A stretch of DNA of 64,000 bases from a virus: positions 124,001-188,000 of the IMG/VR virus record IMGVR_UViG_3300044957_000763; one strand, given 5' to 3'. Position 1 is the stretch's first letter; every line of letters begins with the position of its first letter. This document shows, in pieces, positions 1 to 64,000 of this stretch. Below the pieces are notes generated by a model, which saw only the letters and a list, made by a program, of their open reading frames with translations, was not told the DNA's origin and made no database searches. The translations under genes were made by a program, and so were the position numbers.

Positions 1-2
1 CT

Positions 3-3000
3 GTCAATGCTTCTGCTCAGGTTTTGGTTAATTCTTTGACATCTGGTCGAGTAACCTATGCTGGCACAAATGGCTTGTTGCAAGACTCAGCGAATATGAC
101 ATTTGATGGTAACAGGCTGTCTCTTGCTACCACAGGAAATACAGGCGGGTTACTCATTGGAGGGGACGCTAATCTCTACAGAAATGCAGCTAACGAGCTT
201 GCCACAGATGACACTCTGAATGTCGGAGTGGCGTTGAATGTTATAAGCAATATCACAACGTCCGGTGGATATTTAATAAGCGGCGAAGGCGGTGGCGGTT
301 TAACTGGTGCTGTTCAACTGCTTGGCGACACATCTGGAGTCGTTACAATTAGACCTCAAGACACCGCTGGTACTTATAATTTCAACTTACCAACTACTGC
401 TGGTACCTCTGGACATGTTTTGACTTCTGGAGGTGGCGGCTTCACCGCCATGACCTGGACTGACCCAGCTTCGCTTGGTGTTCGATGGAACTCGATTGCT
501 AATCCAAATGGCAACCAATCCCTTACCATGTCTACTCATACGACGACCTGGAACTGGGCAACTGGTACGTCAACCAATAACTTATTTTCTTTGACAACTG
601 ACGCCTCTGCCAATGGCACAGGGGTGTTGCTTAACGTTGCAACGGGTGCATCATCAACTGTTGTTCCATTCAGAGTACGCAGAGATACCACAGATTATCT
701 GACAGTTAACGCCACTGGTGGCGTTTTGATTGGTAACTTGACTTCTGGCCGTGTTACCTATGCTGGTACCAGTGGTTTGCTTCAAGACTCCGCAAACATG
801 ACATTTGATGGCAATAGGTTGTCACTAGTAACAACAGGTAGTTCTGGTGGATTGTTAATTGGTGGTGACGCTAACCTTTATCGAAGTGCTGCTGATACAC
901 TAAGAACAGATGATTCATTAGTTGTTTCAACTAATTTGACAGTAAGCACAATGACCATTGGTAGCATACTTTTTGCTGGAACCTCGGGACTTGTAAGTCA
1001 AGATAACACAAATCTGTTCTGGGATGACACTAATAACACGTTTGGTATCGGGGCCACGCGAACTGGCGCGATTTCTAGTACCAATCCAAGTGCAAGAATT
1101 GTTGGAACAGGGGCCACCTCTGCGACATCTTCTTTTGAGGTTCAAACCAATGCGGCAGCTACCATCCTTTTTGTAAGAAATGATAGCAGAATAGGCATTG
1201 GAACAAACTCACCATCATTTGACTTGTCGCTTGGTGGAGCAGTAGCGCGGACAATTGGTGTAAACCGTCGCGGTACTGGTACTGGTCACAATCTTACAGT
1301 TCAAGCCGGGGGTGCTCAGGTGGGAGGAACTGATTTGAGTGGCGGAACACTTATATTAAGCTCCGGCATATCCACAGGGTTGGGTCCTGGTTATGTTGAT
1401 ATTTATGCCATAAACACCTACGGGCTTACAAGTGGCACCACAGACCGCAACGCTGTTTTTCACGCTCGCTTTGGTGAAGGAAAATTCGGCATAGGCACAA
1501 GCACGCTCACCTATGATATCACTCTTGCATCAATCATTAGCGAAGCCCCGTATACATATGTGATTGGCGTACAGACCGCTACTGCTAATAATGGTCACAG
1601 TTTGAATCTTCAGGCCGGTAATGTTACAACCACGGCAGATTTGAATGGTGGAAATCTTATACTAACTGCTGGAAACAGCACTGGTAGCGGTTCGTCAAGT
1701 ATCAGTTTTTACACAGCAACTGCTGGCGGTAGCGGCACAACGGTCAGAACATCAAGTCTTAAGATGACACTGACCGGAGCAGGCCAATTACAAATCTCAA
1801 CAACAGGCAGTTCCGCTGGCATTCTCATCGGTGGAGACGCTCTTCTTTACCGCTCAGCCGCAGACACTCTTCGAACACCTGATTCTCTCGTTATTGATAC
1901 AAACCTAACTGTTTCTGGCACCGCTTCTATTGGTGCCGTCGGCGGCACAACTGGAACAATCAATCTCCTTGGTTCAACGTCTGGAACAGTAAGCGTACTT
2001 GTTCAAGCTACTGCTGGTACTTACAACTTTAACCTTCCAACCACCGCTGGTACCTCTGGGCATATTTTGACATCTGGAGGTGGCGGTGGAACCGCCATGA
2101 CCTGGACTGACCCAGCAGAATTGGGTGTTCGATGGAACGCACTTATTAATCCAAATGGTAACGAGTCTCTCTCCATGTCTACATTCACTACGACATGGAA
2201 CTGGGCAACTGGAACAGGAACCAATAATCTATTATCTTTGACAACTGATGCATCGGCTAATGGTACAGGGGTGTTGCTTAACGTTGCAACGGGTACATCG
2301 TCAACTGTTGTTCCATTCCGAGTGCGCAGAGACACCACAGATTACTTGACAGTTAACGCCACTGGTGGCGTTTTGATTGGTAACTTGACTTCTGGCCGAG
2401 TAACCTATGCTGGTACATCTGGATTGCTGCAAGACTCCGCAAACATGACATTTGATGGCAATAGGTTGTCTCTTGCAACAACGGGCAGTTCTGGTGGATT
2501 GCTTATTGGCGGAGATGCTAACCTTTATCGAAGTGCTGCTGATGTACTTGCTACAGATGACCATTTTAATCTAATCACATCCAACAGAGAAATTCGACTT
2601 TCGACCAGTAGTGGTTATAATGGTGGATTGCTGTTTAACAGCAACATGCGATTGAGCGCCCACAGTGCTAGTGGTTTTGTATTCGCACCATTCACATATA
2701 CCCATACATCATCTTCTAATCAAGTAATCTTTATGGATGTTACATATTCTCCTGCGTCTGCATCAAGTGGGTCGCTTTATGGAACTAGTGTTGGGGTTAC
2801 ATATAACGATGATGATACAGTTGGTAATTTCACAGGAGAAATTATTGGTTCGTACAACCGCGCCGCATTTAATACAAACGCCGCAGGAAGTCACACGTTT
2901 AATCGCGGAATTGCTGTTAAAGGATATTTGTCTACGTATGACGACAACATTGGCTCAGGCGCAATCGTTGTTAATGCCTATGGCGGCTGGTTTGAGATTG

Positions 3001-6000
3001 AGGACACCAGTACCACCAGAATAACCAATGCATATGGATTGTATTCATTCCTTAACACCCCATATACCGATAACAACCAAACTCGCTATGGGTTATACGT
3101 TGGTGCAATGCCAAGCCCAGGTTCATATACTGGAACCACCACTGCTGCAATTCGTTTGGCTGGAACTGGAGGGTCACGCGACGGAATACTTTTTGGTTCA
3201 GATACAAATATTTATCGAAGTGCCGCTAATACTCTGAAAACAGATGATAGTTTTGAAATTGGAACAAATCTCAGTGTTCTTAATGCGGGAACTTTCTCGC
3301 TTTACGAAAGTGGAAGTGGTAATTTCTCTAGTTTTGTAGCAGGCACTCAGGCTAATGATTTAAGATACACGCTTCCAACGTCACAACCATCTACAAACCA
3401 AGTTCTTACAGCCACGGCTATTTCAGGCAGTGGGCCATATGATATTACACTTGGTTGGGCAGCGCCAGCAGCATCAATTTCTATTGGAAGTTCAGTCACG
3501 AGCGGTACTGCTGGAAGTATTTTGTTTGTTGGTTCCGGTCCTATTCTTGCACAAGATAACCCTAACCTATTCTGGGACGACGCTAACAATTATCTTGGAG
3601 TTGGTACATCTGCGACACCAGCGTCTAGGCTACATATCGCAGGAAACCAAACTGCATCTGCCTGGACTACAAATGGTATTTTACTAAGAATTGGCACTGC
3701 GACACTGACAGATTCGTCATCGTCTGGAACGGTCGCGGCAAGTGTCGCAAATTCAATTCAGACGCCAACTTTTGCCGCATCTAGCTCTACCACATACACC
3801 GACGCTGCAACACTGTATATTGCGGCAAACCCAACTGCTGGCACCAATGTAACTATCACCAATGGATACGCATTGTGGGTGGACAGCGGCGCAACTCGGC
3901 TTGATGGAAACTTGACAATAGGCACGCTTACCTCTGGTCGTGTTCCATTTGCAAGTACAGGCGGACTACTTATTGACTCTTCAAACTTTACATACACAAC
4001 AGGTTCTGGTCAGCTCGCACTTGCCACTTCGGGCTCTGGCGCAGGATTACTGATTGGTGGCGATGCGCAAATTTATCGTGACGCAGCAGATATACTTAGA
4101 ACACCTGATAGTGTCCGAATTGATACTGCTGTGGGTATTAACACCACAGCGCCCGCAACAACTGCTGGTAGATTGTCTGTTGTTGGTTCATTTACTGCAC
4201 TATCTGGCTCGAACCAAAATATTGTCAGTAACATAACACACACGGTTAACTCTCCAGATTCATCTAGTGGAAGAGTTTGGGGTCTCAATTTTAGTGTGAC
4301 TGCTACTGGCTCTGGTACTTTCAGTGATGCTACTGGTACAACTGGCGTGGAAGGCCTATCGACGTATTCTGGAAGTGGTACTGCTGGCGGGTGTGTGGGT
4401 ATCATCGCATATGCTCGAAACACCGGAAGCGGAACGCTAACTCGCGCCACTGGCATAAGTATTCTGAGTGCAACAAATACTGGTGGCGGTCATATTACTA
4501 ATCTGCGCAGTGCAGACCTTAACTGGGCACTTGATTTTAGCGCCATTAACCAATCTCGATGCGCTCTTCGAATTGGAGCCGGTCCGACTAACTCTGGCTC
4601 GTTCTCTGGAAGTATTGTTGGTGGTATTTATTTCAATAGTGACTCTGGTGGTGCCCAAGATGGAATTATTTGGGGCACTACAGGTGACACTAACCTCTAT
4701 CGAAGTGCGGCAAACACATTAAAGACAGATGACGCACTTATTGTAGTGAGCAACTTGACAGTCAACACTTTGACCTCTGGTCGTGTTCCATTTGCAAGCA
4801 CGAGTGGACTGTTTGTTGACTCTGCTAACTTTACATATACCACAGGCACAGGCCAGCTTGCACTTGCCACTTCGGGCTCTGGTGCAGGATTGTTAATTGG
4901 TGGCGATGCGCAAATTTACAGAACTAGTGCTGATGTGCTAAGGACACCAGACAGTCTTCAGGTAGACAGCTTCGTTGGTATTAACTCAACACCAGCTACC
5001 ACTAATAGATTACTGGCCGCACACACTACTTCTACTAACGTTAATGGTCGAACAATTCAATCTACAAATGACATTACAGGCAATATTACAAGTGCTTTTC
5101 CTTCGGCTGGATATTTCCAAGCAACGCCAAACGCCGGCGCAAATGGAATTAGTTATGTTGCTGGTTTAGTTGGTTCTGTTAGGGCACAATCTGGTCAATC
5201 TGGTACCGTAACAGAACAGTACGGAATTGATTTCGATAACTGGCATAGTGGTTCTGCCAACATTACCACAATGACAGGTGCCAAGTCCTTTGTTTCATTG
5301 AGAAACACAAGCAGCGGCACGGTCTCTTCTATGTCTGGGTACACCGTGACGCTAGATGCACAGTCCGGTGGCACAAACTCTGCGGTTACAGCAGCATATG
5401 GTTTTGATTTTGGAGCATCTTTGTCTGGTGCAAGCACAGTTACCGCTCTCACCGGATTAAGAATTCAAAATCCAAGCGGTTCTCAAACCATTACCACTTT
5501 CTATGGAATTAGACTAGCTGATTTAACTCGTGGCGGCACAAACTATGGCATTTACTTTGATGGCACAAGTGGATTGTCCCGTCAAGGCATTTGGTGGAAC
5601 GCTGACACTAATCTTTATCGAAGCGCTGCAGACACCTTGAGAACAGATGATGCATTTGTATCTGGAAGCACTATTACAGGCGCGTCATCACTGACACTCG
5701 GAGCGAACGGCGGCACTATTGGTACGATTCTTCTTAGGGGTAACACGTCTGGTACAGTCACCATTACCCCCGCCGCCGCCGCTGGTACTTGGTCGTTGAC
5801 GCTTCCAACAAGTGGCGGCACCGATGGTCAGGTTCTAAAGACCAATGGTTCCGGTACTACATCTTGGGTAAACCCCGGTGTGCCGTGGACAGAGGTCACA
5901 GGCACGTCTCAATCGGCGGCGGCTCATAATGGATATATCACCAATAATGCCGCTCTTGTTACAGTAACTTTGCCTACACCCGCTGTTGGCAGTGTTATTG

Positions 6001-6194
6001 AGATTGTAGGTTCTGGTGCTGGTGGTTGGCGAGCGCAGTGTGCGACTAGTCATACAATTAGAATGGGCACAACAGTTAGCGCAAGTACTGGATACGCGCA
6101 ATCCACCAATCAGTATGATTGTATTAAGATTGTTGGTATATCAACCACAGCGTGGTTGATTGTCAGCGCGGTTGGAACAATTGATATTACTTAA
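3..6194 (+). CDS. Giant repetitive tail-fibre-like protein (5' partial)
   Basis: The reading frame is already open at the left edge, so the true start lies outside; at least 2,063 residues are encoded. The protein is rich in Gly, Ser, Thr, Ala and Asn and poor in charged residues. It is built from diverged repeats of roughly 60 residues carrying the words LTSGRVTYAGTSGLLQDS, MTFDGNRLSL and LLIGGDANLYRSAAD, with longer unique beta-rich inserts between them. The last ~130 residues change style (VTLPTPAVGSVIEIVGSG, GGWRAQC) and resemble C-terminal heads of phage tail fibres. The next genes share its composition. I infer a long, probably trimeric, virion-surface fibre for host recognition. The receptor cannot be guessed. 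A structural scaffold protein is the alternative. Confidence 0.75.
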   Translation, partial: VNASAQVLVNSLTSGRVTYAGTNGLLQDSANMTFDGNRLSLATTGNTGGLLIGGDANLYRNAANELATDDTLNVGVALNVISNITTSGGYLISGEGGGGLTGAVQLLGDTSGVVTIRPQDTAGTYNFNLPTTAGTSGHVLTSGGGGFTAMTWTDPASLGVRWNSIANPNGNQSLTMSTHTTTWNWATGTSTNNLFSLTTDASANGTGVLLNVATGASSTVVPFRVRRDTTDYLTVNATGGVLIGNLTSGRVTYAGTSGLLQDSANMTFDGNRLSLVTTGSSGGLLIGGDANLYRSAADTLRTDDSLVVSTNLTVSTMTIGSILFAGTSGLVSQDNTNLFWDDTNNTFGIGATRTGAISSTNPSARIVGTGATSATSSFEVQTNAAATILFVRNDSRIGIGTNSPSFDLSLGGAVARTIGVNRRGTGTGHNLTVQAGGAQVGGTDLSGGTLILSSGISTGLGPGYVDIYAINTYGLTSGTTDRNAVFHARFGEGKFGIGTSTLTYDITLASIISEAPYTYVIGVQTATANNGHSLNLQAGNVTTTADLNGGNLILTAGNSTGSGSSSISFYTATAGGSGTTVRTSSLKMTLTGAGQLQISTTGSSAGILIGGDALLYRSAADTLRTPDSLVIDTNLTVSGTASIGAVGGTTGTINLLGSTSGTVSVLVQATAGTYNFNLPTTAGTSGHILTSGGGGGTAMTWTDPAELGVRWNALINPNGNESLSMSTFTTTWNWATGTGTNNLLSLTTDASANGTGVLLNVATGTSSTVVPFRVRRDTTDYLTVNATGGVLIGNLTSGRVTYAGTSGLLQDSANMTFDGNRLSLATTGSSGGLLIGGDANLYRSAADVLATDDHFNLITSNREIRLSTSSGYNGGLLFNSNMRLSAHSASGFVFAPFTYTHTSSSNQVIFMDVTYSPASASSGSLYGTSVGVTYNDDDTVGNFTGEIIGSYNRAAFNTNAAGSHTFNRGIAVKGYLSTYDDNIGSGAIVVNAYGGWFEIEDTSTTRITNAYGLYSFLNTPYTDNNQTRYGLYVGAMPSPGSYTGTTTAAIRLAGTGGSRDGILFGSDTNIYRSAANTLKTDDSFEIGTNLSVLNAGTFSLYESGSGNFSSFVAGTQANDLRYTLPTSQPSTNQVLTATAISGSGPYDITLGWAAPAASISIGSSVTSGTAGSILFVGSGPILAQDNPNLFWDDANNYLGVGTSATPASRLHIAGNQTASAWTTNGILLRIGTATLTDSSSSGTVAASVANSIQTPTFAASSSTTYTDAATLYIAANPTAGTNVTITNGYALWVDSGATRLDGNLTIGTLTSGRVPFASTGGLLIDSSNFTYTTGSGQLALATSGSGAGLLIGGDAQIYRDAADILRTPDSVRIDTAVGINTTAPATTAGRLSVVGSFTALSGSNQNIVSNITHTVNSPDSSSGRVWGLNFSVTATGSGTFSDATGTTGVEGLSTYSGSGTAGGCVGIIAYARNTGSGTLTRATGISILSATNTGGGHITNLRSADLNWALDFSAINQSRCALRIGAGPTNSGSFSGSIVGGIYFNSDSGGAQDGIIWGTTGDTNLYRSAANTLKTDDALIVVSNLTVNTLTSGRVPFASTSGLFVDSANFTYTTGTGQLALATSGSGAGLLIGGDAQIYRTSADVLRTPDSLQVDSFVGINSTPATTNRLLAAHTTSTNVNGRTIQSTNDITGNITSAFPSAGYFQATPNAGANGISYVAGLVGSVRAQSGQSGTVTEQYGIDFDNWHSGSANITTMTGAKSFVSLRNTSSGTVSSMSGYTVTLDAQSGGTNSAVTAAYGFDFGASLSGASTVTALTGLRIQNPSGSQTITTFYGIRLADLTRGGTNYGIYFDGTSGLSRQGIWWNADTNLYRSAADTLRTDDAFVSGSTITGASSLTLGANGGTIGTILLRGNTSGTVTITPAAAAGTWSLTLPTSGGTDGQVLKTNGSGTTSWVNPGVPWTEVTGTSQSAAAHNGYITNNAALVTVTLPTPAVGSVIEIVGSGAGGWRAQCATSHTIRMGTTVSASTGYAQSTNQYDCIKIVGISTTAWLIVSAVGTIDIT
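591..895 (+). repeat. Direct repeat copy 1 inside the fibre gene
   Basis: About 305 bases closely matching 2238-2542 at DNA level, including identical runs around the segment encoding VNATGGVLIGNLTSGR. The DNA similarity is stronger than protein conservation alone would need, which suggests recent duplication or recombination between modules. Confidence 0.8.
2238..2542 (+). repeat. Direct repeat copy 2 inside the fibre gene
   Basis: Second copy of the 305-base repeat at 591-895, in the same frame. Further, more diverged copies of the same module (LTSGRVPFASTGGLL type) occur near 3920-4090 and 4770-4950. Confidence 0.8.
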
Positions 6195-6202
6195 GGTGAA
6201 TG

Positions 6203-6778
6203 ATGCTGACTGTGGAACTTTTTCGCAACCAAAACATAGACAAAACACCTTATAGCCAGGAGCAAATGGAGTTTGTGATTGAAATTTGCAATCAAATCAA
6301 ATGGCCTTGGAGTTGTTTTGAAGACAGTGATGTGTCTGTATCAACTATTTCCAGTGTAATAGGTGAATCTTATGTTTTGAAAATAAACGATTTGTGCTAT
6401 ATGACAACCACTCCAGCAGACATATTAGACCACAGAAGCATTTATGAGACTGCAACTGGAAACATATTACTTACAGGTCTTGGATTAGGTCTTGGTTTTC
6501 TAATGGCCACACACAACACTCGAGTAGATAGCATAACCGTTGTTGAGAGCAACAGTGTTGTGTTAAAAACTATTGCTCCAATGTTACCCGTAAGTAATGT
6601 GTCAGATGTTAGGTTTATTGAGCATGACGCCGATACATGGAATCCAGATATGCATTTTGATTTTGCCTACATTGACCATGCATATTCTAGAGCGAATTCA
6701 GAAAGATATTGTGAGCACAGCGATATAGTGGTGAACTGGTATGACGAGAGAGTTAAACTGGAGGCTACATGGCGGTAA
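6203..6778 (+). CDS. Methyltransferase-fold protein in the fibre cluster
   Basis: 191 residues. The middle has a Rossmann-type pattern: a glycine-rich loop (ILLTGLGLGLGF, about residue 90), a strand ending in acid residues (ITVVESNS, ~115) and a later FDFAYIDHA strand (~152), as in class I SAM-dependent methyltransferases and spermidine-synthase-like folds. No catalytic NPPY-type motif is visible, so the substrate is unknown. An AAGGTG Shine-Dalgarno sits 4 bases before the ATG at 6203, better spaced than the in-frame ATG at 6200. It lies between two virion-surface genes and may modify a virion or small-molecule substrate. The family call is an inference from motifs only. Confidence 0.5.
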   Translation: MLTVELFRNQNIDKTPYSQEQMEFVIEICNQIKWPWSCFEDSDVSVSTISSVIGESYVLKINDLCYMTTTPADILDHRSIYETATGNILLTGLGLGLGFLMATHNTRVDSITVVESNSVVLKTIAPMLPVSNVSDVRFIEHDADTWNPDMHFDFAYIDHAYSRANSERYCEHSDIVVNWYDERVKLEATWR

Positions 6779-7362
6779 CGAACTATTTGTCGTGTGGCAC
6801 TTGTGCTAATGACACTGGTGTGGGCACCCTCTCATGGGCAAGTGACGATGACGCCGGCGCGCTGGTTGGTAACGAGGTCTCATCTAATAATGACGTATAT
6901 GCAGGCGTACAACTGGGCAGTATTACCACTACATACTACTTAAAATGCACCAACTTTGGTTTTACGAGTTCAGACATACCATCTGGCGCCACTATTAATG
7001 GTTTTGAAATCGAGGTAAGACAGTTTCGAGCATCTATACCAACAGTTACAAGCACAGAAGTCAAACTAGTAAAAGGCGGAACTGTTTCAGGCAACGATTT
7101 TGGTGCGTCCGTTGATTGGGACACAACTGAAACAGCAGTAGTTTATGGAAGCTCTACTCAATTAGGAGGACTGTCTTGGACACAATCGGATGTAACCAGT
7201 AGCAACTTTGGTTGTGCAATATCTGTTACTTCTAGTTCAACCAGAACTGTTTCAACCATCAGGTCTGTTTTAATTGACCAGGTTCAAATCAGGGTTTATT
7301 ATACATCCAATAGCATCACAGGAATATCATCAATCACAGGAATAGCATCAATCACTTGTTAA
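6769..7362 (+). CDS. Virion-surface-like beta-rich protein
   Basis: 197 residues, beginning inside the end of the upstream gene with a TGGAGG Shine-Dalgarno just before the ATG. The sequence is Thr/Ser/Gly rich with alternating hydrophobic strands (ATINGFEIEVRQF, VLIDQVQIRVYY), typical of jelly-roll-like domains found in phage fibre and decoration proteins. The C-terminus carries an exact short repeat, ITGISSITGIASIT. No enzyme motifs. Function is inferred from composition and position among fibre genes. Confidence 0.6.
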   Translation: MAVTNYLSCGTCANDTGVGTLSWASDDDAGALVGNEVSSNNDVYAGVQLGSITTTYYLKCTNFGFTSSDIPSGATINGFEIEVRQFRASIPTVTSTEVKLVKGGTVSGNDFGASVDWDTTETAVVYGSSTQLGGLSWTQSDVTSSNFGCAISVTSSSTRTVSTIRSVLIDQVQIRVYYTSNSITGISSITGIASITC

Positions 7363-7371
7363 TAAAACACT

Positions 7372-8154
7372 ATGGCTCGTAATACTAGCATTAATTTAGA
7401 CTCAAATCCACAAGCGGATGGGTTTATCATTGGCGGCGGCACTACAAAGCGCACAGCCACGTTTACTGGTGCTAACATGACATTTACTGGTAGTGGTTCA
7501 AATGTTTTTACGTTTCCTGGAGCCACTTCAACCTTGCTTGGTATTAGTGCAACTGCTACGGCAGGGTCGATTATTTTTGCAGGCACCACTCTAATGGCTG
7601 AAGACAATGCCAATCTGTTTTTTGATGACACTAACAACACGCTTGGCGTAGGTACAACTCGTTCTGGTGCTATTTCTGGAACAAACCCAAGACTGCGTGT
7701 AAGGGGTTCTGGTACTTCGTCTTCTACGTCTGGATTTGAGGTGCAAAATAGCAGCGGTTCTGCTTTGTTTTTCGTTCGTGATGATGGTCTGGTAACCACC
7801 ACGGGTATTCAAGTTGTGACAAAGGCGCACACTTCAGGGGTGGCGACACTTACAGACGGTGCGACACCGGCACTCGATGCGTCTCTTGGGAATACATTTT
7901 TACTTACGGCGGCCGGAGACCGCACTATTGCAGTTCCTTCTAATCCAACAAGCGGTCAGAAAATTACTATTGTTCACAAAGCATCTGGCGGTGCCAGAAC
8001 ACTTTCACTCAACACAGGCACTGGTGGGTTTAGATTTGGAACAGACATTACTGCATTAACCTCAACCACTAGTGGTTTAACGGATTACATTGGCGCAATT
8101 TACAACTCCGCTGACAACAAATGGGATGTTGTATCATATGTGAAAGGATTCTGA
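7372..8154 (+). CDS. Short tail-fibre-like paralogue
   Basis: 260 residues. It shares words with the giant fibre: GSIIFAGTTLMAEDNANLFFDDTNNTLGVGTTRSG matches modules near residues 320-350 of the fibre in spirit (break it as IIFAGTTLMAEDNANLF and DDTNNTLGVGTTR). The C-terminal ~100 residues (LTAAGDRTIAVP, GQKITIVHKASGGARTL, YIGAIYNSADNKWDVVSY) resemble the terminal domain common at the end of phage fibre proteins. It is probably a second, shorter fibre or an adaptor built from the same parts. The stop overlaps the next start (TGATG), implying coupled translation. Confidence 0.7.
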   Translation: MARNTSINLDSNPQADGFIIGGGTTKRTATFTGANMTFTGSGSNVFTFPGATSTLLGISATATAGSIIFAGTTLMAEDNANLFFDDTNNTLGVGTTRSGAISGTNPRLRVRGSGTSSSTSGFEVQNSSGSALFFVRDDGLVTTTGIQVVTKAHTSGVATLTDGATPALDASLGNTFLLTAAGDRTIAVPSNPTSGQKITIVHKASGGARTLSLNTGTGGFRFGTDITALTSTTSGLTDYIGAIYNSADNKWDVVSYVKGF

Positions 8155-8537
8155 TGGCTATTTCAAGAGTACAATTCAAATCAAACAGTGGAACAGGCAC
8201 TTCTTTGGGTATTACACCCGATTCTGCGCCTACAAACGGGAATTTAATGGTTGTAACAATCGCATATAATTCTGCAACATCAAACAGGGTTAGCAGCATT
8301 ACACAAACAAATGCCACATGGACTCGCGCTGTACAAAAGAACAATACACTTGGTGGTGCAATTTCTGTAGACATTTGGTATAGCGAAAACGCTGCTTCGG
8401 CTGGGTCTAGCTTGACAATAAATCTTGCATCTTCTGTTACTCTTGCGGCAACATATATAGAATATTCTGGTGTGGCTACATCATCATCACTAGATAAAAC
8501 AGCAACCAATGAAGACTGGGTGGATGGGTCAGGATAA
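8154..8537 (+). CDS. Virion-type beta protein, N-terminal part of a split gene
   Basis: 127 residues starting at the ATG in the TGATG overlap with the preceding gene. Beta-rich, with strands such as LMVVTIAYNS and LAATYIEYSGV. It stops just after DKTATNEDWVDGSG, where proteins of this composition usually continue into an STGTTATTAQANE segment. That segment begins the next frame at 8537. The pair therefore looks like one ~235-residue domain divided by a -1 shift. It could be a sequencing or assembly error, a real mutation, or two coupled genes through the TAATG overlap. Confidence 0.6.
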   Translation: MAISRVQFKSNSGTGTSLGITPDSAPTNGNLMVVTIAYNSATSNRVSSITQTNATWTRAVQKNNTLGGAISVDIWYSENAASAGSSLTINLASSVTLAATYIEYSGVATSSSLDKTATNEDWVDGSG

Positions 8538-8860
8538 TGGCAGGACTTAGTACAGGAACAACGGCGACCACAGCACAAGCCAATGAAGTTTGTGTTGGAT
8601 GTATAGGTTTTGATATTTCAGATAGTTTTGGCTCGCCAACAAACTCATTCACAGAAATCACCGAAGCAAGTGGAGCGCCTGACTTGGTTGTTTTAGAAAG
8701 AATAGTGTCTGCTACTGGAACCTATGGAACAACTGTATCGTTTACAGGCTCCTTGCCGCTTTCATATTCTCTATGTGGCGCAATTGCAACGTTCAAAGAA
8801 GCCGGCGGCGGTGGTGCGTTTGATAGGAAAAAATCATCAACGTTCCTGGTGTTTAGTTAA
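8537..8860 (+). CDS. Virion-type beta protein, C-terminal part of a split gene
   Basis: 107 residues. Its first residues (GLSTGTTATTAQANEVCVG) read as the natural continuation of the upstream protein. It ends with AIATFKEAGGGGAF, a glycine-rich terminus typical of such virion proteins. The start ATG shares a base with the upstream TAA. The last 8 bases overlap the end of the convergent gene on the other strand. No function beyond probable virion surface can be given. Confidence 0.55.
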   Translation: MAGLSTGTTATTAQANEVCVGCIGFDISDSFGSPTNSFTEITEASGAPDLVVLERIVSATGTYGTTVSFTGSLPLSYSLCGAIATFKEAGGGGAFDRKKSSTFLVFS

Positions 8861-9635
8861 ACTTGTGTTTGTATCTCGATGCCATTTTAACAACCCAAGA
8901 AGTGTTATCAATGTTTTCAGATGCATAGACTGCCATTTTGCCTCTAAATGATGGGTCGTTATTGTCATCATCTGCTGCTGCAATGTACTCCATGGCTTGC
9001 TCAACATCCCATACTGCTTTAGAAAGTGATTCGTCTGCGTGTCTGTGTGCTTGTAGTTCAATAAGTATATTGCTCATGCTTCTGGCACAGTTTCTCACTG
9101 TTTCACTACCACTTTTCAGCAAATTGTCGTAATACGATTGTGGTGCTTTTGGTGCCGGTTCCATGTTTTTGGCCGCTTCAACATATGCTCCCCAACCGGT
9201 TACAGCAATGCGATTACTTCGCATTAGCTCATCAGACGCTTTGGCAAGCAATTTGGATATTGATTCAAGTTCAGATGAAATTCTAATGGCGTCACTTGGC
9301 TTCATAGTACTTTTGCCAGCCGGCGCGCCTTGCACTAAATCCCACCAACTTGGATGTGATTCAACAACTTCTGCATCATTTGAACCATTGAGTACGCAGC
9401 GTTCACTGAATGCCGATGCCCCGCTATTGGCATCCATTCCAAAATCACCAACAATTCGCGTGTATTCGACATGATTGCCACTCACACGAACTTCAACAAT
9501 TGGTTCTTGTGGGTATCGTTGTCTTGCGGCCTCAAGGTGCGTGAACGCAGTTACATTTTCACTATTGGTCCGCCGTTGAATATCAAATTCAGATTTTGGT
9601 AAGTATAGTGATTTTTGTGCATCTCGATACCACAT
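8853..9635 (-). CDS. Unknown protein with MWYR N-terminus
   Basis: 260 residues, not recognised. It begins MWYRDAQKS, an N-terminus shared with two other large proteins here (starting at 21227 and 38578). The middle (about 115-230) is predicted helical with many Ala, Glu and Ser (ISSELESISKLLAKASDEL). No transmembrane segment, signal peptide or enzyme motif is visible. It is the last gene of a leftward cluster running from 11800. A structural or virion-packaged role is only a guess based on the shared N-terminus. Confidence 0.6.
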   Translation of the reverse strand: MWYRDAQKSLYLPKSEFDIQRRTNSENVTAFTHLEAARQRYPQEPIVEVRVSGNHVEYTRIVGDFGMDANSGASAFSERCVLNGSNDAEVVESHPSWWDLVQGAPAGKSTMKPSDAIRISSELESISKLLAKASDELMRSNRIAVTGWGAYVEAAKNMEPAPKAPQSYYDNLLKSGSETVRNCARSMSNILIELQAHRHADESLSKAVWDVEQAMEYIAAADDDNNDPSFRGKMAVYASENIDNTSWVVKMASRYKHKFN

Positions 9636-9638
9636 GGT

Positions 9639-9839
9639 TTACGACCTGTTTTGTTGATGCAAGTGAACGTCACCTGGCTTGTCAGTATCCACTCTTTGCG
9701 TTTCAACAATTGACAATCCTGGGATTGTTTTGATAAACTCCATTAAGTCGACACATTCCTCACCCTGTGTTCCATCTGGCTTGACATGTAATCTTCCTTT
9801 GGTATCTATTCGTACATTTAAGCTGATTTCTTTCGACAT
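9639..9839 (-). CDS. DUF2997-like small protein
   Basis: 66 residues beginning MSKEISLNVRID. The pattern of short beta strands followed by KPDGTQGEECVDLMEFI matches DUF2997 proteins, which are small partners of DUF1257 proteins in cyanobacteria and phages. The DUF1257-like gene lies directly upstream and its TGA overlaps this ATG (TGATG), with an AAGGTGA Shine-Dalgarno before it, so the two are translationally coupled. Biochemical function is unknown. Confidence 0.6.
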   Translation of the reverse strand: MSKEISLNVRIDTKGRLHVKPDGTQGEECVDLMEFIKTIPGLSIVETQRVDTDKPGDVHLHQQNRS

Positions 9840-10258
9840 CAAATCACCTTTTTTCCTACTGTAACCACGTCGCCAAAATTGCGCTGACCGCAGAATTCAT
9901 TTTCAATTTTGAATCCTCGTCGTTTCATTTCTTTTTCAAGCGCAGTCGCCGCATACGCTTGTTTAATTCGCTCATCCATTTTCATATTGCGGTCATAGTC
10001 GCTGCACACGATGTCATATCGTTGATTAGTTTTGTCCCACTTGAACCCAATGTCATTGGACAACTTGGTGTACTTTTTGTTGATTTCATTTTTTCTGACA
10101 ACAATTTCTGCGGTTTGTTCTCGAAGGTCATTCCCCCAACCCATTAAAGCTGTTGCCTTTTCGTGTTCTTCGTATTGAAGACCCAATTTGGTCAGTGCTT
10201 GACAAAGAATTTCCTTGTCGACCACAAACTCACATGTTAAAATTACATACGCTGACAT
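9839..10258 (-). CDS. DUF1257 (Ycf35)-like protein
   Basis: 139 residues. The opening MSAYVILTCEFVVDKEILCQALTKLG, split as VILTCEFVVDKEILCQAL, fits the N-terminus of the Ycf35/DUF1257 family, which begins with a strand followed by a helix containing L..AL..LG. The central part has FKWDKTNQRYDIVCSDYD, also a family-like region. An AGGAG Shine-Dalgarno precedes the ATG. In cyanobacteria and plastids this family co-occurs with DUF2997 and sometimes an AAA ATPase; here only the DUF2997 neighbour is seen. Function unknown. Confidence 0.6.
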   Translation of the reverse strand: MSAYVILTCEFVVDKEILCQALTKLGLQYEEHEKATALMGWGNDLREQTAEIVVRKNEINKKYTKLSNDIGFKWDKTNQRYDIVCSDYDRNMKMDERIKQAYAATALEKEMKRRGFKIENEFCGQRNFGDVVTVGKKVI

Positions 10259-10305
10259 GATTATTACTCCTGATTACATATTAGGATGCGGTGGTTAAAT
10301 AACCT

Positions 10306-10668
10306 TTATTCGAACTTTGGTATTGATTTCATTACTGGTACTCGGCACTGTGGGCAAAACCAAAGATTTAGCATGGCCTCCCTTGGTAAATCTTTGTCTT
10401 TAATTCCGTTTTCCCAAGCATCAATACAGGTGTGTGTTCCAAATGCGGGAATACCTTCTTGATTTTGACCAACCTCGACACCCATGCAAATATTACATCC
10501 ATGTGGTGTATAGTTGTTGTTTTTGTCCTTCTCAAGTACTAGATTGGTACTGGTGATATACAGTTCATTATTACCAGCATTAGGCAGGACTGTGTTTCTG
10601 ACTCTTTCGCCAAAATTTCCACCCACACTGTCTACGCGTTCGAGAAATTCACGAAGATTGTATTTCAT
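10306..10668 (-). CDS. Unknown zinc-ribbon-like protein
   Basis: 120 residues, unrecognised. Two CxxC pairs, CNIC (about residue 78) and CPQC (about 108), could bind one zinc ion as a ribbon or RING-like fold. The start ATG overlaps the stop of the upstream gene (ATGA). It may be a small regulator or adaptor, but nothing beyond the metal-binding pattern supports a function. Confidence 0.6.
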   Translation of the reverse strand: MKYNLREFLERVDSVGGNFGERVRNTVLPNAGNNELYITSTNLVLEKDKNNNYTPHGCNICMGVEVGQNQEGIPAFGTHTCIDAWENGIKDKDLPREAMLNLWFCPQCRVPVMKSIPKFE

Positions 10669-10976
10669 AATTCATCGTTGTTTGATATATTAGACCCTGA
10701 CTTCTTTCCGTTTGTGCCGCCATTGTTTTTGACCCACTCTTGTACTCCGACCAGCGTGATGCGCAGTTTATCAATAACGATACTGGTTTGTATTTCGTTG
10801 ACACATGGGTCCTCAATAGATTGCAATGCGATGCTCAATGAACTGCTGAATAATAGTGCCTCTTCAATAAGTCCGTGTAGTTCTTCGGCATTGTATTTGC
10901 CAACATCGGCAATGAATTCTTCAGCCGTTTGTTGATTTTGGTTTTCGTTCGCTTCTTGATTCAAGTTTGATGCCAT
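10665..10976 (-). CDS. Unknown acidic helical protein
   Basis: About 103 residues starting MASNLNQEANEN; in-frame ATGs also occur at 10991 and 10982. It is Asn/Gln/Glu rich at the start and probably helical afterwards (EELHGLIEEALLFSSSL), ending in a Gly/Lys/Ser/Asn tail. It overlaps the 3' end of the upstream gene by about 55 bases in another frame, so one of the two boundaries may be wrong. Not recognised. Confidence 0.45.
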   Translation of the reverse strand: MASNLNQEANENQNQQTAEEFIADVGKYNAEELHGLIEEALLFSSSLSIALQSIEDPCVNEIQTSIVIDKLRITLVGVQEWVKNNGGTNGKKSGSNISNNDEL

Positions 10977-11445
10977 ATGCATATTGTACATTGCACATAG
11001 TCAGTTCTCTTATTGCTTGCTCTATTACGGAAGTGATTCTGATTTGCCGTTCATATTTACCAAGTACTTTGGTGAATTCGTCAACGTGGTCGTACATGTC
11101 GACATTGATTCTGTCATGTAAAAATCGTTTTTGGGCAAATGGTGTATCTGAAATTCGAATTTCATACTTGTATCTGCGGTGTCCGAAGAATTTTTCCAGG
11201 GCCATCGTTACCACTGTATTGCGGTTTAGCTTATGTTTTTTGCAAAATTTTTGAACAGCGCATAGTACGTCTTCATCAAGATAATAACTAACTTGACGAA
11301 ATTGTTGACCTGGTACTCTGCCTGAGATTTTCTTTGCGGGCTGGTGGTGTCCAGTATTGCCGCTTCGATATGCACGCATATATTCTCTGCGCCATTCTCT
11401 AATTTCTTGGATGTCTGCGTTAGCCGGTGGACGTTTTGGAATCAT
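10921..11445 (-). CDS. Probable ribbon-helix-helix-type DNA-binding protein
   Basis: 174 residues. After a basic N-terminal region (IREWRREYMRAYRSG) comes a strand plus two helices (VSYYLDEDVLCAVQKF, HKLNRNTVVTMALEKFF, residues ~50-90) in the arrangement of ribbon-helix-helix domains. A C-terminal half has another helix pair (RITSVIEQAIREL). I infer a phage transcriptional regulator. No operator is recognised. It overlaps the RlmH-like gene upstream by 26 bases. Confidence 0.5.
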   Translation of the reverse strand: MIPKRPPANADIQEIREWRREYMRAYRSGNTGHHQPAKKISGRVPGQQFRQVSYYLDEDVLCAVQKFCKKHKLNRNTVVTMALEKFFGHRRYKYEIRISDTPFAQKRFLHDRINVDMYDHVDEFTKVLGKYERQIRITSVIEQAIRELTMCNVQYAYGIKLESRSERKPKSTNG

Positions 11446-11800
11446 AGTTCATTTGCATTATACTGGTACTCAATGCTTCGGCCAGAATCAATGCCTGTAA
11501 TTGGTGTGTTGTTGGTACTGCGGTGAGTGTGTAAACTTCATCTGCCGCCCTCATTAGATTTTCTGGAACTCCATTGGAATCACCGACCACAAATGACACA
11601 AAATCTCGAGATAATATGGTTTTAAGCACATCAACGGTTAAAATGTTGTTTGATTTGTCCGAAAGAACCACAGTGTATGCGCCCTTGGTGTTTGGCGTGT
11701 TGCTTAGACGACATTCTCTGATTCGATTAACTCGTTTCAGTTCTTCTCCTACATGTCTAGAGTGAGTACCGCCGGTGCCAAGGTGAATCAGCTTTATCAT
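11420..11800 (-). CDS. RlmH-like SPOUT RNA methyltransferase
   Basis: 126 residues against about 155 for bacterial RlmH, which methylates pseudouridine 1915 in helix 69 of 23S rRNA. The C-terminal half aligns with the SPOUT knot region: FVVGDSNGVP corresponds to the F.IGG..G loop, and THQLQALILAEAL corresponds to the H...R..L.EQ helix that ends RlmH. The N-terminus is shortened. A TAAAAT box lies 7 bases before the ATG, so it could be made from a leaderless mRNA and lead the leftward operon. Acting on host or phage-era ribosomes is an inference; a different RNA target is possible. Confidence 0.6.
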   Translation of the reverse strand: MIKLIHLGTGGTHSRHVGEELKRVNRIRECRLSNTPNTKGAYTVVLSDKSNNILTVDVLKTILSRDFVSFVVGDSNGVPENLMRAADEVYTLTAVPTTHQLQALILAEALSTSIMQMNYDSKTSTG

Positions 11801-11840
11801 GTTGATTATTTTACCACGTCGTCACGACTTTTACACAAAT

Positions 11841-11849
11841 TGCTATAAT
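11841..11849 (+). promoter_or_regulatory. Extended -10 promoter for groES-groEL
   Basis: TGCTATAAT, a perfect -10 with the TGn extension; no clear TTGACA upstream. It leaves a leader of about 35 bases before the groES ATG, unlike the leaderless promoters elsewhere. Confidence 0.7.
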
Positions 11850-11888
11850 AGTTTGTTCATCTCATTACGGAGTGCGACAATTACAACC

Positions 11889-12185
11889 ATGGGAAGCGAA
11901 ATCACATTCAAACCACTTAATGACAAAATCGTCATCCTTCCAGACGACGATAACAAGACCACTTCAACAGGTCTTTATGTTCCAGACATGACACAAGGTC
12001 ACCAAAACAAAGGCAAGGTTGTCGCTGTCGGCCCCGGCAAGATGCTACAGGACGGTAGTCGCGGCAGCATGCAGTTAAACACTGGCGATACTGTGTGGTA
12101 CAACGCCGTTGCAGGTTTCAAAATCACTAAAGACGGTGTAGATTACTATGCTGTATCAGAAGACCATGTCTTCGTAATCGAATAA
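11889..12185 (+). CDS. groES: Co-chaperonin GroES
   Basis: 98 residues, the usual GroES length. It begins [17 protein letters not shown] and keeps the mobile-loop region ([18 protein letters not shown], residues ~22-40) and the [12 protein letters not shown] beta segment. GroES caps the GroEL folding chamber and drives substrate encapsulation in an ATP-dependent cycle in the cytoplasm. The ATG at 11889 gives the correct N-terminus; longer upstream reading lacks family similarity. groEL follows after 14 bases, the classical operon order. The phage version probably helps fold abundant virion proteins. Confidence 0.95.
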
Positions 12186-12199
12186 CAAAAGGAATAAAA

Positions 12200-13819
12200 A
12201 TGTCATCCAAAAAACTCATTTATGATACAGACGCCAGAGCCGCGCTCGAACAAGGCGTCAACCAAGTTGCCAACGCAGTCAAGGTTACACTCGGGCCTCG
12301 AGGCAGGAATGTAGTCCTTGAACAAAAATACAAGGGCTCACCAGTTATTACGAAAGACGGCGTAACTGTTGCTCGTGAAATCGAACTAGAAAATCCATAC
12401 GAGAACATGGGCGCTCAGTTATGCAAAGAAGTTGCAAGCAAGACCAACGATGTTGCAGGTGACGGAACTACGACAGCAACAGTTCTGGCACAAGCTCTTG
12501 TTAACGAGGGTATTCGATATGTCGCAGCCGGCGGTGGAAACCCCATTGCTGTGAAGCGCGGTATGGACAAGGCAGTCGAAGCTGTTGTTGAATACGTTGT
12601 TGGTCAGGCTTCACCAATTAAGGACAAACAGCAAATTGAGTTTGTTGCCACAATTTCTGGCAACAATGCAGAAGTTGGTCAAATCGTTGCTGATGCCTTT
12701 GAGAAGGTAGGAAAAGACGGCGTTATCACCGTTGAAGAATCCGGCCGCGAGGATTCATTGGAATATGCAGACGGTATGCAATTTGACCGTGGGTATTTAA
12801 GTCCGTATTTCATCAATGAAGCTGACAGGCAGGTCGTACAATATGATGATGCATATGTGCTGGTTCACGATGGAAAAATTAGTATGGGCCAACCTGTGCT
12901 GAAGTTCCTTGATACGTTTATCACTGGAATGGGTGGTACACCAAAGCCGTTGTTGATTATTGCCGATGATGTTGACCAGCAAGGGTTGGCTACGCTTATC
13001 GTCAACAGAATGCGAGTTGGACTGCCAGTTGTTGCGGTTAAGGCACCTGGTTTTGGTGACCGTCGCAAGGAAATGCTGCGTGATATTGCGATTCTCACCG
13101 GTGCCGAATGCTTAAGTGAAGAACTTGGCACTCAGTTGGAAAACGCAGAAATTGGCGTCCTTGGTCGAGTCAAGAGAGTTATTGTCGACAAGGATACAAC
13201 CACTCTTGTTGATGGTGCTGGCAAAAAGGAAGACATCCAAGCCCGCATCCAGGCTCTGAGAACATCTGTAAATAACACTGAAAGCAAGTATGACAAGGAG
13301 AAGTTGCAGGAGCGACTTGCTAAACTTAGCGGCGGTGTTGCAGTTATCAGAGTAGGTGCTTCAACCGAAACAGCAATGAAGGAGAAGAAGCATCGTTATG
13401 AAGATGCCATTAATGCCACTCGCGCCGCGATTGAAGAGGGTATTGTTCCAGGTGGTGGTGTCACACTGTTGCGTGCTTCTGTGGCCCTTGATAAGCTCAA
13501 AGGCGCTAATGATGATGAGCAGGTTGGAATTGGTATCGTACAACGTGCACTTGAGGCCCCGGTTCGTCAAATTGCCACTAATGCCGGTTACAAAGGTGAC
13601 CTTGTGGTTGAAAAAGTTCGCGGTCTAGAAGGCCACTTCGGTCTCGATGCGTCAACTGGTGAATATGTCGACTTGATTAAAGCAGGAATCATTGACCCAG
13701 TCAAGGTTACCCGCTCTACTATCGAGAACGCGGCGTCAATCGCTGGTTTGGTTCTTACCACCGAGGCAATTGTAGTTGAAAATCCAACTGCAAAAGAAAA
13801 TGACAGTATGGAGATGTAG
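12200..13819 (+). CDS. groEL: Chaperonin GroEL
   Basis: 539 residues, normal length. The ATP-binding signatures [27 protein letters not shown] and [16 protein letters not shown] (residues ~30-105) and the C-terminal equatorial segment [13 protein letters not shown] are intact, including the catalytic Asp in [10 protein letters not shown]-type surroundings. It forms the double-ring chaperonin with GroES. A clear AAGGAA Shine-Dalgarno precedes the ATG. The C-terminal tail ([13 protein letters not shown]) lacks the GGM repeats of typical bacterial GroEL, so the chamber floor differs. The gene ends in TAG with an in-frame TAA four codons later. Confidence 0.97.
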
Positions 13820-13837
13820 GAGCATCTCTAATTTAAG

Positions 13838-13866
13838 GCGCGGCTCATTTTTTGAGTCGCGCTTTT
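13838..13866 (+). terminator. Rho-independent terminator of groEL
   Basis: A 10-pair GC-rich stem (GCGCGGCTCA with TGAGTCGCGC, one G-U pair), a 5-base loop and a short T-run. Confidence 0.85.
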
Positions 13867-13900
13867 CATTTTATCGTGTCAAAAGCGCGATAATATAAAT

Positions 13901-13953
13901 GGGTCGGCGGTTATCCTCTTGTTAAGGCATGGGGGGCTCTGCCGGCCGACCCG
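13901..13953 (+). ncRNA. Small closed hairpin RNA or leader element
   Basis: 53 bases closed by an eight-pair stem (GGGTCGGC with GCCGACCC). The interior has GGTTATCC followed by CTCTTGTTAAGG, very like the segment of the permuted tRNA near 28441 (GGTTATCC, CTTCTGTTAAAAGG). It lies 9 bases before the ATG of the DHH gene, and no Shine-Dalgarno is visible there. It could be a leader regulating that gene or a decayed tRNA-derived element. Confidence 0.4.
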
Positions 13954-13962
13954 TTGGTTCTT

Positions 13963-14934
13963 ATGAAAAAAGTTTCAATTGTAAGTCATCGAGCAGACCT
14001 AGATGGCGTGGCAAGTGCGGTGCTGGCGTCCGAATTTGTCATGTCCAGGCACGGAGTGCCTCCAGATAAGGTAATTTTTGCAGATTACGAAGACGCAAAA
14101 ACCGCTATCGCCAGAGCCGCCATCGACGCTGATGAGTTGTGGATATTGGACTTGTCTATCCGTGAGTCAAATATCTCTGAGTTCTTTAAGCATATTCCAA
14201 AGGAATCGGTCTTCTATTTTGACCACCATAATTCTTCTGTATCAACGATTGAAGCGTGGTCTGATAAAGTAAGTATCTATTTTGATGACTCTGGCAATTG
14301 TTGTACTGCTGACTTGCTATACGCGGCAACACCAGATGTTGCGCCGGCATTTGTAAAAACACCAGTTTATGACCAAATTGTTGCCGCAACACACTCTAGA
14401 GAACTTTGGATTAATGATGTTGCAGAGGGTGCTCTGTTGACAGATGCCATAGCTATACTTGGTGCAGAAACTGTATATCAAGAACTGCTCGAGCAACCAT
14501 CTTCTGCATTTGAGTCCAAGTTCCCCGAGTTGTTCCAAGAGGCAGTGGTTATCGCTGATAACCAACGTAAAAACGCAATGTCTATGGCAAACAATACAAA
14601 AATGGTCATTCCTGTGAAGGACGGTTGTAGTCTTGTGTATTCTATCACTACTGGTTATCAGTCAGAGGTGGGTCATATGATATTGCAACAACATCCAGGT
14701 TCATATGCAATTATGTTCAATCTTGGCAATCTTACTGCATCAGTTAGGTGCGACAAAGCAACTGCAGACGCCAATGGGATTGGTGCTAATAGTATTGCAT
14801 CATTGTTCGTCGGCGGCGGTGGCCACCCAGTCGCCGCTGGTTTTCCGCTGACCGCTGATATGTCACGAGTTATCTTGCAAAGTGGCTGTATGTCTACACA
14901 CAACGCAATTGCCAGATTGTTTGGTAAGAGGTAA
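13963..14934 (+). CDS. DHH/DHHA1 family phosphoesterase
   Basis: 323 residues. The N-terminal DHH domain shows the metal ligands: SHRADLDGVAS (residues ~7-17), DLS (~67) and the FDHHNSS motif (~90). The C-terminal DHHA1 domain has the substrate loop FVGGGGHPVAAGF near residue 290. The pattern fits NrnA-like oligoribonuclease or a cyclic-dinucleotide/pAp phosphatase. In a phage this could recycle short RNAs to nucleotides or degrade nucleotide signals; a diguanylate cyclase is also encoded here. The ATG at 13963 is chosen because homology begins at once. No Shine-Dalgarno is visible. Confidence 0.8.
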   Translation: MKKVSIVSHRADLDGVASAVLASEFVMSRHGVPPDKVIFADYEDAKTAIARAAIDADELWILDLSIRESNISEFFKHIPKESVFYFDHHNSSVSTIEAWSDKVSIYFDDSGNCCTADLLYAATPDVAPAFVKTPVYDQIVAATHSRELWINDVAEGALLTDAIAILGAETVYQELLEQPSSAFESKFPELFQEAVVIADNQRKNAMSMANNTKMVIPVKDGCSLVYSITTGYQSEVGHMILQQHPGSYAIMFNLGNLTASVRCDKATADANGIGANSIASLFVGGGGHPVAAGFPLTADMSRVILQSGCMSTHNAIARLFGKR

Positions 14935-14937
14935 TTG

Positions 14938-15060
14938 TCAACTACCACACGCACAAGGCGTGTGGCTTGCTACGAGGGGCTCCGAAGGAGACCTGAGCAA
15001 TAGGGAGATTGACTGCTCCCCTAATTTAGCTATATTTTTGCTGGCGTTAAAGTCAGCGTT
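14938..15060 (-). ncRNA. Candidate guide (omega) RNA and right end
   Basis: The 3' end of tnpB and its hairpin end (CCACACGC-ACAAG-GCGTGTGG at 14945-14965), preceded by a second hairpin (CTCCTTCGGAG, near 14977-14995). This is where TnpB guide RNAs are made in related elements. The guide would read into the sequence beyond the element end, toward 14930. Boundaries are inferred. Confidence 0.45.
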
Positions 15061-16062
15061 CTCTGTATGTCCGCAGGACATACAGAGAAATTTAGCTTGA
15101 CTCTTTCTATTTGCCTTGGCGCAATGTCCGCATTCGCTACACGTCACAGACGTGTAGCGAGCGGGAACAATAGCCAAAGGAACTCCATAGAGCTCAGCTT
15201 TATACGTGATATAGCCTCTGAGTTGGGCGAATGCCCAACTCATTCTCTCGTTTCGATTTTCCTTCCTGACCGTTACTCGCTTGTTGATATGCGTTAGCTC
15301 CTCCAGAGCTAACGCCATTTGAGTGCCTTTGGCTTTCGAAACGATTAGTTTAGAAATGACGTGATTGACGTCTTTTCTAAATCTGGACTCTTTCTGTCCA
15401 GTTGTTTTAATTCTTCTCTTTGCAGAGCGTGTTCCACGCTTCTGCAATCTTTGTTTATGAGAATGATATTGCTTTCGTTTCTTTTCGATGTGTTCTCCAG
15501 AGAACACATCTCCATCTGAAGTAACAGCAATGTTCTTCACTCCCAAGTCCACGCCTATGACGCCTTTGGCGTCATAGGCTGATTCTGTTGGAATATCAAG
15601 AGTGCAGAGCAAGTAGAATTTGTTGTTTTGATATACTAAATCCACTTGTCCTTTTCTGTATTTGAACTTGTCTTTATCGTAGACTTGAATTGGGATTTCC
15701 ATTCTACCATCATTAGTCCAAATATTGACAGTTCCTGAATCCCTAAACGTGATTACTCTGTCATCGTAGACGACAGCAGAAGTTCTTTTGAAGAAATTTC
15801 TCTGATGTCTGTTTCTCTTGACTTTATAGGAGTCGCTTACGACTCCTATAGCTCTTACAACGAGTTGTGAAGAGAAATCTGGCAACGCTTCGCGCTGCTT
15901 TTTGTAAACTATATGATGCAATTGTACTTTTTGATATTCCTTGGCTTCAAATGCTTGACTGGAGATATCATTACAAACATCACTGAAAGTGTGCATCGTG
16001 CGCAATAGCGCACGATGTTGAATCTCGTTGGTATTGAGCCTCGCTTTCAATGTGATATTCAT
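14938..16062 (-). CDS. tnpB: TnpB RNA-guided nuclease
   Basis: 374 residues starting MNITLKARLN at the ATG at 16062. The RuvC-like acidic triad appears intact: GVDLGVKNIAV (first Asp), LALEELTHI (Glu) and NADFNASKNI (last Asp). Between them is the zinc finger CSECGH...CMSCGH. TnpB is the ancestral relative of Cas12 and cuts DNA next to a transposon-associated motif under guidance of an RNA made from the element's 3' end. Here the gene's last codons run into the end hairpin, the expected position of that RNA. Full-length and apparently functional. Confidence 0.9.
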   Translation of the reverse strand: MNITLKARLNTNEIQHRALLRTMHTFSDVCNDISSQAFEAKEYQKVQLHHIVYKKQREALPDFSSQLVVRAIGVVSDSYKVKRNRHQRNFFKRTSAVVYDDRVITFRDSGTVNIWTNDGRMEIPIQVYDKDKFKYRKGQVDLVYQNNKFYLLCTLDIPTESAYDAKGVIGVDLGVKNIAVTSDGDVFSGEHIEKKRKQYHSHKQRLQKRGTRSAKRRIKTTGQKESRFRKDVNHVISKLIVSKAKGTQMALALEELTHINKRVTVRKENRNERMSWAFAQLRGYITYKAELYGVPLAIVPARYTSVTCSECGHCAKANRKSQAKFLCMSCGHTENADFNASKNIAKLGEQSISLLLRSPSEPLVASHTPCACGS

Positions 16063-16115
16063 AATAAGGATATTATACAAATAGTGTTTGATGTCCTTAT
16101 TGTTCTTGGAAAATA

Positions 16116-16124
16116 TGCTATAAT
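16116..16124 (+). promoter_or_regulatory. Extended -10 promoter inside the insertion element, facing thyX
   Basis: TGCTATAAT on the + strand between tnpB and the element's left hairpin. It would drive thyX across the hairpin, so the element may supply or have captured the thyX promoter. Confidence 0.5.
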
Positions 16125-16183
16125 AGTTGTAGAAGTTCAATTCCTCCCACCCACAAGGGGTGGGGTTTCTTCTCACAAATACT

Positions 16184-17611
16184 ATGAAAGTCACACATGC
16201 GTCTATACGTCCAACCCTCGCCGCAACGGCATCAGGTCGACCGGCTTTAACCCCAGAACTGTTGGCCTCAGTCGCGGCTAGATATTCACGAAGTGACGAT
16301 GGTCTTGAAGCTATTTTGGGCAAGGTTGACCAGGATAACCCAGACAAGTCGATTGATGCCATTTTTGCGCATGTGGATTACGGACATGCATCTATTGCAG
16401 ATATGGTGCCTGTGGCAATGTTTATGGATGGTGTGTCTGTTTTTCTGGCGTACTATTTATGGACAGAAACTGCTATTGGTGCAGGTCAAGAATCTTCAAC
16501 CAGATACATCAAGATGTCAGTAGATGGCGTCATGCCCTTTGACATGACCGGTTTACCCGAGTCTCAGAACTCTGAGTGGACTTCATTTATCCATACTGCA
16601 TTCGCGTTATACGAAGATGCTTATAATTACTGGCTTGCACTTGCTGAGGAATCACCTGAAATCACACGCATCCCAGAATCATTGTTGAACGACACTAGTG
16701 ATAAAGCACAAAAGCAAGTGGCGAGAATGCAGCGCAATTTTGCCTTTGACCGTGCTCGATATTTTCTGCCGGTCGCCGCACTTACCAATGTAATGATTGT
16801 GCAGTCGGCAAGAGAATGGGCCAGAGTGGCTAATATTTTGAACTCTCATCCGTGTCCAGAGTTCAACATGCTTGGTAAATTGATTGTGGATGAAATGCAA
16901 CTCGTGTGCCCTAGAATGTGTCGACATACAGGTGCAACTGAAGCAACACGTAGAATGCTTTCTAACGAACTAGAGGTCACACGTGCGTTTCGATGCGGAC
17001 TGTCACATAACCACTCGTTGCCAGAGTTTGGGAAAATGCCTGCTGAGAGAGGTTCATCATGCTCTATGCAACCAGAGGCTAATGTAGAGCTTTTTAATGT
17101 AGACAACCCGCTCAACAGCCTAGCATTGTCATCTTCATCACGTGCCAATAGGTACTCTGCATTTGGAAGTTCAGTACGCCGAACTACAGTGCGATTTAGT
17201 TGGGACGCAGTGGCTATGGCCGAGATTCGAGACTTGAACAGGCACAGAACCGGATTCAAATGGTGTCCGCTAAGTCCGCAAGGCTTCTATTGCGCCATGG
17301 ATGAATTACCACCCGATGATGTCGTAAATTTTCAAGCCTTTGAGAGATTTGGATGGAAATTCAGCGTTCGAGCAGCGAATGAACTGTGGAACAGAAGTGT
17401 TGGATATGAGTATTGGACATTGCTGGGTACGCAGTACTACTTTGAACACACCACACAACTTGATAAGTTCATCTACGAAGGAGAATTGCGCACTGGCATT
17501 GGTTCTCATTATCGCTACGCCAGGCACTTGCACGATGCGTTGAATGAACTATATCGAATCGAGCCAGAATTGCGACATCTCATTATGGAAGGAACTGCAG
17601 AGCCTGAGTGA
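16184..17611 (+). CDS. thyX: Long-form flavin-dependent thymidylate synthase (ThyX-like)
   Basis: 475 residues, about twice the size of ordinary ThyX. The N-terminal half has the fold's typical stretch YGHASIADM, then ESSTRYI (about 100-115) resembling the S.RY end of the ThyX motif. The C-terminal half repeats related features and contains NRHRTGFKWCPLSPQGFY (about 350), matching the RHR motif. ThyX makes dTMP from dUMP using FAD and methylenetetrahydrofolate, supplying thymidylate for phage DNA. The two halves look like an internal duplication with the RHR and S.RY parts split between them. A bidirectional terminator follows. Confidence 0.75.
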   Translation: MKVTHASIRPTLAATASGRPALTPELLASVAARYSRSDDGLEAILGKVDQDNPDKSIDAIFAHVDYGHASIADMVPVAMFMDGVSVFLAYYLWTETAIGAGQESSTRYIKMSVDGVMPFDMTGLPESQNSEWTSFIHTAFALYEDAYNYWLALAEESPEITRIPESLLNDTSDKAQKQVARMQRNFAFDRARYFLPVAALTNVMIVQSAREWARVANILNSHPCPEFNMLGKLIVDEMQLVCPRMCRHTGATEATRRMLSNELEVTRAFRCGLSHNHSLPEFGKMPAERGSSCSMQPEANVELFNVDNPLNSLALSSSSRANRYSAFGSSVRRTTVRFSWDAVAMAEIRDLNRHRTGFKWCPLSPQGFYCAMDELPPDDVVNFQAFERFGWKFSVRAANELWNRSVGYEYWTLLGTQYYFEHTTQLDKFIYEGELRTGIGSHYRYARHLHDALNELYRIEPELRHLIMEGTAEPE

Positions 17612-17628
17612 CGCAGACCAATATCAAC

Positions 17629-17658
17629 AAAAAAGACCGCAACGATGCGGTCTTTTTT
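17629..17658. terminator. Bidirectional terminator between thyX and the lysozyme gene
   Basis: Perfect 12-pair stem (core GACCGCA with TGCGGTC), 4-base loop, A-run on one side and T-run on the other, between convergent genes. Confidence 0.9.
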
Positions 17659-17686
17659 GTTTGTGTTACACTACTCTGGCTTATGC

Positions 17687-18292
17687 CTATTTGAGTGCTT
17701 TATACCACCTGTCGGCGGTTGGTCGTCTTGGTGCTCGGTGTTGCACAGCACAACGCTCGACCTTTGCTGCAAATCTATATGACATTTCTCCAGCAGTTGC
17801 GTTTGGATTTTTCTTTGTCCAAGCAACCCATTCCTTGAATGATTTGGAATCTGCCATGATGGTCATGTTGTAGACCAATTGCTTTAGTTTGGCCACAGAA
17901 TGACCTTTGCCCATGCCTCCTGCACGGTTCAATTGGAAGAAACCAATACAACTACCAGAAGCATCTGTGTAGTCCCATTTGCACTCATGCCATGCATTTA
18001 CAAGAATGGCAATGATAGCCTTGTCTGAATTGACTCCGCGACCTCGAAAGAATCGCTCTGCGGTTTCTCCAGTTTTGAGTCTTTTGATAAAAAGCGATTT
18101 TTCACCTGTCTTTTTGCCAAAAGCCTTCGAAGCGTCAATACGAGAAACAGTCAATGACTGCTCCTTAGTGGTCGCCTTGGCCACCACTGCCTTTGTGTTC
18201 ACACTAGGTTGTGCCTGATGTGAATTTTTTGGCTCTGCGCCTCCGAGTGAAATCACCAGAATTGCAGTCGCCAAACTGATTAGTTTATTCAT
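17687..18292 (-). CDS. Secreted lysozyme-like protein
   Basis: 201 residues with an N-terminal signal peptide (MNKLISLATAILVISLGG). After a linker, residues ~80-200 have the layout of phage tail-lysozyme-type muramidases: AERFFRGRGVNSDKAIIAIL, then AWHECKWDY with the Glu expected for catalysis, then SGSCIGFFQLNRAG, a G.fQ-type active-site wall. It probably cuts peptidoglycan outside the cytoplasm, as an exported endolysin or a virion-associated enzyme. A strong AGGAGG Shine-Dalgarno lies 7 bases before the ATG. Unlike most first genes here, it has a long leader. Confidence 0.65.
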   Translation of the reverse strand: MNKLISLATAILVISLGGAEPKNSHQAQPSVNTKAVVAKATTKEQSLTVSRIDASKAFGKKTGEKSLFIKRLKTGETAERFFRGRGVNSDKAIIAILVNAWHECKWDYTDASGSCIGFFQLNRAGGMGKGHSVAKLKQLVYNMTIMADSKSFKEWVAWTKKNPNATAGEMSYRFAAKVERCAVQHRAPRRPTADRWYKALK

Positions 18293-18609
18293 TTTTGCCT
18301 CCTAACAGCGTTCGGATGTATTTCGGGGACAATCTGCTCCAAGCACGCTTAATAGCGCGAAGTCCCTTCTACCCATCCAACAGTCCTGCGCGGGTCGCTA
18401 CTCAATCCAGCGTTGCCGCGCGGCCAGATTACGGGGGAGCTATCTGGCTTTTGTTGACGATATGATACCCTAAAAAACGAGGATTTTGTTGTTGACCATG
18501 TCTTTTAGTGCAAAATGGGCGCCCGTTGTGGCGGTACGCCCACTTTGCATATGGTAAGAACCACCCGATTGAGTCGTTCTATTAGTATCTTTAGGTTATT
18601 ATACCGTAA
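18293..18609 (-). other. Non-coding leader region upstream of the lysozyme gene
   Basis: About 317 bases without a convincing gene. On the - strand there is a TATAAT at 18596-18601 (within GGTATAATAACC), then several hairpins. One pairs TGCAAA with TTTGCA around GGGCG and CGCCC arms near 18515-18553. Another is CCAGATAGC with the ATCTGG region near 18428-18455. The AGGAGG site of the lysozyme gene ends the region. It may be a regulated 5' leader or hold a small RNA; I do not recognise a known riboswitch. Confidence 0.45.
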
Positions 18610-19344
18610 TTATCTTCTTTGGAGAGCACTGTAGAGTCTAACAGTCCCATTTTCGTAGGTTATTTCGCGCTCAAAATCGTCAGGTCCACCGTTCAAACAT
18701 ACTACTTTTCCGGTGATTTTGATTTTTTCTCGAGCTGTATTAACTTCTTCTGGTTTAGTGACAAAATATGCCGACGGCGCATCAGTTTCATAGCTTGCGA
18801 TATGTCTTTCTAAGGCTAACCTGATATTTTTGTACTCGGTCGCCACCGCCGGAACAAAACATACCTCGAACATTGGAACCAGGTCAACCAACAATGATAC
18901 TAAATCATCTGTGGTTAGGTTTGGATTGTCTGGAGAAGGTGGTGTGACGAATGTAGAACCAGGAAAGCCATTTTCAACAGCGTGCAACTTACTGATTGCC
19001 CAGTGTTGCTCAAATATAGCATACCCATCTTTATTTGCATCTGTAACAAGCTGTGCCGCGTCTTCTGTAGTGATATTCAATTGAGTGGTTCCATCTATAA
19101 ATGCAACCAGATAGCTAGGAGCAAACAACATCGCACATCTCACCGCCGCCGCCTTGCTACCATCAACCCCGGACTTTATAAATAGCACCGCGTCACGCGG
19201 ATGCATCCAAATACTGTTGTTGGATTCTTGCTCATCAACGATGATAAACAGTCTTGGTGCGTGCGGTTGAATGACCTCGGCAATCTCGGCCGCGTCTTCA
19301 ACACTCAGGCAATAAATGGCGTATGTGGCCGTTGGTAGCATCAA
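18610..19344 (-). CDS. Unknown protein
   Basis: 244 residues, unrecognised. Mixed alpha/beta composition with hydrophobic strands (ATYAIYCLSV, RLFIIVDEQ, AVLFIKSG, YLVAFIDG), suggesting a Rossmann-like or glycosyltransferase-like fold in the first 90 residues. No nucleotide-binding loop or metal-ligand motif is clear. The ATG overlaps the stop of the upstream endonuclease gene (ATGA), so the two are co-translated. Confidence 0.6.
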   Translation of the reverse strand: MMLPTATYAIYCLSVEDAAEIAEVIQPHAPRLFIIVDEQESNNSIWMHPRDAVLFIKSGVDGSKAAAVRCAMLFAPSYLVAFIDGTTQLNITTEDAAQLVTDANKDGYAIFEQHWAISKLHAVENGFPGSTFVTPPSPDNPNLTTDDLVSLLVDLVPMFEVCFVPAVATEYKNIRLALERHIASYETDAPSAYFVTKPEEVNTAREKIKITGKVVCLNGGPDDFEREITYENGTVRLYSALQRR

Positions 19345-20051
19345 TGACCCTCTGTTAAAAACGATAGTACCGGCAAGACGCTGTCGGTAAATTTATCGTT
19401 GAGAAAATTTAGCACCTGTTGCTTGCTTTTTGATTTTAGTGATGAAGTGTCTATAGTTAATAGATTTATGTTCATTTTTTGAGCCAGCATACTTTTCTTG
19501 TAGTCATTACTTTGTGTTTTCTTTAGTCTGTCTTCTCCATAAATTGGATAAAAATGACACACCCCATTGAGTTCAATTGCAAGACAAACAGATGGAATCC
19601 AGATGTCTATTTCTAGATTATCTGGAAAAACATCTCTCACATTGTTGAATATACATATGTTGTTGTCATAGTTGTCTTTAATGATTTGTGACATGATGAC
19701 TTCGTGCGAACTTGTGGGCCGACTGCTTCGTGGAGACTTGTTGAGTGCTATCATTGCGCAATGTTTGTTGCAATATAGTTTGGCCGCATTTCGTAATTGG
19801 TTTTTGCGATAATCTTTCATGACTCTGGTGAATTCCTGGCCACATTCGTCGCATTTCAGTGTTACAAATCGCTGCAATCCAGAATTAGAAAGTCTGTTTG
19901 AACATCCTACACTGCATGAAAACTTTTTGCCTTTTCTGATTGATTTCATAACTTCTGATTTCTTTCTTTGGAACTCAATTCCGCAAGCGTGACACAACAA
20001 GGTAATGATTGCCCCTCTTGGAGAATTTTGAATTTGCTGTATTGTTGTCAT
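19341..20051 (-). CDS. Zinc-ribbon plus Vsr/PD-(D/E)XK-type homing endonuclease
   Basis: 236 residues. Two Cys-rich ribbons come first (CHAC...C..GC, residues ~20-50; CDEC...C..HC, ~70-95). They are followed by a nuclease-like core with EIDIWIPSVCLAIELNG (~150-165) and CHFYPIYG, matching the D...E.xK/N-type core of very-short-patch-repair-like homing endonucleases. Such enzymes spread themselves into neighbouring tRNA or structural-gene sites. This one is 80 bases from the tmRNA gene, a likely target locus. The active-site assignment is inferred. Confidence 0.65.
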   Translation of the reverse strand: MTTIQQIQNSPRGAIITLLCHACGIEFQRKKSEVMKSIRKGKKFSCSVGCSNRLSNSGLQRFVTLKCDECGQEFTRVMKDYRKNQLRNAAKLYCNKHCAMIALNKSPRSSRPTSSHEVIMSQIIKDNYDNNICIFNNVRDVFPDNLEIDIWIPSVCLAIELNGVCHFYPIYGEDRLKKTQSNDYKKSMLAQKMNINLLTIDTSSLKSKSKQQVLNFLNDKFTDSVLPVLSFLTEGH

Positions 20052-20114
20052 AATATAGATTTATTGGGGTTTGTTGTAGTACCTGCGTTCCCCAATAAAT
20101 CTGTTTGAAAATGG

Positions 20115-20122
20115 TGTATAAT
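20115..20122 (+). promoter_or_regulatory. tmRNA promoter
   Basis: TATAAT ending 8 bases before the first G of the tmRNA, placing the transcription start at the mature 5' end. Confidence 0.75.
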
Positions 20123-20130
20123 AGAATTAT

Positions 20131-20485
20131 GGGCGTGTAAGGGAGTCGATTGGCACTCTAACTTATCGTTGCAAGGCGTGGATGTATCCTTGGCCACGTA
20201 AAAATGGATGCAAAAAGTAAATGCGAATAACAACTTCGCACTCGCGGTCTAAGACATCGTGACATGAAGCGGATGTGAGTCAGTAACGTCCGTGGATTGC
20301 AGCCAAATCTGAATAGGCTCAAAGCACTTCTGTTCGTAGTGCCAGAGATGAAAAACAATCGAACTGGTGATGGAACGGGTTGGCCTTTTCCAAAGTCTGT
20401 CACGAGAAAAGAATAGAGGAGAACCTTGTGGTAGTGATAGGGTAAGGTGAACAACAACGCGGTTCAATTCCGCGCACGTCCACCA
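20131..20485 (+). ncRNA. ssrA: Transfer-messenger RNA (tmRNA)
   Basis: 355 bases. The ends pair as a tRNA acceptor (GGGCGTG with CACGTCC), keeping the G3-U70 pair that marks alanine identity. A T-arm (CGCGG-TTCAATT-CCGCG) and an encoded CCA follow. The message part has the usual AGTAAAT context before the resume codon. The predicted tag is ANNNFALAV followed by TAA, ending in -LAV rather than the common -LAA. tmRNA frees stalled ribosomes and tags the products for Clp proteolysis. This phage also encodes ClpS and ClpC. One-piece form, not permuted. Confidence 0.93.
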
Positions 20486-20491
20486 ATTTTC

Positions 20492-20517
20492 AAAAGCCGG
20501 CTATAAGCCGGCTTTTT
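20492..20517 (+). terminator. tmRNA terminator
   Basis: AAAAGCCGGC, 5-base loop, GCCGGCTTTTT: a perfect intrinsic terminator directly after the tmRNA. Confidence 0.95.
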
Positions 20518-20518
20518 G

Positions 20519-20527
20519 TGCTATAAT
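20519..20527 (+). promoter_or_regulatory. Extended -10 promoter
   Basis: TGCTATAAT immediately after the tmRNA terminator; the first ATG with a long frame is 9 bases further on. Confidence 0.65.
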
Positions 20528-20536
20528 GGCGATGTA

Positions 20537-20725
20537 ATGAAGATTGAACTTCGAGATATTATCACACGTTCTGAGTTGGTTACGTGGAAAGAAATGGCCA
20601 CCTTGGGAGATGATGAGTCCGCATACGAAAGCATGCTTGCAAGATGGCAAAAGACCTTGATATCAAGCTATCCAAGCAAGATAAAGAACACGCAAAGCTA
20701 CATGAAGCGTATGCCAAGAACATAA
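20537..20725 (+). CDS. Small unknown protein
   Basis: 62 residues (MKIELRDIITRSELVTWKEM). It starts 9 bases after an extended -10 box, consistent with a near-leaderless mRNA. It is basic at the C-terminus and not recognised. Its 3' third overlaps the following small membrane-protein gene by 82 bases in another frame, so one of the two may be spurious or this gene may end earlier in reality. Confidence 0.45.
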   Translation: MKIELRDIITRSELVTWKEMATLGDDESAYESMLARWQKTLISSYPSKIKNTQSYMKRMPRT

Positions 20726-20808
20726 CACTTGTCACAAAATGGGTTATTGGCATATTATTGGCAGCAGTCATCTTGTCTGGCGGTGCTTGGTCATTAGCGC
20801 ATGGGTGA
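20644..20808 (+). CDS. Small membrane protein
   Basis: 54 residues: a charged helical N-terminus (MAKDLDIKLSKQDKEHAKLH) and one membrane-spanning helix (WVIGILLAAVILSGGAW, residues ~32-50). A single-pass protein with the N-terminus probably inside. Its TGA overlaps a GTG start of the next gene (GTGA), which supports its being real. Function unknown. Confidence 0.5.
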   Translation: MAKDLDIKLSKQDKEHAKLHEAYAKNITLVTKWVIGILLAAVILSGGAWSLAHG

Positions 20809-21215
20809 ATGCGTATCAATCTGGAAAAGATGCCGAATACAAGAAAAATATTGCATCTGGAGTGTTTCCATTTGGTGTTCGCACTGGTAATAGCCAAATT
20901 AAAAATGCCCCAGATGGGGTCACTTTAGAAGCACTGGAATCTGAAGATACTAGTCATAATTTTAGCCCCAGTGCCGTTCTTAGATATACATTGAGCCTGC
21001 CGAAATTGGGAGAAAGTCAAGTGTACGCAGTGTCGCACGAATTGATTGATGAAGGCAAGGTTATTAATATAGGATTGTTTTACACTAATCCGGGAGAGCA
21101 CGGTTTGTCTCGATTTGAAAAGAAAGTTAACACATCTGTTCGAGACCAGGAGTTTGACTGGTTGAAAATCACTGTCTGCGTTGTAGATGCAGGTTCTGTA
21201 ACTAAGAGCAACTAA
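20805..21215 (+). CDS. Unknown protein
   Basis: 136 residues from the GTG that overlaps the upstream TGA; reading further upstream in the frame would overlap the membrane protein. It is unrecognised, with a mixed alpha/beta pattern (VLRYTLSLPKLGESQVYAVS, VINIGLFYTN). The hydrophobic anchor encoded just upstream in another frame raises the possibility of a coupled membrane pair. Confidence 0.5.
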   Translation: MNAYQSGKDAEYKKNIASGVFPFGVRTGNSQIKNAPDGVTLEALESEDTSHNFSPSAVLRYTLSLPKLGESQVYAVSHELIDEGKVINIGLFYTNPGEHGLSRFEKKVNTSVRDQEFDWLKITVCVVDAGSVTKSN

Positions 21216-21226
21216 CATTACTATGA

Positions 21227-22195
21227 ATGTGGTACCGCTCTGCGCAGCTATATGATGTCCATGGCAAGAACTTACTCGAGTTCGGGCCTTTTGTCATGCC
21301 ACCACAGGGCAAGCAAGTTGCTTTTACTGGTGTGCCAAAAGAATTTCAGTCGGTTATTAACAGAGCGCAGAATCAGTGGTCCAGTGCTACATGGAACCCA
21401 CAATATGGTTTACAATTTTGGACTAGCAACGGTAAACTAATCGGTTCACAGCAACCAAATTCTAGCGTATTCCAAACGTTGCGCGGTTTTGAACCATATA
21501 GGTTCAAAAGTGATTTCACAGATAAAATCATCTTAGACCTATATCGTCGTGGCAAATCAATCGAACAAGCCGTGCAACAAGCGCGAAGCCAAAACCCAAA
21601 CATTACACCTCAGCAGATTGCCCAAGTGTCATCTCGGTATATGAAGGAGTATTACGTCACTCCCAAGTTTGATGAGCAAGGCAATCTTCAGAATTTACCA
21701 GAGTACTACCCACAGCAAAGCCAACAAGAAGATGCGGCTATTAGGCAAAATATGGAGCGCGAGTATTTAGCCGCACCAAAGAAATCCAATGAACAGGGTT
21801 TTCAATTCACTGACTCACAACCAACAGAAACAGGTCAGCAATATCGAGCCAGATACACTGACGCATATGCAAAGGCGTATGCCGCCTACGAAGCTAACGG
21901 AAGGAAGATGCCATTTGCACAGTGGAAAAAGCAATTTGACGACGATTTCGCTCGTGGGCAATACGGCACCGCTGCCGGTCAAGTCAATCCTGTTATGAAC
22001 CAGGTTCAGACACAGAATCAAACAGCCGGCACATATGAGATGAGACAGGATGCAGTTGGTAATGTGAGCATTGTTCAATCAGACGGCAGGGCGTATGCGT
22101 ATATTCCGGCAAGCCAGGTTCCATATCAAACAGCTTATATTAAGCAAATGACCGGTAAAACACCGGCGGTAAACACTGTTAAAACGCAACAATGA
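21227..22195 (+). CDS. Unknown MWYR protein, Gln-rich
   Basis: 322 residues beginning MWYRSAQLYDVHG, the N-terminus shared with the proteins starting at 38578 and (on the other strand) 9635. It is rich in Gln, Tyr, Ala and Asn, with repeated short words such as QQ, AYA and YAKAYAAYEANGRK. No enzyme motif, membrane segment or signal peptide. Composition fits a virion-associated structural or packaged protein, which is only an inference. Confidence 0.6.
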   Translation: MWYRSAQLYDVHGKNLLEFGPFVMPPQGKQVAFTGVPKEFQSVINRAQNQWSSATWNPQYGLQFWTSNGKLIGSQQPNSSVFQTLRGFEPYRFKSDFTDKIILDLYRRGKSIEQAVQQARSQNPNITPQQIAQVSSRYMKEYYVTPKFDEQGNLQNLPEYYPQQSQQEDAAIRQNMEREYLAAPKKSNEQGFQFTDSQPTETGQQYRARYTDAYAKAYAAYEANGRKMPFAQWKKQFDDDFARGQYGTAAGQVNPVMNQVQTQNQTAGTYEMRQDAVGNVSIVQSDGRAYAYIPASQVPYQTAYIKQMTGKTPAVNTVKTQQ

Positions 22196-22273
22196 TTTGT
22201 GCCAAACACTTATTCAACAAACACTATGCCGTTTTTAGCATTTTGGTCTATGTTGATAAATCAGTAATTCGTG

Positions 22274-22282
22274 TGATATAAT
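22274..22282 (+). promoter_or_regulatory. Leaderless-type promoter
   Basis: TGATATAAT (extended -10) ending 6 bases before the ATG at 22289, so the predicted transcription start coincides with the start codon. Confidence 0.7.
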
Positions 22283-22288
22283 AAGCAC

Positions 22289-22903
22289 ATGAAGACAAAA
22301 GGTGTCAGTCCATTTGAAAGCGCACTGCCAATGTGGGAGATTTTAGTTCCATATAGTATCGGTCGCAAAAACGTACAGGTTCCTTATCACAGAGAGTGGG
22401 ATGCTAAGGTTATGGAGATTACCGGTGGTCTTACTATTATGCGCGCTGCCAAAGGTGTCTGGAATTCACCAGACACTGGTAAATCGCACAGAGAAATCAT
22501 GATTCCTGTGCGTATTGCATGCACTGAGGGGCAGATTGCTGAAATTGCCAAAATGACTATTGAGCACTACAGACAAGAAGCAGTGTTCGTAAGTCTGATT
22601 AGTAATAAATCTATGGTATTCCATAGTTCAGATTTTGAAGATGAGCCAGAGGAAGAACTAGGTCACGATGTCCTTTATGTAGTTCGTTTATGGGATGGTA
22701 TGGATGGCATGTGGATGGATGTGTCTGAGCCAGTTACTGCAAATGAAGCCAAAAGGATTTGGAACGAAAAGACTCAAAACGGCACTAAGAATATTGGCTT
22801 TAGTGAAATCGACTACTATGCGATTTACCCAGCAGACACCAAAATGCTTCGAGACGTGTCTAATTATGAGGCACTTGTTGAAGCAGGCCTCGTGCGCCCT
22901 TAA
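22289..22903 (+). CDS. Unknown protein
   Basis: 204 residues, unrecognised. The first 110 residues are beta-rich (WEILVPYSIGRKNVQVPYH, MIPVRIACTEGQIAEIAKM), followed by an acidic linker (SSDFEDEPEEELGHD) and a second beta-rich part (VLYVVRLWDGMDGMWMDV). It is read from a leaderless-type promoter. The 3' end overlaps the convergent epimerase gene by 44 bases. Confidence 0.6.
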   Translation: MKTKGVSPFESALPMWEILVPYSIGRKNVQVPYHREWDAKVMEITGGLTIMRAAKGVWNSPDTGKSHREIMIPVRIACTEGQIAEIAKMTIEHYRQEAVFVSLISNKSMVFHSSDFEDEPEEELGHDVLYVVRLWDGMDGMWMDVSEPVTANEAKRIWNEKTQNGTKNIGFSEIDYYAIYPADTKMLRDVSNYEALVEAGLVRP

Positions 22904-23801
22904 ACTCTTCAATGTAGGCTGGTAATCTGTGTTCTGGTTGCCAGCCTAATTCTGTTCTTGCTTTCGAAGCGTATTCCTTGGCTTGGAATCTTTCTCCTGG
23001 TCTTTCTGGAAGATATTCAATCGGCATACCGAACATCTCTGCCACTTCTTGAATAGAGTGTGATTCATTTGTTCCAAGCAAGTATCCATCTCCATTGCCC
23101 TTTTGTGCGGCAAGTCGAACTCCCTTTACTATATCCTGCACATGTGTGAAATCACGTCGCTGAGTCCCTGGTAGAACCACTGTGATTGGTCCCCCTGCTA
23201 AATATTGTTGCTCAAAAATGGCAATGACCGTTGCATAGTCGCCACTTGAGATGTGCCCAGGCCCATATACACTGAAGAAGTAAGTGATTGCGTATTTCAA
23301 TCCGAACCATTCACCATAGTTCTTGATAAGTTCACAGTTTTTTGCTTTTGTCCATGCGTATGGACTCAAATGCTCATCTTCGCCGTTATTTCCAAATTTT
23401 GAACTGGAAGCCGCATAAATGAGCTTGGCATTAGTTTGGCGACAATATTCAATCACATTGAATGTGCCGGTTTGGTTTGAGCGTTGTACTTCGATAATGT
23501 CTTTGAAGCTACCAGTGATTCGACTATATTCCCCAAGGTGGTATACGTGTGGAAATGTTATAGGAAATATCAGCGGGTCGGTCGCTGTATGACCCTCGAG
23601 ATACAATACTCTTGGGTCATCTATATGATTTGACTTGTATCCAGAAGAATAGCAGTCTAGAGACAGTACGTGCATGCGCGGGTGCGAATTCAAAAGGTCT
23701 CGTATTAAATGCGTTCCGATAAAACCAGCTCCGCCGGTAACCATCGCCCTCGGTGCATCAGTGGCATTTTGCCAAAACTCACGATTAAAACCGTGTAACA
23801 T
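22860..23801 (-). CDS. NAD-dependent sugar epimerase/dehydratase
   Basis: 313 residues, an extended short-chain dehydrogenase. The NAD loop VTGGAGFIGTHL (residues ~20-31) and the HLGEYS stretch are followed by SSSKFG, while the active-site Tyr-x-x-x-Lys appears as YAWTKAK (~148-154). NAD-sugar epimerases interconvert UDP- or GDP-sugars for glycan synthesis. Together with the GT17 glycosyltransferases at the right end it suggests glycan decoration of virions or host surface. The start at 23801 (MLHGFNREF) is chosen because a TATACT box lies shortly upstream; longer frames add unrelated residues. Confidence 0.8.
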   Translation of the reverse strand: MLHGFNREFWQNATDAPRAMVTGGAGFIGTHLIRDLLNSHPRMHVLSLDCYSSGYKSNHIDDPRVLYLEGHTATDPLIFPITFPHVYHLGEYSRITGSFKDIIEVQRSNQTGTFNVIEYCRQTNAKLIYAASSSKFGNNGEDEHLSPYAWTKAKNCELIKNYGEWFGLKYAITYFFSVYGPGHISSGDYATVIAIFEQQYLAGGPITVVLPGTQRRDFTHVQDIVKGVRLAAQKGNGDGYLLGTNESHSIQEVAEMFGMPIEYLPERPGERFQAKEYASKARTELGWQPEHRLPAYIEEFKGARGLLQQVPHN

Positions 23802-23830
23802 ATATGACTTGTACAGTATAATGAGCATTG

Positions 23831-24139
23831 ATGAGCTGGGCTGATTTTGCAAAAACTGCACTACGGAACGGAAACGATGTGACTATCCGTCCTCGAGGAC
23901 AATCAATGCGCGGCCGCGTTGAAAGCGGAGATGTGGTCAAATTGACGCCTGTAACCATGGAAGAGGTTGAAGTAGACGACGTGGTTTTAGTGCGAGTCAA
24001 AGGTCGCGATTACCTGCACCTGGTCAAAGCCAAGGATGGCGACCGAATCCTGATTGGTAACAATAGAGGAGTCAATAACGGATGGATTGGAGCCGGAGGC
24101 CTATACGGAAAAGCCACTGAAATAGCTTCGCCGGAGTAG
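23831..24139 (+). CDS. S24/S26 peptidase-fold protein
   Basis: 102 residues with PRGQSMRGRVESGDVVKL (residues ~21-38), the Ser-centred motif of LexA-type S24 and signal-peptidase-type S26 proteins. A later strand DDVVLVRVKGRDYLHLV and GNNRGVNNGWIG correspond to the fold's second half. Lys residues near the family's general-base position exist but the catalytic Lys cannot be assigned. There is no DNA-binding domain and no membrane anchor, so it is a minimal single-domain version. A TATAAT lies 8 bases before the ATG. Role unknown: self-cleaving regulator or processing protease. Confidence 0.55.
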   Translation: MSWADFAKTALRNGNDVTIRPRGQSMRGRVESGDVVKLTPVTMEEVEVDDVVLVRVKGRDYLHLVKAKDGDRILIGNNRGVNNGWIGAGGLYGKATEIASPE

Positions 24140-24165
24140 TTTTTGGACTTTTTTCGAAAAGGGCC

Positions 24166-24194
24166 TTGACACGAGAAGGAGTTCGGTGTATAAT
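24166..24194 (+). promoter_or_regulatory. Consensus sigma-70 promoter
   Basis: TTGACA, 17-base spacer, TATAAT: perfect consensus. A second TATAAT lies at 24248-24253. Both point at the small gene at 24290 and, beyond it, the tRNA island. Confidence 0.85.
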
Positions 24195-24289
24195 CTCAGA
24201 AAGTAGAAATCGGTGGAACCTTTCGACGCGCCAATCGTCAATTGGTGTATAATAGAAAGAACCACTTAGGAAAAAAGGAAATTCGAACA

Positions 24290-24394
24290 ATGTTATTGCT
24301 TGTTAACGCCATGGCTATTAAAGAATCTGCCGCAATTTTTGCGGTTGAGCCGTGGTTTGTCGTACCAGCAGAACACACCCGGTCGAGGACGTAA
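24290..24394 (+). CDS. Small peptide gene with its own promoter and terminator
   Basis: 34 residues (MLLLVNAMAIKESAAIFAVE, then a short basic tail). It is preceded by a consensus promoter and an AGGAAAAAAGGA Shine-Dalgarno region, and followed 28 bases later by a strong terminator. This isolated transcription unit argues that it is real. The N-terminus is hydrophobic and Ala/Val rich but short for a membrane span. Function unknown. Confidence 0.55.
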   Translation: MLLLVNAMAIKESAAIFAVEPWFVVPAEHTRSRT

Positions 24395-24421
24395 CCAGAA
24401 ATCCTAATCAAACAGATTTAG

Positions 24422-24460
24422 AGTGGGAGTCCCGACCAAAAGGGGCTCCCACTTATTTTT
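24422..24460 (+). terminator. Terminator before the tRNA island
   Basis: Stem AGTGGGAG...CTCCCACT extended by a CC/GG pair set, loop about 10 bases, then TTATTTTTT. Confidence 0.9.
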
Positions 24461-24519
24461 TGCAAACATCGACATTATGTAAGCCGCAAGGCTGACGACA
24501 ACAAACAGGTTGGCTTGAT

Positions 24520-24593
24520 AGGAGTATGGTCTAATGGCATGACGCTAATCTCCAAAATTATCAGTCGGGGTTCGATTCCCCGTGCTCCTGCCA
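24520..24593 (+). tRNA. tRNA-Trp (CCA)
   Basis: Acceptor AGGAGTA/TGCTCCT, loop CTCCAAA with anticodon CCA, T-arm CGGGG-TTCGATT-CCCCG, discriminator G, encoded CCA. Confidence 0.9.
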
Positions 24594-24725
24594 AGCTAAT
24601 CTAAAACCGCCCTCGGGCTTCTTGGTCAAGATTAGACCAAGAATAAGCACTTTGATAGTTGAATATAGTTTGAGAAACAAGAGACCTGGAATGGGTCCCG
24701 GTGCGCCGGGACCCGAAGATTTCAT
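24594..24725 (+). other. Structured spacer between tRNA-Trp and tRNA-Ala
   Basis: Two strong hairpins: CTTGGTC-AAGATTA-GACCAAG (24621-24642) and GGGTCCCGG-TGCG-CCGGGACCC (24694-24714). The loop of the first can also pair with CTAATCT at 24596-24602, which would form a pseudoknot. Confidence 0.5.
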
Positions 24726-24804
24726 GAGGGATGGGACTGCTCGGGGTGGTCGCCTCATTTGCAATGAGGATTTCAGGTGGGTTCAAATCCCACATTCTCC
24801 ACCA
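24726..24804 (+). tRNA. tRNA-Ala (TGC), imperfect acceptor
   Basis: Anticodon arm CCTCA-TTTGCAA-TGAGG, D-stem GACT/GGTC, T-arm GTGGG-TTCAAAT-CCCAC, G3-U70 pair, encoded CCA. The acceptor has an A2-C71 mismatch and the variable loop is 7 bases. Confidence 0.7.
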
Positions 24805-24809
24805 AGGTT

Positions 24810-25087
24810 TTCGTTGCACAGTAATCGGACCCTTACACTGTTGCCTTGTGTAAACTTCCGATGAAAATTTGGGACAATAGGAAAATTGTTCACCTTGGGC
24901 AATGTGGTAACGCGCATTGTATGGCTTGCAACAGGCAAATAAGTTGCAAGTGAATAACTGCCTCGACGTTCGTCGCCGCAGGAAGGAAATGGCCAGCCGG
25001 CTTAACCACCCGGTGTGCCATGGAGGGTAAACCGACAGTCGAATGACTACCCGTGACTGATGAAAAGCAGACAGAGGGGCAACGAAA
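24810..25087 (+). ncRNA. Unknown structured RNA between tRNAs
   Basis: About 278 bases with no frame of interest, closed by an 8-pair helix (TTCGTTGC with GCAACGAA). Inside are several further stems. It is flanked by tRNAs and so is cleaved free by tRNA end processing. I looked for RNase P, SRP and tmRNA signatures and did not find them. Confidence 0.45.
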
Positions 25088-25094
25088 TACAAAT

Positions 25095-25170
25095 ATCCGC
25101 ATGGCGCAATTGGTGGCGCACTTGCCTGATTAGCGAGTGGTTGTGAGTTCGAGTCTCACTGCGGATACCA
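25095..25170 (+). tRNA. tRNA-Ile (GAT)
   Basis: Acceptor ATCCGCA/TGCGGAT, anticodon arm CTTGC-CTGATTA-GCGAG, T-arm GTGAG-TTCGAGT-CTCAC, A73, encoded CCA. Base 37 is T instead of the usual A. Confidence 0.85.
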
Positions 25171-25179
25171 AGTTTAAGT

Positions 25180-25257
25180 GGGGACGCATGTACCAAGGGC
25201 AGGCGACACATCTTTGCAAGATGAGTGTGGAGGGTTCGATTCCCTTCGTTTCCACCA
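25180..25257 (+). tRNA. tRNA-Ala (TGC), second copy
   Basis: Acceptor GGGGACG/CGTTTCC with G3-U70, anticodon loop TTTGCAA, T-arm with TTCGATT loop, encoded CCA. The D-arm and the base of the anticodon stem are irregular. Confidence 0.75.
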
Positions 25258-25260
25258 AAT

Positions 25261-25339
25261 GCTGGCATGGTGTAGATGGTCTTAACACGCCGGACTTTCA
25301 ATTCGGAGATGACGGGTTCAAGCCCCGTTGCCAGTACCA
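25261..25339 (+). tRNA. tRNA-Glu (TTC)
   Basis: Acceptor GCTGGCA/TGCCAGT, anticodon arm CCGGA-CTTTCAA-TTCGG, T-arm ACGGG-TTCAAGC-CCCGT, A73, encoded CCA. Confidence 0.88.
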
Positions 25340-25345
25340 ATTGAT

Positions 25346-25420
25346 GACCCGTTAGTTTAACGGTTAGAATCTGTGACTTTCATTCACAGGACGCGAGTTC
25401 GACTCTCGCACGGGTCACCA
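25346..25420 (+). tRNA. tRNA-Glu (TTC), second copy
   Basis: Acceptor GACCCGT/ACGGGTC, anticodon arm TGTGA-CTTTCAT-TCACA, T-arm GCGAG-TTCGACT-CTCGC, encoded CCA. Sequence differs widely from the first Glu tRNA. Confidence 0.85.
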
Positions 25421-25529
25421 ATGTGCAGTGATTGAACACCTACTGCTATGACTGATGGACAGACATCTGACTGCCGAGGAAAGAATCGGCCGTGTGTCGG
25501 GGTGAGATGGTGAAGCCCCGGCCTTTAAT
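25421..25529 (+). other. Structured spacer
   Basis: 109 bases with three hairpins: CAGT/ACTG (25426-25445), GCCGA-GGAAAGAA-TCGGC (25473-25490) and GTCGGGG/CCCCGGC (25496-25523). No gene. Confidence 0.4.
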
Positions 25530-25606
25530 GGGGATGTAGCTCAGTTGGTCAGAGCGTTGGTTTGAAAAACCAGAGGTCGCCGGTTCGGTCCCGGCTATCC
25601 CCACCA
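25530..25606 (+). tRNA. tRNA-Phe (GAA)
   Basis: Canonical: GGGGATG/TATCCCC-type acceptor, TAGCTCAGTTGG D-arm, anticodon arm TTGGT-TTGAAAA-ACCAG, encoded CCA. Confidence 0.92.
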
Positions 25607-25612
25607 GATTTT

Positions 25613-25689
25613 GCCTCGGTAGCTGAGTTGGTTCAAGCGCCTGCCTGAAGAGTAGAAGTAGGTCGGTTCGATTCCGTCGTGGGGCACCA
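25613..25689 (+). tRNA. tRNA-like gene, possibly Phe (GAA)
   Basis: Acceptor GCCTCGG/GTGGGGC with one mismatch, loop CTGAAGA (anticodon GAA), T-loop TTCGATT and encoded CCA. The anticodon and T-stems have mismatches, so it may be diverged or inactive. Confidence 0.55.
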
Positions 25690-25706
25690 GATTTTTGTAG
25701 TTTCAA

Positions 25707-25858
25707 TTTGCGGTTGAATCAAAAACGGAACAAATTGTGGAGTGAAACCACACTGTGTGTAAGTCGTCAGAACCTGAGGTCATTAGGAAGAAGCGCAACC
25801 AGACACAAGAGGTACATAGTGACCAGTTGGATAGCCTTATCCACCGTGCCGCAAACAA
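25707..25858 (+). ncRNA. Unknown structured RNA between tRNAs
   Basis: About 150 bases enclosed by TTTGCGG/CCGCAAA. An alternative pairing GCGGTTG with CGCAACC competes with the outer helix. Internal hairpins include GTGG-AGTGAAA-CCAC. No coding potential and no recognised family. Confidence 0.4.
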
Positions 25859-25863
25859 TTTAT

Positions 25864-30790: not shown

Positions 30791-31180
30791 TTAACAATCT
30801 TGCGGCCACTGAATATCGTAATCATCCGACTCTACTAGCTCTTCAGTAGACAATTTCACTCCTCCCCACTCAAGGTCTGCGGGTGATATGTAGTACATCC
30901 CCGGTATGTAATCAGCATATCCAACGTATTGATTTTGATGATATACCATGACGTTGCTTTCGTCTGCGGTGCGATATTCAAAGTAGAAAACCTTGTCTGG
31001 CCAGTCACCAGAGAACCTGTATTTTTGGTCATCGGGAATCGTAAGTTTGTTGTGTTCTATGTGTTCGTCTGTAAATTCAATATAGGCACCTCGTTGACCA
31101 ATTACAAGACGTCTATAACCAACGGCTACGAGTGTGCCGCTGTGTGTTTTGAATTCAATCGGAGTACTTCTCGAGTTCAT
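30791..31180 (-). CDS. Unknown protein
   Basis: 129 residues, beta-rich in the first half (LVAVGYRRLVIGQRGAYIEF), acidic in the second half (TEELVESDDYDIQWPQDC). No motif recognised. It overlaps the end of the next - strand gene by 26 bases, consistent with a two-gene operon read leftward. Confidence 0.55.
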   Translation of the reverse strand: MNSRSTPIEFKTHSGTLVAVGYRRLVIGQRGAYIEFTDEHIEHNKLTIPDDQKYRFSGDWPDKVFYFEYRTADESNVMVYHQNQYVGYADYIPGMYYISPADLEWGGVKLSTEELVESDDYDIQWPQDC

Positions 31181-31937
31181 ATCCTGCTACAAACGCATTC
31201 ATCAATTCATCCAAAAGATGTTTTGTGTCCGTGAGTCCAATTTTACCTTCGATTCTTGCGAATAGTTGATTTGCGTATGAGTTTGCAAAGTGCGTATCGA
31301 ATTGCTCCTCGAGCCATTCTGTTTCTTCTTCGCTTCGTGGCGTAATGCTTCGAAGAAATGATTCTGAATCTTTTGGCAATGAGTCAAATGAAAACTTGGC
31401 TACAATAGAGCAAGGGAAGAATTGCTCCTCAATTGGTTTTCCGTGTCTGTGTTCATCAAGTTTGGTTTTGTCAAATGTGTATCTGCTTTCTTCTCCAGGT
31501 CGACCTTGGTTGAATCCTTCGTACACTTCTAAGATTTTTTCGTCAAGGTTGATGATATACGCATATTCACAAAACAAAGAATCATAAATGAAATCGTTGT
31601 TTACGAGCATATACCCGCATATAAGCATTTCCTTGAGGTCACCCTGTAGACCTCTTGTCAAGCAATACCAATCTTCTTCTGATTGCTCTCCTACTCCATT
31701 GTGTGTATACGGCTTTAGTGCCTGTATGTCTTCGGCTGTTGGTTTGGGGCCGTCAATGCTGACAGTCTTGACATCATTAAGCATCTTTCTCACCCACTTA
31801 ATGCCGGGGTATTTTATAAGCGACCTGGTCAATTCAAGTGCTTCAACACCCAAAGATTCTGGATAACTGTCGCAATGGTTATATGTCAAGTAATCTTGAC
31901 CATTGTGTCTGAATCCGATGCTGCCTCGTGTTGACAT
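31155..31937 (-). CDS. Unknown phage protein (MSTRGSIGF type)
   Basis: 260 residues beginning MSTRGSIGFRHNGQDYLTYN. Proteins opening with this G-x-I-GF...Y.H.DSYP pattern are familiar as unassigned proteins of large phages; here SIGFRHNGQDYLTYNHCDSY is followed by helices and an acidic C-terminus. No catalytic motif is clear. The start is fixed by a consensus promoter whose -10 ends 6 bases upstream. Confidence 0.65.
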   Translation of the reverse strand: MSTRGSIGFRHNGQDYLTYNHCDSYPESLGVEALELTRSLIKYPGIKWVRKMLNDVKTVSIDGPKPTAEDIQALKPYTHNGVGEQSEEDWYCLTRGLQGDLKEMLICGYMLVNNDFIYDSLFCEYAYIINLDEKILEVYEGFNQGRPGEESRYTFDKTKLDEHRHGKPIEEQFFPCSIVAKFSFDSLPKDSESFLRSITPRSEEETEWLEEQFDTHFANSYANQLFARIEGKIGLTDTKHLLDELMNAFVAGYELEKYSD

Positions 31938-31943
31938 ATATCC

Positions 31944-31973
31944 ATTATGCCATAGGTGAGCACTGTTTGTCAA
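31944..31973 (-). promoter_or_regulatory. Consensus promoter, leaderless type
   Basis: On the - strand: TTGACA, 18-base spacer, TGGCATAAT, then 6 bases to the ATG at 31937. Confidence 0.8.
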
Positions 31974-31988
31974 CATAATCAATAAGCT

Positions 31989-32279
31989 ATGGTTTGTGTA
32001 ATTGAACTCGAGCTTGGGCAGTGTGGCGACCATCGAGCAACAGAACACGAACGTATTCAGCATAGAATCAAGGCAACTCATCAGGTTTATCACGAAATGA
32101 TGGAAGAATGCCGAATGCTTGGTGCGTCATTTCATGTTTATTCTATTTTAGACCGCCTTGGATATGTTGTTGCAGAATTGCCGGTGCATCATTGGTCATT
32201 GTTGAATTCTATGCACTGTGTAAAAGAAGTGCGCGAAAGTAAATTACACAAACGACTACGAGAATGCGATAATAACTAA
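31989..32279 (+). CDS. Unknown protein
   Basis: 96 residues, His- and Glu-rich (EHERIQHRIKATHQVYHEMM), probably helical then a small beta part (FHVYSILDRLGYVVAELPV). Its stop is followed after one base by the deaminase ATG, so the two are probably co-translated. Not recognised. Confidence 0.55.
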   Translation: MVCVIELELGQCGDHRATEHERIQHRIKATHQVYHEMMEECRMLGASFHVYSILDRLGYVVAELPVHHWSLLNSMHCVKEVRESKLHKRLRECDNN

Positions 32280-32280
32280 C

Positions 32281-32802
32281 ATGTCACAAAGACCAGGTTG
32301 GGATTCGCTGTTTATGTCAATGGCGATGTTGTTTTCAATGCGCAGTCCAGACACATCAACTAGGGTTGGGTGTGTTATCGCAGACCGCGACAATACTGTC
32401 ATGAGTCTTGGATACAACGGTTGGCCTCGAGGGGTTCAGTCTTTTGAACCAGGAGACGCGCGTTTTCAAAGACCAGAAAAGTATATGTGGATGGAGCACG
32501 CCGAGCGCAATGCCATCTATAATGCCTGTCGTAATGGCACACCGCTGAATCACTGCACACTGTATGCGACGCTTTTTCCGTGTGCTGATTGCGCCAGGGG
32601 TATTATTCAGGTTGGAATAGAGCGTGTAGTTTATCATGGCCCAAGCACTCAAATCATGAGGCAAATGAACCAGCAGTGGGATGCTTTTTACGGCGCGTCT
32701 ATGCGTATGTTTAATGAAGCCGGCATCGAAGTTGTGGAGTGGTTTGGAGACATTGTAATACCAGAAGGTCAATGTCAAGGTCAATCTATGCATTTTTGCT
32801 AG
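32281..32802 (+). CDS. dCMP deaminase
   Basis: 173 residues. Zinc-site motifs of the deoxycytidylate/ComEB family: MEHAERNAIYNA (His-x-Glu, residues ~76-87) and LFPCADCARGII (PCxxC, ~103-114). The N-terminal SPDTSTRVGCVIAD is the usual first strand. It converts dCMP to dUMP, feeding the phage ThyX reaction to dTMP. Ends in TAG. Confidence 0.92.
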   Translation: MSQRPGWDSLFMSMAMLFSMRSPDTSTRVGCVIADRDNTVMSLGYNGWPRGVQSFEPGDARFQRPEKYMWMEHAERNAIYNACRNGTPLNHCTLYATLFPCADCARGIIQVGIERVVYHGPSTQIMRQMNQQWDAFYGASMRMFNEAGIEVVEWFGDIVIPEGQCQGQSMHFC

Positions 32803-32853
32803 ATTTCTTCGCATTGACCTCAAGAATCTGCACAATCATGGCAAGACCAAATT

Positions 32854-33339
32854 GTGCTGTACGCTTTATACTTTTTGCTGGTTGTGATTTCTCTGTTATT
32901 GTTTGATAACATTAAATTGCGCAGCCGCATTAGAACTGACGCGATGACTAGCGCAGTAACGCGCACGGTGTTTGAAAGCACACTAGTCCGTTGGCGAAAA
33001 TCCAAGAGTAAGTTCGCTGTTATTTACATTGACTGTGATGGGTTCAAGAGGGTCAATGATGCATATGGACACAAGGCCGGAGACCACGTGTTGTATGCAG
33101 TTGTTGAGTTTTTGAAGGAAATAGTGCGGCCATCTGACATGGTGGCAAGGTTGGGCGGCGACGAATTTGCCATACTTTTGCGCGATTGCAAAAGCGTTCA
33201 ATTGGTGGTCGAGCGTATTCAGGTGTTTAAGTACATTGGTGTGACACTTAGTTGTGGTTGGGCGACTTCTGATGAATATGACCCGCTAACTCTTGCTGAC
33301 ACGCGAATGTATGAGGCTAAACGAGCATCATATCAATAA
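32854..33339 (+). CDS. Membrane-anchored diguanylate cyclase (GGDEF)
   Basis: 161 residues from a GTG. A single membrane helix (LYALYFLLVVISLLLF, residues 2-17) precedes a complete GGDEF domain. DCDGFKRVNDAYGHKAGD is the metal/GTP loop and ARLGGDEFAILL the active-site half, with Glu and Asp intact. RPSD five residues before GGDEF matches the inhibitory I-site. It should make cyclic di-GMP from two GTP at the inner membrane. No sensory domain is present, so activity may be set by expression. Phage-encoded cyclases are unusual. The exact start is uncertain. Confidence 0.85.
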   Translation: MLYALYFLLVVISLLLFDNIKLRSRIRTDAMTSAVTRTVFESTLVRWRKSKSKFAVIYIDCDGFKRVNDAYGHKAGDHVLYAVVEFLKEIVRPSDMVARLGGDEFAILLRDCKSVQLVVERIQVFKYIGVTLSCGWATSDEYDPLTLADTRMYEAKRASYQ

Positions 33340-33688
33340 GACTTTCTTGGCGATTTTCTAAGTATCTCAAAAAGTATGTGACGGTTTTTCGACGACTGTA
33401 GCCGATGTGCTCCTGTGTGTCACAGATATCGAAGAAATCAGCGCCTATTTTAAGTAGACGATGTCTGTGTGGTTGGTCTCTCAATTCTGGAGTTAAATAT
33501 TCTCTGAGGTGCCAATGTATATCTTTCCATTCTGTAATTCTAGCGCGATGTGACCTGGTTAATCCCAACCTGATAATACTGATGTTTGAGTGTGAGTGAT
33601 TAAGTTCAGAATTGAATACGACCGCGTTTTTATACTTGCGATAGCGCCAATATCCGAGCTCATCTTTGGAGTATTCGCAAATGTCCAT
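33317..33688 (-). CDS. Unknown basic protein
   Basis: 123 residues, Arg/His/Tyr rich (YWRYRKYKN, RDQPHRHRLLK), possibly nucleic-acid binding. Not recognised. TATAAT lies 6 bases before the ATG on the - strand, in a palindromic divergent promoter shared with the neighbouring tRNA. Its 3' end overlaps the end of the cyclase gene by 23 bases. Confidence 0.55.
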   Translation of the reverse strand: MDICEYSKDELGYWRYRKYKNAVVFNSELNHSHSNISIIRLGLTRSHRARITEWKDIHWHLREYLTPELRDQPHRHRLLKIGADFFDICDTQEHIGYSRRKTVTYFLRYLENRQESLIDMMLV

Positions 33689-33692
33689 GCAT

Positions 33693-33716
33693 GAATTATA
33701 GCACGTGTGCTATAAT
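33693..33716. promoter_or_regulatory. Palindromic divergent promoter
   Basis: TTATAGCA-CGTG-TGCTATAA places two extended -10 boxes (TGCTATAAT) back to back. One drives the leftward gene with a 6-base gap to its ATG, the other the suppressor tRNA. Confidence 0.65.
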
Positions 33717-33727
33717 AACCAGTAATC

Positions 33728-33803
33728 GCTCCAGTAGCTCAACGACAGAGCGGAGGTCTCTAACACCTCGACTGAGTGGGTTCAACTCCCACCTGGAGCA
33801 CCA
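33728..33803 (+). tRNA. Amber suppressor tRNA (anticodon CTA)
   Basis: Acceptor GCTCCAG/CTGGAGC, D-arm GCTCAACGACAGAGC, anticodon arm GAGGT-CTCTAAC-ACCTC, T-arm GTGGG-TTCAACT-CCCAC, A73, encoded CCA. The loop has normal T33 and A37, so it should read UAG. All stems are perfect. The amino acid it carries is not assignable by eye. Confidence 0.88.
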
Positions 33804-33808
33804 AATTT

Positions 33809-34288
33809 ATGCAAGTATTCGTACCATCAACTGATATGCGCGAAAGCGTTAGAGTGTTAGATACTCTAAGATTGCGAAAGCAATTGTTAGAGTGCGTGGG
33901 GATTTTGTCGATTCTTCACAATCTTCCAAAGGCAGACGGCTCTCCGCGCAAAGGGCATCTCAATCATCCAGCAGTGCTTCAATGGAAATACTGGCCTGGT
34001 TGCTTGGCGACGTATGCCATGATGTGCGTGGAAGAACTTGAATCTCGTGGATTTTTCTCGGAAAAGATGCGTACTTCTGCCGAGGCATTTCAGACCGATG
34101 ACAACAAACCAGTTTGGTGGGGTGATGAGCAAGTTCATTCAACACATCGAAGTCGACTGCTACAAAAAGACCCTGTACACTACGGTCAATTCAATTGGGA
34201 AGAGATGAATCAAGAACCGCAGTCATATTGGTGGGCTATTCCATCGAGTAAATCTGAGTACAACTTGGAGCGCAGAGGTAAATCATGA
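33809..34288 (+). CDS. Pyrimidine-dimer DNA glycosylase-family protein
   Basis: 159 residues starting MQVFVPSTDMRESVRVLD. The N-terminal pattern (F.P..D...S..VLD..RL.KQ...), then NHPAVLQWKY and later STHRSRLLQKDPVHYGQF, matches the family annotated as pyrimidine-dimer glycosylase/endonuclease V relatives in actinobacteria and phages. That would make it a UV-damage repair enzyme; catalysis is not proven from sequence. The start lies 5 bases after the suppressor tRNA's CCA. The stop overlaps the next ATG (ATGA). Confidence 0.65.
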   Translation: MQVFVPSTDMRESVRVLDTLRLRKQLLECVGILSILHNLPKADGSPRKGHLNHPAVLQWKYWPGCLATYAMMCVEELESRGFFSEKMRTSAEAFQTDDNKPVWWGDEQVHSTHRSRLLQKDPVHYGQFNWEEMNQEPQSYWWAIPSSKSEYNLERRGKS

Positions 34289-34761
34289 GGTTCATTTTCT
34301 TGGATATTGATGGTTGTCTGAATGACCGCACAATGATGTCAAATGGATTTTGTGGTATTGATGACGATAAAGTTGCGTTATTGAATCAAATTCTCTCGAA
34401 TCACGAGGATGTGTTCTTGGTGATTTCTTCTGCATGGCGATATATGTGCATAGCTAAAGATATGACTCTAAGAGGGTTTGAGGAAATGTTGTTGACCCAC
34501 GGTGTAGACTGCTACGGTCGTGTCCATGGTATTACATCTCCAGATGAGAAATATTGGCCAGACATTCCAACAAGTGACGATTATGCAGACCTTACTGTTC
34601 GCGCTCGTCAAATTGAAGAATATGTACAACAACATAACCCACAATCATTTGTGGTATTTGATGATTTGGATTTACCAGTTGACAATATAGTCAAGACTGA
34701 TGGTCAAATTGGCTTAGAGCAACACCACATATACTCAGCTCTGAACATTTTATTTCAGTAG
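34285..34761 (+). CDS. HAD-family phosphatase-like protein
   Basis: 158 residues. HAD motifs: FLDIDGCLND (DxD, residues ~5-14), LVISSAWR (motif II, Ser) and FVVFDDLDL (motif IV acids). This short form corresponds to the HAD domain seen in bacterial and phage RNA-repair proteins. It may remove 3' phosphates from broken nucleic acids, possibly tRNA ends. Coupled to the upstream glycosylase-like gene by a 4-base overlap. Confidence 0.75.
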   Translation: MRFIFLDIDGCLNDRTMMSNGFCGIDDDKVALLNQILSNHEDVFLVISSAWRYMCIAKDMTLRGFEEMLLTHGVDCYGRVHGITSPDEKYWPDIPTSDDYADLTVRARQIEEYVQQHNPQSFVVFDDLDLPVDNIVKTDGQIGLEQHHIYSALNILFQ

Positions 34762-34772
34762 TTGAAGCCGTA

Positions 34773-34801
34773 TTGACAAACATTGGATTTGAGGATATAA
34801 T
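34773..34801 (+). promoter_or_regulatory. Perfect consensus promoter, leaderless type
   Basis: TTGACA, 17-base spacer, TATAAT, then 6 bases to the ATG at 34808. The predicted transcription start is the A of that ATG. Confidence 0.85.
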
Positions 34802-34807
34802 ATGAAC

Positions 34808-35296
34808 ATGCAAACCATTACCCTTTCTCGCGCACTTCAGGTCAAGAATCGCCTGGCTGAAAAAATCGCAGTTGCACAGAAGTTGGTGCAAGATTACAAC
34901 AGTAGCGTTGTAATCCCTGGACAGGCACCGGAGTTCAATGTGGCAGAGGTTTACAAACTCTATACCGAGCTACAGTATCGAATGGTCGATTTGAAAGACC
35001 GCATCAGCGAGGCAAATCGTCCTGTTCAGGCGACTATTTTCGAGCTTGCTGAGTTGAAAGGCCGCGTGCAGATGCTCAAGGGCTTGAACACGCGTAAAGG
35101 AAAGGAGTTTGCTAACTCGTATTCCATGTTTGATGACAGTGGTGAACCCAAGATGGTTGAGTACGTGGCAGTACTCGATAAGCAGTTCACTGCCGAAGAA
35201 ATTCGCGTTCTGCAGAATGAAATCGACAGTCGACAGGCTGACCTAGACCGCCACAATCATCAAACCATAATCGAATTTGATTTCGATTGGATGTAA
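34808..35296 (+). CDS. DIP1984-like coiled-coil protein
   Basis: 162 residues. The opening LSRALQVKNRLAEKIAVAQ, then LQYRMVDLKDRISEANRP, fits the DIP1984 family of small helical proteins (some named septicolysin-like). Mostly helical with heptad-like stretches; acidic C-terminus. Function unknown. The ATG at 34808 is preferred over 34802 because the latter directly abuts the -10 box. Confidence 0.6.
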   Translation: MQTITLSRALQVKNRLAEKIAVAQKLVQDYNSSVVIPGQAPEFNVAEVYKLYTELQYRMVDLKDRISEANRPVQATIFELAELKGRVQMLKGLNTRKGKEFANSYSMFDDSGEPKMVEYVAVLDKQFTAEEIRVLQNEIDSRQADLDRHNHQTIIEFDFDWM

Positions 35297-35592
35297 CGAT
35301 TTCGGCTTCGGTCGAAACTAGGGGTGTGTAAGTGAGATGCGAGCCAGGTGCACAATCAGTGTATGTCTGGGTTCACTTCGGTGAATAGAAAACAAGTAAC
35401 CACTTGAAATGGTGACTATTATGGCAAACTTGTTCCTGACTAGGACTTTGAATGTCAAGATGCAAGGTTCAATTTAGTCAAAATACAAGGCGCAAAACGC
35501 AAGTCTTAAGAATCAACATTCACTCGGTCTTACAAACCACCCCTTAGTATTTTGTTGAAGGTCGATTTTACACTTGTGTCGAACTGTTAATT
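35297..35592 (+). other. Non-coding region upstream of an HNH gene
   Basis: 296 bases with no gene. Hairpins: TTTCG-GCTTCGG-TCGAAA (35301-35318) and TTCAC-TTCG-GTGAA (near 35402-35415). GACTA (near 35441) can pair with TAGTC (near 35477), the spacing and words being loosely like helix P7 of group I introns; other intron core parts were not found. May be an RNA associated with the endonuclease gene. Confidence 0.35.
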
Positions 35593-36327
35593 ATGAGTTC
35601 GAAATACACACATCGACACGATGAAATTGTTCACTTGTGTAAAAACGCATTTACATTTTCAGAAGTCGAGCAACAGCTTGGTACATCAACACCAAACACC
35701 TCGCTTCGGAGATATATTAAGTTTCATAGCATACCAATGCCAAATTATTGCAGAGTTCGCGACGTTGATGATAATTTAGTAAAATATTATCAACCTATAC
35801 GAATTGAAGATTTGATAAATGGCATACGATTGTCAACGCATGCTGTAAAGAAATTTCTTTTTAAGAACGGTATCAAATCTCAAGAGTGTGAGATTTGCGG
35901 TTGGTGTGAACGACGTGCATCAAATGGAAAAATTCCAGTACACTTACATCACATTAACGGGAACCCATTTGATTGGACGATTGAAAATTTGCAGATTTTG
36001 TGCCCTAATCATCATGCACTCACTGATAATTTTGGTTCTCTGAATACAGGAAAAGGTTACATATTTGCAAATCGCCCAGCTACAACCAGGGCCCGCTTAG
36101 AGCACGAAACTAGCAATGCTTGTTTGTATTGCGCTTCTGCTTGTTCTTATAAGTCTAAATTTTGTTCTAGAGAGTGTCTATATATGAGTCAGCAAAAATG
36201 CATTAGACCAACTAAGGAACAATTAAAAGATGAGATAGCTAATAGCAACTGGATGGCTATTGGTCGCAAATATGGAGTGTCAGACAATGCTGTAAGAAAA
36301 TGGGCCAAGAAATATGGCATAATATAA
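35593..36327 (+). CDS. HNH homing endonuclease
   Basis: 244 residues. The HNH core is complete: CEICGWCERR, then VHLHHINGNPFDWTIENLQI, then LCPNHHALTDNF (residues ~95-155), with the paired His and Cys ligands. A second Cys cluster follows (CLYC...C..EC). The C-terminus has a helix-turn-helix (WMAIGRKYGVSDNAVRKWAK) for DNA recognition. It ends 2 bases before a tRNA gene, the sort of locus such free-standing endonucleases occupy. Confidence 0.85.
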   Translation: MSSKYTHRHDEIVHLCKNAFTFSEVEQQLGTSTPNTSLRRYIKFHSIPMPNYCRVRDVDDNLVKYYQPIRIEDLINGIRLSTHAVKKFLFKNGIKSQECEICGWCERRASNGKIPVHLHHINGNPFDWTIENLQILCPNHHALTDNFGSLNTGKGYIFANRPATTRARLEHETSNACLYCASACSYKSKFCSRECLYMSQQKCIRPTKEQLKDEIANSNWMAIGRKYGVSDNAVRKWAKKYGII

Positions 36328-36329
36328 TT

Positions 36330-36411
36330 GCCCCGTGGTTTGACGCTTGAGGCTTGAGCGATTGGTCCCTAAAACCAACAACAAAGGGTTCAACTCCCTC
36401 TCGGGGCGCCA
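36330..36411 (+). tRNA. Unusual tRNA with CTA in the anticodon position
   Basis: Acceptor GCCCCGT/TCGGGGC (last pair mismatched), D-like stem CGCT/AGCG, anticodon arm TTGGT-CCCTAAA-ACCAA, T-loop TTCAACT, G73, encoded CCA. Base 33 is C, not T, and there are 7 bases between acceptor and D-stem, so function is uncertain. If active it would read UAG; G73 is compatible with a Gln-type tRNA. Confidence 0.6.
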
Positions 36412-36465
36412 ATTCTCTCACAAACTACAAGGTTCATTGTCTTCTGCTGTGTAAAAAAGACATAG

Positions 36466-38544
36466 ATGTCGAAGCAGATGAATAGTGAGATACTGAACGC
36501 CTTGCTAAAGGCTGCAAACGCTGCTGAACAGGCTGGCGACTTTCGTCTTGCAGACAGTGCTGACGAGTTGGCACAACGTGTGGCACAACTTTCTACTGCG
36601 GTTCAATTTGGCAAAACAGTTGCCAAGCCTGCGTTAACATATCTTGGTAACGACCAGGTTATTTTACCAACAGTTAAAGGACTCACAAACGCCACTGAAG
36701 GAAAGGCATTAGGAGAGGGTGTTTTAGAAAGTACGCCCGTCAATATGCTCGGAATCGGCGGCGGAGACTATTTCGGTTCATTAACAGACCCTCTTAATTG
36801 GGGACCAGACGCGGTCATGGCGCTCAACAAAATGAGGTTTATGAATATGTTGCGTTCGCAATTGATTAGTGCCGGGTATACCGAATTAGCAAATGACAAT
36901 GTGTGGAGAGTTTTTAAGAATATCCCCGGAGGACAAGGTGGTCTTGAGGACTTGTTGCGGGAGGCAGACCCTAAAGCTGCTGCTAAGTTTCTTGGAGAGC
37001 AAAAGGCAACTCCGAGGGGGCTTGCTGATTTCTTTACGCGTTTTCGCGAACGAGCAAGAGCGAACAAGGGCACTCATTGGGCTAGATTCAAGGCGCGGTA
37101 TATTACAAGTGCGGGCTGGGGAGGCAGTGCCAATCTATCTGCAGAAAGAGCGGAGCGTGTTAGGAATTTTATCAACAGCAAGATGACAGATGCAGATAAA
37201 GCATTAAGTACTGAAGAGTTGATTAAGAAGTATCGTCGAAATGTTGATGATGTTGAAGGCTTCGACAGAAGTAAAGTCAAAACCAAAGCACCTAAGACTC
37301 CAAAACCTAATGCAATTAAGGGCGCAAATTCTGTAATAAGCAAAGCATCGTCAGCGAAAGACCTGGTACAAAAAGCCGGTCAATATTTGAAAGAAAGACC
37401 GGAGCTGATAAAGCAGGCACTTTCCAAAGCCGGTAAAACCGAAGAAGGCGTTCAGTGGCTTAAGTTCTTAAAATCCAACAGCAAAGACGCCACTAAAGTT
37501 GGCAAGGGCATGAAGGCGCTCGGTCGAATTGCCATGGTTATAGCCATTGCAGATATTATTAGCGATGTCCCAGGTGCCGTTGCAGGAGACGCACAGGCAC
37601 AACTTGATATTTACATTAACACTCTTGGCCTGGCTTTTCCACCTCTTGCCATTGCCACAGCATTGACAAGTTTGTTTGGGCTTGATTTATCTGAAATGAT
37701 TATTGCTAATGTTACGCATTTGGGCGAGGTTGCATCAGGTGTTGACACAGCACAAACCAACGAAGACCTTATCAATGCTGGTATGACCTACAATCCGCAA
37801 ACCAAAGAGTGGGAAAATGGTGGTGTAGAACGCTCATATGACACTAATACTGGCAAATCATTCGAGGCTGGGATGATGAATATGGTTAAGTCTGGTATGA
37901 GTATTAATCAGGCATGGTTGATTACGTTAAGAAAAATGAAGGCTTCTGGTTCTACACCAGAAGAAATTCTTACGGCGCGACAAAAATACAACCAAGCCAA
38001 AACTATGATTTACAATGAGGGAATGATTGGCTCAATAAAAGCACCTATGTGGAGCGAAAGCCAAATCGCTGAATTTGAAAAGTCTTTGAACAAGCACATT
38101 GTCGCCAAGCTGAATGCTGGAGTTGCACAAGCAGAACTATTGCGCGAGATTGATTCTTACATGCGCAAGGTTCCAAATCTTCGTATGATAAGTGCTATTC
38201 GTTCTAGAGTTGTTGGCAATCTTAACGCAGCGCAAAAAAGCATTGAGAAGGGTGAAAAACCAATTACACCACAGGGTCAGCAAAATACAACTACCAAAGA
38301 AAAGGTAAATAACACATTGATGTCACGAGCACAACGTTCTCGAGGTCCTCGTGTCGCAATTTGGCAAAAATTCTTGGCTCAAAATGGTTTCTTCCCTGGA
38401 TACAATCAAAACACACCAGCGGTCTTTGGTCCTCGAACAACACGCGGTACTCGCGCTTTTCAGTCAAGATACAATTTGAGGGTAGATGGAGCGGCCGGCC
38501 CAGAGACGCTTGCGAAAGCGAGGCAACTGGGTGGTAAACTATAG
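36466..38544 (+). CDS. Virion-type protein with peptidoglycan-binding domain
   Basis: 692 residues. The N-terminus is a helical pair (LLKAANAAEQAGDFRLADSA). The middle has a hydrophobic stretch (GRIAMVIAIADIISDVPGAV and LAFPPLAIATALTSLFGL, residues ~350-415) that may enter a membrane. Long helical regions follow. The C-terminal ~65 residues form a PG_binding_1-like domain: IWQKFLAQNGFFPG, FGPRTTRGTRAFQSRYNL, DGAAGPETLAKA. This combination suggests a large virion protein that contacts the cell wall and membrane during DNA entry. No lytic active site is visible. Confidence 0.6.
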   Translation: MSKQMNSEILNALLKAANAAEQAGDFRLADSADELAQRVAQLSTAVQFGKTVAKPALTYLGNDQVILPTVKGLTNATEGKALGEGVLESTPVNMLGIGGGDYFGSLTDPLNWGPDAVMALNKMRFMNMLRSQLISAGYTELANDNVWRVFKNIPGGQGGLEDLLREADPKAAAKFLGEQKATPRGLADFFTRFRERARANKGTHWARFKARYITSAGWGGSANLSAERAERVRNFINSKMTDADKALSTEELIKKYRRNVDDVEGFDRSKVKTKAPKTPKPNAIKGANSVISKASSAKDLVQKAGQYLKERPELIKQALSKAGKTEEGVQWLKFLKSNSKDATKVGKGMKALGRIAMVIAIADIISDVPGAVAGDAQAQLDIYINTLGLAFPPLAIATALTSLFGLDLSEMIIANVTHLGEVASGVDTAQTNEDLINAGMTYNPQTKEWENGGVERSYDTNTGKSFEAGMMNMVKSGMSINQAWLITLRKMKASGSTPEEILTARQKYNQAKTMIYNEGMIGSIKAPMWSESQIAEFEKSLNKHIVAKLNAGVAQAELLREIDSYMRKVPNLRMISAIRSRVVGNLNAAQKSIEKGEKPITPQGQQNTTTKEKVNNTLMSRAQRSRGPRVAIWQKFLAQNGFFPGYNQNTPAVFGPRTTRGTRAFQSRYNLRVDGAAGPETLAKARQLGGKL

Positions 38545-38577
38545 TTGTTGCTTGAATTAGCAACGGATTGACATGCA

Positions 38578-41500
38578 ATGTGGTACAGAACTATTGTAGC
38601 TGCAAGAAACGGCGTATATGTTTCAGAATTGAATTTACCAATCAATGAAACACTGCACGCAATTCTTGAGGATTTGAGGTCACAAGGATTTAAGGCCTTG
38701 GTGGTCGGCGGTGCTGTGCGAGACGCGGTGATGGGTGTGGTGCCCAAAGACATTGATGTTGAGGTTTATGGAGCAGACTATGACACTTTACACACAACAC
38801 TCACCAAATACGGTCGCGCCGACGTAGTTGGTAAAAGTTTTGGTGTGTTGAAGTTGCGCACGCCCGATGGTCAAGATTATGACTTTAGCGTTCCTCGGCG
38901 TGACAGTAAAACAGGAGATGGGCATACAGGGTTTAAAATTACTGTAGACCATACAATGACACCAGAGCAAGCGGCAGCCCGCCGCGATTTCACCATGAAT
39001 TGTTTTTCTGGAGAAACGAAAATATTGACCAAATCAGGACCGAAATCATTAATGGAATTATGTGGTCAACAATGTGAGGTGTTAGACGGAAACGGTGAGT
39101 GGACACACGCAGATGTTAGGTCGTTTGGTGTTCAAAAATTGTTAAAATTGACTGTTACCAGAAATAGAATTGTCAAAACGATTTATGCAACTCCAAATCA
39201 CAGATGGTTTATCAAGAATAAACACACATATGTTTTTGACCGCGAAAGAACGACTGAGAATTTGCGGTGCGGTCACATGCTTCCGTCTGTGTATCCAATT
39301 ATTCAATCTACACAATTAGACAATGAGTCTATTTGTAGGGGGTTTGTATTTGGTGACGGCAACATTGTTGTTTTTGACAGCGGGAATGCGGTGAGCATTG
39401 CTAATTTTTGCGGTGAAAAAGACTCACATTTATTACCTTTATTTGAAAAACTGGACATGGGTCGACCCCCTCATGATATCCCATCGGGCAAGCGCATCTC
39501 TTCTCTTCCGCCAAATTGGAAGTTAGAAACTCCAGAATTTTCTGAATCATATGAATATCTACTTGGGTGGTTGTCTGGTTATTTTGCCGCTGATGGTTGT
39601 GTAGACTCTAAGGGATGTCCTGTGTTGAGTTCTTGCAATAGGGAAAATCTTGAATATGTAGAGCAACTTTGCAGATGTGTTGGTATCGGTACATATCAAA
39701 TCAGTCAATGTAAAATTGGTTCTGGGTACAATTCAAAAAGTGAATGTTGGTCTTTGGGCTTTGTGCGCAAAACTTTGTTTTCTGATTTTTTTATTATTCC
39801 AGAGCACAGAAAAAGATTTAACTCTGCAACCAATAGTCGGAATCGAACTGCATGGAAGGTTGTTAGTGTTGATGATTCAGATAGGATTGAAGAGGTTTAT
39901 TGTGCTGTAGTGCCGACCACTCATACATTTTGCCTAGATGGCAATTTGTTGACATCAAATTGTCTTGCGTATGACCCGTTGACGTCTGAGATACATGACT
40001 ACTATGGTGGAATTGAGGACTTGGAGAACGGTGTGTTGCGCGCCACCACAGAGGCATTTAAGGAAGACCCTTTGCGTGTATTGCGCGGCATGCAATTCGC
40101 TGCCAGATACGGTATGCGTCTAGACCCTGACACTGCAAAGATGTGCAGGGAAATAGTCGATGCGCATGACGAGTTGGCAACTGAGCGCATTGCAGAAGAA
40201 TGGATGAAACTTGCCATTAAGGGAAAACAACCAGGAACCGCACTCGAATACTTGGCAGACACTGGATGGCTAAAGCATTATCCAGAGCTTGAGGCCATGT
40301 TCGATGTGCCCCAAGACCCAGAATGGCACCCGGAAGGCTGGGAGCACTTCGATGCACCAGAACACAAAAGAAACCTATATACCAAAGAAGACCAAAATGT
40401 ATCTCACTGGCAAGACGTTATTGGTTTTCGGGGCGACGCACCAAGCGGTAGTAAAATGGTCTCGACACCTTATAAGTCCACAAATCCAGAACGCCAGCAT
40501 GAGAACAGCCCAGAACCACACATTTATGTCACTATGGATGTTCCTATTGACAGCTATTGGAGATATGTGTACGAACAAGACAGAATTGATGCCAAACCTA
40601 TAGCCAACCTTGCTGTTAGACACTTAATGTCTCAATATGGTGGTGCCGAACTTAATGGCAAGACCCACTATCGTATGATTGGTTCATTGAAAGCCAGTCC
40701 AGCAGTGTATTGTCATGCCGAACGACAAGGTGACCATGTTGAATTGACCGTTGGGCTTCATAGTGAGTTGTCTAAGGAGTTGTTAGACCGTGGATGCCCA
40801 CTTCATGTTTATGTGAAAATGGGCGATGTAGCCACGCATACTGCACACGTGATGGATGCAGCCGCTGCAGTTGCAGAGCGAGACGGACTGATTGGTGATG
40901 ACAGGGCAACATTAGTACTTGCCGCTATGGTGCATGATATTGCCAAGCCACAGACCACAGAAATCCAGCAACGCGCCGGCAGGGGTATGTCTGTAACTTC
41001 GATTGGTCACGAAAAGGCCGGAGAACCAATTGCTGTAGACCTACTCAAAAGAATGGGCATTAAGAAGTCAATCAGGGATAAGGTTGGTCCAATGGTGGCA
41101 CGTCATTTGGCGCATGTTACCACGACCCCAACTAAGTCTAATGTGCGCAAGCTGGCTCGTGATATCGCACCAGCCAGCATTGAAGAACTTGCCAAGTTGA
41201 TTGAGGCCGACCATTCTGGTAGGCCACCATTGCCACAAGAGTTACCTCGTCAAGCCCAGGATATGTTGGATATTGCTAGAAAAGACGGTGTAGCCAACGG
41301 CAAGCCCGCACCAATTGTGCAAGGCAAGCATGTTCTGCCATATTACGGTGGCGCGTCAGGGAAACATATTGGTGAAGCGGTACAGGAAGCATATCGTGCA
41401 TACTTAAATGGTGCCTATGACAACTTTGAAGGTGGACAACAGTGGTTGAGCAATTATTTACAGTCTCGAGCCTCTATGCTTAGAGGTTCAGATGTTATAG

Positions 41501-41646
41501 CACTTGGTGTTAAACCCGGTCCAGTGATTGGTCAAATACTCAACGAGGCATGGCAAATGCAGATTGTGGGCACGTTCACGAGTCGTGAGGATGCTCTTGC
41601 TTGGCTGTCGAATCGAGTGAATTCTGACGCCACGTTAACGCAGTAG
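38578..41646 (+). CDS. cca: CCA-adding tRNA nucleotidyltransferase with intein
   Basis: 1,022 residues before splicing, about 702 after. The extein starts MWYRTIVAA and has the class II nucleotidyltransferase signature: ALVVGGAVRDAVMG (residues ~38-51), DIDVEVYG with the catalytic DxD, and RRDFTMN continuing after the intein as CLAYDPLTSEIHDYYGG. The arm EDPLRVLRGMQFAARYG follows, and an HD-type domain (VLAAMVHDIAKP, ~780) lies toward the C-terminus. The enzyme builds or repairs the CCA end of tRNAs. Several tRNAs in this window do not encode CCA, so the phage gene has clear work to do. A second domain between arm and HD is unrecognised. Confidence 0.88.
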   Translation: MWYRTIVAARNGVYVSELNLPINETLHAILEDLRSQGFKALVVGGAVRDAVMGVVPKDIDVEVYGADYDTLHTTLTKYGRADVVGKSFGVLKLRTPDGQDYDFSVPRRDSKTGDGHTGFKITVDHTMTPEQAAARRDFTMNCFSGETKILTKSGPKSLMELCGQQCEVLDGNGEWTHADVRSFGVQKLLKLTVTRNRIVKTIYATPNHRWFIKNKHTYVFDRERTTENLRCGHMLPSVYPIIQSTQLDNESICRGFVFGDGNIVVFDSGNAVSIANFCGEKDSHLLPLFEKLDMGRPPHDIPSGKRISSLPPNWKLETPEFSESYEYLLGWLSGYFAADGCVDSKGCPVLSSCNRENLEYVEQLCRCVGIGTYQISQCKIGSGYNSKSECWSLGFVRKTLFSDFFIIPEHRKRFNSATNSRNRTAWKVVSVDDSDRIEEVYCAVVPTTHTFCLDGNLLTSNCLAYDPLTSEIHDYYGGIEDLENGVLRATTEAFKEDPLRVLRGMQFAARYGMRLDPDTAKMCREIVDAHDELATERIAEEWMKLAIKGKQPGTALEYLADTGWLKHYPELEAMFDVPQDPEWHPEGWEHFDAPEHKRNLYTKEDQNVSHWQDVIGFRGDAPSGSKMVSTPYKSTNPERQHENSPEPHIYVTMDVPIDSYWRYVYEQDRIDAKPIANLAVRHLMSQYGGAELNGKTHYRMIGSLKASPAVYCHAERQGDHVELTVGLHSELSKELLDRGCPLHVYVKMGDVATHTAHVMDAAAAVAERDGLIGDDRATLVLAAMVHDIAKPQTTEIQQRAGRGMSVTSIGHEKAGEPIAVDLLKRMGIKKSIRDKVGPMVARHLAHVTTTPTKSNVRKLARDIAPASIEELAKLIEADHSGRPPLPQELPRQAQDMLDIARKDGVANGKPAPIVQGKHVLPYYGGASGKHIGEAVQEAYRAYLNGAYDNFEGGQQWLSNYLQSRASMLRGSDVIALGVKPGPVIGQILNEAWQMQIVGTFTSREDALAWLSNRVNSDATLTQ
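39001..39960 (+). other. Intein with LAGLIDADG endonuclease, inside cca
   Basis: 320 residues, from CFSGETKILTKSG to ...NLLTSN, followed by Cys of the C-extein. Splice signals: Cys1, block B ATPNHRWF, block F/G VVPTTHTFCLDGN and SN with terminal Asn, then Cys+1. Two dodecapeptide endonuclease motifs are seen: CRGFVFGDGNIV and LLGWLSGYFAADGCV. The insertion splits the RRDFTMN/CLAYDP motif of the nucleotidyltransferase, so the enzyme is inactive until splicing. Confidence 0.92.
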
Positions 41647-41845
41647 CGCCGGCCCAAATTACCTGCAAGACCACTACTGAATATAATTGGTGGAACCACG
41701 CGTCTACTGCAATCATTATTGGTCCAACAATGTTGCACATTTCATAAAATGTGCTTTCTTGTTTGATTTTTCCAGCACGCATGGCAACATAGCTACCGAC
41801 AACAATAAATATTCCTGCCCAACCAAGTACATCAAGTAAATTCAT
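41576..41845 (-). CDS. Small membrane protein (CBU_0592-like)
   Basis: 89 residues with two or three membrane helices (LGWAGIFIVVGSYVAM, FYEMCNIVGPIMIAVDAW, VVVLQVIWAGATAL). The order helix, short basic link, CN.VG helix resembles small CBU_0592-type inner-membrane proteins. Function unknown. CATAAT lies 6 bases before the ATG. The 3' end overlaps the end of cca by 71 bases, convergent. Confidence 0.6.
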   Translation of the reverse strand: MNLLDVLGWAGIFIVVGSYVAMRAGKIKQESTFYEMCNIVGPIMIAVDAWFHQLYSVVVLQVIWAGATALTWRQNSLDSTAKQEHPHDS

Positions 41846-41858
41846 CTATTTATTATGT

Positions 41859-42248
41859 CTATTTGAACTTGATTGATAAGTCAATGCGGCCGGCAACTCC
41901 ATCTTCTCGAGGTGTGCCGTTTACTGAAAACACAGACATGTTCAGATTGAAGTTTGGTCTTGAAAACTGGTATCCAAAACCGTATTTTGAAATCATATTT
42001 GCATTCAGTTCATGACCGCGTGAAAGGTCGTAGTTCATGTTAAGCCCAGGCAAAATACGTATGCCGGTGCCGGCACTGAATCCGCGTAAGTTCCAGTTGT
42101 TTTGTTCGCTAAGTCGAGTTGATGCACGGAGAGTAAACGCATCTTTATATGATGCGTTGTAGTTGATGTCCAGGGTGTTGTCCTTGAATCCTTGGGCCAT
42201 GATTGTACACGTAACGAGTGCTGTGATGATAGTCGCTATAAGTTTCAT
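41859..42248 (-). CDS. Exported beta-rich (outer-membrane-like) protein
   Basis: 129 residues. Signal peptide MKLIATIITALVTCTIMAQG with a likely cut after MAQ. The rest alternates hydrophobic and polar residues in short strands (TLDINYNASYKDAFTLRAS, LNMNYDLSRGHELN, NLNMSVFSVNG) and ends IDLSIKFK, a C-terminal pattern seen in outer-membrane barrels. If so the host is Gram-negative. TATAAA lies 6 bases before the ATG. Role unknown; surface modification or superinfection exclusion are possible. Confidence 0.5.
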   Translation of the reverse strand: MKLIATIITALVTCTIMAQGFKDNTLDINYNASYKDAFTLRASTRLSEQNNWNLRGFSAGTGIRILPGLNMNYDLSRGHELNANMISKYGFGYQFSRPNFNLNMSVFSVNGTPREDGVAGRIDLSIKFK

Positions 42249-42298
42249 GTTATTTTTATACCGCACGCATTGTTGGAATTCATGGTATAATCACGAAT

Positions 42299-42628
42299 GT
42301 GAGTCAAAAAAATAGAATCACTGACTTGGTTGGTACGTTGGATTTCTTTGATTTCGTAACACCGATTGAACCAGCACCGCCATCGCATGATGAGCTTGAG
42401 TCGATATCTAACAATATGGGCATTCAGTGCGCTGCTGCAGTAGTAGAAGACTACTTGTCTTTGTCTGCTAATAGATATGCCTCATGTGGAATTCGTGCCG
42501 GGTGTGTTCTGAAGCTAAAAGACGGTGGTTATCTACTTGTAGGCCACGTTAGCGAGCGCCTTGGCTACATAGATGACGCTCCATTCATAGAATTACACGA
42601 AATCGAGGCTATTGCCTATTTGTATTGA
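42299..42628 (+). CDS. Unknown protein
   Basis: 109 residues from a GTG 7 bases after TATAAT (TGGTATAAT), so probably leaderless with a GTG start. Acidic N-terminal half, beta-rich C-terminal half (CVLKLKDGGYLLVGHVSERLG). Not recognised. Followed after 9 bases by another small gene. Confidence 0.55.
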   Translation: MSQKNRITDLVGTLDFFDFVTPIEPAPPSHDELESISNNMGIQCAAAVVEDYLSLSANRYASCGIRAGCVLKLKDGGYLLVGHVSERLGYIDDAPFIELHEIEAIAYLY

Positions 42629-42637
42629 GGTTACAAA

Positions 42638-42925
42638 ATGCCTGAAGATGTTCCTATTCCAAACTGCAATGATATTCTGGATATGATTATAGCAGTTACT
42701 GCCAAAAACGACACTGAAGCCAATCGTTATCATGATGGCGAAATGTCAAGCGAGTTATATTTGCAAACTTGCCTTGCGCACATGTCTGAGATTACATGGA
42801 TTGTAAGCTGTAATCATTTGTCATCTGGAGACATGAGGTTGATTGATTTTTGGACTCGGCACCGTAATTTTGCCAAATGGAACCTGGTTAAGCCTCGCCC
42901 TGATGGCTATGAATTTTTGGCTTGA
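42638..42925 (+). CDS. Unknown protein
   Basis: 95 residues, mostly helical (DILDMIIAVTAKNDTEANRY, TCLAHMSEITWIVSCNHL). No motif recognised. Its last 38 bases overlap the convergent gene on the - strand. AGGTTACAAA precedes the ATG. Confidence 0.5.
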   Translation: MPEDVPIPNCNDILDMIIAVTAKNDTEANRYHDGEMSSELYLQTCLAHMSEITWIVSCNHLSSGDMRLIDFWTRHRNFAKWNLVKPRPDGYEFLA

Positions 42926-43481
42926 ACTCAGACAAGCTGGCATTAGGATTGAATAGACCAATTTGTTGATTCCGCATGCTTACAATCGCTTGGGCTTTAT
43001 CAATGGTGGTCATCCAGTGGTATTCTGGCGACAAGAAACAACGTTCGACATCAGCGCGAATTCCAAGCCAAACACCAGGCTCTAAGATTTTGATTTGCCC
43101 CTCTTCTGCCATGATAACACATTTCGCCGCGGCAAATGCATCTTGTGCAATATGAGCAATCGACCTTGGGCCTGGGTCTACACCTGTGGTCATGAATTCG
43201 CTGTATCTATTTAGGTCTGATTTAGAACCAGGCTCGTCTTTCTCGCAACTTATCCAACCATGTTCAGTCCATACGACAAACCACCCTTTCTCTGCCGCCT
43301 CAAGTGAACCAGGCCAATAACCAGTCCAAGCCGCTTTGTCCCAATCATGCTCATCGCATTGGCACAACATATATTGCCCAAAGCACTTTGTGCAGATTTG
43401 AACATCACAGTCTTCTTGATGTCTTTCGCCAGGACTGACGCCGCAATCCGGGCATATTGTTTCAGCCCGTAAACCTTCCAT
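42888..43481 (-). CDS. Unknown zinc-ribbon protein
   Basis: About 198 residues starting MEGLRAETICPDCG. Cys pairs CPDC...CDVQICTKC...CQC in the first 45 residues form a probable double zinc site. The rest is a mixed domain with GYWPGSLEAAEKGWFVVWTE. The start is chosen because TGGTATATT ends 6 bases upstream; two in-frame ATGs lie nearby. Unassigned. Confidence 0.5.
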   Translation of the reverse strand: MEGLRAETICPDCGVSPGERHQEDCDVQICTKCFGQYMLCQCDEHDWDKAAWTGYWPGSLEAAEKGWFVVWTEHGWISCEKDEPGSKSDLNRYSEFMTTGVDPGPRSIAHIAQDAFAAAKCVIMAEEGQIKILEPGVWLGIRADVERCFLSPEYHWMTTIDKAQAIVSMRNQQIGLFNPNASLSEFKPKIHSHQGEA

Positions 43482-43614
43482 ACTCATAATATACCACAAT
43501 GTGCCATAATAGGCGCAGGCCTGATGAACAAGCAATTTTACTAGTGTTTTGAACTTGTGTTGAGATTTTTCGAGAAAATTGACGCAGGTGGGAACATTTT
43601 CGACGCAGAATAGG

Positions 43615-43802
43615 TATAATACGACCAGCGGAGCAAATCTGCATCGAGATTAACATGAGCATTCGACTTAAGCGCAATAAACGCAACTACTAGGTATCCC
43701 AGTCTTTCGACAGGGGTGCCTTGCAGTCCTGTCGTTTATACCGAGTCGAATTATCTCCAATTCCCAACTCCATTCAGCGGCAGGAATGCGCATTCGCATT
43801 AT
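43615..43802 (+). other. Promoter and leader of the tRNA-Lys cluster
   Basis: TATAAT at 43615-43620, then a ~180-base leader with a 7-pair hairpin (CGACAGG/CCTGTCG, 43708-43734). A 12-codon frame MSIRLKRNKRNY (43655-43693), rich in Lys and Arg, lies upstream of that hairpin; a leader-peptide role is possible but unproven. Confidence 0.4.
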
Positions 43803-43879
43803 CCGTCGCTAGCTCAATGGTTAGTAGCAATTCCCTCTTAAGGAAAAGGTTCTGGGTTCAAGTCCCAGGCGACGGACCA
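43803..43879 (+). tRNA. tRNA-Lys (CTT)
   Basis: Acceptor CCGTCGC/GCGACGG, anticodon loop CTCTTAA in a TTCC/GGAA stem, T-arm CTGGG-TTCAAGT-CCCAG, encoded CCA. Confidence 0.88.
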
Positions 43880-43883
43880 ATAC

Positions 43884-43955
43884 CCCTCCGTGGCGCAAAG
43901 GCAGCGCAGGTGACTTTTAATTACTTGGTTACAGGTTCGAATCCTGTCGGGGGGA
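43884..43955 (+). tRNA. tRNA-Lys (TTT), CCA not encoded
   Basis: Acceptor CCCTCCG/CGGGGGG, D-arm GCGC-AAAGGCA-GCGC, anticodon arm GGTGA-CTTTTAA-TTACT, T-arm ACAGG-TTCGAAT-CCTGT, A73 followed by CACA. Confidence 0.85.
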
Positions 43956-43963
43956 CACAATTT

Positions 43964-44042
43964 GGCGGCTTAACTCAGTTGGGTCAAGAGTACTCGGCTT
44001 TTAACCGAGGGGTCGTGGGGTCCCAGTCCACAGTCGCCACCA
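43964..44042 (+). tRNA. tRNA-Lys (TTT), odd T-loop
   Basis: Acceptor GGCGGCT/AGTCGCC, anticodon arm CTCGG-CTTTTAA-CCGAG, encoded CCA. The T-loop reads GTCCCAG instead of TTCNANN, so the copy may be impaired. Confidence 0.75.
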
Positions 44043-44043
44043 A

Positions 44044-44955
44044 CTATCTGTACCACTTACTTGCCCCGACAACACCATTGGCCTTGGTTGACATAAGTTT
44101 CTTTAATACTGGCGCATCGTCATCCAACATATTGTGGTCTGCCTCCCAGTGGCAATTACCACACAAGATTAAAATGTTGTTTTTATGGTTGACTCTCCAT
44201 ACTTCTGTGCTTAATGGAAATTCTGGAATTGCAATGATGTGGCAAACCTCGGCGTGTTTTTTATATCCACAGTTTTCACAGCCCTCAATCACCTGGTTTT
44301 TGTATTGTGTTCTTGCTCTGCCTCGGACTTTTGCCCATTGTGCGGAGCGAAAATGGTTTGTAACTAGTGTGTCTTGCAAAGTGGATGAATCGAGCAAGAT
44401 GTTTTCTGATTCAATACATTGCTTACATTTCTTATTTTTGCCGGAGTGTAAATTTGAACACTTTACACAATTTTTTAACGGTTTCTTTAAGAAAGAAGTC
44501 GCCCACTTAGAAGAGCATTTTTTATCACAAAACAATTTCCCGCTTTTGGATTGTTTTAGCGATGTTTTTGTCTTGATAATTGATTTTCCACATGTGCCGC
44601 ACTGGGTTTCTATATATTGTTTTGACAATCTAAGTTTGTTATTGTATGTTGTAGAGCATTTGCGAGAACAGAATGAGTTATTGCATTTTGAGACGTCCTT
44701 GGAACTTTTGACTGCTGGTTCTCCGCAATTTACACACTTGATTAAATGCTTTTTTCTTCCCTTGGATAGTTGCTGGAATTGCGCACAACATTTTGTTGTG
44801 CAGAATGTGTTTCGATTATGTTTGATGTTTGATAACAGGTCGCCCTTTCTTTTATTAACTGTTGCCCCACAACCGATACATGTGATTGGCAACACATCAT
44901 TAGCTCTAAATTTATCTAAAAAATCTCTTGTGAGGTGTTGGTATTGATTCGACAT
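44044..44955 (-). CDS. Zinc-ribbon HNH homing endonuclease
   Basis: 303 residues. Four Cys-pair ribbons in tandem (CIGC...C..KC, CVNC...C..KC, CGTC...C..KC, CVKC...C..C) cover residues ~25-185. A C-terminal HNH domain follows: CENCGYKKHAEVCHIIAI, NHKNNILILCGNCHWEAD. This layout is typical of phage free-standing HNH endonucleases next to tRNAs. The gene ends 2 bases from the third tRNA-Lys. It lies between the tRNA-Lys genes and lysS, so it may have inserted into a tRNA-Lys/LysRS cassette. Confidence 0.85.
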   Translation of the reverse strand: MSNQYQHLTRDFLDKFRANDVLPITCIGCGATVNKRKGDLLSNIKHNRNTFCTTKCCAQFQQLSKGRKKHLIKCVNCGEPAVKSSKDVSKCNNSFCSRKCSTTYNNKLRLSKQYIETQCGTCGKSIIKTKTSLKQSKSGKLFCDKKCSSKWATSFLKKPLKNCVKCSNLHSGKNKKCKQCIESENILLDSSTLQDTLVTNHFRSAQWAKVRGRARTQYKNQVIEGCENCGYKKHAEVCHIIAIPEFPLSTEVWRVNHKNNILILCGNCHWEADHNMLDDDAPVLKKLMSTKANGVVGASKWYR

Positions 44956-45007
44956 AACATGGTATTATATCAAGAACCACTCGATTCCTACTACAATCAC
45001 TAAAATC

Positions 45008-46267
45008 ATGAACTATCTTAGAACTGTTTTTGCATCCGATATGCCCTTTGCGGCAGATAGAGAACTTGGAAACCAAGTCCTTTGTGGGCGAATTACCAAC
45101 GTGCGTAGGCAAGGTGGTGTTTGTTTCATTACAATCCAAGACCACACTGGCAGAACTCAACTATTCGGCCAGCGCAATGTACTTGGTGACCGATATACCG
45201 ACTTCTATCAAATGGGTGTTGGTGACATGGTGTATGCGCTTGGAAACATTGCACGCACTGTAGCCGGCGAACCAAGTCTGTTTGTATCTGACTTTGGAAT
45301 TGGTGGTGTTGCATATGACCGACCACCTCTAGGTCAGGTTACTCCAGACGGTGTTCGGATGAATGCTCTTGAGGACATTGAAGAGTGTCGAAGAAATCGA
45401 CATTTGGATATGATGTCGAATAGCGACACAATGTCGCGATTCGTGTCGCGTTCGCAGTTTATTAGCGACTTGCGTGCCTATCTTCGCGACATGGCCTATT
45501 TAGAAGTCGAGACACCAATTTTGCAAGAACAGGCCACTGGTGCCACTGCGTCTACGTTCAATACGTATCACAACGAAATGAACCAGGATATGCAGTTGCG
45601 AATCGCTCTTGAGATTCACCTCAAGCTATGCATTATGGGTGGATTAGACAGGGTATTTGAACTTGGTCGGGTTTTCAGAAACGAAGGTGTTAGTTCGCGT
45701 CACAATCCAGAGTTTACATTGTTAGAGATGTACGCTGCGTGGACTGGACTTGAGCACATGATGTCAGAAACTGAGCATATCGTCCGAATGGCATATGCTT
45801 CATTTGGCCGTGAATTGCCAGAATTCAGAGTTGCTACAATGGGCTCTCTGGTTGGTGATTCAGAAAATTTGATTGAAGATTTTGACAATCATATTGCACA
45901 CACGTTAGTTGAGCCGACGTTTGTTACAAATCATCCACTAAGCGATTCGCCTTTTGCTCAAGAGGACATTGCAATGCCTGGTACGGCTATGAGGTTTGAA
46001 CTCTATATCAATGGTGTAGAAGTTGCGAATGCCTATCAGGAAATCAATGATGCCGAAGAACAGGCTTCTCGTTTGAGATTGGATGATGGAACATTGGCAC
46101 CAATGGATGCGTATTTTGTCAACGCAATGCGAAATGGCATGCCGCCGACAAGCGGCCTCGGGATTGGTATTGACAGGCTAGTTATGCTTGCATCCAATTC
46201 TGCATCAATTCGTGACATCTTGTTGTTCCCGTCGATGAGAAATACAGGAGGGATTCCTATGTTGTAG
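45008..46267 (+). CDS. lysS: Lysyl-tRNA synthetase, class II
   Basis: 419 residues, shorter than the ~500 of bacterial LysRS; the N-terminal anticodon-binding OB fold is trimmed but present (NVRRQGGVCFITIQDHTG). Class II motifs: motif 1 FLEVETP-like (MAYLEVETPILQEQA), motif 2 VFELGRVFRNEGVSSRHNPEF, motif 3 GLGIGIDRLVML. LysRS-specific LRIALEIHLKLCIMGG and NGVEVANAYQEINDAEEQ are intact. It charges tRNA-Lys with lysine. Three tRNA-Lys genes lie 1 kb upstream, an unusual matched set for a phage. Confidence 0.95.
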   Translation: MNYLRTVFASDMPFAADRELGNQVLCGRITNVRRQGGVCFITIQDHTGRTQLFGQRNVLGDRYTDFYQMGVGDMVYALGNIARTVAGEPSLFVSDFGIGGVAYDRPPLGQVTPDGVRMNALEDIEECRRNRHLDMMSNSDTMSRFVSRSQFISDLRAYLRDMAYLEVETPILQEQATGATASTFNTYHNEMNQDMQLRIALEIHLKLCIMGGLDRVFELGRVFRNEGVSSRHNPEFTLLEMYAAWTGLEHMMSETEHIVRMAYASFGRELPEFRVATMGSLVGDSENLIEDFDNHIAHTLVEPTFVTNHPLSDSPFAQEDIAMPGTAMRFELYINGVEVANAYQEINDAEEQASRLRLDDGTLAPMDAYFVNAMRNGMPPTSGLGIGIDRLVMLASNSASIRDILLFPSMRNTGGIPML

Positions 46268-46352
46268 GATAATAGAGCACCGCCTTGACCTTGATATTGT
46301 GAATTTCGTCACTCTGTGCCAACAGGCACCACGATATCTAAGGAAAAGGAAA

Positions 46353-46787
46353 ATGTCAAAAACACTTAACAAAACAATTACTTCGAAGTTTTATGCCACC
46401 GAAGGTGGCTACGATGAAATGCGTCGCCGCTGGTCGGCAGCGGTGAACGATAAAGAGATTCGCAAGACTCTCACGTCGTCTCACCATGCGCTGTACATCA
46501 TTTTGTCTGGCAAGAATCTTGGCAAGTCATTCACACCGATTACGAACCAAGTCAAGTTAGACAATGGTGCGTATCCATACGGTGGCGCCACTCGCGCACT
46601 GAATGGATTGTGGACTTATGACTGGTCAAAGCGCAAGAATATTGCCAGGTCCGAGGTTTGGTCGATGTTCAAGGACTTGTTGTCCGAGAATGCCGAAGAA
46701 CTCGTTCGCGCATTGGTGCCAACCAAGGTTTCGGCTGGTGATTTCGATTACATTCTTGCGGCCGTGCTGTTTGCGGAGGTCGCATAA
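46353..46787 (+). CDS. Unknown protein
   Basis: 144 residues starting MSKTLNKTITSKFYATEGG after a strong AAGGAAAAGGA Shine-Dalgarno. Helical N-terminal half (YDEMRRRWSAAVNDKEIRK) and a central segment ALYIILSGKNLGKSFTPIT. The pattern resembles unassigned proteins of tailed phages. Its TAA is 2 bases before the next gene, a peptidyl-tRNA-hydrolase-like protein. Confidence 0.6.
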   Translation: MSKTLNKTITSKFYATEGGYDEMRRRWSAAVNDKEIRKTLTSSHHALYIILSGKNLGKSFTPITNQVKLDNGAYPYGGATRALNGLWTYDWSKRKNIARSEVWSMFKDLLSENAEELVRALVPTKVSAGDFDYILAAVLFAEVA

Positions 46788-46789
46788 CC

Positions 46790-47224
46790 ATGAGAAAAGA
46801 GGATGTCAGGAAGATTCTTCCTGGCGTCCTCGCCGGTGATGGCGAGGACGCAAAATTAGCAAAACTGGAAACAATGACATCATACGTTTATGTTGCGGTT
46901 CGTTCAGACCTTGCACCAGCGCAGCAATTGGTTCAGGCCGCTCACGCCACTCAAGAAAGTGGTGCGCAATTTGGTTGTCCAGAACACTGCCACATGGTTG
47001 TGTTTGAAGTGAACGGTGTTGATGGTCTGAAAAAATTCTGTGAGGTGTGTGGTAATGCGGATATCCAATATTCGCTGTTTTACGAACCGGATTATGACCT
47101 GGGATATACGTCAGCGTGTACTGAACCGATTACAGGTCTGGCACGCTCACATTTTCGTAGGTTTCAGTTGTTCGGGGCACAAATTCCAATTCAACAGGAT
47201 AAGCCATCCCGCCAGCCGGCATAG
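46790..47224 (+). CDS. PTH2-like peptidyl-tRNA hydrolase
   Basis: 144 residues; the domain begins at about residue 30 (SYVYVAVRSDLAPAQQLVQA). AVRSDL, QAAHATQES and the later NADIQYSLFYEPDYDLGYTS and TGLARSHFRRFQLF match short phage relatives of archaeal-type Pth2, where the first strand and the AAHA helix form the active site. Pth2 releases tRNA from peptidyl-tRNA dropped by stalled ribosomes. The 30-residue N-terminal extension is unassigned. A second PTH2-type gene lies at 54538. Confidence 0.65.
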   Translation: MRKEDVRKILPGVLAGDGEDAKLAKLETMTSYVYVAVRSDLAPAQQLVQAAHATQESGAQFGCPEHCHMVVFEVNGVDGLKKFCEVCGNADIQYSLFYEPDYDLGYTSACTEPITGLARSHFRRFQLFGAQIPIQQDKPSRQPA

Positions 47225-47975
47225 TAGTTAGATACAAAGATTGACCTGGCCTGAGTGTAAATGTTGCTAGTCGATATTTACCTTTAGCTGGTATCATCGG
47301 GGTGTTGTGGTAAATACCATTGACACCCCAAGTTACAACTGCTTTTCCGCCTCTTGGGCTTGCGTATATCACAACGCTCTTGGTGGTCTTTGATGCGTTT
47401 GTGACTGTCACTTTTTGAATAACACCGTACTGACCTATATTAGCACTTGGGCCTAGTCCGCCAAATCGTATCTTTACCGGATGGTCTTCGATTTTTTCTG
47501 AAAACACAGACTCTGTTGAGTCCATAATGCCAATAATAGTTTTGGGGTTGACGGTGTTGCCAGTTTTGCATTCAATTTGTACGTCTTTGGCGGCTGTGAA
47601 TTCAATGACACCACTAATTGTCTGACCAGGGAGCCATTGGTGGTTGATATTTACTTCGCGCAATACCTTGTAATTCTGAAAGAATTCTAGTACCGCTTGG
47701 GAGCCTGCCAATCCTGGACTACCGTTAAATGAGAATCCAACTATACCTAATATTGGTTGGCTTGATTTGAACTCAAATTCCATGGTTTTTCTACCGGAAT
47801 TCTTGTAGTGAAAGAAAATTCGGACTTGTTTCCCGGAGCGCACCTCGAATTGTGCTAACCGTTGAGTGGTAGCAATGCTTTCTGGCTTGTTCAGAAAGTA
47901 TAGGCTTTTTGTTTGTGCCCAAACCATACTGAGTGTAGCCACAAACACAATGAGCGTTATGGCAGCTCGTATCAT
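47130..47975 (-). CDS. Secreted beta-rich protein
   Basis: 281 residues with a signal peptide (MIRAAITLIVFVATLSMVWA). The mature part is beta-rich with two immunoglobulin-like segments (RLAQFEVRSGKQVRIFFHY; GVIQKVTVTNASKTTKSVVI). No catalytic motif. Could act in the periplasm or on the cell surface. The 3' end overlaps the convergent PTH2-like gene by 95 bases, which is large; one C-terminus may be shorter in reality. Confidence 0.55.
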   Translation of the reverse strand: MIRAAITLIVFVATLSMVWAQTKSLYFLNKPESIATTQRLAQFEVRSGKQVRIFFHYKNSGRKTMEFEFKSSQPILGIVGFSFNGSPGLAGSQAVLEFFQNYKVLREVNINHQWLPGQTISGVIEFTAAKDVQIECKTGNTVNPKTIIGIMDSTESVFSEKIEDHPVKIRFGGLGPSANIGQYGVIQKVTVTNASKTTKSVVIYASPRGGKAVVTWGVNGIYHNTPMIPAKGKYRLATFTLRPGQSLYLTTMPAGGMAYPVELEFVPRTTETYENVSVPDL

Positions 47976-48035
47976 ATCAACTCTCTTACGGAGTTTGATT
48001 TCGCCACCTGCAATCTCAGGTGCGATAAATGTAGT

Positions 48036-48311
48036 ATGGACGCAAATCAGTCAGATTTACATGGGGTTGTATTTGTATCTATGGACGGAATGCAGGCCAT
48101 GTACGTATCTGGAGAACTTGTGATGCAACAGCCTCAATTAAGTATTGAGGCTGTGTTAGAAGAATTAGGAGTGCCGTTTGTCTCACACTTTCTGTCTAGC
48201 CCATGCAACCCAGTGGTCAGACGAGGTGTGTTTCCTGTCAATTTGAAGAAGGTGATTCTAGAAGATGATATGTATTTTTCTAAAGGTATAAATGGTGATA
48301 GCTGTGGATAG
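48036..48311 (+). CDS. Unknown protein
   Basis: 91 residues (MDANQSDLHGVVFVSMDGMQ), beta-rich start, helical middle (LSIEAVLEELGVPF). Overlaps the next gene start by 20 bases, suggesting an operon of small genes running to the macro-domain gene. Not recognised. Confidence 0.5.
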   Translation: MDANQSDLHGVVFVSMDGMQAMYVSGELVMQQPQLSIEAVLEELGVPFVSHFLSSPCNPVVRRGVFPVNLKKVILEDDMYFSKGINGDSCG

Positions 48312-48708
48312 GTTTATGGATATTGAGATAGAACAAACATCTATTTACATTGTGCTATCTGTATTCGCGGCTCAAATACATAATGACAAATTGCCTATTG
48401 TGGTACACCAAGACGAAGATTACTTTTTGGTTGCAAAACGTATTAGTGAATCGCATTTGATTTATGAAGTTGCAATCTGGAGGACATGCGAGTTTGAGGA
48501 CGTACAAGGCGTGTTGTTTTCTGTGGCACATTTTCCTGGCATTGTCAACACTATTTACAGATATGAAGAATGGAACTCAATTCCAATTAATCAAATGGGC
48601 ACGCGCTCTATTTACGGACCAATGCATGGCATTGTCTCTACGTTCGCATACCCAGATGATGAATATGAGCTTTCCAGCTTCAATAACAGGGCACTGGGTG
48701 CTTACTAA
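48292..48708 (+). CDS. Unknown protein
   Basis: 138 residues, alternating beta strands (EIEQTSIYIVLSVFAAQIH, YFLVAKRISESHLIYEVAIW). No motif recognised. The stop shares a base with the ATG of the next gene (TAATG), so translation is coupled. Confidence 0.5.
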   Translation: MVIAVDRFMDIEIEQTSIYIVLSVFAAQIHNDKLPIVVHQDEDYFLVAKRISESHLIYEVAIWRTCEFEDVQGVLFSVAHFPGIVNTIYRYEEWNSIPINQMGTRSIYGPMHGIVSTFAYPDDEYELSSFNNRALGAY

Positions 48709-49172
48709 TGGAGTGGAGAGATGGTTGTGATTTTCTTGAATTAGCTGTTCAAGAAGGCATTGACAATATTGTGTTTAGTGCCAATTCTGTAGTTAACAAA
48801 CACGGTCTTGTAATGGGCAAGGGAGCGGCTTTGAGAATACGCGATGCCTACCCAGGTATTACCAGCGATTTTGGGAAGATACTTGACCGTAGACCTCCTG
48901 GTGATTATTATGTGATTAAGGTGAGTCGGTCAGAGACACCCAGTTCTGTTTATGCGCTACAAGTTAAGCGCAAATATCGAGACCCAGGTGATTTTGAGCT
49001 GTGTCGACAGTCTTTGCAAAAACTCAATCAAATACTCGGTGATTCGAGGGCCGTAATGAATTGTCCCTTGATTACAAACGGTGGTTTTCACGACGAAAAA
49101 GAGCGCGTGTATGAAATGATTGAAAATGAGTTAGAAAATTCACCAATATTGGTTACTAGATTTGATGTATAG
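48708..49172 (+). CDS. Macro-domain protein
   Basis: 154 residues. NIVFSANSVVNKHGLVMGKGAAL, split as FSANSVVNKHGLVMGKGAA, corresponds to the ADP-ribose-binding loop 1 (N....G.mgkG.A) of macro domains, and NCPLITNGGFHDEKE to the second loop. Such proteins bind or remove ADP-ribose or ADP-ribose-1''-phosphate. In a phage it could undo host ADP-ribosylation used in defence or tRNA-splicing by-products; this is inference. Terminates with TAG. Confidence 0.75.
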   Translation: MEWRDGCDFLELAVQEGIDNIVFSANSVVNKHGLVMGKGAALRIRDAYPGITSDFGKILDRRPPGDYYVIKVSRSETPSSVYALQVKRKYRDPGDFELCRQSLQKLNQILGDSRAVMNCPLITNGGFHDEKERVYEMIENELENSPILVTRFDV

Positions 49173-49186
49173 GTGCGATAAGTTGT

Positions 49187-49756
49187 ATGGTGTCTAATTC
49201 AGAATTGAAACTGCATGACGAAGAGTGGGTGTTACGTCAGTACGATGCTTTGGCCTATAGTATGGCAAGAAAGTATTACGCAAATGTATCCGCTTCTCAC
49301 GAATTGGAAGAACTTGTTCAGGTCGCCAGAATGGGCATACTCGAGGCCGCCCGAAATTTTGACGAATCTCGAGGTGTGAAATTTATAACACACGCATACA
49401 ATTCGGCATGGCACTCTTTATCAAGGTATTTGCGCAAAAACCCAGGATTAGTTCGCGTTACAAATACTGAGCGCGACGGTGTTCCTACTATTTTGCCGCT
49501 CTTTGCGTCTATGGTGAGTTCTGATACTTCTCACGAAGATATAGAGCGCAGTGTAATGATAGAAGAACTACTAGATTGCCTAGAACCAGATGAGCGTGAG
49601 GTATGTGTCAAAATGCACATGCATGGCATGAGTGCCAAAGAAGTCGCGGCATCAATGAGCAATCTAACCTCATACAAGGTACTGATTCTGAATCGAAGCG
49701 CATTATCAAAATTGAAAGACAGAGCGAAGTCCATGGGGCTCGGGGCTGAATTATGA
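49187..49756 (+). CDS. RNA polymerase sigma-70-family factor
   Basis: 189 residues. Region 2 is clear: AYSMARKYY, ELEELVQVARMGILEAARNF, RGVKFITHAYNSAWHSLSRYL (residues ~20-85). Region 4 is represented by LEPDEREVCVKMHMHGMSAKEVA and a recognition-helix-like end. Region 1 and most of region 3 are missing, as in small alternative or phage sigma factors. It would redirect host polymerase to a phage promoter class, perhaps the late genes. Its TGA overlaps the ATG of the first methyltransferase gene (ATGA). Confidence 0.85.
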   Translation: MVSNSELKLHDEEWVLRQYDALAYSMARKYYANVSASHELEELVQVARMGILEAARNFDESRGVKFITHAYNSAWHSLSRYLRKNPGLVRVTNTERDGVPTILPLFASMVSSDTSHEDIERSVMIEELLDCLEPDEREVCVKMHMHGMSAKEVAASMSNLTSYKVLILNRSALSKLKDRAKSMGLGAEL

Positions 49757-50751
49757 ACGACAAAATAGAATTCACATCATTGTTTTCTGGCTGCGGCGGA
49801 TTAGACTGCGGTATGCATATGGCCGGTCTAAAAACTGTCTATGCCAATGAGTATGACAAACGCATTACTCCTACTTATCGTAGAAACTTCCCCGATGTAG
49901 AGGTTTCCACCGGAGATATTCGGACCATCAGTTTTGCAGACTTACCAAATACTCGAGGCATTATTGGTTCTCCTCCGTGTCAATCATGGTCTGCCGCAGG
50001 CGCAGGCCGCGGCGCGATGGACCCTCGAGGAAAACTGTTCTACGTTTATTGTGATATTATTGCAGCTAAGAAACCTGAGTTTTTTGTTGCAGAAAATGTC
50101 TCAGGCATGTTGCAGGGCAAAAAAGTTGAGGCGTTTCAGTACTTGATTGGTCAGTTAAAGAGTTGTGGTTACCATGTTGCCTACAAGTTGGTTGATTGTG
50201 CAGACTATGGCGTGCCTCAAAATCGAGACCGAGTTTTCATTGTTGGGCTGCGCAATGACACTTATGATTCGGAGTTCGTCTTTCCTGAACCAACACACAT
50301 TGGGAATCATATGACTCTACAAGATGCTATTGGAGACCTCGGTGCACCACAAGAATTGAGTCAAAATCGCAACAACCAGTGGGATTCGTTTAATCACGAA
50401 TATTCATCAGGAACATGGTCGCCGCATTTTATGAGCAGGCAACGAGTGCGCTCGTGGAATGAATGTTCTTACACCATACCAGCTACCGGTCGTCATGTTC
50501 CGTTGCACCCAAGTGCCAATAAGATGATTCCAGCAGGTACAGATAAGTATGTGTTTGACCCAAATACCCCTTGCCCGTATCGTCGCCTTTCTGTTCGAGA
50601 ATGCGCTAGAATACAGACATTTCCAGACGATTTCGTGTTTGAATACGATGCGATTGATGCAGGGTACTTAATGGTTGGTAATGCCGTGCCTGTTGAAATG
50701 GCAAGGGTTATAGGAACAGCGCTTAAAGAACGTATTGAACTAGGCAAATGA
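49753..50751 (+). CDS. DNA (cytosine-5) methyltransferase
   Basis: 332 residues, complete. Motif I LFSGCGGLDCGMHMAG, motif IV GSPPCQSWSAAG with the catalytic Cys, motif VI FFVAENV, motif VIII QNRDRVFIVGL, motif X AGYLMVGNAVP. It adds a methyl group to C5 of cytosine, probably protecting phage DNA from restriction. No cognate nuclease gene is adjacent. The target is not predictable. Overlaps both neighbours by 4 bases. Confidence 0.95.
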   Translation: MNDKIEFTSLFSGCGGLDCGMHMAGLKTVYANEYDKRITPTYRRNFPDVEVSTGDIRTISFADLPNTRGIIGSPPCQSWSAAGAGRGAMDPRGKLFYVYCDIIAAKKPEFFVAENVSGMLQGKKVEAFQYLIGQLKSCGYHVAYKLVDCADYGVPQNRDRVFIVGLRNDTYDSEFVFPEPTHIGNHMTLQDAIGDLGAPQELSQNRNNQWDSFNHEYSSGTWSPHFMSRQRVRSWNECSYTIPATGRHVPLHPSANKMIPAGTDKYVFDPNTPCPYRRLSVRECARIQTFPDDFVFEYDAIDAGYLMVGNAVPVEMARVIGTALKERIELGK

Positions 50752-52421
50752 AGTCACTGTCACTTTTCTCTGGTATTGGTGGCATTGAATTGGCACTGTC
50801 TCAAATTGGCATTGAGCCAGTTGCTTTTTGTGATTGGGAAAAGTACTGTCAGCAAATTTTGTCCCGCCACTGGGAAAGTGTTCCGGTGTTTGGCGATGTC
50901 AAAGAGCTTGATGTCGAGCAATTAAGGGCTTCTGGCGTATCTATAGATGACATCAAGATTATTACTGGCGGGTATCCTTGTCAAAGTCACTCTGTTGCCG
51001 GCAATCGCAAGGGTCGAGACGACGAGCGACATTTATGGCCAGAGATGTTCAGATTGATTCAATCAATCTCTCCAGATTACATCATCGGTGAGAATGTCGA
51101 AGGTTTACTGAGTAGTTCTGACGGTACTGTGTTTGGCGATGTGCTAAGAGATATGTCTTCGTTAGGATATCGCGTGGGATGGTGTTGTTATCCCGCCAGC
51201 GATATCGGATGCTCGCACGAAAGATATCGGGTGTTCTCATTTGGTTTGCGTGAAACACATTCTGGCTGGATGCCAGACAAAACCGTGGTGATGGACGCAA
51301 TTATGGCATGGCTGGCATATGCGAAGTGGCCAGCACTTCCTGGTTATAAGCAACGTGTTTATGAGCCACCACGCGTGATATTCGAAGACATTGACAAAGA
51401 CCGGTCAAAACGCGTAAAGGCAATTGGCAATGCTGTTTCACCAATGCAGATTTTTCCTATAGCATTGGCGTTAATGTGTCGCGGTGATATGGAATACATT
51501 GACTTTTCAGGTATTAAGCAAGATTGGTTAGAGGCTTGTGTTAATGTCAGAATGTTTGATAAGAAACTAGCAGTTCTTGAGGAATGTTTTCGACTTGTGA
51601 GAACAGTAATTGAGCAACCAATTGGTAAGACTTTTGCATATTTAGACAACGATGTGTGGCATTTAGGGACAAAGCCGTTTATTGGCAAACCTGGCCTTCA
51701 GGTGCCCAAGTGGAAAAAGTGGGGGTATATCTCACATGGCACTACTTGTATGGATTACAAGCACAATTTCAACACCACGACTTTGAGAGCACAATTCCCA
51801 CCATATCTCGGTGACAGACATCATGGTTCAGAACAATGGAGAGATATGGACGAAGCACTATGGCGCACTCCAACGTCTGAATGCGGCGTTAAGATTACCA
51901 GCTTAATGGACAAAGACGGTAATCCGCCGTCCAGGCTAGGTGTTACTACATATCGTCGCAACAAAGATGGCACTGTGGCAGTTCAGTCAGTCACACTCAA
52001 TCAGCAAGTTGCCATGTGCCACGAATGGGAGTCGGCACTTTGGGCCACTCCTCAGGCCAATACTACCACCGGAGAATTACCAGAGTATTTAGTGAATTCA
52101 AAGGGAGAGGAACCACAACCAGGCGAGAAAATGTATCGTCGTGATTCCGGTCGAATGGTTCAAACAGCACTTACTACACAAGTCAAGATGTGGCCTGGCG
52201 AGGCCGATGCGGCACCTTACTGTCCTATTAGTGTATTGTGGCCGAGACCCACTACGCATGAGTCGTCAGAAGTTATTGATTGTGTTTATAGTCCAAGCAA
52301 AACAAGTGACACTATAGAGCGCACCGCTCGTTCTGCCAGTGGCAAGCGTGCAATGATGAATCCTGATTGGGAAGAAGTACTTATGGGATTCCCAATTGGA
52401 TGGACTAAGTTAAACTTGTAA
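50748..52421 (+). CDS. Second DNA (cytosine-5) methyltransferase with C-terminal extension
   Basis: 557 residues. N-terminal ~240 residues are a C5 enzyme: SLFSGIGGIELALSQIG, GGYPCQSHSVAGNRKG, IIGENVEGLL, CSHERYRVFSFGL, KAIGNAVSP. The remaining ~315 residues contain four W-x-T/P-type boxes (LWRTPTSECG, LWATPQANTT, LWPRPTTHES) and end MMNPDWEEVLMGFPIGWTKL, a C-terminus known from phage methyltransferases. Note the catalytic domain is compact with a small target-recognition region, so the extension may supply specificity. Directly coupled to the first methyltransferase. Confidence 0.92.
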   Translation: MKSLSLFSGIGGIELALSQIGIEPVAFCDWEKYCQQILSRHWESVPVFGDVKELDVEQLRASGVSIDDIKIITGGYPCQSHSVAGNRKGRDDERHLWPEMFRLIQSISPDYIIGENVEGLLSSSDGTVFGDVLRDMSSLGYRVGWCCYPASDIGCSHERYRVFSFGLRETHSGWMPDKTVVMDAIMAWLAYAKWPALPGYKQRVYEPPRVIFEDIDKDRSKRVKAIGNAVSPMQIFPIALALMCRGDMEYIDFSGIKQDWLEACVNVRMFDKKLAVLEECFRLVRTVIEQPIGKTFAYLDNDVWHLGTKPFIGKPGLQVPKWKKWGYISHGTTCMDYKHNFNTTTLRAQFPPYLGDRHHGSEQWRDMDEALWRTPTSECGVKITSLMDKDGNPPSRLGVTTYRRNKDGTVAVQSVTLNQQVAMCHEWESALWATPQANTTTGELPEYLVNSKGEEPQPGEKMYRRDSGRMVQTALTTQVKMWPGEADAAPYCPISVLWPRPTTHESSEVIDCVYSPSKTSDTIERTARSASGKRAMMNPDWEEVLMGFPIGWTKLNL

Positions 52422-52430
52422 AATTGTAGT

Positions 52431-52730
52431 ATGTACGACGATGACTCTTTGTTTTTACCACATGCACGAGACATGCTAGATATTGAAATGTCTAGTACGT
52501 TTAAGCAAGCTAAAGTTATTCTATCTGAAACAGCAGAAAAACTTAATAGTCTGGGTGTTTGTTATGTTCTCAAATTTTGTGAAAGTGAACATAATGATTA
52601 TGATAATTCTGTGTCCATGCACATAGCATGTAAGTGTAGTGAAATGACTGTGGCTAACGCAGGGGCACTACTGGAGTATGAGCAACAGAGATTTGTTGAG
52701 TTTATAGATGGTGCGCGTGATGATTCTTGA
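52431..52730 (+). CDS. Unknown protein
   Basis: 99 residues, helical (FKQAKVILSETAEKLNSLG) with a Cys/His-containing strand region (YVLKFCESEHND, HIACKCSEM). TAAAAT lies 6 bases before the ATG, suggesting a new leaderless transcript after the methyltransferase operon. Not recognised. Confidence 0.5.
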   Translation: MYDDDSLFLPHARDMLDIEMSSTFKQAKVILSETAEKLNSLGVCYVLKFCESEHNDYDNSVSMHIACKCSEMTVANAGALLEYEQQRFVEFIDGARDDS

Positions 52731-53091
52731 CTATATTAAGAGATTACTAAAACAATATCCTCCAGTTCCACGCTCGCGTTTCAACACCGAGTCTAAAGGT
52801 GATATGACGATTACTACGGGCAACTTTACTGTAGGGACGTCAGGAGGTATTACATTTACGTCAAATCCCAATACCACATTGAAAATGTCTCCTATGCCAA
52901 TAGACCGATTAGTGTCTAGTGTTGCAAACAAAATAGACAACAAAAGTCTCTCAGATTACGAATTTCGAGAGTGGTTGCGCGATAATTTAAGTAGCTGTGA
53001 ATATCAATCTGAAAATAGTCCGCGTAAATATACCAAGCCGGACGACACAAGACCAATTTCAGTTATAGACGCAATGTTAGAGGTGAAATAA
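52720..53091 (+). CDS. Unknown protein
   Basis: 123 residues (MILDYIKRLLKQYPPVPRSR). A Thr/Gly-rich beta stretch (MTITTGNFTVGTSGGITFTS) sits between a helical N-terminus and a charged C-terminus. It overlaps the upstream gene by 11 bases and its TAA abuts the next ATG, so it is part of an operon. Not recognised. Confidence 0.5.
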   Translation: MILDYIKRLLKQYPPVPRSRFNTESKGDMTITTGNFTVGTSGGITFTSNPNTTLKMSPMPIDRLVSSVANKIDNKSLSDYEFREWLRDNLSSCEYQSENSPRKYTKPDDTRPISVIDAMLEVK

Positions 53092-53664
53092 ATGACAGTA
53101 ATTGGTGTAAGTGGTAAGAAGCGTTCTGGCAAAGACACGTTCTTTCAAATGCTCGAGAAACACAGTAGTGTTCCTGTTTATCGTTTGGCTTTCGCAGACA
53201 CGTTGAAAAACGAAATTTATGAAATGATTCTCAAACCAGATGGGCTAGAACGCTCAATGCTTGATAATGATGAGACAAAAGAGCAGTTTAGAATATTGCT
53301 TCAGTGGTGGGGCACAGAGTATCGTCGCAGACTTTTCAGAGATGATTATTGGCTTGTTAAGTTGTCGGAGCAGCTTGAGCCATACAAAGACCAAGATGTA
53401 ATTGTAGTAGTGACAGATGTGCGATTTCCAAATGAATTCAATTTCATTAAGTCTATTGGGGGGTTAATGGTCAGGATTTCAAGACCTGGGCTTACAAGTT
53501 CAACAGACTCTCATGTGTCAGAAATTGCTCTCGATGATGAGAAAGGGTTCGATACGTTTGTTGACAACAACGGTACACTAGAACAATTTGAAAGTATTGT
53601 TCAGGCTTATATTGGCGCACTTAATCGTGGTGCGAGTTGTTTAAGAATGGTGAGTGTGGTCTAA
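53092..53664 (+). CDS. Deoxynucleoside monophosphate kinase
   Basis: 190 residues. P-loop GVSGKKRSGKDTFFQML (residues 5-21) and a lid-like segment with Arg pairs (EYRRRLFRDDYWLVKL), as in phage T4 gp1-type dNMP kinases. It phosphorylates dNMPs to dNDPs, completing the path from dCMP deaminase and ThyX. VVVTDVRFPNEFNFIKSIGG is the family's typical central motif. Confidence 0.88.
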   Translation: MTVIGVSGKKRSGKDTFFQMLEKHSSVPVYRLAFADTLKNEIYEMILKPDGLERSMLDNDETKEQFRILLQWWGTEYRRRLFRDDYWLVKLSEQLEPYKDQDVIVVVTDVRFPNEFNFIKSIGGLMVRISRPGLTSSTDSHVSEIALDDEKGFDTFVDNNGTLEQFESIVQAYIGALNRGASCLRMVSVV

Positions 53665-54170
53665 TCCGTTAGTTCTGGAACCGCACTGCCACACGCAATG
53701 CCAAATCCCTCGATATCATCTCGTGACGGATGGTGCATTACATTTTTGGAAAGATTGGCCGCAACGCCATCATCATCAATATCTCCGCAAATTGCAACAG
53801 AGAAATTGTTGATTTTTGGTTCGGCATTCATCAACAAATGTGATGCGCCATCGTCATATAAATCTGAGTCACGGAAGCACGCAACAAACTCTTCAGTTAC
53901 ACCCGCTGACATTTTGTTCATGTATTTCAACGCACTGCCCACACCTTCATCAAGTGCAATAATACACAATCGTGCGTGGTCTTCGTTTTCGATTGCTTCG
54001 ATAATACTGTCTTCTGTGTTAGTGTTGTTTACGACAATGGCCACACTGGTTTCTGGTCTCTCGTGAAGCGCAGAGACAACACCTTTGCTCCACGCCATGC
54101 CTACTTTATGGTCTTTGCCTGTTACAATAACACACAAAGTATGTTGTTTAGTTTGGGCGAATCTGCGCAT
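53661..54170 (-). CDS. Unknown protein
   Basis: 169 residues with Rossmann-like alternation (LCVIVTGKDHKVGMAWSKGV, SVAIVVNNTNTED, RLCIIALDEGVGSAL). Possibly a nucleotide- or ADP-ribose-binding fold, but no motif is decisive. TATAAG lies 6 bases before the ATG on the - strand. Convergent with the kinase gene, overlapping by 4 bases. Confidence 0.5.
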   Translation of the reverse strand: MRRFAQTKQHTLCVIVTGKDHKVGMAWSKGVVSALHERPETSVAIVVNNTNTEDSIIEAIENEDHARLCIIALDEGVGSALKYMNKMSAGVTEEFVACFRDSDLYDDGASHLLMNAEPKINNFSVAICGDIDDDGVAANLSKNVMHHPSRDDIEGFGIACGSAVPELTD

Positions 54171-54218
54171 ATATATCTTATACGCATTTTACAGGTGTGT
54201 CTCCTTCAATACACGAAA

Positions 54219-54530
54219 ATGAGATTGGTGAAAGAAAACATTTTAACACCTGAGCAAATAGAGAAAATAACCGAGGCTTTCGTCCATGGTCGCGCTTCGC
54301 AGGGAGAACCTGCACCTACAGATTCAGAACTCGAGTCCATTCTGTGGTGGTTTAATGAAGTCGCTCGAGGCGCAGTACTAATGCAGTGGGTTTTAGACGG
54401 TTCAATTGCGTTGAATATGAATGATAATATCATAGTATTTATTGGTATGGAACAAGACGAAGACACACTATCACCTCTCATTATGAAGCAATTAGAGTCA
54501 CTTGATTTTGATGGAGAAAATCAGGTATAA
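54219..54530 (+). CDS. Unknown protein
   Basis: 103 residues (MRLVKENILTPEQIEKITEA), helical with a hydrophobic centre (EVARGAVLMQWVLDG) and a small acidic end. Stops 7 bases before the PTH2 gene. Not recognised. Confidence 0.5.
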   Translation: MRLVKENILTPEQIEKITEAFVHGRASQGEPAPTDSELESILWWFNEVARGAVLMQWVLDGSIALNMNDNIIVFIGMEQDEDTLSPLIMKQLESLDFDGENQV

Positions 54531-54537
54531 GTCCAAT

Positions 54538-55047
54538 ATGGATGTTATTATTCGTGCAAAATCCGATGACCACTTGCCAGAAAAAACCAAACAGGTCATT
54601 GTTGTGCGCAAACTATACCCGGATGGTAAGGGTGGTCTGCGTAAAATCAGGTCTGGCAAAATAGCATCCCAAGCCGCGCACGCTAGTATGATTTGGTTAT
54701 CAAGGCGGGTTTGTGAGGCTGCATCACCGCCGCTTGAGCATATTGTTGGAAAGATGAGCGCATACCCAGGTGTTAAGTACACAAACAATTTTAACGACCT
54801 TGGGTTTACCACCGAAGAGCGCGATTGGCTAACTGGAAAATTCACCAAGATTGTGCTTGGAGTTGACACAGAAGAAGAACTGATTGCCTTGCATCAAAAA
54901 GCACTAGACGCCGGTCTTACATCTCATATTGTAACTGATTCTGGTCTTACAGAATTTGACGGAGAACCAACCAACACTGCGATTGCCATTGGCCCCCATA
55001 GTGCCAATAGAATTGAAGGATTAACCAAGGGGCTTAGTTTACTATGA
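54538..55047 (+). CDS. Peptidyl-tRNA hydrolase, PTH2 family
   Basis: 169 residues. VIVVRKLYPDGKGGLRKIRSGKIASQAAHAS fits the Pth2 N-terminal strand, active-site Lys and AAH helix (broken as VIVVRKLYPDG and GKIASQAAHAS). FTKIVLGVDTEEELIALHQKA and TNTAIAIGPHSANRIEGLT match the C-terminal half. Pth2 is typical of archaea and eukaryotes but recurs in phages. It recycles tRNAs from abortive peptidyl-tRNA, complementing the phage tmRNA. Its TGA overlaps the next ATG. Confidence 0.88.
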   Translation: MDVIIRAKSDDHLPEKTKQVIVVRKLYPDGKGGLRKIRSGKIASQAAHASMIWLSRRVCEAASPPLEHIVGKMSAYPGVKYTNNFNDLGFTTEERDWLTGKFTKIVLGVDTEEELIALHQKALDAGLTSHIVTDSGLTEFDGEPTNTAIAIGPHSANRIEGLTKGLSLL

Positions 55048-55367
55048 AACAAAGAGAGCGCAAAACTTGCACTGCTGATTTTGTCACCGGGGTGGAGTGT
55101 GATATTACTGAACAGCCTTGTGTAGACCTGTCTTGTTTTGAGGGTTCTTTGCCAGAGTTTGACTACGGTGTACTGAAGTATACTGGTGGCTATGGCAGTC
55201 CTTATGACTTCTTAGAGGTTAATCTAGATTTGCACCCCGACCTTGTAGTTGCACTCTTTTTACTTTCGAAACAAGGTAAAAAAATGGCCAGCAAGGATTG
55301 GTGTTACAAAACTCCTAAATTCAAAATTACCATTGAGGAACAAAATGAAAACGAAAGTTCAGATTAA
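55044..55367 (+). CDS. Unknown protein
   Basis: 107 residues (MKQRERKTCTADFVTGVECD), with several Cys residues (C9, C20, C26, C31 region) that may bind metal, then a beta/helix C-terminal part (PDLVVALFLLSKQGKKM). Coupled to the PTH2 gene by ATGA. Not recognised. Confidence 0.5.
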   Translation: MKQRERKTCTADFVTGVECDITEQPCVDLSCFEGSLPEFDYGVLKYTGGYGSPYDFLEVNLDLHPDLVVALFLLSKQGKKMASKDWCYKTPKFKITIEEQNENESSD

Positions 55368-55575
55368 TGACGCGAGCCAATTAGTTGGCATGTCTGTTGG
55401 CAACGGTAAGTCCGAACTTACAGAAGCCCAACTTCAAAGTATCGCAACCGGACTTGGATATCGCACTGCGCAAATCAGAGACACCTTTTCGATGTATGAT
55501 TGTATGTACGATACAAGCCGGCTGCAAATTCATGTAGACGAACAGAAAAAAATTACATCAGTCCGCGTCGGCTAA
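55345..55575 (+). CDS. Small DUF1257-/DUF2997-like or unknown protein
   Basis: 76 residues (MKTKVQINDASQLVGMSVGN). A beta-strand start, a helix (TEAQLQSIATGLGYRTAQI) and a final strand pair (RLQIHVDEQKKITSVRVG). No family can be named with confidence. It overlaps the gene before it by 23 bases and the convergent release-factor gene by 23 bases. Confidence 0.45.
   Translation: MKTKVQINDASQLVGMSVGNGKSELTEAQLQSIATGLGYRTAQIRDTFSMYDCMYDTSRLQIHVDEQKKITSVRVG

Positions 55576-64000: not shown

Follow-up and report, generated by a model that had tools for sequence, protein, structure and literature searches.

Our results suggest, as a reading that we think fairly probable, that the CTA tRNA of a large phage is an orphan suppressor and that the stop-dependent gene of the same region encodes an RF1-like release factor, in which an in-frame UGA may act as a sensor of termination. 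The region, hereafter the window, is a stretch of 64,000 nucleotides, bases 124001-188000 of a record of 478,840 bases with a GC content of 44.5%. A megablast search gave no close DNA-level match to any named phage, and searches for close relatives through the lysyl-tRNA synthetase (LysRS), the CTA tRNA itself and the exact TGA site found none. A simple gene finder called 504 genes on the full record, covering 90% of it. The phage is rich in translation functions: ARAGORN found 63 tRNA genes, serving all 20 amino acids, and a tmRNA (62 tRNA matches with Rfam). The tmRNA (20131-20485, plus strand; ARAGORN and Rfam; tag ANNNFALAV) is a component of the phage's own ribosome-rescue equipment. The window also encodes a class II LysRS (45008-46267, plus strand; Pfam PF00152, 4e-68; NCBIfam lysine--tRNA ligase, 5e-114), which three Lys tRNAs adjoin. 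Outside the window, ARAGORN called a tRNA with a TCA anticodon (genome 233368-233442) that has acceptor-stem mismatches and lacks CCA.

The tRNA at 33728-33803 (plus strand) has the CTA anticodon of an amber suppressor, A73 and an encoded CCA. The sequence-only reading had taken it for a real CTA tRNA, and this is upheld by the ARAGORN call, by a score of 56.2 bits to Rfam RF00005 (cut-off 29; E 2e-9 in the search of the window) and by a structure parse in which all four stems are fully paired and the anticodon loop reads C32 T33 C34 T35 A36 A37 C38, with U33 in place. The same reading had described perfect stems and a standard anticodon loop; it did not mention the D loop, AACGACA, in which A stands at position 19, where the G18G19 pair normally has G. 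The variable loop is 6 nt long, and the ORF of a pyrimidine dimer glycosylase begins 6 nt past the CCA. With its fold, CUA anticodon, U33 and CCA, the tRNA may be capable of competing with RF1 for UAG, a proposal to which we give, jointly with our reading of the release factor, rather better than even chances.

Which amino acid the tRNA would carry can be approached from its identity elements and its neighbors. ARAGORN labels it 'Pyl', which means a CTA anticodon and nothing more; the single synthetase tested scored 29 bits against a PylS cut-off of 178, and 361-382 bits with LysRS models. Lysine is our best guess, because the tRNA has A73, G1-C72 and U35 and a phage LysRS is encoded nearby, making the latter the candidate charging enzyme. 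Normanly and colleagues reportedly found, in 1990, that several E. coli tRNAs accept Lys or Gln once converted to amber versions. We also considered an origin from one isotype, and rejected it: the closest non-CTA tRNAs are mixed, so that no isotype can be named as the source.

A second CUA tRNA had been claimed at 36330. The sequence at 36330-36411 (plus strand) is indeed tRNA-like, with CTA at the anticodon position, G73, CCA, an acceptor stem of 6 pairs, an anticodon stem of 5 pairs and a T arm. However, its anticodon loop is CCCTAAA and has C33, in place of the U33 that is near-universal in tRNAs; T7 and T66 are unpaired; the D region is over-long, with 25 nt between the acceptor and anticodon stems; ARAGORN did not call it; and its sole Rfam match at E<=1 is a sub-threshold one to tRNA-Sec (22.1 bits against a cut-off of 47). 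This sequence is probably degenerate or specialised, and on these features it should not be counted among working amber tRNAs.

The genome's code is standard. Among the 504 called genes of the whole record, 273 end in TAA, 128 in TGA and 103 (20%) in TAG. Both halves of the earlier statement, that many genes end in TAG and that the code is not globally recoded, are thus borne out at the scale of the genome. In code 15 TAG is shunned as a stop and present inside genes, and in code 4 TGA is shunned as a stop; neither pattern is found here. Four measures served to screen for read-through of TAG: the length of the extension, its hexamer coding score, coding signal on either side of the stop within one frame, and the distance to the next start codon. 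The extension statistics cover stops whose extension reaches no other called gene. Median extension lengths past TAG, TAA and TGA are 10.5, 13 and 10 codons, the mean coding scores are -2.9, -3.1 and -3.1, and a second stop follows within 5 codons about equally often (28%, 24% and 23%). Genome-wide, frames with coding signal on both sides number 16 for TAG, 29 for TGA and 45 for TAA, and give no excess for TAG. Nine TAG cases continue into a called gene, and in each of them a start codon lies at most 7 codons away. One candidate fusion, at genome 199786, was discarded, because the ORF downstream of it starts at a GTG of its own and looks like an HNH-type gene. The extension, coding-score and two-sided-frame tests found no UAG-dependent phage gene in the genome, and there is no sign that the phage exploits or guards against UAG suppression. 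The idea that the suppressor extends chosen phage proteins consequently finds no backing, since TAG extensions are neither longer nor more coding-like than those of TAA and TGA, and the genome gave no support for the long frames open through TAG that the sequence-only reading had proposed to look for; by the refuting condition set with that reading, this version of the idea fails within this genome. What survives of this idea is that a stop inside a phage gene matters: it does so for a TGA in the release factor gene, not for TAG.

CTA tRNAs occur in other viruses as well. At least 120 viral stretches match one pattern of anticodon and T arm; in the first 80 of these loci ARAGORN called 72 CTA tRNAs, and long frames ending in TAG lie at most of them. 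With the patterned parts stripped, the best match of 65 of 109 CTA tRNAs is another CTA tRNA, which make up 20% of the pool. Viral CTA tRNAs frequently have G1-C72, C2-G71, A73 and a weak 27-43 or 31-39 pair, and 101 of the 109 have the loop CTCTAAA (of which the search pattern fixed CTCTAA); A38 is present in most, and the tRNA of the window has C38. A separate pattern, GAGGTCTCTAACACCTC, gave two matches across viral contigs, both by chance and neither a tRNA. The literature shows the same orphan state: XacN1 has two CUA tRNAs and no target (PMC5852040), Summit has an orphan amber suppressor tRNA (PMC9022506), and so do the zeta crAss-like phages of clade 8, for which an anti-host role was proposed (PMC12386605). 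Like the phage of the window, these have a CUA tRNA without amber recoding or an identifiable target; unlike them, it combines TAG as a common stop (20%) with a TCA tRNA and its own release factor. Phages of code 15, where UAG encodes Gln, also encode a CUA tRNA (PMC9523058, PMC10879173), but TAG is not recoded here, and, in contrast to those phages, no Rfam ribozyme family matched beside the 33728 tRNA at the gathering threshold. Orphan amber tRNAs are thus common in phages with TAG as a stop, and we count the present one as a further example.

Two rivals to a decoding role within the phage fare best, and each seems to us doubtful, to about the same degree. The tRNA might be a passenger, or decaying, and decode nothing. 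The lack of a detected UAG-dependent phage gene, the loss of G19 and the degenerate state of the second copy all speak for it; yet the stems are all paired and CCA is encoded, U33 and A36A37 are kept almost without exception in viral CTA tRNAs, and such tRNAs are widely retained in phages that use TAG as a stop (PMC12386605). Alternatively, by analogy with the proposal for zeta crAss-like phages, it might act against the host, lengthening host proteins that end in UAG or upsetting host responses. This reading is in keeping with the orphan suppressors of phages that do not recode UAG (PMC5852040, PMC9022506, PMC12386605) and with the presence in the phage of its own tmRNA and release factor. 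A strong suppressor should nevertheless penalise both the use of TAG by a fifth of the phage's genes and their absence of extra back-up stops. UAG is kept as a normal stop and no UAG-dependent gene is seen, so under our preferred reading of an orphan suppressor any activity of the tRNA would be of low or moderate efficiency, confined to part of the infection, or directed at host genes.

The stop that does interrupt a gene is a TGA, which came up in the list of two-sided coding frames (genome 180129), beside a match to the RF-1 domain. The gene (55553-56254, minus strand) encodes an RF1-like class-I release factor of 233 aa (PF00472; NCBIfam release factor 1 model, 1.9e-51), and the in-frame TGA is its codon 42 (56129-56131, minus strand), in the context CTC TGA CTA. 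As assembled, the site reads CTCTGACTA, and the translation runs MKHHNNSILVEIRSGEGGDDAK...ACKANKL-TGA-LEFIDERDG...GSGPGGQ.... This is the single TGA inside the gene; conserved protein lies on both sides of it in the same frame, and the gene is intact to its stop. PDB matches rank RF1 (3e-35 over residues 6-206) ahead of RF2 (8e-22) and RFH (8e-12). The factor has the GGQ motif and release-factor domains 2-4, lacks domain 1, and carries PPN at the aligned PxT position of RF1, where most relatives have PPT. It is predicted to act in release at stop codons. The site differs from the frameshift site of prfB: it is CTC TGA CTA, has no Shine-Dalgarno (SD)-like stretch and stays in the same frame.

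Comparison with viral relatives suggests what this codon may do. Two alignment scans of viral contigs gathered about 110 members, from which code-4 megaphage members, with TGA at Trp positions, were set apart; among named relatives, the nearest belong to huge phages. One of these, the 485-kb LR745208, shows the classical prfB arrangement at the aligned codon, GGAGGGGT CTT TGA C, and shifts to the +1 frame there; this phage also has a TTA tRNA. The family contains 67 distinct contexts that need a +1 shift, nearly always at the codon aligned with the TGA of the window, and these are frameshift sites of the prfB type: CTT precedes the stop in 67/67, and an SD-like stretch lies upstream in 59/67. 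The stop is TGA in 54 contexts, TAG in 12 and TAA in one. The TAG members are scattered across a quick, unrooted tree, suggesting that they switched separately. TGA and TAG members alike have an RF1-like recognition loop (it is absent in two members, L182 and L155), so the stop at the site does not track the predicted specificity.

Two of the relatives, L171 (CTA TGA CTG; 44% identity to the factor of the window) and L182 (CTC TGA CTG; 43%), share the in-frame TGA, at the very same codon. All three genes have leucine on both sides of the stop and a C after the TGA, and none has the SD-like stretch or the CTT slip codon. The contigs of L171 and L182 end 55/151 and 116/252 genes with TGA, so TGA is not sense there, and in full length they hold no convincing TCA tRNA. 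The three genes sit at separate places in the same unrooted tree, which suggests separate origins of their in-frame TGA. In another clade the TGA lies one codon ahead of this one, in most cases following Gly, at a position that is Trp in RF1; TGA is used as a stop in the contigs of that clade, most clearly in G058 (68/147), G054 (97/230), G056 (66/202) and G048 (33/104).

These relatives bear on the other explanations of the in-frame TGA, the best of which we find improbable: a sequencing or assembly error, such as the loss of a C after TGAC, or a dead gene. Restoring one base missing after TGAC would give the site the family's usual frameshift form, and our search found no second copy of the site, which is known from one metagenome assembly only. 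But in two relatives, 43-44% identical, this codon is likewise an in-frame TGA flanked by leucines, all three genes lack both CTT and the SD-like stretch kept in 59/67 frameshift members, and the remainder of the gene is intact. Less likely again, and already disfavoured, is that TGA is sense (Trp) in this phage or in some of its genes, as in code-4 megaphages. Huge phages with TGA as Trp do hold near relatives of the factor, with TGA at Trp positions, and this genome has a TCA tRNA; against this, TGA closes 128 called genes, the extensions past these stops are ordinary, the release factor has a single TGA, and the relatives sharing the feature end many genes with TGA. Least probable of all is a restart downstream of the TGA that would yield a short ArfB-like rescue protein in place of a full release factor: a GTG-started ORF (55975-55553, 140 aa) contains the GGQ region, but no SD-like sequence lies ahead of that GTG, and the stretch preceding the TGA is conserved as protein throughout the family.

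The favored interpretation, an in-frame UGA that is passed by some ribosomes, has parallels in known systems. In 8,164 bacterial genomes the prfB site is CTT TGA (98.6%) or CTT TAA (1.4%) and never TAG (Prince et al. 2025, PMC12421855). Atkins et al. (2016, PMC5009743) reported that an ORF continuing in the same frame past an in-frame UGA is found in no bacterial RF2 gene, that no equivalent with UAG is known for RF1, and that no organism is known to have read-through in place of the shift. The gene of the window shares with prfB the early stop and the weak UGA-C context (PMC12421855, PMC5009743), and its viral relatives share CTT, the SD-like stretch and the +1 shift. The factor of the window, in contrast, is RF1-like, lacks domain 1, and has its stop in domain 2 with the frame unchanged, whereas the relatives differ from prfB in having TAG at 12/67 sites, against 0/8,164 in bacteria. 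The release factors of Mimivirus and Megavirus (R726/mg280) combine UGA-C read-through with a CUU-UAG-C or CUU-UAA-C shift, with experimental support in Mimivirus (PMC3521657). The phage family likewise has putative read-through and +1 forms of a viral release factor, but those of the amoebal viruses are of eukaryotic/archaeal type with both events in one gene, whereas the phage factors are of bacterial type with one event per gene. PrfH (RFH), the partner of RtcB (PMC1586002, PMC9223846), is also a class-I factor with GGQ and without domain 1, and an RtcB gene is present here. Yet the factor of the window is closer to RF1 and scores 86 bits against a PrfH cut-off of 167, and the RtcB gene, adjacent and upstream in PrfH systems, is at genome 385082, about 205 kb from the release factor near 179.6 kb. 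We found no description of frameshifting or read-through in this phage family in the open-licence literature searched.

The mechanism that we propose is simple. UGA-C is a weak terminator, and the full-length factor would require ribosomes to pass the in-frame UGA at codon 42 with the frame kept. There, each ribosome would either terminate or pass, and slow termination at UGA would let more ribosomes pass and produce more full-length release factor. We infer that the UGA was kept as a sensor of termination because the same codon is the stop of a prfB-type +1 site in most relatives. The sequence of the site, its position, its recurrence and the standard code are observations, whereas the passage of ribosomes, how often it happens, which residue is inserted and the regulation of the factor are likewise inferred. 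The usual outcome of UGA read-through is Trp, inserted by a near-cognate tRNA, and this may apply here, or else the TCA tRNA of the genome, with its mismatched acceptor and lack of CCA, might act. RF1-type factors read UAA and UAG and not UGA. The site would therefore sense host RF2 and not its own product, unless the factor has a wider specificity, and for the same reason simple autoregulation is not obvious for the UGA members of the family.

The association between CTA tRNAs and in-frame-TGA release factors is weak. A CTA tRNA of the same pattern occurs in 6/15 contigs with an in-frame-TGA release factor against 8/55 with a +1 shift, one of the eight being a poor tRNA (p 0.06), and in 6/12 in-frame-TGA contigs of at least 40 kb (p 0.013, with the length cut chosen afterwards). 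We claim no link. A broader scheme, to which we give little credence, is that in large standard-code phages release-factor synthesis senses termination through UGA, UAG or UAA, by +1 shift or read-through, and together with CUA, UCA and UUA tRNAs sets termination during infection: the tRNAs would weaken host termination and the sensor would raise the phage factor.

Overall, phages appear to supply the release-factor cases that were reported missing, an in-frame UGA followed by the same frame and a TAG site, and to mirror Mimivirus; the tree suggests several switches. The amber tRNA, taken alone, adds another example to the question of why tRNAs that read UAG are kept by phages in which it is a stop. 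As for the release factor, the question of what its stop codon senses becomes directly testable.

TAG stops are concentrated around the tRNA islands of the phage genome (140-180 kb and 200-220 kb of the whole record), where they end 28 of 75 genes, against 75 of 429 elsewhere (odds ratio 2.8, p 0.0003, for bins that were picked after inspection). The GC content of these bins did not differ from that of the rest of the genome.

The phage resembles carriers of the PrfH/RtcB repair pair in having both an RtcB RNA ligase gene (genome 385082-386122) and a release factor that lacks domain 1, but here the two genes lie about 205 kb apart. In one relative of this release factor, encoded on an AT-rich contig (L360), the in-frame stop is TAG instead of TGA, which could reflect a TAG-recoded phage or a case of UAG read-through.

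Several genes and signals within the window also deserve mention. The CCA-adding/poly(A) polymerase (1022 aa, window 38578-41646) contains a LAGLIDADG homing-endonuclease domain, and this insert is probably an intein. A lysyl-tRNA synthetase gene clusters with three Lys tRNAs (window 43803-46267), and an opposite-strand ORF (44044-44955) lies between members of the cluster. A perfect consensus promoter, TTGACA-17-TATAAT, occupies window 34773-34801 on the plus strand, upstream of an ORF at 34802.

Stop anticodons other than CTA were also observed. Outside the window, the genome has an opal-type tRNA (anticodon TCA, genome 233368-233442, 50 bits) with good anticodon and T arms, two mismatches in the acceptor stem and no CCA. 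Ochre-type tRNAs (anticodon TTA) occur in the huge phage LR745208 (L163 2630-2706) and on the contig (L308) that carries the release-factor relative L171; both phages encode the same release-factor family as the window phage. ARAGORN also reported a possible 4-base anticodon, TTTA, in a tRNA of LR745208 (L164 1333-1407), a phage that otherwise uses the standard code.

The viral CTA tRNAs of our survey (L034-L153) remain mutually alike even when the parts patterned by the search are stripped. Many have G1-C72, C2-G71 and A73, and mismatches at C31-A39 and 27-43 are frequent. One or a few mobile lineages possibly lie behind these viral tRNAs.
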